In this document: positions 1 through 50,662 of the stretch, one piece after another | Position numbering within the stretch: the stretch's first letter is position 1 | Layout: each line of letters begins with the position of its first letter | Source of the DNA: Sphingomonadales bacterium | GTDB taxonomy: Bacteria; Pseudomonadota; Alphaproteobacteria; Sphingomonadales; Sphingomonadaceae | Direction of reading: 5' to 3' | Length of the DNA stretch: 50,662 bases | Assembly: GCA_013297725.1 (NCBI GenBank) | Contig: JAAFIB010000012.1 | Coordinates: 1 to 50,662, forward strand | Notes under the pieces: model-generated | Seen by the model: only the letters and a program-made list of their open reading frames with translations | The model's database searches: none | What the model was told of the DNA's origin: nothing | Program-made: the position numbers and the translations under genes

Positions 1-24
1 GTGGAAGCGTAATCGGATTGAAAT

Positions 25-357
25 TCAACCGAGACGGATCGCGACCGAGGCCAGCAAAGCTTCCGATGCTTGCGGATGGACATGAGCAACACCGATGGCA
101 TCGCGCAATATCTCTCCAAAACCGTCAGTCACCGCTTGTCCGCGGCTATGCCCCTGCACACGTTGCAATGCGGCTTCATACGTCGAGGCAATTTCCGCAA
201 TCGCAGTCAAACCATGATGCGCCGCTGTTGCGCGGATCTGTTCTAGCCGCAAAAGAAACTGCACTGGGCTCGCGTCAAAATCGGTCATACCCAGCGCATC
301 ACACAGATCATAAAGTTCTGCGCGAACCATCAAAAATCGGTCGTGATTGATCTGCAT
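25..357 (-). CDS. Small helical hypothetical protein
   Basis: This 110-residue cytoplasmic protein has no signal peptide or membrane segment. It is predominantly helical, with Leu/Ala-rich stretches around residues 30-70 ([20 protein letters not shown], then a Tyr-Glu-Ala helix). The overall pattern loosely resembles a histidine-phosphotransfer bundle: a His-His-Gly sits inside a helix near residue 47. That resemblance is weak and I do not assign a function. The gene diverges from rpmG, with about 190 bp between the two starts. I recall similar short proteins next to rpmG in sphingomonads, but cannot confirm it here. Confidence 0.6.
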
Positions 358-494
358 GTGCCTGTGCCCCCAAGCGTGTATGACATTGATGCGCCGATAT
401 GGTTAACAGACGGTAAAAGAGGGGGCGCGGTAATAGCAATCTGCCGACGCCACTTGACATTTATCCGTCAAACTTGCAGAGCCGCGCGGTGTTT

Positions 495-521
495 GGGGCG
501 GCGCTGCGCTGCCCCCTTTTA
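495..521 (+). terminator. Terminator-like hairpin in the rpmG leader
   Basis: Bases 495-503 pair with 507-515 around a 3-nt loop, with a single G-U pair. The stem is very GC-rich and is followed directly by CTTTTATTTTAT, the form of a Rho-independent terminator on the plus strand. It lies between a possible -35 (TTGACA, 454-459) and the rpmG start at 550. No plus-strand gene lies upstream for it to terminate, so it could act as a leader attenuator of rpmG. The promoter assignment is uncertain because no good -10 is visible. Confidence 0.5.
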
Positions 522-549
522 TTTTATCGATTGCTTGAAGGAATGTGTC

Positions 550-717
550 ATGGCGAAGCCAGCCACTGTAAAGATCAAATTGCTCAGCACCGCTGACACC
601 GGATTTTTTTATGTCACTAAGAAAAATCCCCGTAACCAGACGGAAAAGCTGACTTTCCGGAAGTATGATCCCGTCGTTCGCAAGCACGTCGAGTTCAAAG
701 AAGCCAAGATCAAGTAA
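550..717 (+). CDS. rpmG: 50S ribosomal protein L33
   Basis: This is 55-residue ribosomal protein L33 of the large subunit. It begins [20 protein letters not shown] and carries the family's TKKNPRN and [10 protein letters not shown] elements. The length is normal for alphaproteobacterial L33. The Cys pairs found in zinc-binding L33 are absent, so this is the Cys-minus form. The ATG at 550 is preceded by AAGGA and gives the canonical N-terminus; a longer reading frame upstream is not needed. The gene appears monocistronic, with a terminator-like hairpin in its leader and a strong terminator downstream that it shares with convergent nhaA. Confidence 0.97.
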
Positions 718-754
718 GCTGTCGCGCGACCAAATGGTCGTGTATTGCTGAACC

Positions 755-784
755 AAAAAGGGACGCATTTCGCGTCCCTTTTTT
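755..784. terminator. Bidirectional terminator between rpmG and nhaA
   Basis: A-tract, GGGACGC (760-766), loop ATTTC, GCGTCCC (772-778), T-tract. The 12-bp stem is flanked by A-run and T-run, so it works in both directions. It ends rpmG on the plus strand and nhaA (ending at 796) on the minus strand. Confidence 0.9.
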
Positions 785-795
785 CGTGTCCGGCG

Positions 796-2004
796 TCAAA
801 GTGCTCGATTCGGCTTTGCTGCAAATCGCAACAGCGCATAACCGCACACTGCCGACGCAAGCGAACCCATCAATACCCCGATCTTTACAGCATCGCCCTC
901 GCTTTCGCCGGTAAATGCCAGCCCGCCGATAAACAGGCTCATCGTAAAGCCAATACCACAGAGCAAGCTGACACCGTAAACTTGCGTCCAGCTCGCATCC
1001 TTTGGCCGCGCGGCAAGACGGAACTTAACCGCCAGCAAGATGCTGGCAAATATACCCAGCTGCTTTCCGGCAAACAGGCCAAGCGCAATACCGAGCGGCA
1101 GCGGGGCAACAAGGTCATTGGCGCCAATAGTTTCAAGCGAGACACCCGCATTGGCAAAACCAAAAAGCGGCACGATGACAAATGCAACAGGCTTTACCAG
1201 CGCATGTTCCAGCCGGTGCAACGCCGAATCTTCTGCATCAGGTGCGGCTAATGTGCGCCGAAGCGGAATGGCAAAGGCCGCCATCACACCGGCGATCGTT
1301 GCATGCACACCGGACAGCAACGTCACGTACCACAATAAGGACGCAAGGATCAGATAGGGCCATAGTTGCATCACACGAAGCCGGTTCAGCGTCATCATCA
1401 CCAACCACAGCAGTCCTGCAACCAGCAAAGCCTGCACATTCAGCTCGGCTGTGTAAAATACAGCGATGATGGCGACCGCGCCCATGTCATCGACAATCGC
1501 AACGGTCGTCAAAAACAGCTTTAATGATGCAGGGGCGCGGCTGCCAAGCAGCGCCAAAACACCGATAGCAAAGGCGATATCGGTAGCAGCAGGTATCGCC
1601 CAGCCGCGCACAAGAGTTGGATCATCGCCTGCAATCCACAGATATACAATCGCCGGCACCGCCATCCCAGCTACTGCCGCGATCACGGGCAAACGCCGGT
1701 CAGCCCAAGTTGATAGATGGCCGTCAACAAATTCCCGCTTTATTTCAAGCCCGACCAGCAAGAAAAAAACTGCCATCAACCCATCATTAATCCACAGATG
1801 AACCGTCATAGGACCAAGTTTGGGGGTTAGTTCCGGTCCCGTAACTGCGTGGATTGTGTGAAAATAAATCTCCGCAAGCGGTGAATTGGCAACAACCATC
1901 GCTACCAAGGCAACAAACATAAGGATGATGCCACCGGCCGCCTCGCTTCGCAGAAACTCTCGCAAGGCTGATCGCACCGGCTTAATTCTATGGGATTTTT
2001 GCAC
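796..2004 (-). CDS. nhaA: Na+/H+ antiporter NhaA
   Basis: This 402-residue inner-membrane sodium/proton antiporter should contribute to pH and sodium homeostasis. It shows the NhaA landmarks. LVGLEIKREFVDG lies near residues 83-95. AATDIAFAIGVLALLG at 139-154 contains the Asp equivalent to E. coli Asp133. AIVDDMGAV at 169-177 contains the adjacent Asp172-Asp173 pair that binds ions in E. coli NhaA (Asp163/164). Multiple hydrophobic helices span the whole length. A basic N-terminus (KSHRIKPVRSALREFLRS) precedes the first helix. Length matches the family. It is transcribed alone, divergently from the HTH regulator gene, and ends at the terminator shared with rpmG. Confidence 0.97.
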   Translation of the reverse strand: MQKSHRIKPVRSALREFLRSEAAGGIILMFVALVAMVVANSPLAEIYFHTIHAVTGPELTPKLGPMTVHLWINDGLMAVFFLLVGLEIKREFVDGHLSTWADRRLPVIAAVAGMAVPAIVYLWIAGDDPTLVRGWAIPAATDIAFAIGVLALLGSRAPASLKLFLTTVAIVDDMGAVAIIAVFYTAELNVQALLVAGLLWLVMMTLNRLRVMQLWPYLILASLLWYVTLLSGVHATIAGVMAAFAIPLRRTLAAPDAEDSALHRLEHALVKPVAFVIVPLFGFANAGVSLETIGANDLVAPLPLGIALGLFAGKQLGIFASILLAVKFRLAARPKDASWTQVYGVSLLCGIGFTMSLFIGGLAFTGESEGDAVKIGVLMGSLASAVCGYALLRFAAKPNRAL

Positions 2005-2095
2005 GCGATTTGGCCTTTAAAAATATTAGCATGTATAATTCTTATTTACGCTATTAAGTAGGGTGACTAACGCTAATAGTGCATTGCGAGAAAGC

Positions 2096-2122
2096 CATGC
2101 AAGCATCGGCGTAAGCATGCAA
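2096..2122. repeat. Direct repeat CATGCAA, 20-bp period
   Basis: CATGCAA occurs at 2096-2102 and again at 2116-2122, with the copies starting exactly 20 bp apart (about two helical turns). They lie in the divergent region between nhaA and the HTH regulator gene, 50-75 bp upstream of the latter. They could be paired operator half-sites, possibly for autoregulation, but may be coincidence. Confidence 0.3.
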
Positions 2123-2170
2123 TGGGGGTGGCAACCAAATGATTAATCAAAGCATCATAGGCTGAAACGC

Positions 2171-2629
2171 ATGGATAGTGGGGCGATCCAGCGGTTGACT
2201 GATCGGCAGAAAGATTGTCTGCGTCTGGTCGCGCAAGGATATACCTCCAAAGAGATCGGACGTGTACTCGATCTTTCACCCAGCACTATCGACAACCATA
2301 TTCTGACCGCTGTCCAATCCATGAGCGCTTCTAGCCGGGGTGAAGCGGCGCGATCTTTGACAGGTCATGAAACTAGGCAAAAACTGCCTAGGGAATCGCA
2401 GGCCCTTGCCGAACAACCGCATTCTGGGCTGTTAATGGCCGCAGCAGATGCACCAACGCTGACGATATTGGGTCGCAAGATTTGGACGCTGCCGCCATTT
2501 GGAGGCCAGAAAAATGAACTTGATAGCGCAGAAAGATCGATACGCGTCATCCAGGTCGCAGCGGTCGGATTCGGGACCGTAATGAGCCTGACACTGCTTA
2601 TTGCAGGGGCGTTTAAAATTTTCAGCTGA
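2171..2629 (+). CDS. Tail-anchored LuxR-type HTH regulator
   Basis: This 152-residue protein has two parts. Residues 8-62 form a LuxR/GerE-type helix-turn-helix: LTDRQKDCLRLVAQGYTSKE followed by a VLDLSPSTIDNHI recognition region. There is no receiver or autoinducer-binding domain in front of it. After a polar linker (65-125) comes one hydrophobic segment at about 127-150 that ends the protein (AAVGFGTVMSLTLLIAGAF). It would therefore be anchored in the inner membrane by its tail with the DNA-binding domain in the cytoplasm. I recall this architecture recurring in sphingomonads next to a small helical protein, which is the case here. The target genes are unknown; the downstream surface locus is a candidate. 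Confidence 0.85.
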   Translation: MDSGAIQRLTDRQKDCLRLVAQGYTSKEIGRVLDLSPSTIDNHILTAVQSMSASSRGEAARSLTGHETRQKLPRESQALAEQPHSGLLMAAADAPTLTILGRKIWTLPPFGGQKNELDSAERSIRVIQVAAVGFGTVMSLTLLIAGAFKIFS

Positions 2630-2694
2630 GGCTGAATACCATCACTTCGTTACACACATCACGCCTTTGCATACGCAATGGCGAGGGGAGAAAT

Positions 2695-3057
2695 ATGCTC
2701 AATATTCAGGATAATATCGGATGCCTTGTCGCATCAGAAACACAGGGTGCGTTGCGTGCAATCGATAATGCTATTCTTAGCGAGCTGCGGTTGTGCACAT
2801 CTTTGGTCGAAGCATTTGAGGAGGCAAATTTGTCTGTGGGGCCGAGCCAGAAACTGTTGCAATCGCTTGCCAATGGATTGAACCATATCGTCGCTGGCCG
2901 CGGCGAAATGGCACAAACTGTACGCACGCTAACGGCGATCAAAGCTGGCAGCAGCCTGAAGGAAACGAGCTACAACTGCCCCGGCGAAATGCCACCTTTG
3001 TTGGTTGAGCAGGAAGCAGCAAAAAGCGCGGCTTGCGCAGTGCCTAGTTTTGGCTGA
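2695..3057 (+). CDS. Small helical partner of the HTH regulator
   Basis: This is a 120-residue soluble protein of unknown function. GGGGAG stands at good distance before the ATG. Residues 10-90 are predicted helical with heptad-like leucines (AIDNAILSELRLCTSLVEAF, then LQSLANGLNHIVAGRGEMAQ), suggesting a helical bundle or coiled coil. The last 30 residues are Ala/Pro-rich and probably flexible. It follows the HTH-TM gene by 65 bp and is probably co-transcribed. I recall helical proteins of this size beside such regulators in other sphingomonads, so it may be a signalling partner. That is inference. Confidence 0.65.
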   Translation: MLNIQDNIGCLVASETQGALRAIDNAILSELRLCTSLVEAFEEANLSVGPSQKLLQSLANGLNHIVAGRGEMAQTVRTLTAIKAGSSLKETSYNCPGEMPPLLVEQEAAKSAACAVPSFG

Positions 3058-3100
3058 TGTCCGAAACCGGCTTTAAACTAAACTGTGAAGGGCAAAAACA

Positions 3101-3514
3101 ATGTTGATCATCGTTTTGGTCTGGATGCTTTTAGTTCTGTGCAGCGTGTATGCGGCGTTGCTAGGCGGAACCACTGGACGCATAGGTGCAGCCTTGAACA
3201 TTGGTGCAACGCTGGCAACGTTGTTTGTTCAGTATGCGACGCCTTGGTCACAAACGCATGTTCCGGTTCTGATTGTCGATGTGCTGCTGATGGTCGCTCT
3301 TTATGCGCTGGCGATGAAAAGTCAGGTGTACTGGCCAATCTGGGCTGCGGGATTTCACCTGATCACTGTGACGGGCCATGCCGCAACTTTGATCGCTCCA
3401 GACTTCAAGTCGACGCTATATTATTACTTCAACGGCATGTGGGCACTGTTTGTCCAAATGTCGATGGTCTGGGGGATCACCCTTGACCGCATGATGATGC
3501 CAAAACGAATTTAG
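3101..3514 (+). CDS. Small four-helix membrane protein, unknown
   Basis: This 137-residue integral membrane protein has about four transmembrane segments: residues 2-22, 28-46, 52-72 and 75-95, with a further amphipathic or membrane stretch near 105-125. The start at 3101 has AAGGG upstream at normal spacing. I recognise no catalytic motif; His87 and His94 sit in the hydrophobic core. It lies 43 bp after the helical partner gene and 131 bp before the NfrB-like glycosyltransferase, so it may belong to either transcription unit. Confidence 0.7.
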   Translation: MLIIVLVWMLLVLCSVYAALLGGTTGRIGAALNIGATLATLFVQYATPWSQTHVPVLIVDVLLMVALYALAMKSQVYWPIWAAGFHLITVTGHAATLIAPDFKSTLYYYFNGMWALFVQMSMVWGITLDRMMMPKRI

Positions 3515-3645
3515 TCATAAATTGATCGGGCCGGATTAGCCACCGGACCACAGTCCCCAACACGCCATTATTGACGCCGGAGCAATCGCGCTTCGCCGAC
3601 AGGAGAGATTTTGTGACCAGCAATATCGTAACCAAGATCTGAAAC

Positions 3646-5043
3646 ATGGAAGGGTTCGGTGCCTTTTTATTCCATGCGCGCGAGGAGCTTCTGCTTTTTG
3701 GCGGATTCTGGTTCCTTGTCGGGGGTGTGGACGATCTGGTCGTTGACCTGATCTGGGGAGGGCGTTCGGGTTGGCGCTGGCTGACGCGATATCGCCTCAA
3801 TCCAGCCATGCGCGCAGATCAATTGCCAGCGCCATTAACGGCAAGCCCGCTAGCGATCTTTGTCCCCGTTTGGCAGGAAGCAAGCGTTATCGGCAGGATG
3901 TTGTTGAATTGCACTGACAGCTGGCAGAAGTCAGAGGTTGATTACCGCATTTATGTAGGATGTTATGCCAATGATCCGGCAAGCATCAGCGCCGTAATCG
4001 CTGCTGGTTCTCAAGGCCGCAGAATCAGACTGGTCCTGTGCGAAAAGCCGGGGCCAACAACCAAAGCAGATTGTCTAAACACCCTTTGGCACGCGCTGAA
4101 CCGTGACGAGCTGGCTGGCGGTTATAAGGCCAAAGCCATCATCCTGCATGATGCAGAGGATTATGTGCACGGCCTAGAACTGCGCGTCTATGACTATCTG
4201 ATTGAACGCGCCGCTGCCGTCCAATTGCCCGTCATCCCGATACTGGTGCCGGGGTCAGCTTGGATCAGCGGTCATTATGGTGACGAATTTGCCGAAGCAC
4301 ACGGCAAATCATTGGTTGTGCGCGAGGCGGTCGGCGCATCGATCCCGCTTGCAGGTGTTGGCTGCGCCATCGAACGCAACCGTCTGGGCCGCATCGCAAT
4401 CGCCCGCAATGGCGATCCGTTCGATAGCGATAGCCTGACAGAAGACTATGAACTGGGATTAGGCCTTGGCGCTGATGGCGGCAAAGTAATCTTTGCCCGG
4501 ATGCTGGATGAAGAGGGTAGCCTTGTCGGTACCCGCGCCTGTTTTCCCGACACGTTCAATGCAGCCACCCGGCAAAAGGCGCGGTGGATGACAGGGATTG
4601 CCCTTGCGGGGTGGGATCGGCTCGGCTGGCGAGGCGGTTTCAGCGAAATTTGGATGCGGTTACGTGACCGCAAAGCTGTGTTTGCCGCCATTGTTTTAAC
4701 AACAGCCTATCTGTGCATACTGTTGACCGTCATTTTGATCGGACTGGAACAATCGGGTCTTTATGCAGCAGCGCCAATTTCTGGCACAGTGAAGACGCTG
4801 TTGCTGATAACGCTAATCTTGCTGGGCTGGCGGATCATTATGCGCTTCGCTTTTGTCTGGTTGATGCACGGTGCTGGCCCAGCAGTTTTGTCGATCCCGC
4901 GCTCATTTGTTGCCAACATTATCGGCATCGTCGCGGCGCGGCGCGCATGCTGGACTTACTTGCGGCTTATGTTTGGCGCGACGCTGCGCTGGGACAAGAC
5001 CGCGCACGCACACTTTCCGGATAAGGTTGCGCAGCGTGGCTGA
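3646..5043 (+). CDS. NfrB-like membrane glycosyltransferase (GT2), short form
   Basis: This is a 465-residue processive-type GT2 glycosyltransferase. The N-terminal membrane segment is at about 13-35. The catalytic domain (45-330) has the expected signatures: HDAED at 168-172 (the D-x-D-like site), SLTEDYELG with Glu266-Asp267, and Q310-K-A-R-W314 (QxxRW). Two or three membrane helices follow at about 345-420. The overall layout matches NfrB, the phage N4 adsorption protein B, which in E. coli makes a surface polysaccharide controlled by cyclic-di-GMP. E. coli NfrB is about 745 residues with a C-terminal cyclic-di-GMP-binding MshEN domain; this protein stops well short and lacks it. It overlaps the barrel gene by 8 bp, so the two are coupled. 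Confidence 0.85.
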   Translation: MEGFGAFLFHAREELLLFGGFWFLVGGVDDLVVDLIWGGRSGWRWLTRYRLNPAMRADQLPAPLTASPLAIFVPVWQEASVIGRMLLNCTDSWQKSEVDYRIYVGCYANDPASISAVIAAGSQGRRIRLVLCEKPGPTTKADCLNTLWHALNRDELAGGYKAKAIILHDAEDYVHGLELRVYDYLIERAAAVQLPVIPILVPGSAWISGHYGDEFAEAHGKSLVVREAVGASIPLAGVGCAIERNRLGRIAIARNGDPFDSDSLTEDYELGLGLGADGGKVIFARMLDEEGSLVGTRACFPDTFNAATRQKARWMTGIALAGWDRLGWRGGFSEIWMRLRDRKAVFAAIVLTTAYLCILLTVILIGLEQSGLYAAAPISGTVKTLLLITLILLGWRIIMRFAFVWLMHGAGPAVLSIPRSFVANIIGIVAARRACWTYLRLMFGATLRWDKTAHAHFPDKVAQRG

Positions 5044-6094
5044 TATTCGCGGTCGCCCTTTTGCCTTTGTCGTGCTGACGCTTTCGCTCTGGATTGGGTC
5101 GCGGATTATGATGTCGCAGGACAATGATGCCGTTCAACTCGCTGTGCTGCCCAAGATGCCGCAAGAGCCAGTCACTGTCGCGCAGACTACAGCCTCTTTA
5201 AGCATGCCGCAAAAAATGGGGGCGGGCCCGCCAAGTCGCCGTCATCGCCCCCGCCAGATCACGACCAATTTCGGTCTCACCTCTGCCCAGGACCCTGTGC
5301 AGAACGGTGGCCGGCTCTCCGGTTTGCAAGTGCCTCTCTGGGTCGCAGAGAGCAGCAAACCCCAAAGCGCGGGTAGGGACACCCCCCCGTCCAAAGCTTT
5401 GGCCCTTACGGGGGAGGCTGGCCAACCAGAGCAAAAGCTGCCCGAGCGAAGGCGCTGGGGCGGCGAAGTCTACGCCTATAGCTTTTGGCGTTTATCGACC
5501 GGCAGCGAAACGGCGCTGGCACCCGGCGCGCAATATGGTGGCAGCCAATCGGGCATTATTGCCACGATCGATCCGTTTGGTTTGCCCGATCGCGGGCTTA
5601 GCCTGTTGGCGCGCGGATCGATGACGCCCGATGGTGACGAGCGCGAGATTGCTTTGGGTCTGCGCTGGCGCCCGAATAGAGATTGGCCGCTAACGCTTTC
5701 GGCCGAACGCCTCTTTCGCGCCAATGCGCCTGATCGTTTTGCCGCGTATCTGGCAGGTGGGGTTGATCAACAACCAATAGCTGGCAGCTGGAAACTAAAC
5801 GCTTTTGGTCAGGCTGGCTATGCAACCGGTCAAAGTGGCGGTGCCTTTTTTGACGCGCAGGCGCGCATGCTTCATCCGCTGGCAAAGATCGGCGGTATTC
5901 CCATGTCAGCTGGCATCGGCAGCTGGGCTGGCGGACAAAAAGGCGCGGCGCGGCTGGACATCGGCCCAACCGTTGCCGCAAAGGTCGATACCGGATCAGC
6001 CAGCCTGTTGATCCAGCTGGACTGGCGACTGCGAGCCGCTGGAAACGCGGCGCCGAGAAATGGGCTGGCGCTGACAGTTTCGACCGGCTTTTGA
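5036..6094 (+). CDS. NfrA-like outer-membrane barrel protein, short form
   Basis: The gene encodes 352 residues. I place the start at GTG 5036, inside the end of the glycosyltransferase gene, because MADIRGRPFAFVVLTLSLWI gives a signal anchor and AAGG lies upstream. Residues 25-140 are Pro/Ala/Arg-rich linker. From about 141 to the end, alternating polar/hydrophobic strands with many aromatic residues end in Phe (VSTGF), as in outer-membrane barrels. The segment IALGLRWRPNRDWPLTLSAE resembles the C-terminal domain of NfrA, the N4 receptor. E. coli NfrA is about 990 residues with a long TPR region in front; that is missing here. It probably exports the glycan made by the coupled NfrB-like enzyme. 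Confidence 0.7.
   Translation: MADIRGRPFAFVVLTLSLWIGSRIMMSQDNDAVQLAVLPKMPQEPVTVAQTTASLSMPQKMGAGPPSRRHRPRQITTNFGLTSAQDPVQNGGRLSGLQVPLWVAESSKPQSAGRDTPPSKALALTGEAGQPEQKLPERRRWGGEVYAYSFWRLSTGSETALAPGAQYGGSQSGIIATIDPFGLPDRGLSLLARGSMTPDGDEREIALGLRWRPNRDWPLTLSAERLFRANAPDRFAAYLAGGVDQQPIAGSWKLNAFGQAGYATGQSGGAFFDAQARMLHPLAKIGGIPMSAGIGSWAGGQKGAARLDIGPTVAAKVDTGSASLLIQLDWRLRAAGNAAPRNGLALTVSTGF
5381..5416. repeat. Palindromic element inside the barrel gene
   Basis: CCCCCGT (5384-5390) is complementary to ACGGGGG (5408-5414), flanking the perfect palindrome CCAAAGCTTTGG (5391-5402). It lies in the poorly conserved linker region of the NfrA-like gene and keeps the reading frame. It looks like a small repeat insertion, but no second copy lies in this window. 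Confidence 0.35.
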
Positions 6095-6133
6095 AACTTG
6101 CCCTTTCGCGCATCTGCGCGTTAGGATGTATGC

Positions 6134-7495
6134 ATGAAAATTATCACAAAAGCCGCCTTGCTTGGCACAGCCGTAATACTCTCTGCATGCGCTGCAAAAA
6201 CCGTGACGCAACCCATCCGTCAGATTGCCGTAATGACGGAGGAAAGTCTGGCAGCGGATAACAAAGTCGATCAGCTGATAACAGGCTTCGCATTTGAATA
6301 TGTGCGCCTGACGCTTGAGGCAGGAACGCATGAAGCCGAATGGGTCGATGCCTATTATGGCCCAGAAGATCTGCAAAGCAGGGCGACAAAATCTCCCCGT
6401 AGTAAGGAGAGCTTGCTTGCTGATATCAAGATACTCATCGCACGCATTGATGCTGAGGTATTGCAGAAAGAAACGCGCGCAGACGTGCTTCAACGTGCCA
6501 GTGCCTTACGCGGTATGCTGGTGGCAGCGGATACTAGAATGCGGATGCTATCTGGTGAAAAGTTCAAATTTGATGACGAAGCCAAAGGCCAGTTTGCGAC
6601 TGTGCCGCAGCTGAAAACGCTCAGCCATTATGACGCAATCCTTGCGCGGCTTGAAACTGAAATCCCCGGTACTGGCCCCCTCGCCACACGCGTCGATGCG
6701 TTTAACGAACGCTATGTCATCCCGAAAGAACGGCTGAAACCGGTATTCGATGCCGCTATCGCCGAATGCCGAAAACGCACTGCACAGCACATGACGCTGC
6801 CGAACGACGAAAGCTTTGTCATGGAGTTTGTCACCGGCAAACCATGGTCGGGCTATAACTATTACAAGGGCAATTATAAAAGCCTGATCCAGATCAACAC
6901 CGACCTGCCGATCCGCATCAGCCGCGCTGTCGATCTGGGTTGTCACGAAGGCTATCCGGGCCACCACGTCCTAAACCTGATGATTGAGAGCAAGCTTGCA
7001 CGCGGCAAGAGCTGGAGTGAGTTCACGGTCAACCCGCTCTATTCGCCGCAAAGCGTGGTCAGCGAAGGCAGCGCCAATTACGGCATCGACCTTGCGTTCT
7101 CGCCCGCTGAACGGTTGGCGTTTGAGCGCGATGTGCTTTACCCGCTGGCGGGTCTTGATCCCAAAACCGCCGAGGCATTCTGGAAACTACAGCAAGCAAC
7201 AGAGGCGCTATCAGGCGCGCGGCTGACGATTGCTAAGCTGTATCTTGACGGCGAAATTGACCGTGCAAAGGCGCTTGAACTCACCCAGAAATACCAGCTG
7301 CTAAGCCCCAAACGCGCCGAACAACAGGTCGGCTTCACCGACCATTATCGCAGCTATGTGATCAATTACGGCTGGGGCAAGGAACTGGTGAAGGGGTATA
7401 TCGAGCGCGGCAATCCCGACAAAGTCGAGCGCTGGAGGCGGATGGAGAAAATCCTGTCCGAACCTGTTTTGCCAGCGGATTTAGCGGCACAATAA
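6134..7495 (+). CDS. DUF885 family putative metallopeptidase lipoprotein
   Basis: This 453-residue exported lipoprotein has signal peptide 1-18 ending in the lipobox LSAC with Cys19. The body belongs to the DUF885 family, all-helical proteins that resemble zinc peptidases (M3/M32-like). The hallmark HEGYPGHH is at 271-278, and supporting residues follow at VSEGSANYGIDLAF near 314-327. The substrate is unknown. Being lipidated, it probably acts in the periplasm. The next gene starts 10 bp after its stop and uses an AAGGAG lying across the stop codon, so the two are translationally linked. Confidence 0.88.
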   Translation: MKIITKAALLGTAVILSACAAKTVTQPIRQIAVMTEESLAADNKVDQLITGFAFEYVRLTLEAGTHEAEWVDAYYGPEDLQSRATKSPRSKESLLADIKILIARIDAEVLQKETRADVLQRASALRGMLVAADTRMRMLSGEKFKFDDEAKGQFATVPQLKTLSHYDAILARLETEIPGTGPLATRVDAFNERYVIPKERLKPVFDAAIAECRKRTAQHMTLPNDESFVMEFVTGKPWSGYNYYKGNYKSLIQINTDLPIRISRAVDLGCHEGYPGHHVLNLMIESKLARGKSWSEFTVNPLYSPQSVVSEGSANYGIDLAFSPAERLAFERDVLYPLAGLDPKTAEAFWKLQQATEALSGARLTIAKLYLDGEIDRAKALELTQKYQLLSPKRAEQQVGFTDHYRSYVINYGWGKELVKGYIERGNPDKVERWRRMEKILSEPVLPADLAAQ

Positions 7496-7505
7496 GGAGC
7501 GGGCC

Positions 7506-7967
7506 ATGTATCTAGGCGGTGGCAGTTTGGCATGGTGTTCCGACTATGGCCAAATCTATTTCTTTGACACTGATGCAGGCCCAATAACGGGGCTGGACGA
7601 TTTGCCGACCGAGGTTTTTGAACGCCGCTGGCATGCGGGCGAAACAGGGTTTGTGATCTACACACAGGATGCATTGCGCCAACGGATAAACATCGCAATC
7701 CATGACAGCGCGCCGGACGATATACCGGCAGAGCCTCTGAGCGAGGACCGCTGGACCAAATCGGCGGAATTCAGTGTGCAGTTTCCGTCCCGTAAAATGC
7801 TGATCAGCAGCCCGTCTGCATCCGGCGGAGAAACCTATGCGCCGACTTTTGCCTTACCCGCTATGGCTTGCGCAGTGCGGGTTAGTTGGCTTGAATATCC
7901 CGATGACTGTTACAACGCATTTCGGCCCAAACCCGATGTCTTCCGCATCGAAATCTGGCCTGCTTGA
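7506..7967 (+). CDS. Hypothetical protein downstream of DUF885 gene
   Basis: This is a 153-residue soluble protein without signal peptide or membrane segment. AAGGAG (7494-7499) overlaps the DUF885 stop codon and is spaced 6 nt from this ATG, which fixes the start and indicates co-translation. The sequence is mixed alpha/beta, rich in Tyr, Phe and Trp (YGQIYFFDTDAGPITGLDD near the N-terminus; VFRIEIWPA at the end). I recognise no family. Confidence 0.7.
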   Translation: MYLGGGSLAWCSDYGQIYFFDTDAGPITGLDDLPTEVFERRWHAGETGFVIYTQDALRQRINIAIHDSAPDDIPAEPLSEDRWTKSAEFSVQFPSRKMLISSPSASGGETYAPTFALPAMACAVRVSWLEYPDDCYNAFRPKPDVFRIEIWPA

Positions 7968-7994
7968 ACCGGTTTTATCAGACGATCTGAGACC

Positions 7995-8612
7995 TTAACG
8001 GTCAACAATCCATTTTCTGAATGCCCACATAATGATGGGTGCACCGACCAACGGGATCATCGCCAAAATTGGCATCAAAAGTCCGAATGCAAGTGCGGCA
8101 ACGCCAATCACAACAGGCAACCACGATAGCCTTAGCAGCCGGGAAAATGTTTCGGGTGTTTCGCCTGCGACCCACAAAGCGTTTTGTTTGGCTGCATATG
8201 CAGACAGGTAGTGATTGGCCAAGCCGGCAAGGATCAACCAGCCAGCATAGACACCGATTGCCATGCGGAAATCAGGATATTCGCTAAGCAATGCTGTCGG
8301 AAAAGGGCCGAACGCGATCAGCATCAGGAACAGCAAGTTGCGACCGATAAAGCCCTCATCTGCTTTCGCCAGATGCCCGCAAAGCCGGTGGTGTCCAATC
8401 CAGAACCTGCCGATCACGAAGAAACTGACGATGAAACCGACATATTTTGGAAGCAGTTCCAGCAAAGCCTGCCCTAAAACACCATCGCTTCTGACAGTAA
8501 TATGGGGCACATGAATTTCGATGACGAGCAGAGTGATGGCAATCGCAAAAACGGCATCCGAAAAGAAAACGACACGCTCAAACTGCGCTGCGTCATTCGA
8601 TTTCCTGCTCAT
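7995..8612 (-). CDS. TMEM175-family (DUF1211) membrane protein
   Basis: This protein has 205 residues from the ATG at 8612, preceded by a G-rich ribosome-binding site; an ATG 15 bp upstream lacks one. The family mark is RVVFFSDAVFAIAITLLVIE near the N-terminus, containing the F-S-D signature of helix 1 in TMEM175 potassium channels. Five or six transmembrane segments follow. Bacterial members have one repeat of about six helices and assemble as tetramers with low potassium selectivity. The C-terminus is basic (MWAFRKWIVDR). It converges on the preceding plus-strand gene with a 27-bp gap. Confidence 0.85.
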   Translation of the reverse strand: MSRKSNDAAQFERVVFFSDAVFAIAITLLVIEIHVPHITVRSDGVLGQALLELLPKYVGFIVSFFVIGRFWIGHHRLCGHLAKADEGFIGRNLLFLMLIAFGPFPTALLSEYPDFRMAIGVYAGWLILAGLANHYLSAYAAKQNALWVAGETPETFSRLLRLSWLPVVIGVAALAFGLLMPILAMIPLVGAPIIMWAFRKWIVDR

Positions 8613-8678
8613 CGTTTGCCCCCGCATCGTCTATCAAACTATGCACTACATTCGCAAAGCTACATGAGCAATAGCGCG

Positions 8679-9464
8679 CTAGACCCGCTCCACGATAACC
8701 GATTGTGCGATCATATCGGCACGGCCAAATATCGTCATAAAACTAATGTCTGTCGCATCCCGCCCTACCGCGATCCGCACCAGATTCTCCTCTGGCACCA
8801 GCCGCGTTGCGTCAACCAGATGCCATTCGCCTTCAAGATAAACCTCGGCAACCGCGTGAAAATCTGGCGGATTGATATCAAGCGCATAGGCCGAAACCAT
8901 GCGTGCGGGAATGTCGGCCGCGCGCGCAAAGGTGATCAGCATGTGGGCAAAATCCCGGCAAACGCCGCGGCGCGAAATAAAGGTGTCGGTTGCCGTCCCG
9001 CCATTGCCCGGTCGCCCCGGCGCATATTCGACAAACTCGTGGATCCATGCCGCCATCTGAAGCACGCGATCACCAGCAGCTTTTGCATCAAAACGGGTGG
9101 CGACAAAATTGTCGTGGCGGTCAGATGGGCAATAACGGCTGGGCATAAGATATTGGACATAGGCCGGCGGCAGTTCGGACAAAGGCACGGTCCCCAACCC
9201 AGCAATCGCAGTCGGCGCACGGTTGATAGTTGCGGTTGCAGTATAACGGATATCAATCCGCCCCTGCGCATGCAGCCACGTCCGCCGCCCAAGCCCGTCC
9301 ATACCTTCAATGGTTTTCAACGGCGAACAATCCCCACCGACTTTCAACAAGTCGGTCAACAAAGTCTGATCCGCCATCCCCGGAATAGCCTCTACCGCCA
9401 GCAACACATCGGACGCACGCGGTAGGTGGTAGTTCAGGGTGGCGTTGATCTGGACAGTGGTCAT
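8679..9464 (-). CDS. Transglutaminase-like family protein
   Basis: This is a 261-residue cytoplasmic protein. The C-terminal half contains the transglutaminase-like cysteine-protease fold: SRRGVCRDFAHMLITFARAA (nucleophilic Cys), then NPPDFHAVAEVYLEG (His) and HLVDAT (Asp), in the right order and spacing for a Cys-His-Asp triad. The N-terminal half is the beta-rich domain usual in bacterial members (MTTVQINATLNYHLP). Bacterial relatives are often found with circularly permuted ATP-grasp and alpha-E proteins in peptide modification; those partners are not in this window. It diverges from the TonB-receptor gene. Confidence 0.88.
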   Translation of the reverse strand: MTTVQINATLNYHLPRASDVLLAVEAIPGMADQTLLTDLLKVGGDCSPLKTIEGMDGLGRRTWLHAQGRIDIRYTATATINRAPTAIAGLGTVPLSELPPAYVQYLMPSRYCPSDRHDNFVATRFDAKAAGDRVLQMAAWIHEFVEYAPGRPGNGGTATDTFISRRGVCRDFAHMLITFARAADIPARMVSAYALDINPPDFHAVAEVYLEGEWHLVDATRLVPEENLVRIAVGRDATDISFMTIFGRADMIAQSVIVERV

Positions 9465-9557
9465 GCTTTGCGCTCTCTGTCATTTGCTTGCCGCACGCAA
9501 GCGGTTCCAATGCGTTGAAACCATTTCTGTAACTATGCAGCGCCCGACCATCGCAAT

Positions 9558-9586
9558 TGTGACATTGTCGCCATAAATGTGACATT
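9558..9586. promoter_or_regulatory. Direct repeat TGTGACATT upstream of TonB receptor
   Basis: TGTGACATT is present at 9558-9566 and again, identical, at 9578-9586, 20 bp apart. It sits in the divergent intergenic region, about 85-110 bp before the receptor start. Same-face spacing suggests a tandem binding site for a regulator or an activator site near the promoter. The protein that would bind is unknown. Confidence 0.4.
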
Positions 9587-9668
9587 CCACCTTCACGCAA
9601 CTGGCACTATCGGTTCATAAAGCATCGCTAACGGATGCGCTCTTTCCAAATCAGATAGGGCCGCCAAC

Positions 9669-11942
9669 ATGCGCATATATCGATCCATTGTCCTCCTTTT
9701 GGCCTCAACCGCCAGCGTCCAGGCCTATGCCCAAGAGGCACCTGAGGACGGAGTAGATGTGGTGGATAACGAAACCATCATTGTGACCGCACAAAAGCGC
9801 GAAGAGCGGTCGGTGGACGTGCCCATCACCATTTCGGCTGTTTCGGGCAAGCGGCTCCGTGAGATCGGCGTCAATGATCTGGACGAATTGTCCAACTATA
9901 TCCCGGGGCTGAATATTCAGGAGCAGAGCGCGAACAATCCCGGGGTCGTCATTCGCGGGATTACTTCTGATTCAGGTTCGGCGCAGCAGGGTGCGCGCGT
10001 CACACTTTATTATAACGGCGTCGACATCTCGCGCTCTCGCGGTTCCTATCAGGATATTTATGATATGGAGCGGATCGAAGTCGTCAAAGGGCCACAAGCC
10101 ACGTTGTTTGGTACAGCCTCGGCAGTTGGCGCGATTAGCTTGATATCGGCACGACCGAAAGAGGGCTTTAGCGGCGAACTGACCGGAACATACGGCAATT
10201 TCAACCAATATTCGGCGACTGGCCATTTGAACGCAGGCTCGGATACATTTGCAGGCCGGTTAGCTTTTGCGTATAAAAAGCGTGATGGTTATGTGAACAA
10301 TGTCGCTATTGGACAAGACGATCTTTATGCGCAAGACCAGCTGGGCGTGCGCGGTTCGCTTCGGTTCAAACCCAATGATTCGATCAGCGCTGACCTGATC
10401 CTGACCTATGACCGTCAGCGCAATTCGGGCACGCCCTTCATCTCGCTGACCTATCCGACGACATCAGGCCCGCCAAACGCTTTTGGCGATGCGGCTCTGG
10501 GCGGCACTCCCAATTCGCTGCGCGATTTGGGGCTTAGCGAGCTTGGCCTGAAGCGTGATGTCTATGATGCCAATCTGACGCTCAGCTGGAACATTGCCGA
10601 TGACTGGGTTTTGACGCTGGTCAATGGCTATCGCAAATTCGATTCGCTCGAGGTGTTCGATGCCGACGGCACTGCGGCGGAATATCTGGAGTTTGCAGAG
10701 CTGGCCAAGGGTGATCAATTTAATCAGGAAACCCGTTTTGCTTATACCAGCGACAAATTCCGCGGCTCCTTCGGCTTCAACTTCTTCAAAGAAGACGGCG
10801 TACAGAACGTCCCCTTTTCTACCAATGAGCGTGTCTTTTTTGCCTGTCTGACGGCAACAGCTGCGACCCGCGCCCAATGTGTTGCCCCCAATGGAACCGT
10901 GCCGGCGGCAGCAGCGCCGCGTGTGAATTATACCTCTTTCTTTGAAAATCAGGGGAAGAACACCAGCTATTCGATGTTCGCCGACGGGACCTGGATTCCG
11001 ACCCCCAGTTTGGAGCTTACTGCCGGTATTCGCGTTCAGATTGAAAAACGCATATCCGGTTTCCGCGCTGGTGTGCCCCGTTCGGTGGTAACTGGTGGCG
11101 CATCAGTTGTTCCCGGGCAGGTGGATACAGCGGGGCAGACATTCCTGTCCGAAGATAGCTATGCGGACGTCCTACCGCGCTTCAACATCCTTTACCGATT
11201 CAACGACAACATCAACGCTTATGCAACGGTGTCGAAAGGCCGCCGCTCGGCAGTCGTCAATGTCGGCGCACGCGCGACGGCGACAGGGCCGGTTGCCAAC
11301 ATCTCGCCCGTGCTAGAGGAAGTTCTGTGGAACTATGAATTGGGCATCAAAGGCAGCGTCGGGGCCTTTTCCGGATCCATCGGCCTCTATTATCTGACCT
11401 ATGACAATTTTCAGGTCAGCATCCTACAGTCCAACGGAACCTCACTCACACAAAGCGCTGGCTCGGCCACCAACAAGGGAATTGAGGCAGAGCTTAGCAT
11501 TCGTCCGGTAAGCTGGCTGACGTTGTTTGCAAACGGTGCCTATATCGATGGCGGTATCGACAACCGCGCTGATATCGCCGCCAATTTCCGCGGTGCTAAA
11601 TTCCGTTTGCAGCCCGATTATCAGGGATCGGCCGGATTGATTATCGATGCACCTTTGGGCGGCGTGACCTTATTTGCAACGCCCAGCATCACGTATCGTT
11701 CAAAGCTGTTCTTTGAGATCCCCAACCTAGATGCGCGCAGTCAGGGGCCAATGACGTTGGTCAATCTGGTCGCGGGAGTTCGCTTTGGCGGTGATCGTTT
11801 TGAAGTCTCTGGCTTTGCCCGCAATGTGTTCAACAAGGATTATCTGCTCGATGCCGGCAACACCGGCGGCGCATTTGGTATCCCGACCTTTATTCCAGGT
11901 GAGCCGCGCTTTTATGGTGTAAAGCTGAGTGCGAAATTCTAA
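9669..11942 (+). CDS. TonB-dependent outer-membrane receptor
   Basis: This 757-residue outer-membrane receptor for active uptake has a signal peptide of about 21 residues ending AYAQ. The TonB box region ETIIVTAQKREERSVDVPIT follows. The plug domain contains VVIRGI and the MERIEVVKGPQATLFG motif, and a 22-strand barrel ends in Phe (VKLSAKF). The sequence is of the sphingomonad type whose members take up diverse substrates; nothing here names the ligand. It stands alone between a divergent gene and a perfect-palindrome terminator, without transporter or enzyme neighbours to hint at substrate. Confidence 0.95.
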   Translation: MRIYRSIVLLLASTASVQAYAQEAPEDGVDVVDNETIIVTAQKREERSVDVPITISAVSGKRLREIGVNDLDELSNYIPGLNIQEQSANNPGVVIRGITSDSGSAQQGARVTLYYNGVDISRSRGSYQDIYDMERIEVVKGPQATLFGTASAVGAISLISARPKEGFSGELTGTYGNFNQYSATGHLNAGSDTFAGRLAFAYKKRDGYVNNVAIGQDDLYAQDQLGVRGSLRFKPNDSISADLILTYDRQRNSGTPFISLTYPTTSGPPNAFGDAALGGTPNSLRDLGLSELGLKRDVYDANLTLSWNIADDWVLTLVNGYRKFDSLEVFDADGTAAEYLEFAELAKGDQFNQETRFAYTSDKFRGSFGFNFFKEDGVQNVPFSTNERVFFACLTATAATRAQCVAPNGTVPAAAAPRVNYTSFFENQGKNTSYSMFADGTWIPTPSLELTAGIRVQIEKRISGFRAGVPRSVVTGGASVVPGQVDTAGQTFLSEDSYADVLPRFNILYRFNDNINAYATVSKGRRSAVVNVGARATATGPVANISPVLEEVLWNYELGIKGSVGAFSGSIGLYYLTYDNFQVSILQSNGTSLTQSAGSATNKGIEAELSIRPVSWLTLFANGAYIDGGIDNRADIAANFRGAKFRLQPDYQGSAGLIIDAPLGGVTLFATPSITYRSKLFFEIPNLDARSQGPMTLVNLVAGVRFGGDRFEVSGFARNVFNKDYLLDAGNTGGAFGIPTFIPGEPRFYGVKLSAKF

Positions 11943-11963
11943 TTTGCAGTATGCACCTTTGAT

Positions 11964-12003
11964 ATAGAAAAAGGGCTCCGAAATTTCGGAGCCCTTTTTC
12001 TAT
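11964..12003. terminator. Perfect 20-bp-arm bidirectional terminator
   Basis: Bases 11964-11983 and 11984-12003 are exact reverse complements: ATAGAAAAAGGGCTCCGAAA followed by its complement. The GC core GGGCTCCG is bounded by A5 and T5. It terminates the TonB-receptor gene on the plus strand and etfA on the minus strand. Confidence 0.93.
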
Positions 12004-12018
12004 TCTCGATCAGGTTGC

Positions 12019-12948
12019 TTAAAGCTTCCCGGTCAATTCCGGCACCACATTAAACAAGTCTCCGACCAACCCGATATCGGCCACCTGAAAAATCGGGGCG
12101 TCTTCGTCTTTGTTGATCGCGATGATGGTTTTGCTGTCCTTCATACCCGCGAGATGCTGGATCGCGCCGGAGATACCGACGGCGATATAGATTTCCGGGG
12201 CGACGATCTTGCCGGTTTGGCCGACCTGATAGTCGTTGGGGACATAGCCTGCGTCAACTGCGGCACGCGATGCACCGACGGCGGCACCAAGCTTATCCGC
12301 AAGCGGGAAGATGGTGGATTCAAACGTTGGACCATCTTTCAGCGCGCGACCACCAGAGACGATGATCTTTGCCGCGGTCAATTCTGGACGTTCAAGCTTG
12401 GCGATTTCGCTGCCGACAAAGCTGGAGAGGCCAGCATCGCCATTGCCCGAAACAGCCTCGACCGCAGCCGAGCCGCCAGCGGCATCCGCCTTTGCAAAGG
12501 CAGTGCCGCGAACAGTGATCACCTTTTTCGCATCGGTCGACTGCACAGTGGCAATTGCGTTGCCCGCATAGATTGGCCGCGTGAAGGTATCGGCGGCCTC
12601 GACGCTAAGGATGTCCGAGATTTGCATCACGTCCAACAATGCCGCAACGCGCGGCGCGATGTTTTTGCCATGCGCAGTCGCCGGGAACAGCACAGCGTCA
12701 TAGCCCGCCATCAAACCCGACACCAAAGGTGCAACGTTTTCGGCAAGCTGGTTGGCAAATGCAGCATCGTTGGCGACCAGCACTTTGCCAACGCCCGCGA
12801 CACTTGCAGCAGCCTGAGCCGCCGCATCGCAGGCATTGCCAGCAACCAGGACATGGACATCGCCCAATTGCGCCGCTGCAGTGACAACAGCCAGTGTTGC
12901 GTCCTTTAACGACGCATTATCATGTTCGGCATAAACGAGAACGGCCAT
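12019..12948 (-). CDS. etfA: Electron transfer flavoprotein subunit alpha
   Basis: This 309-residue FAD-carrying alpha subunit of electron transfer flavoprotein takes electrons from acyl-CoA and related dehydrogenases to ETF-ubiquinone oxidoreductase. The N-terminus [20 protein letters not shown] is typical. The C-terminal FAD-binding region contains [12 protein letters not shown], then [20 protein letters not shown] (the GQTG-type FAD signature) and [20 protein letters not shown]. The start overlaps the etfB stop by one base (TAATG), so the subunits are co-translated. Terminator directly downstream. Confidence 0.97.
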
Positions 12949-13691
12949 TATGCGACCCCCATTTCTTTAAGTTTGGCGACCAAGGTATCAACATCAGGAA
13001 CTTTAATCCCGGCGCTGCGCACTGGTGGCTCGTTGACTTTCAATGTCTTCAAACGCGGCGACACATCCACACCATAATCGGCGGGGGTTTTCTGCACGAG
13101 TGGCTTTGACTTGGCCTTCATGATGTTGGGCAGCGAAGCATAACGCGGCTCGTTCAAACGAAGGTCAGTGGTCACAATCGCAGGCGTCTTGAGCGAAACC
13201 GTCTCTGATCCGCCATCTACTTCGCGGGTCACAGACACGCTGTCGCCGGATACTTCGACCGCACTGGCGAACGTGCCTTGCGGACGACCGCTGAGCGCAG
13301 CGAGCATTTGACCGGTTTGATTGCTATCGTCGTCGATCGCTTGCTTGCCGAGGATAACAAGGCCTGGAGCCTCTTCTTCCATGATTTTAGCAAGCAGCTT
13401 GGCAACGCCCAAAGGTTCAACGTCTTCGGCCACGACAAGGATCGCGCGATCCGCACCCATTGCAAGGGCAGTACGCAATGTTTCCTGCGCCTTTTCAGGA
13501 CCAACAGAAACAGCGATCACTTCGGTCGCAACGCCCTTTTCACGCAAACGCAGCGCTTCTTCGACCGCGATTTCGTCAAACGGGTTCATCGACATTTTCA
13601 CATTGTTCAGATCAACGCCGCTGCCATCAGGCTTTACCCGCGGCTTTACGTTATAATCGATCACCCGCTTTACGGGGACGAGGATTTTCAT
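12948..13691 (-). CDS. etfB: Electron transfer flavoprotein subunit beta
   Basis: This is the 247-residue beta subunit of ETF, the AMP-binding partner of EtfA. It begins [20 protein letters not shown] and has [17 protein letters not shown] and a C-terminal segment containing KAKSKPL, all family features. Length is standard. It is the first gene of the etfBA operon, and a MerR-type operator/promoter lies 64-95 bp upstream, suggesting control linked to acyl-CoA or branched-chain amino-acid breakdown. Confidence 0.97.
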
Positions 13692-13754
13692 GGGACTATT
13701 CCTTCTCCAATCGAACCAACGACTCGGCAGTATAGCTAAGTCTAAAATCTGGAT

Positions 13755-13786
13755 GCCCTATGCTTGACGTTTACGTGAACGTCAAG
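13755..13786 (-). promoter_or_regulatory. MerR-type (LiuR-like) operator and promoter of etfBA
   Basis: CTTGACGTT (13763-13771) and AACGTCAAG (13778-13786) form a perfect inverted repeat around TACGTG. Read on the minus strand, TTGACG (13785-13780) fits a -35. A TAGGGC (13760-13755) lies where a -10 would be after a 19-bp spacer. An operator inside a 19-bp spacer is the classic MerR-family arrangement. From memory the sequence resembles the LiuR motif (ACGTTTACGT-like palindrome) that controls leucine/isovalerate and ETF genes in proteobacteria. The binding protein is not in this window. Confidence 0.6.
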
Positions 13787-13882
13787 TGGACATAGCTATT
13801 AAAGCAAGCTTGGGCCATGGGCCATACTGCCTATATTTCGTCGTACAATAGATGCATATCGTAGTCAGCCTAGACGAAACCC

Positions 13883-14962
13883 TCAGAAACAGGTCCAAGA
13901 ATAATCGACCAATCGCAGGCCATCCTTGCTGCCGCCGGGACGCAGATATAAATAGCGTTCACAATTGGCCGTGCGGGCAACGCTTTTGGTTTCCGTTGTT
14001 TCACCAACTTTGCCGCACCCTCCGCCTTGGCATTTTATGATATCAACGGTTGCCTCGACCTGATCGTAAACCGTATCCTGATAATAATAGGTCAAAACTC
14101 TGGTTGACCCTTGCCAACCTGCGTTCAAAGGCGCGCCCCAAGCGGTGTTGATTTGCGCTTCATCCCAACCCGGCATCGAATAAAATAGGGTGTGGAACTT
14201 TTTGTCCTTTGACTGAAATGTCTTGCGAACAGAGGCCATGAATTCACTCTCTTTATCATAGCCTTCTAGGCGCTTTTGCGCGTCAGCTGTGGCCTCTGTA
14301 TTCTGCTGTTTGGCCCTGGCCATAATCGCATCAAATTCTGCATCAATCTGCTCCCGGCTTTTCTTCGTTGTGAATTCCGGCTTTTTCACATCTTTCCAAA
14401 TGATATCCCATGTTGTGTTAAGTGGGTCGGATGACTGATCCGCCCGCATCATCATGTTTTTGTCGGTCCTTGCTTTTGGGTCACACATGAATTTCAAGAT
14501 TTGGGAATATCGCAGATCATTGCCGGCGGGCAGCCATGGCGATGCAGGGCCATGTTCCACTCCGCGGTCAGTATCCCAGAAAAACAGGTCGCTTTCCTCG
14601 AACATGATTTCCTGTGTTTCGCATTTTGCGCGCACACGGCCTGCGGTTCTTGCGGCCCTCGTCTTGTCTTCTGAAATCAACACGCCATCAGCCTGAACAT
14701 AGGCAATTGGGAATTTTTTCATTTTTACATTTATGTCGGTATTCATAATCGCGGCATGATCAGTCACGTTTTCAACCGAGAGTGAATCGATGTAAATCAC
14801 TTCACGTTGTGGCGATGCCCCACCGGCATAAACAAACCACCAATCCCAAAGCACCTCTGCTTGGCCGGTTGATGAACCGATTAACATCTGTGAATGCGCG
14901 GGAGTTGATGCCGGGAGCATTGCGATGCAAAGCGCAAAAGCGAACAAAGCAAGTGGCTTCAT
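13883..14962 (-). CDS. Exported hypothetical protein
   Basis: This 359-residue protein has a clear signal peptide (MKPLALFAFALCIAMLPAST, cleavage near AHSQ) and a GGAAGG ribosome-binding site. The mature part has no membrane segment. A charged helical stretch lies around residues 195-245. The C-terminal part (INTAWGAPLNAGWQGSTRVL, then YYYQDTVYDQVEATVDIIKC) recalls the domain of SmpA/OmlA-type lipoproteins, where a Gly-Pro turn precedes a Tyr-rich strand. The similarity is distant. Conserved-looking cysteines end the protein. It lies 33 bp after the DUF4189 gene, so the two are likely co-transcribed. Confidence 0.75.
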   Translation of the reverse strand: MKPLALFAFALCIAMLPASTPAHSQMLIGSSTGQAEVLWDWWFVYAGGASPQREVIYIDSLSVENVTDHAAIMNTDINVKMKKFPIAYVQADGVLISEDKTRAARTAGRVRAKCETQEIMFEESDLFFWDTDRGVEHGPASPWLPAGNDLRYSQILKFMCDPKARTDKNMMMRADQSSDPLNTTWDIIWKDVKKPEFTTKKSREQIDAEFDAIMARAKQQNTEATADAQKRLEGYDKESEFMASVRKTFQSKDKKFHTLFYSMPGWDEAQINTAWGAPLNAGWQGSTRVLTYYYQDTVYDQVEATVDIIKCQGGGCGKVGETTETKSVARTANCERYLYLRPGGSKDGLRLVDYSWTCF

Positions 14963-14995
14963 GAGTAACCTTCCTTTTGCTTTAGCCTTAGTTCA

Positions 14996-15994
14996 CTAAA
15001 GCGTTTTCTCAAACGCACCCGACTGGCGCACATCGATAACGTGTTTCAGGGTACATTTTGGCTTTTTCGATTTGCAGATATTGCTGAAATACTCCCAGTT
15101 AAGCTTGGGCGTAATATTGTCAGCCGCTGGAAAATCGGCGTCGAACTGGATATTTTTCTGCTTGTCGGCCCACACGATCATCTGAGAATTACCCGCAACA
15201 ATAGCTGTTTTACAACTTTGTCCTGCAGCTCCTTGGGATTTTTGACACAGGGCGATCGCTGCGCTTTCGGCCTCTGTACGGGTTTTGTGACCACCACTGG
15301 TCCAGATTTTCTTACCTGATCCAGTCCACGCTATCGCGCCAAAACGGTTGAACAGCTCGGCATTATTTTCTGGAATTACATAATAGCCAACATCGTTAAT
15401 GGGCGCTCCAACTTCTGTCGCAATCGGGTGCGAATTAATTGTGTCTGCCTTTGCGCAGCGTATCAACTGCTCGCAATTTTTCAGTATCTTGGCCTTATCA
15501 ACGCTCCACTCACCACCGGTGGTTATCAGGCTGCCATCAGGCAGTTTGTAAACGTAAACTGTATTATTGGCACCAGAGACAGCTATTCGACAGCCACTGC
15601 CCATCATTTTGGTGCAATAGGCTAGGCTATCTTTTTGTGCCCCCTCAAGCGTGAAGCGACTAGCCGAAGCCCACACCTTTACGGCATCGGGGTGCACCAC
15701 CACAGAATAATAAGCATCGGTATATACTTTCGGGGTCGGCGGAGGAGGGGGAGGCCTTCGATATTCGTCTTGTTGTGGAGCTTGTTGCGACTGTTCTTCA
15801 TACACAGGCTCACACAGCAATACGCTGCCGACACCGTTTCCAGCAGGGGTTTGCCCAACCACTCTATAGCCCGGACTTGGTCCGCCATAAGGACAAGGAG
15901 CAACCTGCGCCCGCGCATCGTTTGACCAGATCAACACTGATGCAATCAAGGCCAGCATTACCGAGAGGCATTTTACTGAGAAACCCTGCCACAT
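14996..15994 (-). CDS. Exported protein with two DUF4189 domains
   Basis: This protein has 332 residues from the ATG at 15994, chosen because AAGGAG lies 6 nt before it; an ATG 24 bp further upstream would put that site inside the coding region. The signal peptide is about 29 residues (WQGFSVKCLSVMLALIASVL, ending ARAQ). A Pro-rich linker (RRPPPPPPTP, about 80-90) leads to two tandem DUF4189-like units. The first contains KVWASASRFTLEGAQKDSLA and a GCRIAV strand. The second contains AIAWTGSGKKIWTSGGHKTR and a Cys-x-x-Ala strand. Such domains occur in secreted proteins, and their role is unknown. It starts 43 bp after sucC. Confidence 0.82.
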   Translation of the reverse strand: MWQGFSVKCLSVMLALIASVLIWSNDARAQVAPCPYGGPSPGYRVVGQTPAGNGVGSVLLCEPVYEEQSQQAPQQDEYRRPPPPPPTPKVYTDAYYSVVVHPDAVKVWASASRFTLEGAQKDSLAYCTKMMGSGCRIAVSGANNTVYVYKLPDGSLITTGGEWSVDKAKILKNCEQLIRCAKADTINSHPIATEVGAPINDVGYYVIPENNAELFNRFGAIAWTGSGKKIWTSGGHKTRTEAESAAIALCQKSQGAAGQSCKTAIVAGNSQMIVWADKQKNIQFDADFPAADNITPKLNWEYFSNICKSKKPKCTLKHVIDVRQSGAFEKTL

Positions 15995-16037
15995 AAAATG
16001 CTCCTTGATTGCTATCACTGCGTATTATTGGCCGAAA

Positions 16038-17243
16038 TCAAGCCGCCCGCACCTGTGCCACGATCTTTGCGGCTGCATCGCCCAGGTCGTTGGCAGCAAC
16101 AATCGGCAGGCCGCTGTTGGCCAGGATATCCTTGCCCTGCTGCACATTGGTGCCTTCAAGCCGCACGACCAAGGGCACCGACAGGTTAACTTCCTTGGCT
16201 GCGGCAACGATACCCTCGGCGATGATGTCGCATTTCATGATGCCGCCAAAGATGTTGACGAGAATGCCCTTTACCGCCGGATCTTTCAGGATAATCTTGA
16301 ACGCTGCCGTCACCTTTTCTTTGTTGGCGCCGCCGCCTACGTCAAGGAAGTTGGCGGGGAATTCGCCGTTCAGTTTGATGATATCCATCGTCGCCATGGC
16401 AAGGCCTGCGCCATTGACCATGCAGCCGATATTGCCGTCCAGCTTGATATAGGCAAGGTCATATTCGGATGCTTCGACCTCAGCAGGATCTTCCTCGGTC
16501 AAGTCGCGTAAGCTCACCAAATCCTTGTGCCGGAACATCGCGTTGCCATCAAAGCTGACCTTGGCGTCAAGCACCAACAGCTCATCGCCCTCTGCGCCTT
16601 TGCACACGGCAAGCGGGTTGATTTCGATCTGTTCGGCATCAGTGCCAAGGAACGCGGCATACAGGCAGCTAAGCACCTTTGCGCATTGCTTTGCCAAATC
16701 GCCAGTCAGGCCCAGTGCTTTTGAAACGCTGCGGCCATGATGCGGCATCAGGCCGGTGGCTGGATCAATAGTGATTGTATGGATTTTTTCGGGCGTGTCG
16801 TGCGCGACATCCTCAATGTTCATGCCGCCCTCGGTCGATGCGACAACCGCGATCCGGCTGGTCGCGCGATCGACGAGCAGAGCCAGATAAAACTCTTGTT
16901 TAATGTCTGCGCCATCGGTGATGTAGAGCCGGTTGACCTGTTTGCCTTCCGCACCTGTCTGGATCGTCACCAGCGTATTGCCAAGCATTTCCTTGGCATG
17001 GGCCTCAACCTCATCCAGATTAAACGCCAAACGAACGCCGCCCTTGGCATCGGGGCCAAGCTCTTTAAACTTGCCCTTGCCGCGACCACCCGCATGAATT
17101 TGCGATTTCACGACATATAGCGGCCCGGGAAGTTGCTTTGCCGCAGCAACAGCTTCTTCGACCGATAAAGCGGCAATGCCCTTTGGCACAGCAACGCCAA
17201 ATTTCGCGAGCAGTTCTTTCGCCTGATATTCATGGATATTCAT
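16038..17243 (-). CDS. sucC: Succinate--CoA ligase (ADP-forming) subunit beta
   Basis: This 401-residue beta subunit of the TCA-cycle enzyme converts succinyl-CoA to succinate with ATP formation. The ATP-grasp domain starts [20 protein letters not shown] and includes [17 protein letters not shown]. The C-terminal ligase domain has [20 protein letters not shown], the following GGGANKEKV, and [10 protein letters not shown]. Length is normal. The partner sucD, usually the next gene in most bacteria, is absent; two exported proteins follow instead. In sphingomonads, as I recall, sucD is near the 2-oxoglutarate dehydrogenase genes and sucC near etfBA, which fits. Confidence 0.97.
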
Positions 17244-17344
17244 GGGAGGATGCGTCCTTGTGATGCCAGATTTGCTAGCGGCTTAAGCACAGCTTTCGCG
17301 CAATGGAAAGGCTTGAATTGATGCGCTAGGCCGCTTGATAGTCG

Positions 17345-17417
17345 GTAAAAAAGGCGGGAAGGAAAGAAGGCGAGAAACCAATTGCGCAACCCCTTCTTTC
17401 CTTCCCGCCTTTTTTAC
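17345..17417. terminator. Perfect 26-bp inverted repeat, terminator-like
   Basis: The arm 17345-17370 is all purine except one T and one C. Its exact reverse complement is 17392-17417, with a 21-nt loop. The stem has a GC core (GGCGGG) and T6/A6 outer ends, so it can terminate in either direction. It lies downstream of the minus-strand HAD gene and upstream of sucC, so it most likely ends the HAD transcript. The length and purine bias are unusual for an ordinary terminator. Confidence 0.8.
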
Positions 17418-17457
17418 AAATTGCACCAACCGCCATTCCGCAGATCATAGGTCTGCA

Positions 17458-18066
17458 TTAAAGCAATCCGACTTCAACAAGATCAGCGCACAATGTCGCT
17501 GCATCGGTAAAGTGATGTCCGACAAAGCCGTTCTCGCGCGCCGCAATTACATTGGGCAGATTATCGTCGATAAAAATGGCTTCCCCCGGGGTAAGGCCAA
17601 AGCGGGAGAGTGCTAGTTGGTAAATCGCCGCATCGGGCTTTACCAGCCGCTCGACACCAGACACCACGATATCGCGAAAATGATCAAAGATCGGCTGGGT
17701 CGGACGAAAACCGTCCCAAAACTCCGCGCCAAAATTGGTGATCGCAAACAGCGGCACACCCCGCGCCGCCAGTTCTTCGACAATCTCGAACGATCCCGGC
17801 ACTGGCCCGGGGATGCTTTCGTTAAATCGCACCGCATAGGCGTCTATGTGCGCGGCATAAGCTGGATATTGCGCCTTTAATTCAGGCAACATCTCGGCCA
17901 GCGGCCGCCCCGCATCATGTTGAAAATGCCATTCAGAGGTCACAACATTGGCGAGGAACCAATCCAGTTCCACCGGATCGTCGATCAGTTTTGCAAACAA
18001 ATGCCGCAAATCCCATTGCACCAGCACGCGGCCGACATCAAAAACGACTGTGGTAATTTTTGTCAT
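17458..18066 (-). CDS. HAD-superfamily hydrolase
   Basis: This is a 202-residue haloacid-dehalogenase-type phosphatase from the ATG at 18066; a TTG 21 bp upstream is possible but has no ribosome-binding site. Motif I is VVFDVGRVLVQWD (nucleophile Asp in DVGRV, with Gly where many family phosphatases have the acid-base Asp). The helical cap follows (FAKLIDDPVELDWFLAN). Motif II is FAITNFG, motif III is the Lys in LVKPDAAIY, and motif IV is FIDDNLPNVIAAR. The DxG form of motif I is seen in the YihX/epoxide-hydrolase-N branch, so this is probably a sugar-phosphate or related phosphatase. It lies 99 bp after rpmJ. Confidence 0.9.
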   Translation of the reverse strand: MTKITTVVFDVGRVLVQWDLRHLFAKLIDDPVELDWFLANVVTSEWHFQHDAGRPLAEMLPELKAQYPAYAAHIDAYAVRFNESIPGPVPGSFEIVEELAARGVPLFAITNFGAEFWDGFRPTQPIFDHFRDIVVSGVERLVKPDAAIYQLALSRFGLTPGEAIFIDDNLPNVIAARENGFVGHHFTDAATLCADLVEVGLL

Positions 18067-18141
18067 TGCGCCAATTCCAGACAGCAAAAAACCGCCCGCG
18101 AATGGATCGGGGCGGTCAATGCAGATGCCGTAAACTGTATA

Positions 18142-18157
18142 GGGTGACGAATCACCC
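18142..18157. terminator. Small hairpin after rpmJ
   Basis: GGGTGA (18142-18147), loop CGAA, TCACCC (18152-18157), just downstream of rpmJ on the minus strand. No strong T-run follows, so termination may be weak and read-through into the HAD gene is possible. Confidence 0.4.
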
Positions 18158-18165
18158 CGTTAAGC

Positions 18166-18291
18166 TTAACCTTGGCGCGCTTTAAAACGGCCATTGGTTT
18201 TGTTGATCACATAAGTGCGACCACGGCGACGAATCACGCGGTTATCGCGGTGACGGCCCTTAAGGGATTTCAGTGAATTGACGACTTTCAT
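18166..18291 (-). CDS. rpmJ: 50S ribosomal protein L36
   Basis: This is 41-residue ribosomal protein L36. I translated it directly: it starts [20 protein letters not shown] and continues [13 protein letters not shown], ending FKARQG. It is highly basic. It is the Cys-lacking alternative form, without the zinc-binding CxxC...CxxxxH set of the standard L36, and 41 residues is the usual size for that form in alphaproteobacteria. Together with the Cys-minus L33 in this window, it suggests ribosomal proteins that do not need zinc. It is transcribed alone or with the HAD gene. Confidence 0.95.
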
Positions 18292-18410
18292 CGGATTTTT
18301 CCGTAAATTGCAGGGCCAAAGGCCGGATTTGAAGGCGCGCCACTATGGGAGACGTCAAATAAAGTCAAGCGGCATTGCGGCTTTTGCGCGGTAGGTTTAG
18401 GATAATGTCT

Positions 18411-18998
18411 ATGAAAATACCCCCTCTAATGGCCGCTGCCGCTTTATCCTTAACGCTTACTGCGTGCATGGTTCCCACCGGCCCTGTCGAGGTGACGCGG
18501 TTCAATCGGCTTGCCGATGGCTATGTCTATGGGAATGGCAGCTATATTGCGACGCCTGCCAAGGCGAGTGATGCCTTGTCGCTTTCGCCCTATCTTGCCG
18601 CTGTTGCGCGCGAGATGCAGCGGGTTGGCTACACCGAAAGGCTCGACAACAGCGATGTGATTGCCGAAGTCACTGTGGCTGCACGCAAAGTTGAGGCTTT
18701 GCAGCGATCGCCAGTGTCCGTTGGCGTTGGTGGTTCCACGGGCAGCTATGGTTCGGGGGTTGGCGTAGGCCTTGGCGTTGATCTGGGTGCGCTGGGCAAT
18801 AAAGACCGCGTTGAAACGACGCTTAGCGTGCGGCTTTTACGCCGCGCTGACAATGTAGTGATCTGGGAAGGCCGCGCGGTGCAAAGCGCAGGGGCAAGCT
18901 CGCCTGCGGCGCAACCCGGCATCGCTGCATCGAAATTGGCAGCAGCTTTGTTCAGCGACTTTCCTGGCAAATCGGGCGAGACGGTGACGATGCCATAG
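18411..18998 (+). CDS. DUF4136-like lipoprotein
   Basis: This protein has 195 residues from ATG 18411, which has AGGA 8 nt upstream; the ATG at 18405 would be too close. The lipoprotein signal peptide MKIPPLMAAAALSLTLTAC gives lipidated Cys19. The mature part follows the DUF4136 pattern: early VTRFNRL, a helix with SPYLAAVAREMQRVGYTE, SDVIAEVTVAA, a Gly/Ser-rich loop (about 105-130), then strand TTLSVRLLRRADNVVIWEGR and a final Ala-rich helix. Residues after Cys do not include Asp+2, so outer-membrane sorting is expected. Function is unknown. Confidence 0.82.
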   Translation: MKIPPLMAAAALSLTLTACMVPTGPVEVTRFNRLADGYVYGNGSYIATPAKASDALSLSPYLAAVAREMQRVGYTERLDNSDVIAEVTVAARKVEALQRSPVSVGVGGSTGSYGSGVGVGLGVDLGALGNKDRVETTLSVRLLRRADNVVIWEGRAVQSAGASSPAAQPGIAASKLAAALFSDFPGKSGETVTMP

Positions 18999-19052
18999 AA
19001 ACAGTCGGCGACAACACTCGACTAAGTGCATCGCCCGCGTTAATTCGCACAT

Positions 19053-20189
19053 ATGGTAATTACAGACATCAATGCAGCTTTCGATAGCGGCAACATCATC
19101 GTTCATTCCATCAACGGCGCAGCGGCAACGCTTTCGATTCGAAAAGACCGCGAATCGGAATTTGCGCAATGGTTCCATTTCCGCGTGGCGGCGCAGCCCG
19201 GCGTGGAAATAACCCTTAACATCACTGGCATGGAAAGCAGCGCCTATCCCGGCGGCTGGCCGGGCTATCGCGCCTGTGTATCCGAGGACCGCGATTATTG
19301 GGACCGCGCCGATACCGAGTATAACAAGGACGAGGGCGGCGGCACGTTGACCATCCGCTATACCCCGGTCAGTGGCCTTGCGTGGTTTGCGTATTTCGCG
19401 CCGTATAGCATGGAGCGGCACCATGATCTGATTTCCGATACAGCAGGATTAGAGGGCGTCGAGTATCGCTGCCTAGGCCATAGCCTCGAAGGACAGCCGA
19501 TTGATTGTCTGCAAATGGGCAGCGGCGAAACGCAGGTCTGGCTATATGCGCGGCAACATCCCGGTGAGACGCAGGCCGAATGGTGGATGGAAGGGGCGCT
19601 GGAGATGCTGACCGACCCTGCCGACCCGCATGCGCGCAAGCTGCTGGAAAAATGCCGCATTCATGTTGTGCCAAACTGCAACCCCGATGGCAGCCGCCGC
19701 GGACATCTGCGGACCAATTTTGCAGGGATAAACCTGAACCGCGAATGGGCCGAGCCCAGCGCAGAACGTAGCCCCGAAGTGCTGTGCATCCGCAACGCGA
19801 TGGATGCAACCGGTGTGCATTGGGCGATGGATGTGCATGGCGACGAAGCGATCCCCGCTGCCTTTATGGCAGGTTTTGAGGGCATCCCCGGCTGGACCGA
19901 CGATCAGGGCGGACGCTACACCCGCTTCATCAACCGCCTGGCCGAACGCACCCCTGATTTCCAGACAAAGCTGGGCTATCCGATAACGGGCAAAGGCAAA
20001 GCGAACCTGTCAATGTCCACCAACCAGCTGGCGGAACGGTTTGGCAAGTCCCATGCCTGCGTCAGCATGACACTGGAAATGCCGTATAAAGACACCATCG
20101 ACAACAACGACCCCGAACAAGGCTGGTCGCCGGAACGGTGCAAATTGCTGGCGCGGGAGTGTTTAGCGACGTTGGCGGAGATGGTTTGA
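19053..20189 (+). CDS. M14-family zinc carboxypeptidase
   Basis: This 378-residue cytoplasmic metallocarboxypeptidase is of the AGBL/CCP-like M14 branch. An N-terminal beta-sandwich (1-120) precedes the catalytic domain. The zinc ligands are in [18 protein letters not shown] (His169, Glu172) and in WAMDVHGDE (His262). Substrate residues are in [21 protein letters not shown] Glu in [11 protein letters not shown] near 344 is the likely catalytic base. It has no signal peptide. Eukaryotic relatives trim polyglutamate tails; the bacterial substrate is unknown. Its TGA overlaps the ATG of the next gene (TGATG). Confidence 0.92.
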
Positions 20190-20797
20190 TGTGGAAGCTT
20201 TTGTTGGCTCTGGGTCTTAGCTTTTTTGCAGCTAGTGCCCATGCAAACTATTGCCGCGTTACTGTGCAAATCGAAGGTGAAGATTTCGAGGTAAGCAGGG
20301 GTTTGGATGACACTGGTGCGTTTAATTATCAGATTGTTGACAGCCGCGTGACCAGCGATGCAACGGCGCAATATTATTATGCGCATGTGCCCGGTTCGGG
20401 GCGCAGTGTTGCGCCTCGTTTGGATATGGATTTCAAAAAACAAGGGCGAAAAAAGTTTAAGACAGGAACGCGGCTGGTATTCAAATCGGACAGCGGCAAG
20501 GAAGTGACCATGCAGCGCATGTATGAAGAGCGCTGGCTTGATGATTTTGAGCTATTCCCAAGGCAATTGCTGAACGATTTTGAAGGCGATCAGGTTTTGA
20601 CATTCGAACTGCGTGAACCGGGCAGTAAAAAAGGGCAGATGAAGACGGTCGTTACTGGCAAGTTTGACCTGAACCGGCTTCGCGCAGAAACAATCGCACT
20701 GGAAGAGGCCGATCAAAAACTGGATGCCGTGCAAACCAATCCGGTGGGGTCCTGTTCATTACAAGATGATGCGGTGATGGTTGAAGTCAAAGACTAA
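20189..20797 (+). CDS. Exported hypothetical protein coupled to M14 peptidase
   Basis: This protein has 202 residues. The start is the ATG at 20189, overlapping the M14 stop codon by one base and giving the signal peptide [19 protein letters not shown]. The mature protein is beta-rich and charged, with a basic Lys/Arg stretch (FKKQGRKKFKTG) near residue 80 and a helical acidic C-terminus. Two cysteines (near 22 and 189) could form a disulfide. I recognise no family. Translational coupling to a cytoplasmic carboxypeptidase is the only clue to role. Confidence 0.72.
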   Translation: MWKLLLALGLSFFAASAHANYCRVTVQIEGEDFEVSRGLDDTGAFNYQIVDSRVTSDATAQYYYAHVPGSGRSVAPRLDMDFKKQGRKKFKTGTRLVFKSDSGKEVTMQRMYEERWLDDFELFPRQLLNDFEGDQVLTFELREPGSKKGQMKTVVTGKFDLNRLRAETIALEEADQKLDAVQTNPVGSCSLQDDAVMVEVKD

Positions 20798-20799
20798 AC

Positions 20800-20828
20800 T
20801 TGACATTGCACAGAAATTTGTGCAATGT
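20800..20828 (+). promoter_or_regulatory. yefM-yoeB promoter and autoregulatory operator
   Basis: TTGACA (20800-20805) is a perfect -35. Overlapping it is the inverted repeat ATTGCACA (20805-20812), 6-nt spacer, TGTGCAAT (20819-20826), whose right arm covers the expected -10 (CAATGT, 20823-20828). A repressor bound here would block polymerase. YefM-YoeB complexes are known to bind palindromes at their own promoter. Transcription would begin within a few bases of the ATG at 20836. Confidence 0.65.
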
Positions 20829-20835
20829 TCGCTGT

Positions 20836-21102
20836 ATGGAAATTGTTACCTACTCTGAAACTCGCGCCAATCTGAAGGCTATCATGGATCGTGCTGTGAA
20901 TGACCACACGCCAATTGCGATCACGCGTCAGCGCGGTAAACCTGTAGTAATGGTCGATCTGGACGATTGGAACGCGATGCAGGAAACCATGTATCTGATG
21001 TCCACGCCCAACAATGCAAAGCGTTTGATGGAATCCATTGCCGACGCAGAAGCAGGGCGGAATATGATTGAAGTTGATCCTGAAACCATGCAGCCGATAT
21101 GA
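20836..21102 (+). CDS. yefM: YefM/Phd-family antitoxin
   Basis: This is an 88-residue antitoxin of the YefM (Phd) fold. The N-terminal DNA-binding/dimer domain starts MEIVTYSETRANLKAIMDRA and continues with PIAITRQRGKPVVMVDLDDW. The C-terminal part (RLMESIADAEAGRNMIEVDP) is the usual toxin-neutralising helix. It binds and inhibits YoeB and represses its own operon. The toxin ATG overlaps its stop by 4 bp (ATGA). I chose ATG 20836 because it gives the canonical N-terminus; it lies very close to the predicted transcription start, so the mRNA may be almost leaderless. Confidence 0.94.
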   Translation: MEIVTYSETRANLKAIMDRAVNDHTPIAITRQRGKPVVMVDLDDWNAMQETMYLMSTPNNAKRLMESIADAEAGRNMIEVDPETMQPI

Positions 21103-21365
21103 AATTGTCCTTCACGCAAAAGGGCTGGGAAGATTATTTGGTCCTGCGTGATGATGACAAAAAGGCGCATAAGAAACTTGATGCTTTAATTGCAGAATGT
21201 CTGCGCCATCCCTTTTTTGGCACTGGAAAGCCAGAGGCGTTGAGGAATAATCTGAAAGGCTGGTGGTCTAGGCGGATCACGCAAGAACATCGCATTGTCT
21301 ATCGCGTAATAGGCGAAGGTGACGACCAGATTCTTGAAGTCTCGCAGTGCAGACACCACTATTAG
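21099..21365 (+). CDS. yoeB: YoeB-family ribosome-dependent mRNA endonuclease toxin
   Basis: This 88-residue toxin cleaves mRNA in the ribosomal A site when freed from YefM. It has the RelE/YoeB fold with the expected active-site set: Glu46 (GKPEALRNNLKGW), Arg59 and Arg65 (SRRITQEHRIVYRV), and the C-terminal His87-Tyr88 (CRHHY). All catalytic residues are intact, so it should be active. The start overlaps the antitoxin stop by 4 bp. Confidence 0.95.
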   Translation: MKLSFTQKGWEDYLVLRDDDKKAHKKLDALIAECLRHPFFGTGKPEALRNNLKGWWSRRITQEHRIVYRVIGEGDDQILEVSQCRHHY

Positions 21366-21370
21366 CCCCT

Positions 21371-21838
21371 ATGCATATAACCCCAGACGACCTGACCGGC
21401 CCAGAAATCCGCGCACTGCTGGAAACTCACTTCGCGGGGATGTTGGCGAACTCGCCTAAGGACAGTTGCCACTTCCTTGACTTTGAGGGGCTGAAGGGGC
21501 CGGGGGTTACATTCTGGTCAGTGTGGACGGATGCCGGGGCAGATGCGGAGCTGATGGGCTGTGGTGCGGTTAGGGAACTGTCGCCCACACATGGCGAAAT
21601 CAAATCGATGCGGACACACAGCGATCATCTGCGTAAAGGTGCGGGTGCGGCGATGCTCGAACATATTATTCGGGCGGCGCGGGAGCGCGGCTATCAGCGG
21701 TTGAGCCTTGAGACCGGATCGGGCGAGGCCTTTGATGCGGCGCATGGGCTGTATCTGCGATACGGCTTTGAATATTGCCCGCCCTTTGGCGATTATGTCG
21801 AAGATCCATTTAGCCGGTTTATGACTTTGGAGCTGTAA
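21371..21838 (+). CDS. GNAT-family N-acetyltransferase
   Basis: This is a 155-residue acetyltransferase from ATG 21371, 5 bp after the yoeB stop. It shows GNAT motifs: a strand with ELMGCGAVRELSPTHGEIKS, then MRTHSDHLRKGAGAAMLEHI (motif A, acetyl-CoA pyrophosphate loop R-K-G-A-G-A), followed by ARERGYQRLSLETGSGEAFD, and AAHGLYLRYGFEYCPPFGDY (motif B). This is the common small-molecule/peptide acetyltransferase pattern (YncA/ElaA-like). The substrate is unknown. Because it follows the toxin so closely it could share the TA promoter. Confidence 0.9.
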   Translation: MHITPDDLTGPEIRALLETHFAGMLANSPKDSCHFLDFEGLKGPGVTFWSVWTDAGADAELMGCGAVRELSPTHGEIKSMRTHSDHLRKGAGAAMLEHIIRAARERGYQRLSLETGSGEAFDAAHGLYLRYGFEYCPPFGDYVEDPFSRFMTLEL

Positions 21839-21941
21839 ACTGTCCGCTGATTTGGGGCGATGGCAGTGCTTGCCGATGCCAATTGTTTAGAGCGCCTATG
21901 CTCGCTAAAGGCGCGATGGAATTTTTACACAAGGACGCCCC

Positions 21942-22628
21942 ATGCCCAAACTCATCCTTATCCGTCACGGCCAGTCGCAATGGAATCTGGAAAACCGCTT
22001 TACCGGCTGGTGGGATGTCGACGTGACCGAAAAGGGCGCGGCAGAGGCATGGGCTGCGGGCGAATTGATGCGCGACAAGGGAATCGCGCCCGATGTTGCG
22101 TTTACCAGCGTGCAAACACGTGCAATCAAGACACTCAATCTCGCGCTAGAGGCTATGGGGCGGCTGTGGCTGCCCGTCACCAAAGACTGGCGACTGAATG
22201 AAAGACATTACGGCGGCCTAACCGGCCTAGACAAAGCCGAGACAGCGGCTAAGCATGGTGAGGAGCAGGTCCATATCTGGCGGCGCAGTTTTGACATTCC
22301 GCCACCGCCGCTCGATGCCGGTTCGCCGTTCGATCTGTCTGGCGACCCGCGTTACGCCGGCATTGCTATCCCCGATAGCGAAAGCCTGAAAGACACTATT
22401 GTCCGTGTGCTACCTTATTATGAAAGCGCGATTGCGCCTGAACTACGGGCTGGAAAATCGGTCATTATCTCTGCGCATGGCAATTCGTTGCGTGCGCTGG
22501 TCAAGCATCTATCGGGTATTTCTGACGCCGACATTGCCAGTCTGGAAATCCCCACTGGTCAACCGATAGTGTATGAACTGGACGCTGCATTGAGCGCGAC
22601 GGATCGCTATTATCTGTCGGAACGGTGA
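21942..22628 (+). CDS. gpmA: 2,3-bisphosphoglycerate-dependent phosphoglycerate mutase
   Basis: This 228-residue glycolytic/gluconeogenic enzyme interconverts 3- and 2-phosphoglycerate. The phospho-His is in [20 protein letters not shown] (RHG, His9). [20 protein letters not shown] is the substrate loop and [15 protein letters not shown] holds the second catalytic His. Length is standard for dPGM. AAGGA stands before the ATG. It converges on the diguanylate cyclase gene, 14 bp apart. Confidence 0.97.
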
Positions 22629-22642
22629 GGCAAAGCCGTTAA

Positions 22643-23227
22643 TTAAGCCGGATATTTCGACCGTTTATGCGCGTACATCGCTTTATCGGCAGCATCCAAA
22701 ACCTCATTGGCCTTAGCTCCGCCTTCGATGAAGATGCTGCCAACCGACACGCCTATGGTAATAGTCGGTCCGTGAGTTTTGATTGGCAACGCCTCTAGCA
22801 TTGCCTGCATAGATGCGGTTTTTTCCGCCAGCTGCTCCACCGAAATGCTGTCGAGCAGCACTGTGAATTCATCACCGCCTATGCGCGAAACGATGTCGGA
22901 TTTGCGCACTGCACCAAGCAGCGCCCGGGCGACACCGCGCAGCACATCATCGCCGATGCTATGCCCCTGAATATCGTTGACCGACTTTAACCGGTCAACA
23001 TCGCAGAACAGCAACCCATATGTTCCGCCATAGCGATGCGCCCGCCAGCACCAACGATCGAGCTCTTCGATAAAATACCGTTGGTTAAATAACGGCGTCA
23101 GCGTGTCTATTGAAACCAGCCGCTCCAGCTCGGCTATCCGCGCCCTCAACTGAGCATTTTCGCGTTCTAGCAATGATGGCGATTTAGCGCCCATTTCGGG
23201 CGTCCTTTCAGCGGCAATTTGCGACAT
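22643..23227 (-). CDS. Small diguanylate cyclase (GGDEF)
   Basis: This 194-residue protein would make cyclic-di-GMP. A short N-terminal coiled coil (LLERENAQLRARIAELERLV, about 19-38) should drive dimerisation. The GGDEF domain occupies 39-190, with the active site SRIGGDEFT at 114-122 intact. It carries an inhibitory I-site, R108-K-S-D111, five residues before GGDEF, so product feedback is expected. It has no sensor, receiver or membrane domain. It diverges from purE. This is the only cyclic-di-GMP gene in the window, though an NfrB-like glycosyltransferase (a known cyclic-di-GMP target type) lies 18 kb away. Confidence 0.94.
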   Translation of the reverse strand: MSQIAAERTPEMGAKSPSLLERENAQLRARIAELERLVSIDTLTPLFNQRYFIEELDRWCWRAHRYGGTYGLLFCDVDRLKSVNDIQGHSIGDDVLRGVARALLGAVRKSDIVSRIGGDEFTVLLDSISVEQLAEKTASMQAMLEALPIKTHGPTITIGVSVGSIFIEGGAKANEVLDAADKAMYAHKRSKYPA

Positions 23228-23280
23228 ACAGACTCCGGATTTATTATTTGCGACCCGGCTGTCGTATTATGTGTTGCCTT

Positions 23281-23303
23281 CAATCCGATTTTGATCCGGA
23301 TTG
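23281..23303. promoter_or_regulatory. Inverted repeat upstream of purE
   Basis: CAATCCG (23281-23287) and CGGATTG (23297-23303) form a hairpin or operator-like palindrome between the divergent diguanylate cyclase and purE genes. There is no T-run, so it is not an obvious terminator. No regulator can be named. Confidence 0.25.
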
Positions 23304-23407
23304 CAACTGTTTACACGTTTTTCGGCACAGCAAGATCGGCGATTGCGTGGGGCTATTTGGCTCGCTAGATGTCTTTCATACTATCCATCAGCATAGGGGC
23401 CAAGAAG

Positions 23408-23896
23408 TTGAGCGATGCACATCCCGTTGTGGGAATCATCATGGGCAGTCGGTCAGACTGGGAGACCATGCGCGAAGCATCGGCGATCTTGGCAGCGCTA
23501 GATGTGCCGCATGAATGCAAAGTGGTGTCTGCGCACCGAACCCCGGACCGGCTATATGATTACGCAAAATCTGCGGTAGATCGCGGCCTTCACTGCATTA
23601 TCGCAGGCGCAGGCGGTGCAGCGCATCTGCCCGGCATGGTTGCGGCCATGACCCGTCTGCCTGTGCTGGGCGTTCCGGTGCAGTCAAAGGCGCTGGACGG
23701 CATGGACAGCCTGTTGTCGATTGTGCAAATGCCAGCAGGCATCCCCGTTGGCACATTGGCCATTGGCAAAGCAGGCGCTGCAAACGCCGCATTGCTCGCC
23801 GCCGCGATGCTCGCCAATAACAACCCGCAATTGGCACAAAGGCTAGAGGCGTGGCGCGCAAAGCAAACCGATAGCGTTGGTGAGACACCCGAATGA
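23408..23896 (+). CDS. purE: N5-carboxyaminoimidazole ribonucleotide mutase
   Basis: This purine-biosynthesis enzyme (class I PurE) moves the carboxyl group of N5-CAIR to give CAIR, acting after PurK. Motifs: [14 protein letters not shown] at the N-terminus (substrate phosphate loop), [15 protein letters not shown], and [21 protein letters not shown] favour the TTG at 23408, with AGGGG 8 nt upstream, giving 162 residues and the usual short N-terminus. ATG 23369 is in frame but has no visible ribosome-binding site. The gene overlaps purK by 4 bp (ATGA). Confidence 0.95.
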
Positions 23897-24963
23897 AACC
23901 GCTTCCCCCAGGCTCCACCATCGGCATATTGGGCGGCGGGCAATTGGGCCGGATGATGGCGATTGCTGCTGCTCAGCTGGGCTATCGCTGCCATATCTAT
24001 GCGCCCGAGGAAGATTCGGTCGCTGCAGAGGTTGCCGCCGAATTCACCTGCAAACCCTATTTTGATACCAATGCCCTGCTTGCCTTTGCCAAAGCATGCG
24101 ACGTTGTGACTTATGAATTTGAAAATGTGCCGGTTGCGCCGTTGCAAACTATCACCGATGTCGTCCCCATCCGCCCCGGCATTAATGCACTGGAAATTGC
24201 CCAAGACCGCGTTGAGGAAAAACTGTTTGCCGCACGGCTCGGCGGTGTAACCGCTCCGTTCGAGATTGCAGGCGAACGTCAAGAAGCCGCCGCCGCACTT
24301 GATAAAGTCGGTTATCCAGCGATCCTGAAAACCATCCGCATGGGCTATGACGGCAAAGGTCAGGCACGGATAAACGCACCAGAGGATCTGTCGCAAGCAT
24401 GGCATGATATGGGCCGCCAGCCCGCGATTGCCGAAAAAATGATCACGTTCGACGCGGAATTTTCCGTCATCCTTGTCCGCAACACCAAAGGCGACGTCCG
24501 ATATTGGGAGTGTACACGCAACCGGCATGAAGGCGGTATTTTGGCCAGAAGCAGCCTGCCCGCCGGTCCATTGATCGAAAGCCAGCGGGGCGCAGCGCGC
24601 GAACTGGCGACCGCGATTGCCGAGAAACTGGAATATGTCGGCGTGCTGACCTGCGAATTTTTTGCCACACCCGATGGCCCGATTTTTAACGAAATGGCCC
24701 CGCGTGTTCACAATAGCGGGCACTGGACCATCGAAGGGGCCGCCACCAGCCAATTTGAAAACCACATTCGGGCGATCTGCGAAGTGCCGCTAGGCGATAC
24801 GAAAACCGCCTGTGACCGCGTCGAAATGACGAACCTGATCGGTGACGACGTCGCCCGCTGGCATGAATTGTTCAGCGACGATGATGCTAATGTCCATCTC
24901 TATGGCAAAGGCGCTCCGGTGGCTGGCCGCAAAATGGGTCATGTCACCCGGCTGTATCGCTGA
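23893..24963 (+). CDS. purK: 5-(carboxyamino)imidazole ribonucleotide synthase
   Basis: This 356-residue ATP-grasp enzyme uses ATP and bicarbonate to carboxylate AIR to N5-CAIR, supplying PurE. The N-terminal fold is [31 protein letters not shown] is characteristic. The ATP-grasp core has [15 protein letters not shown], then [16 protein letters not shown] and [19 protein letters not shown]. Length is typical. Translation is coupled to purE. Confidence 0.98.
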
Positions 24964-25000
24964 CTTGTCAGGCCCGCACGCTTAAGGCACAGCGAACGTA

Positions 25001-25495
25001 ATGGATCATCCCGAAATCATACTCGTCCTTGCCCGCGCCACAAATGGCGTAATTGGCGTCGATGGAAAGCTGCCTTGGCGCATTCCAGCCGACCTGCGTC
25101 ATTTCAAACAGGTAACAAAAGACCGGCCCATGATTATGGGGCGAAAAACTTTTGATAGCCTGCCGGGCTTGTTGGAGGGGCGGCGGCATATTGTGCTGAC
25201 GCGAGACACACATTGGGCAGAGGAAGGCGCAGAGGTTGCGCATTCGCCCGAAGCTGCGCTGAAAATGGCCAATGGCCCGCATGTGTGTATCATCGGCGGC
25301 GCAGAGATTTACCAACTGTTCCTGCCACGCGCCGACCGGATCGAGCTGACCGAAGTCGCCGTCTCGCCCGATGGCGATACCGTGCTGGAGGCGTTTGACA
25401 CCAAAATCTGGAAAGAAACGTCGCGGGTTTCCAACGCAGCGGACGGCAACACACCAGCGTTTGATTTCGTCACCTTGGTGCGCAAGGAGGCGTGA
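25001..25495 (+). CDS. folA: Dihydrofolate reductase
   Basis: This 164-residue DHFR reduces dihydrofolate to tetrahydrofolate with NADPH. The family pattern is complete: ILVLARATNGVIGVDGKLPW (Met20-loop region), IPADLRHFKQVTKDRPMIMG with RKTFDSLPG, RRHIVLTRD (NADPH phosphate site) and CIIGGAEIYQLFLPRADRIE. The acidic catalytic residue is Asp in PADLRHF. No ribosome-binding site is obvious before ATG 25001. Its last codons contain the AAGGAGG used by the next gene. thyA, often adjacent, is not in this window. Confidence 0.97.
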   Translation: MDHPEIILVLARATNGVIGVDGKLPWRIPADLRHFKQVTKDRPMIMGRKTFDSLPGLLEGRRHIVLTRDTHWAEEGAEVAHSPEAALKMANGPHVCIIGGAEIYQLFLPRADRIELTEVAVSPDGDTVLEAFDTKIWKETSRVSNAADGNTPAFDFVTLVRKEA

Positions 25496-25497
25496 GC

Positions 25498-26682
25498 ATG
25501 CGGAAGTGGCTGTTGGGTCTTGGCGCGCTGTTGCTTATCACTGCGATTGGGTTTTTCGGTTTTCTGCCCGGCTATGCCGAAGGATCAATGAACCGGATTG
25601 ATGGCAAGCCACTGCCAACGGTGAGCGCCGAGGCGATTGCGCTGCATAAGACGCTGACCATTGTTGATCTCCATTCGGATACATTGATGTGGAAACGCGA
25701 TATGCTCGACAAAGCAAATCGCGGTCATATGGATTTGCCGCGTCTTCAAGGTGGCAATGTCGCGTTGCAGGTTTTTTCGTCAGTCACGAAAACGCCCAAG
25801 GGTCAGAATTATGATAGCAATGGCGCGGACAGTGATAACATAACCTTGCTAGCCGTTGCGCAGTTGCAGCCGATGCGGACATGGAACTCGTTGGTCGAAA
25901 GATCGCTTTGGCATGCAACCAAGTTGGACAGATCATTGGTTAGCAGTGCAGGCATGTTGCGTGCGATCCGAACGGATCAACAGGTTGATAGCTTGCTCTC
26001 ACTACGCACAAAAAACGTGAAAATGATGGGCGCAATGCTCTCCATCGAAGGCCTGCAAAACCTTGAAGGCAAAGCCGAGAATCTCGACAGGCTTTACACC
26101 GCTGGTTTCCGCATGGCTGGCCTGACGCACTTTTTCGACAATGAACTGGCAGGGTCCATGCACGGCATCAAAAAGGGCGGCCTTACCCCCTTTGGCCGCG
26201 ACATCATTGGCCGGATGGAAGCTAAGGGAATGATCGTCGACATCGCGCATTGCAGCGCGACGTGCGTCACCGAAATCCTTGCAATGGCAATACGCCCTGT
26301 CGTCTCCAGCCATGGCGGCGTGCAGGCGACGTGCAAAGTGAACCGTAACTTGTCCGACGACCATATTCGCGGCGTCGCCAAGACCGGCGGGGTCATCGGT
26401 ATCGGCTATTGGGAAGGCGCAGTGTGTGATACTTCACCCAAGGCAATAGCCGCAGCGATGAAGCATGTGCGCGATCTTGTCGGTATTCAGCATGTCGCAC
26501 TTGGCAGCGATTATGACGGCGCGACTACGGTGCGGTTCGATACCTCGCAATTGGTGCAAGTGACGCAAGCATTGATGGACGCAGGCTTTACTGCGGACGA
26601 AATCCGCGCTGTCATGGGTGGCAACGCGATCCGGGTGTTGCGTGATGGGTTGAGGCCTGCGGCGGAGATTGGGGCTCAGTGA
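25498..26682 (+). CDS. Membrane-anchored M19 dipeptidase
   Basis: This protein has 394 residues. ATG 25498 is preferred because AAGGAGG (25484-25490) stands 7 nt upstream, inside the end of folA; GTG 25492 is too close. An N-terminal signal anchor (MRKWLLGLGALLLITAIGFF) places the enzyme in the periplasm. It is a renal-dipeptidase-type (M19) metallopeptidase: VDLHSDTLMW (His-x-Asp zinc ligands), MLSIEGLQNLEG (bridging Glu), VDIAHCS, RPVVSSHGGVQATCKVNRNL and LGSDYDGA. These enzymes hydrolyse dipeptides, including D-amino-acid-containing ones. Confidence 0.95.
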   Translation: MRKWLLGLGALLLITAIGFFGFLPGYAEGSMNRIDGKPLPTVSAEAIALHKTLTIVDLHSDTLMWKRDMLDKANRGHMDLPRLQGGNVALQVFSSVTKTPKGQNYDSNGADSDNITLLAVAQLQPMRTWNSLVERSLWHATKLDRSLVSSAGMLRAIRTDQQVDSLLSLRTKNVKMMGAMLSIEGLQNLEGKAENLDRLYTAGFRMAGLTHFFDNELAGSMHGIKKGGLTPFGRDIIGRMEAKGMIVDIAHCSATCVTEILAMAIRPVVSSHGGVQATCKVNRNLSDDHIRGVAKTGGVIGIGYWEGAVCDTSPKAIAAAMKHVRDLVGIQHVALGSDYDGATTVRFDTSQLVQVTQALMDAGFTADEIRAVMGGNAIRVLRDGLRPAAEIGAQ

Positions 26683-26697
26683 CAAAAGCTATCCCGA

Positions 26698-26830
26698 TTT
26701 CTCCCCGGGACGGGGAGGTGGCGCTCGCGAAGCGAGTGACGGAGGGGGATCGCAACCTACCACGTCGCTTGAGATCGCCAGCCCCCTCCACCATCCTGCG
26801 GATGGTCCCCCTCCCCGTTCCGGGGAGGAA
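26698..26830. repeat. MITE-like palindromic repeat before ribF
   Basis: About 130 bp made of several hairpins. CTCCCCG-gga-CGGGGAG (26701-26717) is at the left. A CTCGC-gaa-GCGAG hairpin follows, then CCATC-ctgc-GGATGG, and CTCCCCG-ttc-CGGGGAG at the right. The two ends are inverted copies of each other. I recall dispersed repeats of this kind in sphingomonad genomes. The right end supplies GGAGG (26824-26828), 5 nt before the ribF ATG. Confidence 0.8.
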
Positions 26831-26833
26831 TTA

Positions 26834-27775
26834 ATGATCCCTCGCCTATCCGCCCGCGACATCATGCCCGACGCCTTGCGCGGAGGCATAGCCGCGCTTG
26901 GCAATTTTGACGGGTTCCATCTGGGGCATCAGGCAGTGGCAGGCGAGGCCATTGCCCGCGCCAAAGCGCAAGGCAAGCCTGCGATCATCGCTACGTTCGA
27001 TCCCCACCCCGTCCGCCATTTCGCGCCCGACGCACCGCCGTTTCGGCTGACCACGCTGGATCAGCGGCAGCGATTGTTTGAGGCAGCGGGCGCCGTTGCC
27101 ATGCTGGTGTTTGAATTTGACCAACAACTGGCAAGCACAACTGCCGAAGATTTCATTGCCAAATTGCTCGTCGAACGGCTTGGCTTGTCAGGCGTTGTTA
27201 CCGGCGAAGACTTTACCTTTGGCAAAGGCCGGGGCGGCAACATCGCGGTATTGAAAGAATTTGGCGGCGCGCATGGCCTATCCAGCACCGCAGTCGGCCC
27301 CGTCACCGATGCAGGCGGCGTCATTTCGTCCAGCCGCATCCGTGAGGCATTGCAGGCGGGCGACTGCGCCACCGCTAACCATTTGCTCACCCGTCCCTTT
27401 GCCATTGAGGGGATTGTGCAGCATGGTGACAAAAACGGGCGGCTGCTGGGATATCCAACCGCCAATATCGACATCGGCAATTATCTACGTCCGCGTTATG
27501 GCGTCTATGCAGTCACAGGAACACTGGCCGATGGTCGCGTGTTAAAGGGGGCGGCCAACATTGGCATCCGCCCGCAATTTACACCGCCCAAGGAATTGCT
27601 GGAGCCACATTTCTTTGACTTTGCCGAAGAAATATATGAACAAAATCTGGAAGTGGCATTTCATGCATTTCTGCGCGGAGAGGCGAAGTTTGATAACCTT
27701 GATGCGTTGAAATTACAGATGGCTGCGGACTGTGATGAGGCAAGGGAAATTTTGGCCAGAACAACGACGAACTAA
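26834..27775 (+). CDS. ribF: Bifunctional riboflavin kinase/FAD synthetase
   Basis: This 313-residue enzyme phosphorylates riboflavin to FMN and adenylates FMN to FAD. The N-terminal adenylyltransferase domain has GIAALGNFDGFHLGHQAVAG (the HxGH site), FDPHPVRHF and the ISSSRIREAL loop. The C-terminal kinase domain has KNGRLLGYPTANIDIGNYLR, GVYAV and LEPHFFDF. The reading frame is open through the upstream repeat, but ATG 26834 with GGAGG 5 nt before it gives the normal N-terminus. That ribosome-binding site belongs to the repeat element. Confidence 0.96.
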   Translation: MIPRLSARDIMPDALRGGIAALGNFDGFHLGHQAVAGEAIARAKAQGKPAIIATFDPHPVRHFAPDAPPFRLTTLDQRQRLFEAAGAVAMLVFEFDQQLASTTAEDFIAKLLVERLGLSGVVTGEDFTFGKGRGGNIAVLKEFGGAHGLSSTAVGPVTDAGGVISSSRIREALQAGDCATANHLLTRPFAIEGIVQHGDKNGRLLGYPTANIDIGNYLRPRYGVYAVTGTLADGRVLKGAANIGIRPQFTPPKELLEPHFFDFAEEIYEQNLEVAFHAFLRGEAKFDNLDALKLQMAADCDEAREILARTTTN

Positions 27776-27777
27776 AA

Positions 27778-27857
27778 CCGTTAGCCCTGAGCTTGTCGAA
27801 GGGTGTCCGGCGGTACTGAGGAACGTGGTTCGACAGGCTCACCACTAACGGTGTTTT
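27778..27857. repeat. Palindromic repeat after ribF
   Basis: CCGTTAG (27778-27784) pairs with CTAACGG (27845-27851). Inside are CCTGAGCTTGTCGAAGGGTG and, in inverted orientation, GGTTCGACAGGCTCACC, a dispersed palindrome widespread in alphaproteobacterial genomes as I recall. A T5 follows (27854-27858), so it may also terminate ribF transcription. Confidence 0.8.
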
Positions 27858-27891
27858 TGGAATTGGGTTTGAATTACAATTGGGGGCAATG

Positions 27892-28698
27892 ATGCGGACT
27901 TGGGCGATTTTGGCGGCTGTGCTGCTGTTTTTTGGTTTTTCGGTATTTCACGCCAGCTGGCTTGCAGGGGCGCCAGAGGGCATTCCCCTATTAGTTGCAG
28001 GCAAAGGTGCTGAACCCACACGCGACACGCAAGGCTGCGCCAGTGGCCCCAGTGCGAGCGAGGTCGGCTCGCTTGCTATGGCCGTTGGTAACGAAGCGAA
28101 TGCGTTGAATATGTCGACACAAGTTGTCGGAGGGCAACTGGTAATCGGTCGCCAATTTGACAGCACCTGTGCAGCGGACAAGGCTCGCGCAAACAGCGGA
28201 ATTGATGAGGCAGTCTATGCCTTGTCAAAGGCAGAATTGCTGTGGCGGGTTAAAGGTGCAGATCAGGCCGCCATGCTGCTCGCTGCACTGCCCGCGCCGG
28301 GCAAAAATGATAAACAAGGCATGATCGGCGATGCCGCCGCAGTGGCCGCATTCAAAAAAGCACGGCCAAATGCTTGGGCCTTTTCCATTCCCGCTGCACA
28401 AGCCTGTGCCAGCGATTATAAACTATCCGGCCTGTGGGGAGCGATTCCTGACAGCTGCAAACAGGGTACGATGCTGCTGACGATGGATCAGGTTGGCTAT
28501 ACCCTATGGGGCTGGCCAAACCGCTTCTTGGCACGCACCGATGCCGCGGGGCTGAAAGTCGTGATCGCCGAAAGCGTTGAGGGTGACAAGATTGTCGGCC
28601 TGACCGATGTGAACCGGTACGGCGACATCGCAAACAGCTTTAACGGCTATATCTGGATCGATGATATCGAGGGGCTAGGGCCAGCGTTGAAGCGGTAA
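27892..28698 (+). CDS. GDPD-like exported or anchored protein, catalytic residues missing
   Basis: This protein has 268 residues from ATG 27892 (GGGGG 5 nt upstream; ATG 27889 is adjacent). The N-terminal hydrophobic segment MRTWAILAAVLLFFGFSVFH is a signal or anchor. Two parts recall glycerophosphodiester phosphodiesterases. SEVGSLAMAVGNEANALNMS, followed by a GGQLVIGRQFD strand, aligns by eye with the early ENTLEAF...GADALE-D-V...GELVV-HD region. The end (LWGWPNRFLARTDAAGLKVV, then SFNGYIWIDDIEGLGPALK) matches the C-terminal tail of a sphingomonad GDPD subgroup. The HRG, catalytic Glu/Asp and His of true GDPDs are replaced. It may be a non-catalytic relative. The assignment rests on visual alignment only. 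Confidence 0.6.
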   Translation: MRTWAILAAVLLFFGFSVFHASWLAGAPEGIPLLVAGKGAEPTRDTQGCASGPSASEVGSLAMAVGNEANALNMSTQVVGGQLVIGRQFDSTCAADKARANSGIDEAVYALSKAELLWRVKGADQAAMLLAALPAPGKNDKQGMIGDAAAVAAFKKARPNAWAFSIPAAQACASDYKLSGLWGAIPDSCKQGTMLLTMDQVGYTLWGWPNRFLARTDAAGLKVVIAESVEGDKIVGLTDVNRYGDIANSFNGYIWIDDIEGLGPALKR

Positions 28699-28703
28699 AA
28701 CTT

Positions 28704-28785
28704 CTTCTCTGCGGCCTCTATTTTTCTCTGCGCCTCTGCGCGAAACATTCAAGGCTTTTGTTTCGCGCAGAGGCCGCAGAGAAAA
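28704..28785. repeat. Nested palindromic repeat before ileS
   Basis: TTCTCTGCGGCCTCT (28705-28719) is exactly complementary to AGAGGCCGCAGAGAA (28769-28783). A second left arm (28723-28746) also pairs with 28760-28784 with one bulged base. Two alternative hairpins therefore share one right arm. It looks like a dispersed intergenic repeat (TTCTCTGCGCCTCTGCGCGA type). It lies between the GDPD-like gene and ileS and may terminate the former. Confidence 0.8.
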
Positions 28786-28841
28786 GCAGAGTTCGCAGAG
28801 GCTTTATTCTCTGAACGGCTTCGCCTAAAGCCCCCTGCAAC

Positions 28842-31688
28842 ATGACCGAAACTAACGCCAAAGAAGCAATCGACTTCAAAGACACCGTCTTCCTGCCGAG
28901 GACAGATTTCCCCATGAAGGCCGGCCTGCCGCAAAAGGAGCCGGGCATCCTTGCGGGCTGGGAAAGCCAAGGCCTGTATCACCGGCTGCGTGAGGCCCGC
29001 GCTGGCCGGGAAAAGTTCATCCTCCACGATGGACCGCCCTATGCCAATGGCGACATGCACATCGGCCATGCGCTGAACCATATCCTGAAAGACATGGTCT
29101 GCCGCACGCAAAGCTTGCTCGGCAAAGACGCGCCCTATGTGCCCGGCTGGGATTGCCACGGCCTGCCCATCGAGTGGAAGGTTGAGGAGCAATACCGCAA
29201 GAAAAAGCTGAACAAGGACGAAGTTCCGGTCAAAGAATTCCGCGCCGAATGCCGCGCCTATGCACAGCATTGGGTGAATGTGCAGCGTGAGCAGGTGAAG
29301 CGGCTGGGTGTGCTCGGCAATTGGGACAAGCCGTATCTGACGATGGATTTCGACAGCGAAGCGACGATTGTGTCCGAGCTTTTGAAGTTCGCGGAAAGCG
29401 GCCAACTGTATCGCGGGGCCAAGCCGGTGATGTGGTCGCCGGTGGAAAAGACCGCCTTGGCTGAGGCTGAGGTGGAATATGAGGATATCGTCTCAACGCA
29501 GATCGATGTGGCGTTTGAGATTGTTGAAAGCCCCATCCCCGAACTGGTTGGCGCGCATGCGGTGATCTGGACGACGACGCCTTGGACGGTCCCGGTTAAT
29601 CAGGCGATCGCTTATGGGCCGGATGTTGAGTATGTAGCTGTGCGCGCCGCTGGCCGAGTTGTGATGCTATCCCAAGATCTGTTGGTTGCTTCGATGTTTC
29701 GATTTGGGAATTCTAGTTCACCTTGGCTATCGGAAGGATCAGGCTGGACCATCGTATGGGCCGGCAAAGGCTCTGAGCTAGCCGGAACCATCGCCCGCCA
29801 CCCGATGCACCATCTGGGCGGCTTTTTTGCCAAGCCCCGCCCCTTCCTGCCCGGCGATTTTGTCACCACCGATAGCGGCACCGGCCTTGTCCATATGTCG
29901 CCCGATCATGGCGAGGATGATTTTGATCTGTGCAAAGCCAACGGTATAGAACCACAATTTGCAGTCGAAGGCGACGGCAAATATCGCGCGGATTGGGGCT
30001 GGCTTGGCGGGCAGGGGAGCGTCATCAACCCCAAATTCAACGCGCCCGATGGCCCGATCTGTTCGGACCTGCGCGAAGCGGGCGGCTTGCTCGCCGCAAG
30101 TGCGGATTACAAACACAGCTATCCGCACAGCTGGCGCTCAAAAGCCAAAGTCATCTATCGCTGCACCCCGCAATGGTTTGTGCCGATGGGAGCTGAGGGC
30201 GGATTGCGCGACAAGGCGCTGACCGCGATCGAACAAACGCGCTGGGTTCCCGAAAAGGGCAAGAACCGCATTAACAGCATGGTTGCCGGTCGCCCCGATT
30301 GGGTGCTGAGCCGCCAACGCGCATGGGGCGTGCCGATCACGCTGTTTGTTGACCGCAAAACCGGCGCGTATCTTAACGACCCCGCCGTCAACGCCCGGAT
30401 TGTCACCGCCATAAAGGCCGAAGGCGTCGATGCGTGGGAAGCAACCCGTGCGCAGGAATATCTGGGCGATGCTTACAACGCGGATGATTACGAACAGGTG
30501 TTCGACATCCTCGACGTGTGGTTCGATTCGGGCTGCACCCATGTCTTCACGCTGGAATCGGGCAAATGGCCCGAACTCAGCTGGCCCGCGAACCTATATC
30601 TCGAAGGCAGCGACCAGCATCGCGGCTGGTTCCAATCGTCACTGCTACAAAGCTGCGGCACACGCGGGCGCGCGCCGTATGATGCGGTGCTGACCCACGG
30701 CTTCACGATGGACCAAAAGGGCCTGAAAATGTCCAAGTCGGTCGGCAACACCGTCGATCCGTTAAAGGTGATGGAAACCAACGGTGCGGACATCATCCGC
30801 CTATGGGCGCTATCGGTCGACTTTACCGAAGATCACCGCATCGGCGACGAAATCCTGAAAGGTGTGGCCGACCAATACCGCAAATTGCGCAATACTTTCC
30901 GCTATCTGCTGGGCGCGTTGGAGGGTTTTGACAACGCAGAACGCGTATCCTTTGCCGCTGGCGAAATGCCAGAGCTGGAAAGCTATGCGCTGCACATGCT
31001 GGCGGACATGGACGCCAAATTGCGCACCGCGATCAACGACTATGATTTCAACAGCTATGTCCGCTACTTAAGCGAATTCGCCAATGATGACCTGTCGGCG
31101 TTCTTCTTCGATATCCGCAAGGATAGCCTGTATTGCGACGCGACATCAGACAATAAGCGCCGCGCCTATCGCACGGTGCTCGACATCTTGTTCGACGCGC
31201 TGGTGCGTTACGCTGCCCCCGTGTTAGTGTTTACCGCCGAGGAAGTCTGGAAAAGCCGCTTCCCCGAAAGCGACGGCTCTGTTCATATGCTGGAAATGCC
31301 TAATGTCGATCAAGCATGGCTAAACCCCGCATTGGCAGAAAAATGGGCCGCAGTGCGCAGTGTCCGTGCAGAGATCACACAGCATCTGGAACCGATGCGG
31401 CGTGAGAAGCTGATCGGATCATCGCTGCAAGCCGAAATGGAAGTGCGCGTTGCGTGGGCTGAGGATAAGCACAATATCGCAGACCTTGATTGGGCGGAAA
31501 TCGCAATTGTCAGCGCGCTTGATTTTGGACTGCAAACGCCCATCGAACAAACCGAGCCACGCAGCTGGGTAGAGATGGAAGCCAAAGTGACCACCAACCA
31601 CAAATGCGGCCGGTGTTGGCGGCACCTGCCCGAAGTAACCGAAGACGGCGCACTGTGCGGGCGGTGTGACACGGTGCTTAATACGTAA
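28842..31688 (+). CDS. ileS: Isoleucyl-tRNA synthetase
   Basis: This 948-residue class I synthetase charges tRNA-Ile. HIGH is at 73-76 (GDMHIGHALNHILKDMVCRT). The editing (CP1) domain follows, with AVIWTTTPWTVPVNQAIAYG and the LVHMSPDHGEDDF site. KMSKS is at 629-633 (GLKMSKSVGNTVDP). The C-terminal zinc finger CGRCWRHLPEV...CGRC closes the protein, as in the bacterial type 1 enzyme. Length is typical of alphaproteobacterial IleS. lspA follows 133 bp downstream, a common gene order, here interrupted by a palindromic repeat. Confidence 0.98.
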   Translation: MTETNAKEAIDFKDTVFLPRTDFPMKAGLPQKEPGILAGWESQGLYHRLREARAGREKFILHDGPPYANGDMHIGHALNHILKDMVCRTQSLLGKDAPYVPGWDCHGLPIEWKVEEQYRKKKLNKDEVPVKEFRAECRAYAQHWVNVQREQVKRLGVLGNWDKPYLTMDFDSEATIVSELLKFAESGQLYRGAKPVMWSPVEKTALAEAEVEYEDIVSTQIDVAFEIVESPIPELVGAHAVIWTTTPWTVPVNQAIAYGPDVEYVAVRAAGRVVMLSQDLLVASMFRFGNSSSPWLSEGSGWTIVWAGKGSELAGTIARHPMHHLGGFFAKPRPFLPGDFVTTDSGTGLVHMSPDHGEDDFDLCKANGIEPQFAVEGDGKYRADWGWLGGQGSVINPKFNAPDGPICSDLREAGGLLAASADYKHSYPHSWRSKAKVIYRCTPQWFVPMGAEGGLRDKALTAIEQTRWVPEKGKNRINSMVAGRPDWVLSRQRAWGVPITLFVDRKTGAYLNDPAVNARIVTAIKAEGVDAWEATRAQEYLGDAYNADDYEQVFDILDVWFDSGCTHVFTLESGKWPELSWPANLYLEGSDQHRGWFQSSLLQSCGTRGRAPYDAVLTHGFTMDQKGLKMSKSVGNTVDPLKVMETNGADIIRLWALSVDFTEDHRIGDEILKGVADQYRKLRNTFRYLLGALEGFDNAERVSFAAGEMPELESYALHMLADMDAKLRTAINDYDFNSYVRYLSEFANDDLSAFFFDIRKDSLYCDATSDNKRRAYRTVLDILFDALVRYAAPVLVFTAEEVWKSRFPESDGSVHMLEMPNVDQAWLNPALAEKWAAVRSVRAEITQHLEPMRREKLIGSSLQAEMEVRVAWAEDKHNIADLDWAEIAIVSALDFGLQTPIEQTEPRSWVEMEAKVTTNHKCGRCWRHLPEVTEDGALCGRCDTVLNT

Positions 31689-31692
31689 ATTT

Positions 31693-31756
31693 CTTTGTGG
31701 CTTCGTGGCTTCGTGTGAAATAGTTTTGACTCACACAAAGCCACGAAGCAACAAAG
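31693..31756. repeat. Palindromic repeat between ileS and lspA
   Basis: The 26-nt arms 31693-31718 and 31731-31756 are complementary except for two positions, with a 12-nt loop. The sequence is of the CTTCGTGGCTTCGTGTGA type, which I recall as a dispersed intergenic repeat in sphingomonads. It begins 4 bp after the ileS stop and may act as its terminator or protect the 3' end. Confidence 0.8.
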
Positions 31757-31821
31757 GGGTGTTTGGCCGTAATGGCATGCTTCTGGCTTGGCAGATGCCA
31801 TTTAAGGGTTAAAGGGATTTC

Positions 31822-32349
31822 ATGACAACTAACCCCAAATTCCGCCTTCAAGGCATCATGCTCGCCAGCTTTATCTTCATTGCCGACCAAGCCGTGAAGT
31901 TCATCATGATCGGGCCGCTGGCGCTGCAAAGCCGCCGGCAGATTCATATCCTGTCGATTTTCGATTTGACCTGGGCAGAAAACCGAGGGGTTTCGATGGG
32001 CTTTTTAGAGGCGGGTAGCGAGCTGGAACGCTGGCTGCTTGTTGGCCTTACCGCGCTGATCGCTGCTGTGGTTGCTGTGTGGATGTGGCGCGAAAAGCTG
32101 CGCGGTGATGTGCTGGCGCTGTCGCTTGTGCTGGGCGGAGCGCTGGGTAACATCGTTGACCGTGTCCGTTACGGCTATGTTGTCGATTATGCCGATCTGC
32201 ACTTTGGCAGTTTTCGGCCATTTTATATCTTTAACCTTGCCGACGCCGCGATCACCATCGGTGTGCTGATATTGCTTGCCCGCGCGTTCCTGATGCGCGA
32301 AAAGGAGCCTGTTCAGGAAGTGGCAAGCGAAACCACCCTAAACGAATAG
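31822..32349 (+). CDS. lspA: Lipoprotein signal peptidase (signal peptidase II)
   Basis: This 175-residue inner-membrane aspartyl protease removes signal peptides from prolipoproteins after lipidation. Four transmembrane helices are visible. Conserved boxes: TWAENRGVSMGFL, GGALGNIVDRVRYGYVVDYA (first catalytic Asp in NIVDR) and YIFNLADAAITIGV (second catalytic Asp in NLADA). A short charged cytoplasmic tail follows (REKEPVQEVASE). AAGGGA precedes the ATG. Two small lipoproteins, which would be its substrates, follow immediately. Confidence 0.97.
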   Translation: MTTNPKFRLQGIMLASFIFIADQAVKFIMIGPLALQSRRQIHILSIFDLTWAENRGVSMGFLEAGSELERWLLVGLTALIAAVVAVWMWREKLRGDVLALSLVLGGALGNIVDRVRYGYVVDYADLHFGSFRPFYIFNLADAAITIGVLILLARAFLMREKEPVQEVASETTLNE

Positions 32350-32367
32350 AAAATGCGCGGAGTTACC

Positions 32368-32604
32368 ATGAAATCGAAGATCTTTTTTGGCGCGGTTGCG
32401 CTTGCCGCCACACTGTCGGGATGCAGTTCATCGGGAGTATTCGACCGCGAACGTCCAGATGAATTTGCTGTGACTAAGGCAGCGCCGCTGGTTATGCCTG
32501 CCGATATGGCGGCACTGCCTGCGCCTCAGCCCGGCGCTGCGCGGGTCAGCACCGATACGAAAAAAGAAATGCTGAACGCCATGTTCGGCACGCCAAAGCA
32601 ATAA
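32368..32604 (+). CDS. BamF-like (DUF3035) small lipoprotein, first copy
   Basis: This protein has 78 residues from ATG 32368 (GGAG 5 nt upstream). The lipoprotein signal MKSKIFFGAVALAATLSGC gives lipidated Cys19. The mature part has RERPDEFAVTKAAPLVMPAD followed by LPAPQPG, close to the DUF3035 signature PDEF-V-x-R-x-PL-x-x-PPD...LP-P-x-PG of BamF, an alphaproteobacterial accessory lipoprotein of the BAM outer-membrane assembly complex. The C-terminal KKEMLNAMFGTPKQ is a short helix. Its stop overlaps an ATG upstream of the second copy. It is shorter than usual BamF proteins. Confidence 0.75.
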   Translation: MKSKIFFGAVALAATLSGCSSSGVFDRERPDEFAVTKAAPLVMPADMAALPAPQPGAARVSTDTKKEMLNAMFGTPKQ

Positions 32605-32624
32605 TGGGCGATAAGGAAAAATCG

Positions 32625-33068
32625 ATGAAATCAAAAACTGCCCTGTTGCTGACGTTACCAATTTCGATGCTGGCGCTTTCGGGCTGCCAATCGGTCAGCA
32701 AAACCTATGATGCTTTGTACGACTGGGACATTCGCGGCAATGATGCGGCGCAAACACCGACGACCAGCCGCGTTGCGCCATTGGTTGTGCCGCCCGATTA
32801 TGCTTTGAAACCAACACAAGCAGCGCCCGTTCGTAGCGCAGAAGGCAGGCAGGAACAGGTGCTGGACGCGTTGTTCGGCGGCCCTGCGCAGCGTTCGGTC
32901 GGCGAAACCTCGGTTGTGACGCTTGCCGGAACTGCTGAAACTGGCATTCGTTCGACCGTGGGCGATCCTGATACCGCGACCGTCAATAAAGGTAGTGTCA
33001 CCCGCGACATTATCGCTGCGCCAGAGGGCGACGGACAAACCGCACAGGCCGCCATTCCTGAAAATTGA
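32625..33068 (+). CDS. BamF-like (DUF3035) lipoprotein, second copy
   Basis: This protein has 147 residues from ATG 32625, chosen for AAGGA 7 nt upstream; ATG 32604 overlaps the previous stop but has no such site. The signal peptide ends LSGC (lipidated Cys near 21). The mature part repeats the first copy's features: SRVAPLVVPPDYALKP, and GRQEQVLDALFGGP matching KKEMLNAMFGTP of its neighbour. A longer, flexible C-terminus follows. The two are probably paralogues made by tandem duplication, then diverged. Both likely sit in the outer membrane facing the periplasm. Confidence 0.75.
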   Translation: MKSKTALLLTLPISMLALSGCQSVSKTYDALYDWDIRGNDAAQTPTTSRVAPLVVPPDYALKPTQAAPVRSAEGRQEQVLDALFGGPAQRSVGETSVVTLAGTAETGIRSTVGDPDTATVNKGSVTRDIIAAPEGDGQTAQAAIPEN

Positions 33069-33109
33069 TGAGGACGCGGCGCCAAATTCTTCACCATAAG
33101 GACTGCTAA

Positions 33110-33400
33110 ATGCGAACCGAAGACCAAGTTGCCGCCATGTCCTGCCCCGTATGCCGCGTGCCATTGTCGATGAGCGACCGGCAGGGGATCGAGATAGATT
33201 TTTGCCCGCAATGCCGCGGTGTGTGGCTGGACCGGGGCGAGCTCGACAAGATTATCGAACGCAGCGGCCCTGCCGCAGCCCCCGCGCGAGAAGCTCCGCC
33301 GCAAACCAACTATCCCGGCCAAGCCCCGCAATATGGCCACAAACCCCAATATGGGTATAAGAAAAAGCATAAAAGCTGGCTGCACGATATTTTTGACTAA
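33110..33400 (+). CDS. TFIIB-type zinc-ribbon protein
   Basis: This is a 96-residue cytoplasmic protein. Residues 10-52 are a zf-TFIIB zinc ribbon: CPVCRVPLSMSDRQGIEIDF followed by CPQCRGVWLDRGELDKIIER, with two Cys-x-x-Cys pairs. The C-terminal half is Pro/Tyr/Gln-rich with repeated QYG-type units and a basic KKKHKSWLHDIFD tail. Such short zinc-ribbon proteins are common in bacteria and have no established function. AAGGA is spaced 7 nt before the ATG. Confidence 0.85.
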   Translation: MRTEDQVAAMSCPVCRVPLSMSDRQGIEIDFCPQCRGVWLDRGELDKIIERSGPAAAPAREAPPQTNYPGQAPQYGHKPQYGYKKKHKSWLHDIFD

Positions 33401-33464
33401 AATTGTCGCCATGCTGTCATGGTCAATAACCACATATTGAAAAATCAAAATGAGGAGACAAACG

Positions 33465-33827
33465 ATGACAAATGTTAGCACATTAGCCGAAGATTTTACC
33501 GCCATGTGCAAAGCGGGCCACATGGACGAAGCCGGCGAAAAATATTGGGCACAAAATGTCGTTAGCCTGGAGCCTATGGAAGGTGACATGGCGCGCGCCG
33601 AAGGCATTGATGCACTGCGTGCCAAAGGCGAATGGTGGTATGGCGCGCATGATGTGCACAGCGTTGAAGTGACTGGCCCAAGCGTCAATGCCAACCAGTT
33701 CACCGTTGGTTTCAAAATGGACATCACCGAAAAAGAAAGCGGTCAACGTATGCAGATGGAAGAAACCGCGCTGTATACGGTAGCCGATGGCAAGATTGTT
33801 GAAGAGCGCTTTTTCTATCACGGATAA
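33465..33827 (+). CDS. SnoaL/NTF2-like fold protein
   Basis: This protein has 120 residues from ATG 33465 with GGAG 7 nt upstream. The pattern is that of SnoaL-like (NTF2-fold) proteins: an N-terminal helix AEDFTAMCKAGHMDEAGEKY followed by WAQNVVSLEP, then strands ending ETALYTVADGKIVEERFFYH, the typical final beta strand. The family includes small-molecule isomerases and many uncharacterised stress or salvage proteins. No substrate can be given. Confidence 0.82.
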   Translation: MTNVSTLAEDFTAMCKAGHMDEAGEKYWAQNVVSLEPMEGDMARAEGIDALRAKGEWWYGAHDVHSVEVTGPSVNANQFTVGFKMDITEKESGQRMQMEETALYTVADGKIVEERFFYHG

Positions 33828-33927
33828 GCGCGCATTTAGGCCGAGCGATTAAATCGGGGCCGCCGTAATTTCATGAAGAAATCCTTCGGGAGTGGACAGC
33901 AATGCGCCGCTCCTTTAACGGCTCGTC

Positions 33928-35487
33928 ATGTCTATACAGCCTTCTGATTCCATCCTGATCATCGATTTCGGTTCGCAAGTAACCCAGCTTATCGCGCGGC
34001 GTGTTCGCGAGGCGGGGGTGTACTCAGAGATCGCCCCGTTCAATTCCGCTGCAGAGGCGTTTCAACGGATGCAGCCCAAAGGCGTGATCCTGTCGGGCGG
34101 CCCGGCCTCTGTCACCGACAAAGGCAGCCCGCGTGCGCCCGAATGCGTATTCGACAGCGGCCTGCCGATCCTTGCGATCTGTTATGGCCAGCAGACTTTA
34201 TGCACACAGCTGGGCGGTAAAGTTGAAGGCGGGCATGCCGCCGAATTTGGCCGCGCCGATGTCGAAATCTTGAAATCCAGCCCGTTGTTCGACGGATTCT
34301 GGGAAGCCGGTCAGAAATACCCTGTCTGGATGAGCCATGGCGACCGCGTGGTTGAGGCACCCGAGGGTTTTGAAATTATCGGGACTTCCCCCAACGCGCC
34401 ATTTGCCATCTGTGTGAACGAGGCCAAGCGGTATTACACCACAATGTTCCACCCAGAGGTGGTCCACACCCCCGATGGCGCAAAGCTGTTGTCGAATTTC
34501 GTCCATAACATATGCGGATTGGCAGGTGACTGGACGATGGGCGAATTCCGCGCCGCCAAAATCGCCGAGATCAAGGCGCAAGTTGGCAGTGGCCGTGTGA
34601 TTTGCGGACTATCCGGTGGGGTTGATTCATCGGTTGCCGCGATCCTGATCCACGAAGCGATTGGCGAGCAGCTGACGTGCGTATTTGTCGATCACGGTCT
34701 GTTGCGGTTGAACGAGCGCGAACAGGTGGAAAGCCTATTCCGCGATCATTACAATATCCCGCTTGTGGTCGTTGATGCCGAGGCGCGCTTTATGGCGGGC
34801 CTTGCTGGCGTCACCGATCCCGAAGCCAAGCGCAAATTCATCGGCGGCGAATTCATCACCGTGTTTGAAGAAGAAGCCAAGAAAATTGGCGGCGCAGATT
34901 TCTTGGCGCAGGGCACGCTATACCCCGATGTGATCGAAAGCGTTTCGTTTACTGGCGGGCCATCGGTAACAATCAAAAGCCACCATAATGTCGGCGGCCT
35001 ACCCGAACGCATGAACATGCAATTGGTCGAGCCACTGCGCGAATTGTTCAAAGACGAAGTCCGTGCACTTGGCCGCGAACTGGGGCTGAAAGATGCTTTC
35101 GTTGGCCGCCATCCGTTCCCCGGCCCCGGCCTTGCCATCCGCATCCCCGGCGAAGTCAGCAAAGACCGCTGCGATATCCTGCGCCTTGCCGATGCGGTCT
35201 ATCTCGAAGAAATCCGCAACGCCGGATTATATGACGAAATCTGGCAAGCCTTTGCCGTATTATTGCCGGTCCGTACCGTCGGCGTCATGGGCGATAGCCG
35301 GACCTATGACTATGTCTGCGCATTGCGCGCTGTAACCTCGGTCGATGGCATGACAGCCGATATCTATCCGTTTGAAAGTGCTTTTTTAAGCCGGGTGAGC
35401 ACGCGGATTATCAACGAAGTTAAAGGCATCAACCGCGTAGTCTATGATTACACCAGCAAGCCCCCCGGGACGATCGAGTGGGAGTGA
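33928..35487 (+). CDS. guaA: GMP synthase (glutamine-hydrolysing)
   Basis: This 519-residue enzyme converts XMP to GMP with glutamine and ATP. The N-terminal class I amidotransferase has [20 protein letters not shown], nucleophile Cys85 in AICYGQQTL, and His/Glu in [13 protein letters not shown]. The ATP-pyrophosphatase domain has [20 protein letters not shown]. The C-terminal dimerisation/XMP domain contains [17 protein letters not shown] and ends KPPGTIEWE, the normal GuaA terminus. Full length. guaB is not adjacent. Confidence 0.98.
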
Positions 35488-35545
35488 GGGGATTAGCCAA
35501 AGCCCCGTGGTGACAGCGCATAGCCACCAGCCCTAATGCCATCCC

Positions 35546-36790
35546 ATGATGCTATGGGAACCAACCAGAGAGGCGGCGCTTGCTCGGCTTGCGGAATTTG
35601 TGCCGCGTGCGGGCCGTGCCTATGCCGGGACACGCAATGTTGATCGCGGGCCGCTAGACCGGTCGAACGTATCAGCGCTGTCGCCCTATATCCGGCGGCG
35701 GATGATCACCGAGGAAGAGGTCGTTCGAGCGGTGCTTCAAAAGCACAGCTTTGCTGCGGCGGAGAAATTTGTCCAAGAAGTTGCATGGCGCACCTATTGG
35801 AAGGGCTGGCTGGAAATGCGGCCCGATATGCTTGTGCGCTTTGATACAGAGCGGAAGGCGTTGAAGGCAGCATTGGCCGATGACAGCAACCTAAACCGGC
35901 GCTGGCAAAAAGCGATTGAGGGCCGCACAGGCATTGATTGCTTTGATGCTTGGGTCGGCGAACTGGTAACGTATGGCTGGCTGCACAACCATGCGCGTAT
36001 GTGGTTTGCCAGCATCTGGATTTTTACGCTCGGCCTGCCATGGCAATTGGGCGCGGATTTTTTCTACAAACATTTGCTGGATGCGGATCCTGCATCGAAC
36101 ACGTTCTCGTGGCGCTGGGTTGCTGGGCTGCATACGCGCGGGAAGCATTATGTGGCGCGGGCGGAAAATATCGACCGCAATACACAGGGCCGCTTTGCGC
36201 CATATGGCCTGTTGAATGAAACGGCAGAGCCACTGCCAGAGGATGCACCGCCGCCACTGGCAGTGAAGCCCCGCTATGATCCACCACAGTTGGATGGGCG
36301 GGTTGCGTTGTTGCTGACCGAGGAAGATTTGCATCCTGAAAGCCTTGGGATCAACGCCGAGATTGCCGGTATTGCTGTCCTGCCCAGTGCAACGGTAAGC
36401 GCGTCCGAAAGTCCAGCTGCATCCTTTTCCAAGGCCGCACTGCAGGATGCGGCCCAGCGTGCCGCTGCGCATTTCAATGCACCGGCTGAGATTGTCGATC
36501 CTGCACAGCTGGCTGCGTGGGCCAAGGCGCTGGGCGTGCGGCAATTGGTGACAGGTGCTGTTCCGGTTGGCCAGATTGCATGGCAATTGCGCGACTTGCC
36601 ACCCGCTCTGGCCGAGCAAGGCGTTGCGCTTGTGCAGCTGCAACGCGACTGGGACCGAAAGCTATGGCCGCTTGCCACCGCGGGCTTTTTCAAACTGAAA
36701 ACGAAGCTTCCCGGTATCGCGATGGAATATGCGAGCGATCAACCTAGCCCTCAATCGCAACAAATTTCCCTGCCGCTCGGTCTTTCTTGA
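35546..36790 (+). CDS. Photolyase/cryptochrome-related protein with domains in reversed order
   Basis: This is a 414-residue protein. Residues 1-225 match the FAD-binding helical half of photolyases. The blocks seen are SALSPYIRRRMITEEEVV, FVQEVAWRTYWKGWLE, GRTGIDCFDAWVGELVTYGW with LHNHARMWFASIW, and LGADFFYKHLLDADPASNTF with SWRWVAGLHTRGK. In known photolyases this half is C-terminal. Residues 250-395 form an alpha/beta region in the order expected for the photolyase antenna domain (RVALLLTEEDLHPES; IAGIAVLP; a helix; VRQLVTGAVP; ALVQLQRDWD; ATAGFFKLKTKLPGI). So the protein looks circularly permuted. DNA repair or photosensing is inferred. Its 3' end overlaps the opposite-strand asparaginase gene by 47 bp. 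Confidence 0.8.
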   Translation: MMLWEPTREAALARLAEFVPRAGRAYAGTRNVDRGPLDRSNVSALSPYIRRRMITEEEVVRAVLQKHSFAAAEKFVQEVAWRTYWKGWLEMRPDMLVRFDTERKALKAALADDSNLNRRWQKAIEGRTGIDCFDAWVGELVTYGWLHNHARMWFASIWIFTLGLPWQLGADFFYKHLLDADPASNTFSWRWVAGLHTRGKHYVARAENIDRNTQGRFAPYGLLNETAEPLPEDAPPPLAVKPRYDPPQLDGRVALLLTEEDLHPESLGINAEIAGIAVLPSATVSASESPAASFSKAALQDAAQRAAAHFNAPAEIVDPAQLAAWAKALGVRQLVTGAVPVGQIAWQLRDLPPALAEQGVALVQLQRDWDRKLWPLATAGFFKLKTKLPGIAMEYASDQPSPQSQQISLPLGLS

Positions 36791-37244
36791 CCTTTAGCCC
36801 GTCAAACACCTGCCCGCTCATCGCGATATAGACGCCCGGTTGTGCAACTTGCGCAGTTGCAAACGCCATGCCCAGATTAAACTGCGCATCAGTTTCGGCA
36901 AAGCGCGCTGGCGACAGGGCGCCGGTCAGCACAATGGTTTTGCCGGGAACAGCCGCCGCCAGAACCTGTGCGGTTTCGGCCATGGTGTCGGTACCGTGGG
37001 TGATAACAATACGATCCTCTGGTGCTTCGCGTGCTGAGCTGGCGATCAAAGCGCGATCAGCATCGGTTAGCTCCAGACTGTCTTTGCGCATCACCTCAAC
37101 CAGCCGGTATGGCAAAGCTACCCGTGCCTCGGTCAGCAACGCAGGAATGCCACTATCGACGATCTGATACTCCGATAATGCATCAAAGTAATTCTTGTCG
37201 ATCGTGCCGCCGGTGGTGAGGATAAGGATTGCGCTTTGCGTCAT
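36744..37244 (-). CDS. Single-domain asparaginase-like protein
   Basis: This protein has 166 residues from ATG 37244; ATG 37256 is also possible. It holds only the N-terminal catalytic domain of L-asparaginase type I/II: ILILTTGGTIDKNY (nucleophile Thr in GGTID), a mid-protein acidic residue stretch (RKDSLELTDADR), IVITHGTDTMAETAQVLAAA (Thr-Asp pair) and KTIVLTGALSPARF (catalytic Lys region is altered to a GAL-SPARFAE loop). The C-terminal domain found in the 320-residue enzymes is missing, and no relic of it is seen. Short proteins like this exist as a separate subfamily, and their activity is uncertain. Confidence 0.85.
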   Translation of the reverse strand: MTQSAILILTTGGTIDKNYFDALSEYQIVDSGIPALLTEARVALPYRLVEVMRKDSLELTDADRALIASSAREAPEDRIVITHGTDTMAETAQVLAAAVPGKTIVLTGALSPARFAETDAQFNLGMAFATAQVAQPGVYIAMSGQVFDGLKVKKDRAAGKFVAIEG

Positions 37245-37355
37245 GCACTGGCGCATAGCGCAAGCAGATAGGTAGGGAAAGCCAGCGATACTTGCCTCAC
37301 CCCATGATACCGCTAAAGCTAGGCTGCAAGATCATTTCACTATCAGGAGAAAGCG

Positions 37356-37760
37356 ATGTCCATCGATTACATCATGATCGGTTCCAACGATTTGGCCCGG
37401 TCGCGCGCATTCTATGACGCAGTGATGCCGCATCTGGGCGGCGCATTGGAGCATGATTATGAAGGAATCACTTTTGGCTATGCGTTGGCTGGCGGGGCCA
37501 CAGTCTGGATCGCGCGGCCCTATGACAAAAGCGAAGCTGTTCCCGGCAATGGATCGATGCCCGGCTTTGGCTGCGCATCACACGCAGCGGTTGACGCCGC
37601 CCATGCTGCGGCGCTTGCGGCTGGCGGCAGCAATGAAGGCGACCCCGGCCCGCGGCCCTTATACGGACCGAATTTCTACGGCGGCTATGTCCGCGATCCA
37701 GACGGAAATAAAATGAGCTTTGTTCTGGCGGGCACTTTGACAGAGGACAATGCGGAATGA
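37356..37760 (+). CDS. VOC (glyoxalase/bleomycin-resistance fold) protein
   Basis: This 134-residue protein has two beta-alpha-beta-beta-beta units: SIDYIMIGSNDLARSRAFYD at the start and GNKMSFVLAGTL at the end. The metal-site pattern of VOC proteins is only partly visible (early Asp instead of His; Tyr-x-x-Asp-Pro-Asp-Gly-Asn loop present). Substrate is unknown; lactoylglutathione-lyase-like naming would be overcalling. AGGAG precedes the ATG. Its stop overlaps the start of the ArsC-like gene by 4 bp. Confidence 0.9.
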   Translation: MSIDYIMIGSNDLARSRAFYDAVMPHLGGALEHDYEGITFGYALAGGATVWIARPYDKSEAVPGNGSMPGFGCASHAAVDAAHAAALAAGGSNEGDPGPRPLYGPNFYGGYVRDPDGNKMSFVLAGTLTEDNAE

Positions 37761-38107
37761 CCGTTACTCTTTATGGCATCCCCAATTGCGACACCGTGAA
37801 AAAGGCACGCAACTGGCTGGACGCGAACAGCATCACTTACACATTTCACGATTACAAAAAGGCTGGCGCTGATCCGGCAAAGTTGAGAGCGTGGTGCGGG
37901 GCAAAGGGTTGGGAAACGATCGTGAACCGTGCGGGCACGACGTTTAAGAAACTGCCCGATGATGCCAAGGCTGATTTGGACGAGGGCAAAGCCATCGCCC
38001 TAATGCTGGACCAACCAAGCATGATCAAACGGCCCGTGGTGGAGCACGCGGGCGGCCTATTGGTCGGGTTTAAACCTGCTGAATGGGAAGAGGCATTTGG
38101 CAAATGA
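37757..38107 (+). CDS. ArsC/Spx-family reductase (YffB-like)
   Basis: This 116-residue protein has a thioredoxin-like fold. The N-terminus TVTLYGIPNCDTVKKARNWL carries one Cys (Cys11) in the NCDTVKKA motif. IVNRAGTTFKKLPDDAK and MIKRPVVEHAGGLLVGF are the glutathione/substrate-site segments of the YffB subgroup. YffB resembles arsenate reductase but its activity is not established, so arsenate reduction should not be assumed. No ars genes are nearby. Translationally coupled to the VOC gene. Confidence 0.92.
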   Translation: MTVTLYGIPNCDTVKKARNWLDANSITYTFHDYKKAGADPAKLRAWCGAKGWETIVNRAGTTFKKLPDDAKADLDEGKAIALMLDQPSMIKRPVVEHAGGLLVGFKPAEWEEAFGK

Positions 38108-38152
38108 TGCCTTTGTCACAACGTTGAAACATAAAGCGGGAAGGGCAAGATC

Positions 38153-39217
38153 ATGATCCGCGCCTTTCTCGCTTTATCGCTATTATTGATAACCCCCGCA
38201 TGCGCGACAAACGGGGCAGAGGAGGCGAAGATGGCCAGTGCGAAACCGATCATCATCGCCCATCGCGGGGCCAGTGGCGAACGCCCTGAACATACCATCG
38301 CCGCCTACACTTTGGCGATTGAACAGGGCGCGGATTATATTGAGCCCGATCTGGTTCTGACCAAAGACAGCGTGCTGGTGGCGCGGCATGAAAATGCGAT
38401 ATCGGAGACCACCGATGTCGCGGCGCGCGCCGAATTTGCCAGTCGCAAAACGACAAAGACCATCGATAGGCAACAAGTCACTGACTGGTTCACCGAAGAT
38501 TTCACTTTAGCAGAGCTGAAAACACTGCGCGCCAAAGAGCGGCTGCCAATGTTGCGGGCTGCCAATACCGCATTTGACGGGCAGTTTGAAATTCCGACCT
38601 TTGAAGAGATTATTGAACTGGCGCAGGCAAAGTCGCGGGAAACGGGGCGGGTCATCGGCATCTATCCCGAAACCAAGCATCCCAGCTATTTTGCATCCAT
38701 CGGCCTTCCGCATGAAGAGCCATTGCTGAAAACACTCGCGCAATTTGGCATGAACAAAGCAGACAGTCCGGTGTTCATCCAAAGCTTTGAGGTGAGCAAC
38801 CTAAAGGCACTGCGCGGCAAAACCACAGTGAAGCTGATCCAGTTGATGGACAGCGAAGGCGGACCCGCCGATATGCCCGGTACACTCTATGCCAGCATGG
38901 CGACACCCACCGGGCTAAAGGCCGTCGCAGAATATGCCGATGGCATTGGCCCAAACAAAGCATTAGTCATCCCGCGCACTTTGCTTGGCAATTTGGGAGA
39001 GCCGACTGCATTGGTGGCCAACGCACATGCCGTTGGCTTGAAAGTCCATCCATGGACATTCCGGCGCGAGAATTTCTTCCTGCCGCTTGCGCAGAAATCA
39101 GGGATAAACCCCGCAGCGACTGGTGATCTGATCGCCGAAATCCGCGCCTTCATCGCCGTTGGTGTCGATGGTTTTTTCAGCGATAATGTTGCCGAGGCGG
39201 CCGCTGCTATACGGTAG
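38153..39217 (+). CDS. Glycerophosphodiester phosphodiesterase, periplasmic (GlpQ type)
   Basis: This 354-residue enzyme hydrolyses deacylated phospholipids to glycerol-3-phosphate and an alcohol. The signal peptide MIRAFLALSLLLITPACATN could be a lipoprotein signal (Cys17), though the lipobox TPAC is unusual. Catalytic motifs are intact: IIIAHRGASGERPEHTIAAY, ADYIEPDLVLTKDSVLVARH and GVDGFFSDNVAE. GIYPETKHPSYF and FIQSFEVSNLKAL are typical of the GlpQ branch. AAGGG precedes the ATG. Its 3' end overlaps the convergent MFS gene by 11 bp. Confidence 0.95.
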   Translation: MIRAFLALSLLLITPACATNGAEEAKMASAKPIIIAHRGASGERPEHTIAAYTLAIEQGADYIEPDLVLTKDSVLVARHENAISETTDVAARAEFASRKTTKTIDRQQVTDWFTEDFTLAELKTLRAKERLPMLRAANTAFDGQFEIPTFEEIIELAQAKSRETGRVIGIYPETKHPSYFASIGLPHEEPLLKTLAQFGMNKADSPVFIQSFEVSNLKALRGKTTVKLIQLMDSEGGPADMPGTLYASMATPTGLKAVAEYADGIGPNKALVIPRTLLGNLGEPTALVANAHAVGLKVHPWTFRRENFFLPLAQKSGINPAATGDLIAEIRAFIAVGVDGFFSDNVAEAAAAIR

Positions 39218-40439
39218 CTGCGTGGCGCGACAATGTACGCCACAGGATCGCAATCGCAATCGCGAGCAGTAAAGCTGAAAGAATGAATGGTGCGCCGGGC
39301 AGATAAAGACCTTCGCCATCGGCAAACGCGCCAAAAATCGAAGTCATGATCAGAGGTCCGATTATCGAGGTCAGGCTGATCATGCTTGCGATTGCGCCCT
39401 GCAGCTCCCCCTGCGCATCTTCGCTAACCCGCTTCGTCATCAGTTCCTGCATCGCCGGGAACGCCAGCCCAGTCACCGCGCCGAGCAGGATCGCCGTAAT
39501 CGCATGTCCGGTGCTCTGCGCAAAGGCGAGGATGAGATATGAGGGCAGTCCGAACAGCAAGCTCCATTTCGCGGTCTGGACCACACCGAAACGGGCAATC
39601 GCCTTGCCCACGAACAACCCCTGAGTGATTGCGATCGTCGTTCCGTATAATGCCACGGTCAAGCCAATCGCTAGCGGTCCCCAGCCAAACTGTAACGACC
39701 CATAATAGCCCCAAACCGAGATATTGGCCTGCGCAGATAACTGCAGGAAAAAAATCGTAACCAAGCACCCAATAACCAAAGGGTTCTTTGCCATCTGCAG
39801 CAGTGTGCCGAAAGGATTTGCGCGCGCGAGGCTAAATGTACGCCGTCTTTCGGGTGGCAAGGTTTCCCGGAGCATAAACCAGCCGCAGAGCGTACCTGAC
39901 AGTGATAGAACACTGGCGATGATAAAGGGTAGGCGGTCGCTGTACATTCCGGCAAACCCGCCCAGCGCAGGGCCGAGTACAAATCCCGCAGCGCCGGCAC
40001 CACCCAGAACGCCAAACACCGCTCCACGACCCTCTGGCGGAACGGTATCGGCGATACAGCTGTTCGCGGCTCCCCAAGTTGCACCCATGATCCCTGAAAT
40101 CAGACGGCCGATGAATAGCCATGCAAGCGTAGGCGCCCATGCCATCACCGCATAATCAATGCCGAGCAGAGCCAAGCAAAGAAGCAGCACAGGCCGTCGT
40201 CCAAAACGATCTGAAAGCCCGCCCACCAGTGGTGCAAAGAAGAACTGCATGACCGAATAAGCGAATATCAGCAGCCCGCCAATTTCTGCCGCGCGGTCTA
40301 TAGTCACTCCTGCTATGCCCATGATCAACGAAGGCGTCACAGGCATGATCAAGCCTATCCCCATCATGTCGATAAACACAATGAAGGCAACAAGGCCCAA
40401 AAGCCCGCGGTTATCCGATGCTGATATTTTGTCCCCCAT
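39207..40439 (-). CDS. MFS transporter, TetA/TCR-like
   Basis: This protein has 410 residues from ATG 40439; the upstream TTG is less likely. Twelve transmembrane helices. The A motif is GGLSDRFGRRPVLLL between helices 2 and 3, and motif C, an antiporter signature, is GFVLGPALGGFAG. VFIDMMGIGLIMPVTPSLI in helix 1 is the TetA-type opening. Such proteins export tetracycline or other small molecules by proton exchange, but similar sphingomonad proteins are usually not resistance genes. No TetR regulator is adjacent, so I would not call it a resistance determinant. Confidence 0.9.
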   Translation of the reverse strand: MGDKISASDNRGLLGLVAFIVFIDMMGIGLIMPVTPSLIMGIAGVTIDRAAEIGGLLIFAYSVMQFFFAPLVGGLSDRFGRRPVLLLCLALLGIDYAVMAWAPTLAWLFIGRLISGIMGATWGAANSCIADTVPPEGRGAVFGVLGGAGAAGFVLGPALGGFAGMYSDRLPFIIASVLSLSGTLCGWFMLRETLPPERRRTFSLARANPFGTLLQMAKNPLVIGCLVTIFFLQLSAQANISVWGYYGSLQFGWGPLAIGLTVALYGTTIAITQGLFVGKAIARFGVVQTAKWSLLFGLPSYLILAFAQSTGHAITAILLGAVTGLAFPAMQELMTKRVSEDAQGELQGAIASMISLTSIIGPLIMTSIFGAFADGEGLYLPGAPFILSALLLAIAIAILWRTLSRHAATV

Positions 40440-40601
40440 AGACAAAGGGTAAGTTGCCTCCGCCTAATGGTCAACGGCTCTGAACGAGCACGCTGATCAC
40501 TGCTTCGATCCCGCTTACCGACAAGAAACTGTCACAGCACTGCCGCTCGTCTGTCACCTTGAACGACTACGCGCCGCAGAGTCGATCAAGGGGATGGTGT
40601 A

Positions 40602-41471
40602 ATGAACGACGTAACAATGAGCGCACAGAATACGGCTGTTACATTGGCTTCCGGTACGACGCCGCCTTGGCTGAACCTGCCAGAACCGCGCAGCTTTCGC
40701 CCGCCAACAAAGCACCGCACCGTTTGGATTTCGGACATCCATCTGGGGACGCGCGGTTGCAATGCCGAAATGCTGGTCGAATTTCTAAGGTCGATCCAAT
40801 GCGATACGCTGTATCTGGTGGGTGACATCATTGATGGCTGGCAGTTAAGCAAAGGCTGGCATTGGCCGCCCGCACATAACGAAGTTGTCCGCCGCATATT
40901 GAAAATGGCGCATCGCGGAACACGTGTTGTTTATGTCGTTGGCAATCATGACGAGATGCTGCGCGATTATGCAGGCTTTAGTTTCGGCGGTGTAGAGATC
41001 GTCAACGAAACGGTCCATGACTGCAAAGATGGTCGCAAATTGCTGATCACGCACGGCGATGCTTTTGACGCGGTGGTTATGTACGCGCGCTGGCTCGCGG
41101 TGCTGGGGGATAAAGCCTATTCGTTGCTGTTGCGGCTGAACATCTTGCTAGCCGCCATCCGCAAACGGTTTGATCTGCCCTATTGGTCGCTGTCCGCCTA
41201 TATGAAGCGGCGCGTCAAAAATGCTGTGGAATTTGTCGGGCGTTTTGAGGAGGCGGTTGCACGCGCCGCACTTGAACGCGGTCTTGATGGTGTTGTCTGC
41301 GGTCATATCCATACCGCAGAGATCCGGAAAATCGGCGACATTACCTATTATAACGACGGCGATTGGGTCGAAAGCTGCACCGCTTTAGTCGAAGAGCCCG
41401 ATGGTAGCTTTCATATCATCGACTGGGCGCTGACAAAGCGTGCAGCCGCAGCAGCAAAGGCAGCAGCATGA
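40602..41471 (+). CDS. LpxH-like metallophosphatase (UDP-2,3-diacylglucosamine diphosphatase family)
   Basis: This is a 289-residue calcineurin-like phosphoesterase. All metal boxes are present: VWISDIHLGTRGCNAEML, LVGDIIDGWQLSKGWHWPP, VVGNHDEMLRDYAGF, LITHGDAFDAVV and VCGHIHTAEIRK. Automatic annotation would name it UDP-2,3-diacylglucosamine diphosphatase. It is longer than LpxH and has about 35 extra N-terminal residues, and it is fused operonically to a GT4 glycosyltransferase (ATGA overlap). Envelope glycolipid metabolism is therefore a better general description than lipid A synthesis specifically. Confidence 0.9.
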   Translation: MNDVTMSAQNTAVTLASGTTPPWLNLPEPRSFRPPTKHRTVWISDIHLGTRGCNAEMLVEFLRSIQCDTLYLVGDIIDGWQLSKGWHWPPAHNEVVRRILKMAHRGTRVVYVVGNHDEMLRDYAGFSFGGVEIVNETVHDCKDGRKLLITHGDAFDAVVMYARWLAVLGDKAYSLLLRLNILLAAIRKRFDLPYWSLSAYMKRRVKNAVEFVGRFEEAVARAALERGLDGVVCGHIHTAEIRKIGDITYYNDGDWVESCTALVEEPDGSFHIIDWALTKRAAAAAKAAA

Positions 41472-42529
41472 GGATCGCCATCGCCACCGACGCCTGGGCC
41501 CCGCAAGTCAACGGTGTGGTCAGAACGTTACGCACTACAGTCAATGCACTGATCGAACGCGGGCATGATGTTGAGCTGATCACACCGCAGCAATTCTTTA
41601 CTGTACCGATGCCGGGATATCGCGAAATCCGGTTGGCAGTTGCCCCGCGATTTGGAGCGCGGCGTGCCTTGAAAGAGTTCAATCCCGACATCGTCCATAT
41701 CTCCACCGAAGGGCCGATTGGGTGGAGTGCGCGGGCATGGTGCCTTTCACAGAATAAACCCTTTACCAGCGCGTTTCACACACGCTTTCCCGATTATGCA
41801 TCGGTCCGTACCGGGCTTTCGCCGGACCGGTTCTGGCCCATTATGCGTCGCTTTCATGCGCCATCAAAGGCGGTGCTAGCTGCAACGCCGGGACTGATGA
41901 CGGAGCTTGCCGAGCGCGGAATACCCCAAACCCGTTTGTGGTCACGCGGTGTCGATACCCAGGTTTTCCACGACAAACAGCCGCCGCTGGATTGTCTTGC
42001 CCATCTTCCCCGTCCGTTGTTTCTCTGCGTCGGCCGTGTTGCCAAAGAGAAAAATCTTGAGGCATTTTTGCAGTGCAAAGTTACAGGTTCCAAAGTCGTG
42101 GTCGGCGATGGGCCCATGCTCGACGAGCTGAGGACCAAATGTCCAGGCGCTCATTTCACCGGGGCTTTGCAAGGGACGGATCTGGCCGGAGCCTATACCG
42201 CCGCTGATGTATTTGTGTTCCCCAGCAAAACCGACACGTTCGGGCTGGTACTGATCGAGGCGCTGGCATGCGGGGTTCCGGTTGCTGGCTACCCCGTTGC
42301 AGGGCCGATGGATATTGCAGGGATTGATGGGCGCGGGCCTAACTCGGATTTGGAACGGCCGATCGGTGCACTGAATGATGATCTGGCGTTGGCTATGACG
42401 CAGGCGCTGAGCTGCAACCGCAATGATGCCGCAGCCTATGGTAGAACATTTTCATGGGATCGCTGCACCAGCCAGTTTGAAGATGCACTGGAATCGGCGA
42501 TTGCGGCTCAGGCTTTAGAGATAGCCTAG
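41468..42529 (+). CDS. GT4-family glycosyltransferase
   Basis: This 353-residue GT-B glycosyltransferase is probably peripheral to the inner membrane. N-terminal acceptor domain: MRIAIATDAWAPQVNGVVRT and DIVHISTEGPIGWSARAW. C-terminal nucleotide-sugar domain: FLCVGRVAKEKNLEAFL, VVGDGPMLDEL and VFVFPSKTDTFGLVLIEALA (the E-x7-E element with Asp in first position). The sequence is like mannosyl- and glucosyl-diacylglycerol transferases. Its start overlaps the phosphatase gene by 4 bp, so the two probably modify the same glycolipid. Its 3' end overlaps the convergent hydrolase gene by 4 bp. Confidence 0.93.
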   Translation: MRIAIATDAWAPQVNGVVRTLRTTVNALIERGHDVELITPQQFFTVPMPGYREIRLAVAPRFGARRALKEFNPDIVHISTEGPIGWSARAWCLSQNKPFTSAFHTRFPDYASVRTGLSPDRFWPIMRRFHAPSKAVLAATPGLMTELAERGIPQTRLWSRGVDTQVFHDKQPPLDCLAHLPRPLFLCVGRVAKEKNLEAFLQCKVTGSKVVVGDGPMLDELRTKCPGAHFTGALQGTDLAGAYTAADVFVFPSKTDTFGLVLIEALACGVPVAGYPVAGPMDIAGIDGRGPNSDLERPIGALNDDLALAMTQALSCNRNDAAAYGRTFSWDRCTSQFEDALESAIAAQALEIA

Positions 42530-43230
42530 TCCAAAACGACCTGACACACCGTGCGGATCGCAGCAGGGTCAGAGATAAAGGCCATGTGCGAACAATATAG
42601 TTCCTTGTTCACATCTGTCTCGCCGGGTTCACCGCATGCCGAATGCGGAGCGACCACACCATCACGGCGTGACCACAACGCAATCGTTTCAACAGGCGGC
42701 TTTTCATAGGGGATTGCCGCGATTGGCGGCATATCAACCTTGTGCCCAGCAACCCATTCATACAGCCGCCACGCATTGTTCGCCCGCATGTCGCCGGAAA
42801 ATGGCGTGCCCAATGTGATGACTTTGCGCACGCGGTGGGGGGCATGTTTGGCATATTCGCGCGCGACCAGACCGCCAAGGCTCCAGCCGATCAAAGTCAA
42901 CTGTTCATCAAGATCGAGTGCGTCAAGCCGTTGGTCCAGCCGATCGAACAGATCCGCCTTGATCCCTGCGTTACGACCAAGACCCCAGCCATGCGCCTGA
43001 AATCCAGAGGCATTGAGCGATTTGCGCAACCGCGTTGTTGCAACATCAGAGGCAAGGAAACCCGGCAACACCATAACCGCCCGGCCATCACCTTTGACGC
43101 CGGTTTGCACAGGGGCGGCAAAGCTTGCCTTTGCGCGCATAGCCGCAAAGCTGCCTGCTTCACGCATCAACAAAGGAAGCGCAGGGGCGGAACGGTTAAG
43201 TCCGAAGTCAGAAGAGAATCGCGTTGCCAT
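42526..43230 (-). CDS. Alpha/beta-hydrolase (lipase/esterase-like)
   Basis: This is a 234-residue cytoplasmic alpha/beta hydrolase without signal peptide. MVLPGFLASDVATTRLRKSL carries the oxyanion-side strand. LTLIGWSLGGLVAREYAKHA holds the nucleophile Ser (GWSLG). VIALGTPFSGD-like text VITLGTPFSGDMRANN follows, as in PGAP1/lipase relatives. LWSRRDGVVAPHSA contains the likely Asp, and the catalytic His is in YCSHMAFISDP. Substrate is unknown, and its place next to envelope glycolipid genes is suggestive only. Confidence 0.9.
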   Translation of the reverse strand: MATRFSSDFGLNRSAPALPLLMREAGSFAAMRAKASFAAPVQTGVKGDGRAVMVLPGFLASDVATTRLRKSLNASGFQAHGWGLGRNAGIKADLFDRLDQRLDALDLDEQLTLIGWSLGGLVAREYAKHAPHRVRKVITLGTPFSGDMRANNAWRLYEWVAGHKVDMPPIAAIPYEKPPVETIALWSRRDGVVAPHSACGEPGETDVNKELYCSHMAFISDPAAIRTVCQVVLD

Positions 43231-43318
43231 AACAACGCACCTTATCGACCCGCCACATTTATGAAAGATTTATGAAGCTAACTTTTCGTTTTGGCGACAG
43301 GCTATACAGAGACAATCA

Positions 43319-44071
43319 TCACTCGACCGTCGATGGAACAAGGGCTGGTTCCGCCTCGGGCACAGATGGAACGGGAGCCAATGGAACCGGTGGGGTGGCG
43401 GCACTCCGGCTCAATTGATCCAGCGCCTGATGAACAGAAATCGCCCGCGCGGCGTCAGCCATCCAGCCGGATGCAGACGCAGCACCCGGCATAGCGCGGA
43501 CGAGTTCTGCTGCCGCCGCAATATCGCCAGATATAATCAGCCCGCGAATTCGTTCAATCCGCGCGGCACTTGCGGTCAGCGGTGCGTTGTTTGAGCGTAA
43601 CACAAATAGATTGCTCGTTTCGCGCCGCATCCGGTCCCATAATGTTTCGACGGGCAGCACAAGTTTCGGCGATATGCTGTCAAAACTCGCCAGCAATTTG
43701 GCATTCGAAATCGGCTGTTGCGCGCCTTTGGCGATGATCGCCAAAGCTTGTGGTTGACTGCCGGCGAAAGTTACTTGCAGACGGCTGCCAAGGGGCCCCA
43801 GCGCTTTGCCCGCCTCTATGCTGTCGCGAGCATCACGCACCAACAGCATCGCTTCGGCTTGGCTGGCGCTGGGCTGGATAATCGTCGGAACAGCAAAACC
43901 AATCGTTGGTGCCAAGGTTACAGCGTCTTCTTTCGGCCCGGGTTCCATGGTGGCAACCGGGGTGCTTTTTGCCGCCCATGGCATTTGTCCGCTGGACGAA
44001 AGATAGGCAAAGCCGCCTGCGCCGCCAGCAAAAGCGAGGATCAGCAACGCTGCGATAGAACGCCAGCTCAT
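43319..44071 (-). CDS. Mitofilin/HemX-like inner-membrane protein
   Basis: This 250-residue protein has one N-terminal transmembrane helix (SWRSIAALLILAFAGGAGGF) and a long periplasmic helical domain, with a Pro/Ala-rich tail (PPVPLAPVPSVPEAEPALVP). The position, third in a hemC-hemD operon with a 4-bp overlap, matches alphaproteobacterial mitofilin-domain (COG4223) or HemX-like proteins. Those are structural proteins of the inner membrane; a direct role in haem synthesis is not shown. The conserved region is around SGDIAAAAELVRAMPGAASA. Confidence 0.75.
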   Translation of the reverse strand: MSWRSIAALLILAFAGGAGGFAYLSSSGQMPWAAKSTPVATMEPGPKEDAVTLAPTIGFAVPTIIQPSASQAEAMLLVRDARDSIEAGKALGPLGSRLQVTFAGSQPQALAIIAKGAQQPISNAKLLASFDSISPKLVLPVETLWDRMRRETSNLFVLRSNNAPLTASAARIERIRGLIISGDIAAAAELVRAMPGAASASGWMADAARAISVHQALDQLSRSAATPPVPLAPVPSVPEAEPALVPSTVE

Positions 44072-44793
44072 AGGTTTTCCTTCCGGTCGTCAGTTACTAT
44101 GGGCAGCTTACCAAGGTCTGCGAGTGCCGACAACAAAGCGATGTCGGCGGGGCGTTCAGCAACGGCCACCGCGCGCCAGCCATCGCCTGCTGCATCGGCG
44201 ATTGCAGGGGAAAACGCGGCGAGTGTAATCGCGGATCGGTTTAGACCAAAATCGGCAACAGCCTTTGCAAATTCGGTTGCTGCACGCGGAGAGTGGAGCG
44301 CGACTGCATCCACCGATGCGATAATGGGCGCGACGTCAGAAGTTAGCGTTTTGGGACCGGAAGCGTAACCGATAACGGTCGTTACCTTTAACGCTTTCGG
44401 CATATTCTTTGGCATCTTGATCGGGCGGTGGTCGGCCCCTGCTAACCACAAAAGCCGCCTGTGTCCCATGTCGCTTGCCGCCTTAACCGCTGCTGCTGCA
44501 TCGGATGTACCAACGGTTGCCACATTAAGACGCGCACCTCTGGCGGCTTCTGCGGTGCGCTCGCCGACTGCATGCACGGGAAGGGCGCGCAGGCTGTCCA
44601 GACCTGCACCGCCAAAGCGCACCGCGTTTGCACTGGTCAGCAACAGCGCGTCATAGTCAGCCGGATCGGGTAGTTCCCACGCCACTGCCTGCACTTCAAA
44701 AAAAGGGAGCAAGACAGGTTCAAGGCCTGCTTCTTTAGCGCGGAGCGCGCTAGCGCTTGCACCGGGTTCCGGCCGGATAATCAACAGTTTCAT
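44068..44793 (-). CDS. hemD: Uroporphyrinogen-III synthase
   Basis: This 241-residue enzyme closes hydroxymethylbilane with ring D inversion, making uroporphyrinogen III for haem, sirohaem and cobalamin. The HemD sequence is weakly conserved. Visible marks are LLIIRPEPGASASALRAKEA at the start, ALLLTSANAVRFG, VHAVGERTAEAARGARLNVA and ALHSPRAATEFAKAV. Two Rossmann-like halves fit the length. Overlaps hemC and the next gene by 4 bp each, so all three are co-translated. Confidence 0.92.
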   Translation of the reverse strand: MKLLIIRPEPGASASALRAKEAGLEPVLLPFFEVQAVAWELPDPADYDALLLTSANAVRFGGAGLDSLRALPVHAVGERTAEAARGARLNVATVGTSDAAAAVKAASDMGHRRLLWLAGADHRPIKMPKNMPKALKVTTVIGYASGPKTLTSDVAPIIASVDAVALHSPRAATEFAKAVADFGLNRSAITLAAFSPAIADAAGDGWRAVAVAERPADIALLSALADLGKLPIVTDDRKENL

Positions 44794-45698
44794 GTTTCGA
44801 ACAATGCTTTCAATTCGGGGCTGGCTTGCGCCAATAGCTGCTGCGCCAACGCCGCAGGATCACGTCCTTCACCGCAGATGCTCTCGCTGCCATCTTCGGA
44901 CAGGATCTGACCTGACAGCCAAATGCCGTCGTCTTTAACCACCGCCAACGCGGCAACGGGCGAATGGCAATTGCCGCTAAGCACCTCAAGAAAAGCGCGT
45001 TCGGCCATTACGCACGCGAATGTTTCGGCGTGGTTGACGGCATCCAATACCGGAGTCAACTCTGCCCGTGCGGCAAGGCAGTCGATGCCAATCGCGCCCT
45101 GCGAAGCCGCTGGCAGCATCTGGTCGGTCGGTATTGCGGCGCCAGTGCCGACAAAACCCAACCGGTCCAGCCCCGCCGCCGCAAGCAAAGTTGCGGTAAA
45201 TTCGCCGTTTGCAACCTTCGCCATCCGCGTCGCGACATTGCCTCTGATCGGTGCAGTCTGCAGGTCGGGTCGCAGCACTTTCAGTTGTGCCGCACGGCGC
45301 GGGCTGGACGTGCCAACCAGCGCATTTTGGGGCAGACTCAAAATTGAGTCCGCGCCAATTAACCGGTCGCGCACATCGGCTCGCGGCAACATCGCGGCGA
45401 TACGGAACGTGCCGGGACGCACCGTTTCGACGTCCTTCATCGAATGCACCGCAATGTCGATATCGCCATCAATCAGCGCGCGTTCCAGCTCTTTGGTCCA
45501 CAGTGCTTTGCCGCCGATATCGGCCAATCGGCTGCTTTGGTCTTTGTCGCCAGACGATAGCATCGGGACCAGAACAACAGTGTCCTCTGGCCATCCATGC
45601 GCCGCGCATAACGCCGCCTTTGCTAGCTCAGCCTGAGCCAATGCGAGCGGGGATGATCGGGTGCCGATGCGAAAGGGATGTTGAGCAGATGGGGTCAT
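44790..45698 (-). CDS. hemC: Hydroxymethylbilane synthase (porphobilinogen deaminase)
   Basis: This 302-residue enzyme joins four porphobilinogens. It starts [20 protein letters not shown] ([11 protein letters not shown] is the family opening) and has [16 protein letters not shown], with the catalytic Asp in a neighbouring loop. [14 protein letters not shown] contains the Cys that binds the dipyrromethane cofactor. First gene of hemC-hemD-mitofilin-like operon. It diverges from tsaD with only 41 bp between the starts. Confidence 0.97.
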
Positions 45699-45739
45699 GC
45701 GGCTTGTCCATAGCGAGACACGGACGTAAGGGGAAGCGG

Positions 45740-46774
45740 ATGGCGATTATCCTTGGTCTTGAATCGAGTTGCGACGAAACGGCGGCGGCGGTGGTGCGCT
45801 CCGACCGGTCGATACTATCGCATGCGCTGGCAGGCCAAGAGGATCATCACCGCGCCTTTGGCGGCGTCGTGCCGGAAATCGCTGCCCGCGCGCATGCCGA
45901 GATGATGACGCCTTTGGTCAAAGTCGCGCTGGCCGATGCGGGGATGACACTGGACGATGTCGATGCGATTGCGGCGACCGCTGGCCCGGGCCTAATCGGC
46001 GGCGTCATGGTTGGCCTTGTCACAGCAAAGGCTCTCGCGATGGCGGCGGGCAAGCCGTTGATCGCCGTCAACCATTTAGAGGGTCATGCCCTGTCGCCGC
46101 GATTGATCGATGCAGACTTACAATTTCCATACCTATTGCTGCTGGTATCAGGCGGGCATTGCCAACTGCTGCGCGTCAACGGCGTAGGCGACTACAACCG
46201 CTTGGCGACCACAATCGACGATGCGGTTGGCGAAGCGTTTGACAAAAGCGCCAAGATTTTAGGCCTTGGCTTTCCAGGCGGGCCAGCGGTTGAGCAAGCC
46301 GCAAAGCGTGGCAATGCCAAAGCTGTGCCTCTACCGCGCCCGTTAAAGGGAGCGGATGAACCACATTTCTCTTTCGCTGGCCTGAAAAGTGCGGTGCTGC
46401 GTGCGCATGATGCAGCCATCCACCGACCCGAAGATATCGCCGCGTCATTCCAAGCAGCTGTGGTTGATTGTCTGGAGGATCGTTTGGAGTATAGCCTATC
46501 CCGGATGCAAACACCGGCGGCTTTGGTTGTTGCAGGCGGCGTGGCGGCAAACGAGGCTGTGCGGGCCATGCTGCAAACTGTCGCTGCCCGCCACAACATG
46601 CGCTTTGTCGCGCCTCCGCATTGGCTGTGCACCGATAATGCTGCGATGATAGCATGGGCAGGAGCAGAGCGTTTTGCCGCTGGCCTTACCGATCCCCTAG
46701 ACATCCCCGCCCGTCCGCGCTGGCCGCTTGATCCGGCCGCAGAGGCTGTGCGCGGTGCCGGAGTAAAGGCATGA
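45740..46774 (+). CDS. tsaD: tRNA N6-adenosine threonylcarbamoyltransferase
   Basis: This 344-residue TsaD (Kae1/YgjD family) transfers threonylcarbamoyl to A37 of ANN-decoding tRNAs, with TsaB and TsaE. ATG 45740 gives the standard opening [20 protein letters not shown]; the frame is open much further upstream, but that region lies opposite hemC. The metal-binding His pair is in [48 protein letters not shown] and the Asp in [12 protein letters not shown] complete the ASKHA site. Overlaps gpsA by 4 bp. Confidence 0.98.
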
Positions 46775-47763
46775 GAGCGCTGCAATATCCCGTCGGCATC
46801 ATCGGCGCAGGCGCATGGGGCACTGCGCTTTCCACTGTGATGCAGCAAGCGCATGGCGATGCGCTGATCTGGGCGCATGAGGCAGAGGTTGTTGCCGGTA
46901 TCAACACTGATCGGCGGAACCATCTTTATCTGCCCGACATCCAACTGGCAGAGGGCATCCGTGCCACCGCCGACATTACAGAGATGGCGAATTGCCGCGC
47001 GCTGATGCTGGTGACACCGGCGCAACACCTGCGCGCGACTTTGTCGGCGATGCCCAAATTCTCCAAACCACTGATCCTGTGCTGCAAAGGGATTGAGGCA
47101 GACACGCAATTGTTGATGTCGGATGTGGCGGCTGAAATCTGCCCTGACAATGCCATCGCTGTTCTATCCGGCCCGACATTCGCGCATGAGGTCGCCGCCG
47201 GAATGCCGACCGCAATTACGCTTGCCTGCGGTGACAAAGCCATTGGATCACAGCTGATGAAGCTGGTCGCAACCCCGGCTTTCCGGCCTTATTGGTCAGG
47301 CGATGTTATCGGCGCAGAGATTGGCGGGGCAGTTAAAAACGTACTCGCGATTGGTTGTGGTGTTGTCGATGGCGCAGGGCTGGGCCTAAACGCGCGAGCG
47401 GCGTTGATCGCGCGCGGCTTTACTGAGATGCAGCGTTACGGGCTTGCACGCGGAGCGAAGGCGGAAACACTGGCGGGGCTGTCTGGTCTGGGTGATCTGG
47501 TCCTGACCTGCTCGTCAGAAAACAGCCGCAACTTTTCGCTGGGGCGTGGGCTCGGCCAAGGCAAGTCGGCCGCCGAGATGCTCACCGAACGGCGCACCGT
47601 AGCAGAGGGCGCGTCAACCGCGCCTGTCTTGCTGCAATCGGCAAAGGCACTGGGCGTGGATATGCCGATTGTTGAGGCCGTGTGCGCCTTGCTGTCAGGT
47701 GCAGCCAATGTCGGCCAAGTCGTCGAAGCCCTGCTGTCGCGCCCATTAAAGGCCGAAAGGTGA
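46771..47763 (+). CDS. gpsA: Glycerol-3-phosphate dehydrogenase [NAD(P)+]
   Basis: This 330-residue enzyme reduces dihydroxyacetone phosphate to sn-glycerol-3-phosphate for phospholipid synthesis. Rossmann fold: [17 protein letters not shown] (GAGAWG). Catalytic region: [20 protein letters not shown] (active Lys in GGAVKN). [20 protein letters not shown] is the family signature. Length is normal. Co-translated with tsaD (ATGA); tsaD-gpsA order is common in alphaproteobacteria. Confidence 0.98.
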
Positions 47764-47818
47764 CAAAGCCGAAATCGCGAGCTAAACTCGCCAAGAAAGC
47801 CCGCAAACGGAGGGGAGT

Positions 47819-49321
47819 TTGACGGCAACCGCGCAACATGAAGCAGAGCTATCCGAACAGGACGAGGCTGACCTTAAGGCGCTGGCCAAGGGCGGGCGGA
47901 CCAATGTGTTCGGCTTTGTCCTGCGGCTGGCCGCGCGCATCCCGTTTTTGTTCATCGCCGGGCGTTTATACGGGCCAGAGGCTTTGGGCCGCTTTGCCTA
48001 TGCTATTCTCGTTGTAGAATTCGTCGCACAGCTGGCGACTTTGGGATTGCGGCGCGGGCTTGCCGAGGCGTTGTCAAAGGATGATCGCCCGCATAGCCAT
48101 ATCGTTGCTGATGCGTTGCTGGTGGCGATGATCGCCTCTGCGCTGGGCGCTGCGTTCCTGATCGCGGTGCCGCAACTAATGTTCCCCAACAGCACGATCA
48201 ACGGCTTTGACCGGTTTCTGCCGCTGACGATCATAGCCGTTGTTGCCACCGACATCGCTTTGGCCGCGCTGGCTTACCGCTTTGACGTCGCCTCCACAGT
48301 ACGCGCACGGGCAGTAGTTGAGCCATGGACAATCAGCATAGCAGCGGGTGCACTGGTATTCTATTCGACCCGCGACGGCCTGATCCTGTCCTATGTTGCC
48401 GCTGTCGTTGCAGCGATGCTGACCGCGTTGTGGCCGTTATGGCGCAGCTATGGCCTGCCATGGGGATGGCGACCGCGCCCGTCCGAACTTGCTGCGCTTG
48501 CCCGCCGCAACTTGCCCCTTGCCGCCGCCGACGCCGCCGAATGGGGCAGCAGGCGGCTTGATCTGTTCATCCTTGGCCTGTTCGCCAGTCCCGTTATCGT
48601 CGGAATTTATTATGTCGCGCAACAAGTCGCCAGCCTGCCGCAAAAGCTGAAATCCAGCTTTGACCCGATTCTCGGCCCCGTCATCACCCGCAATCTGCAA
48701 GCGAAAAACTATGCCGAAATCGCCCGCCAAGTCGGCCAGGTCGGCTTCTGGATCATCGCGGCACAGGCGGGTATCGCGCTGGCCCTTGGTATTCCGGGCG
48801 AAGCGGTCATGGGCCTGATCGGGCCGGAATTTGTCGGAGGAGCAGCCGCAATGGCGTTCCTCCTCGCCGCCGAAGTCGCCGCCGCTACTGCGGTCGTCAG
48901 CGAAAGTGCATTGGTCTATATGGCGCGGCACAGGAACCTGATGCTCAGCCTGATGATGTTGGCCCTGCAAGTCGCTCTCAGCCTGATCCTGATCCAGATG
49001 GTCCCGATGCTGCCGATCAAGCCAGAATATACAGGCCTAGCCCAAGCAGCCGCCGTTGCCGCTGCATTGATGCTGGCGCTGGCCGCTGCGTCGCTGGCCA
49101 AAGCATTGCTGCTGGCAAAGCTGCTTGGCGAAAACTTAAGCATCTGGCGCTGGACACTCCTGCCCGCCATTGCCGCTGCGATCATCATCGGCGTTGCCGC
49201 AACATGGCTACCCGAATGGGCCGAACTCGCCCTTGGCGTCCCCGCGATCCTTGGCGCCTATCTATGGATCATCTGGCGCTGGGGCTTTGGGCCAGAGGAC
49301 AGGGTGTTGTTTAAAAGGTAG
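47819..49321 (+). CDS. Polysaccharide/lipid-linked oligosaccharide flippase (Wzx/MATE-like)
   Basis: This 500-residue integral membrane protein has 12-14 transmembrane helices. It starts at TTG 47819, supported by GGAGG 5 nt upstream; no in-frame ATG lies nearby. The first helix region, [20 protein letters not shown] followed by [14 protein letters not shown], is the usual opening of Wzx-type polysaccharide exporters (MATE/MOP superfamily). They flip lipid-linked glycans across the inner membrane. A cytoplasmic N-terminal tail (about 25 residues, acidic) precedes. It is not accompanied by glycosyltransferases here; the GT4 gene is 5 kb away on the same strand. Confidence 0.88.
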
Positions 49322-49367
49322 GGCGAACCCCCTTGCCCCAAACTCCAATCAAGCACATATAGCGAAC

Positions 49368-50662
49368 ATGACGGATTCTGCTCAACAAGGCCTCATCATC
49401 CGCCGCGGTCTCGCCGAACCCGAAACTGATGGCAGCTTCATTCCGCATCGTCCGCAGCGCCCGGCAAAGATTGAGGGCGGGCGGCCTTTTGTTTTGCGGT
49501 CGGAATATTCGCCTGCGGGGGATCAGCCGCGGGCAATTGCCGAGCTGACTGAAACCGCATTGGGCGGCGAAAAGAATCAGGTTCTGTTGGGCGTAACCGG
49601 TTCTGGCAAAACCTTTACGATGGCGAAAATGATTGAGCAGCTGCAACGCCCTGCGCTGATCCTTGCGCCCAACAAAACGCTGGCGGCGCAGCTATATGGC
49701 GAGTTCAAAAGCTTTTTCCCCGACAATGCGGTCGAGTATTTCGTCAGCTATTATGATTATTACCAGCCCGAGGCGTATGTGCCGCGCAGCGACACCTATA
49801 TCGAAAAAGAGTCTTCGGTAAACGAAGCCATCGACCGGATGCGGCATTCGGCGACGCGGTCTTTGCTGGAACGTGACGATGTGCTGATCGTCGCCTCGGT
49901 CAGCTGTATTTACGGCATCGGGTCGGTCGAGACCTATTCGGCGATGATATTTGACCTGAAGACAGGCGAAAGCGTTGACCAGCGCGAGCTGATCCGCAAG
50001 CTGGTCGCGTTGCAATATAAACGCAATGATGCCGCCTTTGCGCGCGGTAATTTCCGTGTTCGCGGGGACAACCTGGAATTGTTTCCATCGCATTTGGAGG
50101 ACACTGCTTGGCGTCTCAGCTTCTTTGGCGACGAGCTAGAATCGATTGCCGAGTTTGATCCCTTAACGGGCAAAACCGGCGCGCAGCTGGGCAATGTGCG
50201 CGTCTATGCCAACAGCCATTATGTCACCCCCGGGCCGACGATGAAGCAAGCGGCTGAAGCGATCAAGTTTGAGCTGGAGCACCGGCTGCAAGAATTAGAG
50301 TCCGAAGGCAAGTTGCTGGAGCACCAACGGCTGGAACAGCGCACGCATTTCGATCTTGAGATGATCGCCGCAACAGGCAGCTGCGCAGGGATCGAGAATT
50401 ATTCCCGCTTTCTAACGGGCCGTTTGCCGGGCGAGCCGCCGCCGACATTATTTGAATATCTGCCCGATAACGCATTGCTATTTGTCGATGAAAGCCACCA
50501 GACCGTAGGGCAGTTAAACGCCATGGCACGCGGGGACCACCGGCGCAAAATGACGCTGGCCGAATATGGCTTTCGCCTGCCCAGCTGCATCGACAACCGG
50601 CCATTGCGGTTCAACGAATGGGAGGCGATGCGCCCGCAAACGGTATTTGTTTCGGCAACGCC
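49368..50662 (+). CDS. uvrB: Excinuclease ABC subunit B, 5' part (runs off the window)
   Basis: About 431 codons are present from ATG 49368; the 3' end lies outside. UvrB is the helicase-like damage verifier of nucleotide excision repair, working with UvrA and UvrC. Walker A is [15 protein letters not shown]. The beta-hairpin that probes DNA is [20 protein letters not shown] with [20 protein letters not shown]. Also present are [10 protein letters not shown] and the Walker B/DExH site [12 protein letters not shown]. The N-terminus has an extra 40-residue extension (before [14 protein letters not shown]) compared with E. coli UvrB, common in alphaproteobacteria. Intact as far as visible. Confidence 0.98.

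What the first reader, a model, noticed from the sequence alone, without database searches (positions are those of the whole stretch)
35546..36790. Apparent circularly permuted photolyase/cryptochrome
The FAD-binding helical half of photolyase is at residues 1-225, and an alpha/beta region with the strand-helix order of the antenna domain follows at 250-395. All photolyases and cryptochromes I know have the opposite order. If right, this is a distinct architecture with both domains retained; the ASN-x-FSWRW region around FAD also carries an unusual GLHTRGK loop. I know of no description of it.
Basis: partly seen in the sequence, partly recalled or inferred. Interest (0 to 1): 0.75.

Follow-up and report, generated by a model that had tools for sequence, protein, structure and literature searches.

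The report
Known reversed-order photolyase (NewPHL class)
The gene encodes a light-driven DNA-repair enzyme whose two halves stand in the reverse of the usual order; the order is real, but this class of photolyase (NewPHL) was already described in 2020, so the protein is an ordinary member of a known group.

Summary
Window 35546-36790 is an intact 414-aa ORF: FAD domain of photolyase first (PF03441, E 7e-23), alpha/beta domain at 251-397 second (AlphaFold2 mean pLDDT 93.5). The order recurs in 32 of 99 related genomes and in the 80 genome-contig loci kept.

The novelty claim fails. [quoted passage not shown] 2020; paper not held, seen through passages of citing papers). The only FAD-first hit in a genome I identify as Dinoroseobacter shibae, source of a characterised NewPHL, is 46% identical and in the same 99/98-supported clade. 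Absent Fe-S cysteines and a Trp pair fit too.

'Circular permutation' is partly supported. A sister group encoding the halves as adjacent genes links the C-terminal domain (p 7e-4 to 1e-5) to antenna domains (p 1e-7 to 6e-8); the direct match is weak and 3D placement untested.

Likely function, inferred: light-dependent CPD repair in single-stranded DNA.

The parts
35546..36790 (+). NewPHL-type photolyase gene, 414 aa (ATG at 35546 or 35549)
35546..36229 (+). FAD-binding catalytic domain, residues 1-228
   Evidence: Pfam PF03441, profile match of residues 4-202 to conventional FAD domains, 39 of 228 columns identical in 81 rows
36230..36295 (+). variable linker, residues 229-250
   Evidence: 0 of 22 columns at 90% identity; no strand or helix in the model
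36296..36736 (+). C-terminal alpha/beta domain (Z-domain), residues 251-397, antenna-like fold
   Evidence: AlphaFold2 models, Foldseek, profile comparisons

Best explanation
The gene encodes a NewPHL-class photolyase. The N-terminal helical domain binds FAD and takes a UV-damaged pyrimidine pair into the FAD pocket; blue light excites the reduced FAD, which donates an electron that splits the cyclobutane dimer, most likely in single-stranded DNA. The C-terminal alpha/beta domain packs on the FAD domain as a cap; it is a relocated, probably chromophore-free descendant of the antenna domain. Shown here: domain order, predicted fold of each domain, conservation of the FAD and lesion-pocket residues, membership of the NewPHL clade, indirect antenna homology. 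Inferred, from published NewPHL work and general photolyase chemistry: CPD repair, preference for single-stranded DNA, capping role. Lack of a second chromophore is a guess.
For: FAD domain by Pfam and profiles. In 81 of 81 aligned proteins Y26, E78, W81, N148, D179, D181, N185, W166 and W189 are identical; their E. coli equivalents (Y222, E274, W277, N341, D372, D374, N378, W359, W382) are recalled numbering. No conserved third Trp: 23 of 81 rows have any W in residues 98-125, the approximate place, which fits the 'mere Trp dyad' reported for D. shibae NewPHL (PMC8948257, passages). No Fe-S cysteine set: one Cys in the window protein; rows have 0-5 Cys in the FAD half and only one column has Cys in 20 or more of 81 rows. 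D. shibae orthologue: 183 of 402 aligned positions identical, the only FAD-first protein among 3 hits in that genome; the other 2 carry an N-terminal antenna motif. Clade support 99/98 for 29 FAD-first rows. NewPHL described as having an inverted domain topology and repairing CPDs in single-stranded DNA (PMC13274461, passages; PMC9426592, passages and section 5).
Against: No activity, chromophore or DNA-binding data for this protein. The founding paper could not be read. The link from the D. shibae ORF to UniProt A8LJA9 is by elimination, and the genome was identified by a plasmid match, not by a name. Capping of the FAD site was not tested: no model coordinates were available. No solved structure covers the C-terminal half: the best sequence match in the PDB is 58 bits over residues 3-195.
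Confidence: 0.93

Rival explanations
1. It is a Phr4/Phr5 or Phr6-type reversed photolyase (predicted Fe-S (6-4) photolyase of picocyanobacteria) rather than NewPHL.
For: Same reversed order (PMC9426592); sister group in the tree, the two together on one side of a 100/100 branch.
Against: Separate groups, 95/97 for the 8 split-gene proteins and 99/98 for the 29 fused ones; the Fe-S cysteines are absent. No Phr6 sequence itself was available for the tree.
Confidence: 0.03
2. The C-terminal domain is not a moved antenna domain but an unrelated Rossmann-like domain of the USP / nucleotidyltransferase kind, fused independently.
For: Foldseek of the domain ranks USP and PPAT entries among photolyases, none at E <= 0.001. 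Direct profile match to antenna domains is weak: with the 36-row antenna profile as query the score is 23.9 against a best of 23.6 in 60 shuffles. Against the C-domain profile, 8 single antenna sequences score 9.5-18.0, no better than 10 unrelated window proteins (9.9-18.4), and 7 of 8 single Phr5-like sequences score only 12.1-20.7, one 24.5.
Against: In the 50 Foldseek rows shown, photolyases and cryptochromes have the highest query TM-scores (up to 0.55; best other, 0.48). Profile to profile, the Phr5-like ORFs match antenna domains over 131 columns (p 6e-8, 1.4e-7) and the C-domain over 129 columns (p 1.1e-5 with the Phr5-like profile as query, score 37.8 against at most 18.2 in 60 column shuffles and 15.8 reversed; 6.6e-4, score 28.1, the other way). 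The Phr5-like profile scores 21.2-41.3 with 8 single antenna sequences and at most 17.3 with the 10 controls. Column shuffles do not keep the strand-helix pattern, so they are a mild control.
Confidence: 0.2
3. It is a cryptochrome-like light sensor rather than a repair enzyme.
For: Some superfamily members have lost repair (general knowledge); the genome has a second, conventional photolyase.
Against: E78, W81, N148 and N185 are identical in 81 of 81 rows; the D. shibae and M. mesophilicum members are reported as CPD photolyases acting on single-stranded DNA (PMC9426592).
Confidence: 0.05

Closest known systems
NewPHL, also called SPL in one paper (Emmerich et al. 2020, NAR 48:12845; members D. 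shibae A8LJA9, M. mesophilicum M7YZC8, Erythrobacter litoralis Q2N8F4, Rhodospirillum centenum B6IPR5 as listed in PMC13274461)
   Same: N-terminal FAD domain, C-terminal short alpha/beta domain, Trp pair, no Fe-S cysteines, length close to the D. shibae orthologue (405 aa), same clade
   Different: Nothing found that sets the window protein apart; activity not tested here
Phr4/Phr5 and Phr6 of marine Synechococcus and Cyanobium (PMC9426592)
   Same: FAD half before antenna-like half
   Different: Phr4/5 are two genes; Phr4 and Phr6 are reported to carry four Fe-S cysteines, absent here; the split-gene relatives found here form a sister group
Conventional CPD photolyases (solved: 1iqr, 1dnp, 4u63)
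   Same: FAD domain core, 26-41% identity to those of related genomes
   Different: Antenna domain at the N-terminus; the C-terminal helices that follow the WxW motif there have no counterpart here

Membership tests
NewPHL | N-terminal FAD domain of the photolyase superfamily | tested here: met
   (81 of 81 members)
NewPHL | C-terminal short alpha/beta (Z) domain | tested here: met
   models; shared with the D. shibae orthologue. The published description of the Z-domain itself could not be read
NewPHL | One clade with a characterised member (D. shibae) | tested here: met
   46% identity; clade 99/98; genome G420 identified as D. shibae by an exact plasmid match at the record's own coordinates
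NewPHL | Trp dyad, no conserved third Trp | tested here: met
   W166 and W189 identical in 81 of 81; W in residues 98-125 in 23 of 81
NewPHL | No Fe-S cluster cysteines | tested here: met
NewPHL | Light-dependent CPD repair in single-stranded DNA | not testable with these tools
   needs an assay
NewPHL | C-terminal domain seals the FAD site (recalled from the 2020 abstract) | not testable with these tools
Phr4/Phr5/Phr6 | Four Fe-S cysteines | tested here: not met
   one Cys in the whole protein
Class I CPD photolyase | Antenna domain N-terminal to the FAD domain | tested here: not met
   the FAD domain match starts at residue 4

The most novel reading that the evidence does not exclude
The Z-domain of NewPHL is a true descendant of the photolyase antenna domain, and the reversed order arose once, in the common stem of NewPHL and the two-gene Phr4/Phr5 pairs. 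The two-gene stage, found here in alphaproteobacteria as overlapping or adjacent ORFs, would be the route by which antenna and FAD domains changed places. NewPHL would then be a derived rearrangement, not a simplified ancestor. The tree is not rooted, so the direction is a conjecture.
Probability: 0.4. Interest if true: 0.4.

Novelty: already known. Interest (0 to 1): 0.17.

Why it matters
The reversed domain order is worth knowing for anyone annotating photolyases: Pfam marks only the FAD half, and six of the eight best plasmid matches are annotated only as 'FAD-binding domain-containing protein'. The remaining open point is the origin of the C-terminal domain; the split-gene relatives make it testable.

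Tried and rejected
Direct profile comparison of the C-terminal domain with a first set of 19 antenna domains was not significant (p 0.03 and 0.008). With 20 antenna domains picked by a strict motif it gave p 0.0015 and 0.0004, with 36 of 39 p 0.0025 and 0.004. The link was made through the split-gene relatives instead.

A viral contig scan with the family found 5 pattern matches and no relative. PHROGs gave one family of unknown function, on the FAD half only (E 3.8e-30, residues 3-202), and one chance-level row.

The idea that the family is undescribed was rejected. A first literature search for 'circular permutation' with 'photolyase' listed 11 papers; by title and abstract start none concerned such a photolyase. 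The terms used in print are 'inverted domain topology' and 'reverse domain order'.

Foldseek of the whole model matches photolyases (best 1iqr, E 6e-6, TM 0.41), but the rows do not say which residues aligned, so they do not show where the C-terminal domain sits.

Full report
What is there. The ORF at 35546-36790 is intact and encodes 414 residues. Only PF03441, the FAD domain of photolyase, is recognised in it by Pfam, at residues 75-203. Against 19 conventional photolyases of related genomes residues 4-202 align with the FAD half at 34% identity, E 2.1e-30. AlphaFold2 with 81 family sequences gives a confident model (mean pLDDT 93.5, pTM 0.91): helices to residue 212, a loop region, then an alpha/beta domain with five strands from 252 to 365 and closing helices to 397. 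The C-terminal domain alone, with 71 sequences, gives a confident model with the same order of strands and helices (pLDDT 95.4).

How common it is. Of 99 related genomes including the window's own, 32 hold a homologue that covers both halves, 27 of them among the 45 genomes of the window's genus; this counts one genome where the gene lies in pieces on two contigs. In an even sample of 289 alphaproteobacterial genomes, 21 hold a homologue of this type, counted from the matches at E 5.3e-71 or better. In four of these 21 the match itself covers only the FAD half; three of the four were fetched, and their frames continue through a C-terminal part, the fourth was not looked at. The 80 ORFs are 383-437 residues long with the starts that I chose. 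The window genome also has one conventional photolyase.

What it is. Photolyases with the FAD domain first were described as NewPHL by Emmerich et al. in 2020. That paper is not held; I recalled its abstract and saw how others cite it. [quoted passage not shown] shibae, M. mesophilicum, E. litoralis and R. centenum. PMC9426592 (section 5 and passages) describes Prochlorococcus Phr7 as FAD domain plus C-terminal Z-domain, and Phr4/Phr5 and Phr6 as reversed photolyases with Fe-S cysteines. PMC8948257 (passages) calls D. shibae NewPHL a photolyase with a mere Trp dyad. PMC12083526 (passage) names NewPHL among subfamilies with a conserved Asn near FAD. PMC9498864 and PMC9178010 (passages) mention short photolyase-like proteins (SPL) after Xu et al. 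2021, which is not held.

Membership. One genome contains the D. shibae plasmid pDSHI01 stretch at the record's own coordinates (G420, 6 contigs, 4.4 Mb). It has three photolyase hits: one FAD-first protein of 405 aa, 46% identical to the window protein over 402 aligned positions, and two with the antenna motif first. A tree of 56 FAD domains puts the window protein and the D. shibae protein in one group with the other FAD-first proteins sampled (29 rows, 99/98). The Fe-S cysteines are absent, and two of the three Trp of the usual chain are invariant while the third is not conserved. The five NewPHL features that could be tested are met.

Is it a permutation? The C-terminal domain is far less conserved than the FAD half (14 of 147 columns at 90% identity against 96 of 228). 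Compared directly with antenna domains it gives weak profile scores (p 0.0025 and 0.004 with 36 of 39 antenna domains; score 23.9 against at most 23.6 in 60 shuffles), in matching order. Foldseek of the domain finds photolyases, USP and PPAT folds, none significant, photolyases with the best query TM-scores in the 50 rows shown. Eight of the 289 alphaproteobacterial genomes carry a sister protein that ends 19-36 residues after the FAD match, and in 8 of 8 a second ORF of 131-155 aa starts between 20 bases before and 14 bases after its end. As a profile these second ORFs match antenna domains (p 6e-8 and 1.4e-7 over 131 columns) and the C-terminal domain here (p 1.1e-5, or 6.6e-4 with query and target exchanged, over 129 columns); the score 37.8 compares with at most 18.2 in 60 shuffles and 15.8 reversed.

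Results that go the other way. Single sequences do not show it: against the C-domain profile, 8 single antenna sequences score 9.5-18.0 and 7 of 8 single second ORFs 12.1-20.7 (one 24.5), while 10 unrelated window proteins score 9.9-18.4. Pfam sees PF00875 in only 2 of 6 second ORFs, below the cut-off, and not in the C-terminal domain of the window protein. I take the homology as likely, not proven. Whether the domain docks where the antenna domain does was not tested, and the tree has no inferred root, so the direction of change is open.

How it works. By analogy with the NewPHL class: reduced FAD, excited by blue light, passes an electron to a cyclobutane dimer held in the FAD pocket. The pocket residues checked are invariant in 81 of 81 proteins. 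Activity on single-stranded DNA and the capping role of the C-terminal domain are inferred from the literature.

Verdict. A correct observation of a real architecture that was published in 2020. Interest is low; the possible origin of the C-terminal domain through a two-gene stage is the only point for which I saw no statement in print, in seven searches of the held library and without the founding paper at hand.

Noticed in passing
L169, L176-L182 (8 of 289 alphaproteobacterial genomes): Two-gene reversed photolyases like cyanobacterial Phr4/Phr5: FAD-domain ORF followed by an overlapping or adjacent antenna-like ORF of 131-155 aa. Three of the eight (L169, L178, L182) carry four cysteines spaced like those reported for Phr4; five do not, whereas the published picocyanobacterial Phr4 are all said to carry them.
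   Followed up: partly
H1-H8: Copies of the gene on large plasmid records of Niveispirillum, Ruegeria, Novosphingobium, Peteryoungia and Asticcacaulis; six of eight are annotated only as FAD-binding domain-containing protein, the other two not at all.
   Followed up: no
window 36744-37256 (-): A 170-aa ORF that reads like an asparaginase, shorter than usual (family name from reading, not from a search), converges on the photolyase gene and overlaps its last 47 bases.
   Followed up: no
G420 C2 and C4, G612, G549, G732, G537, G554, G456: A 4-kb stretch of D. shibae plasmid pDSHI01 occurs at 99-100% identity in six other genomes of different genera of the same family, and twice in G420, which fits recent plasmid transfer.
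   Followed up: no
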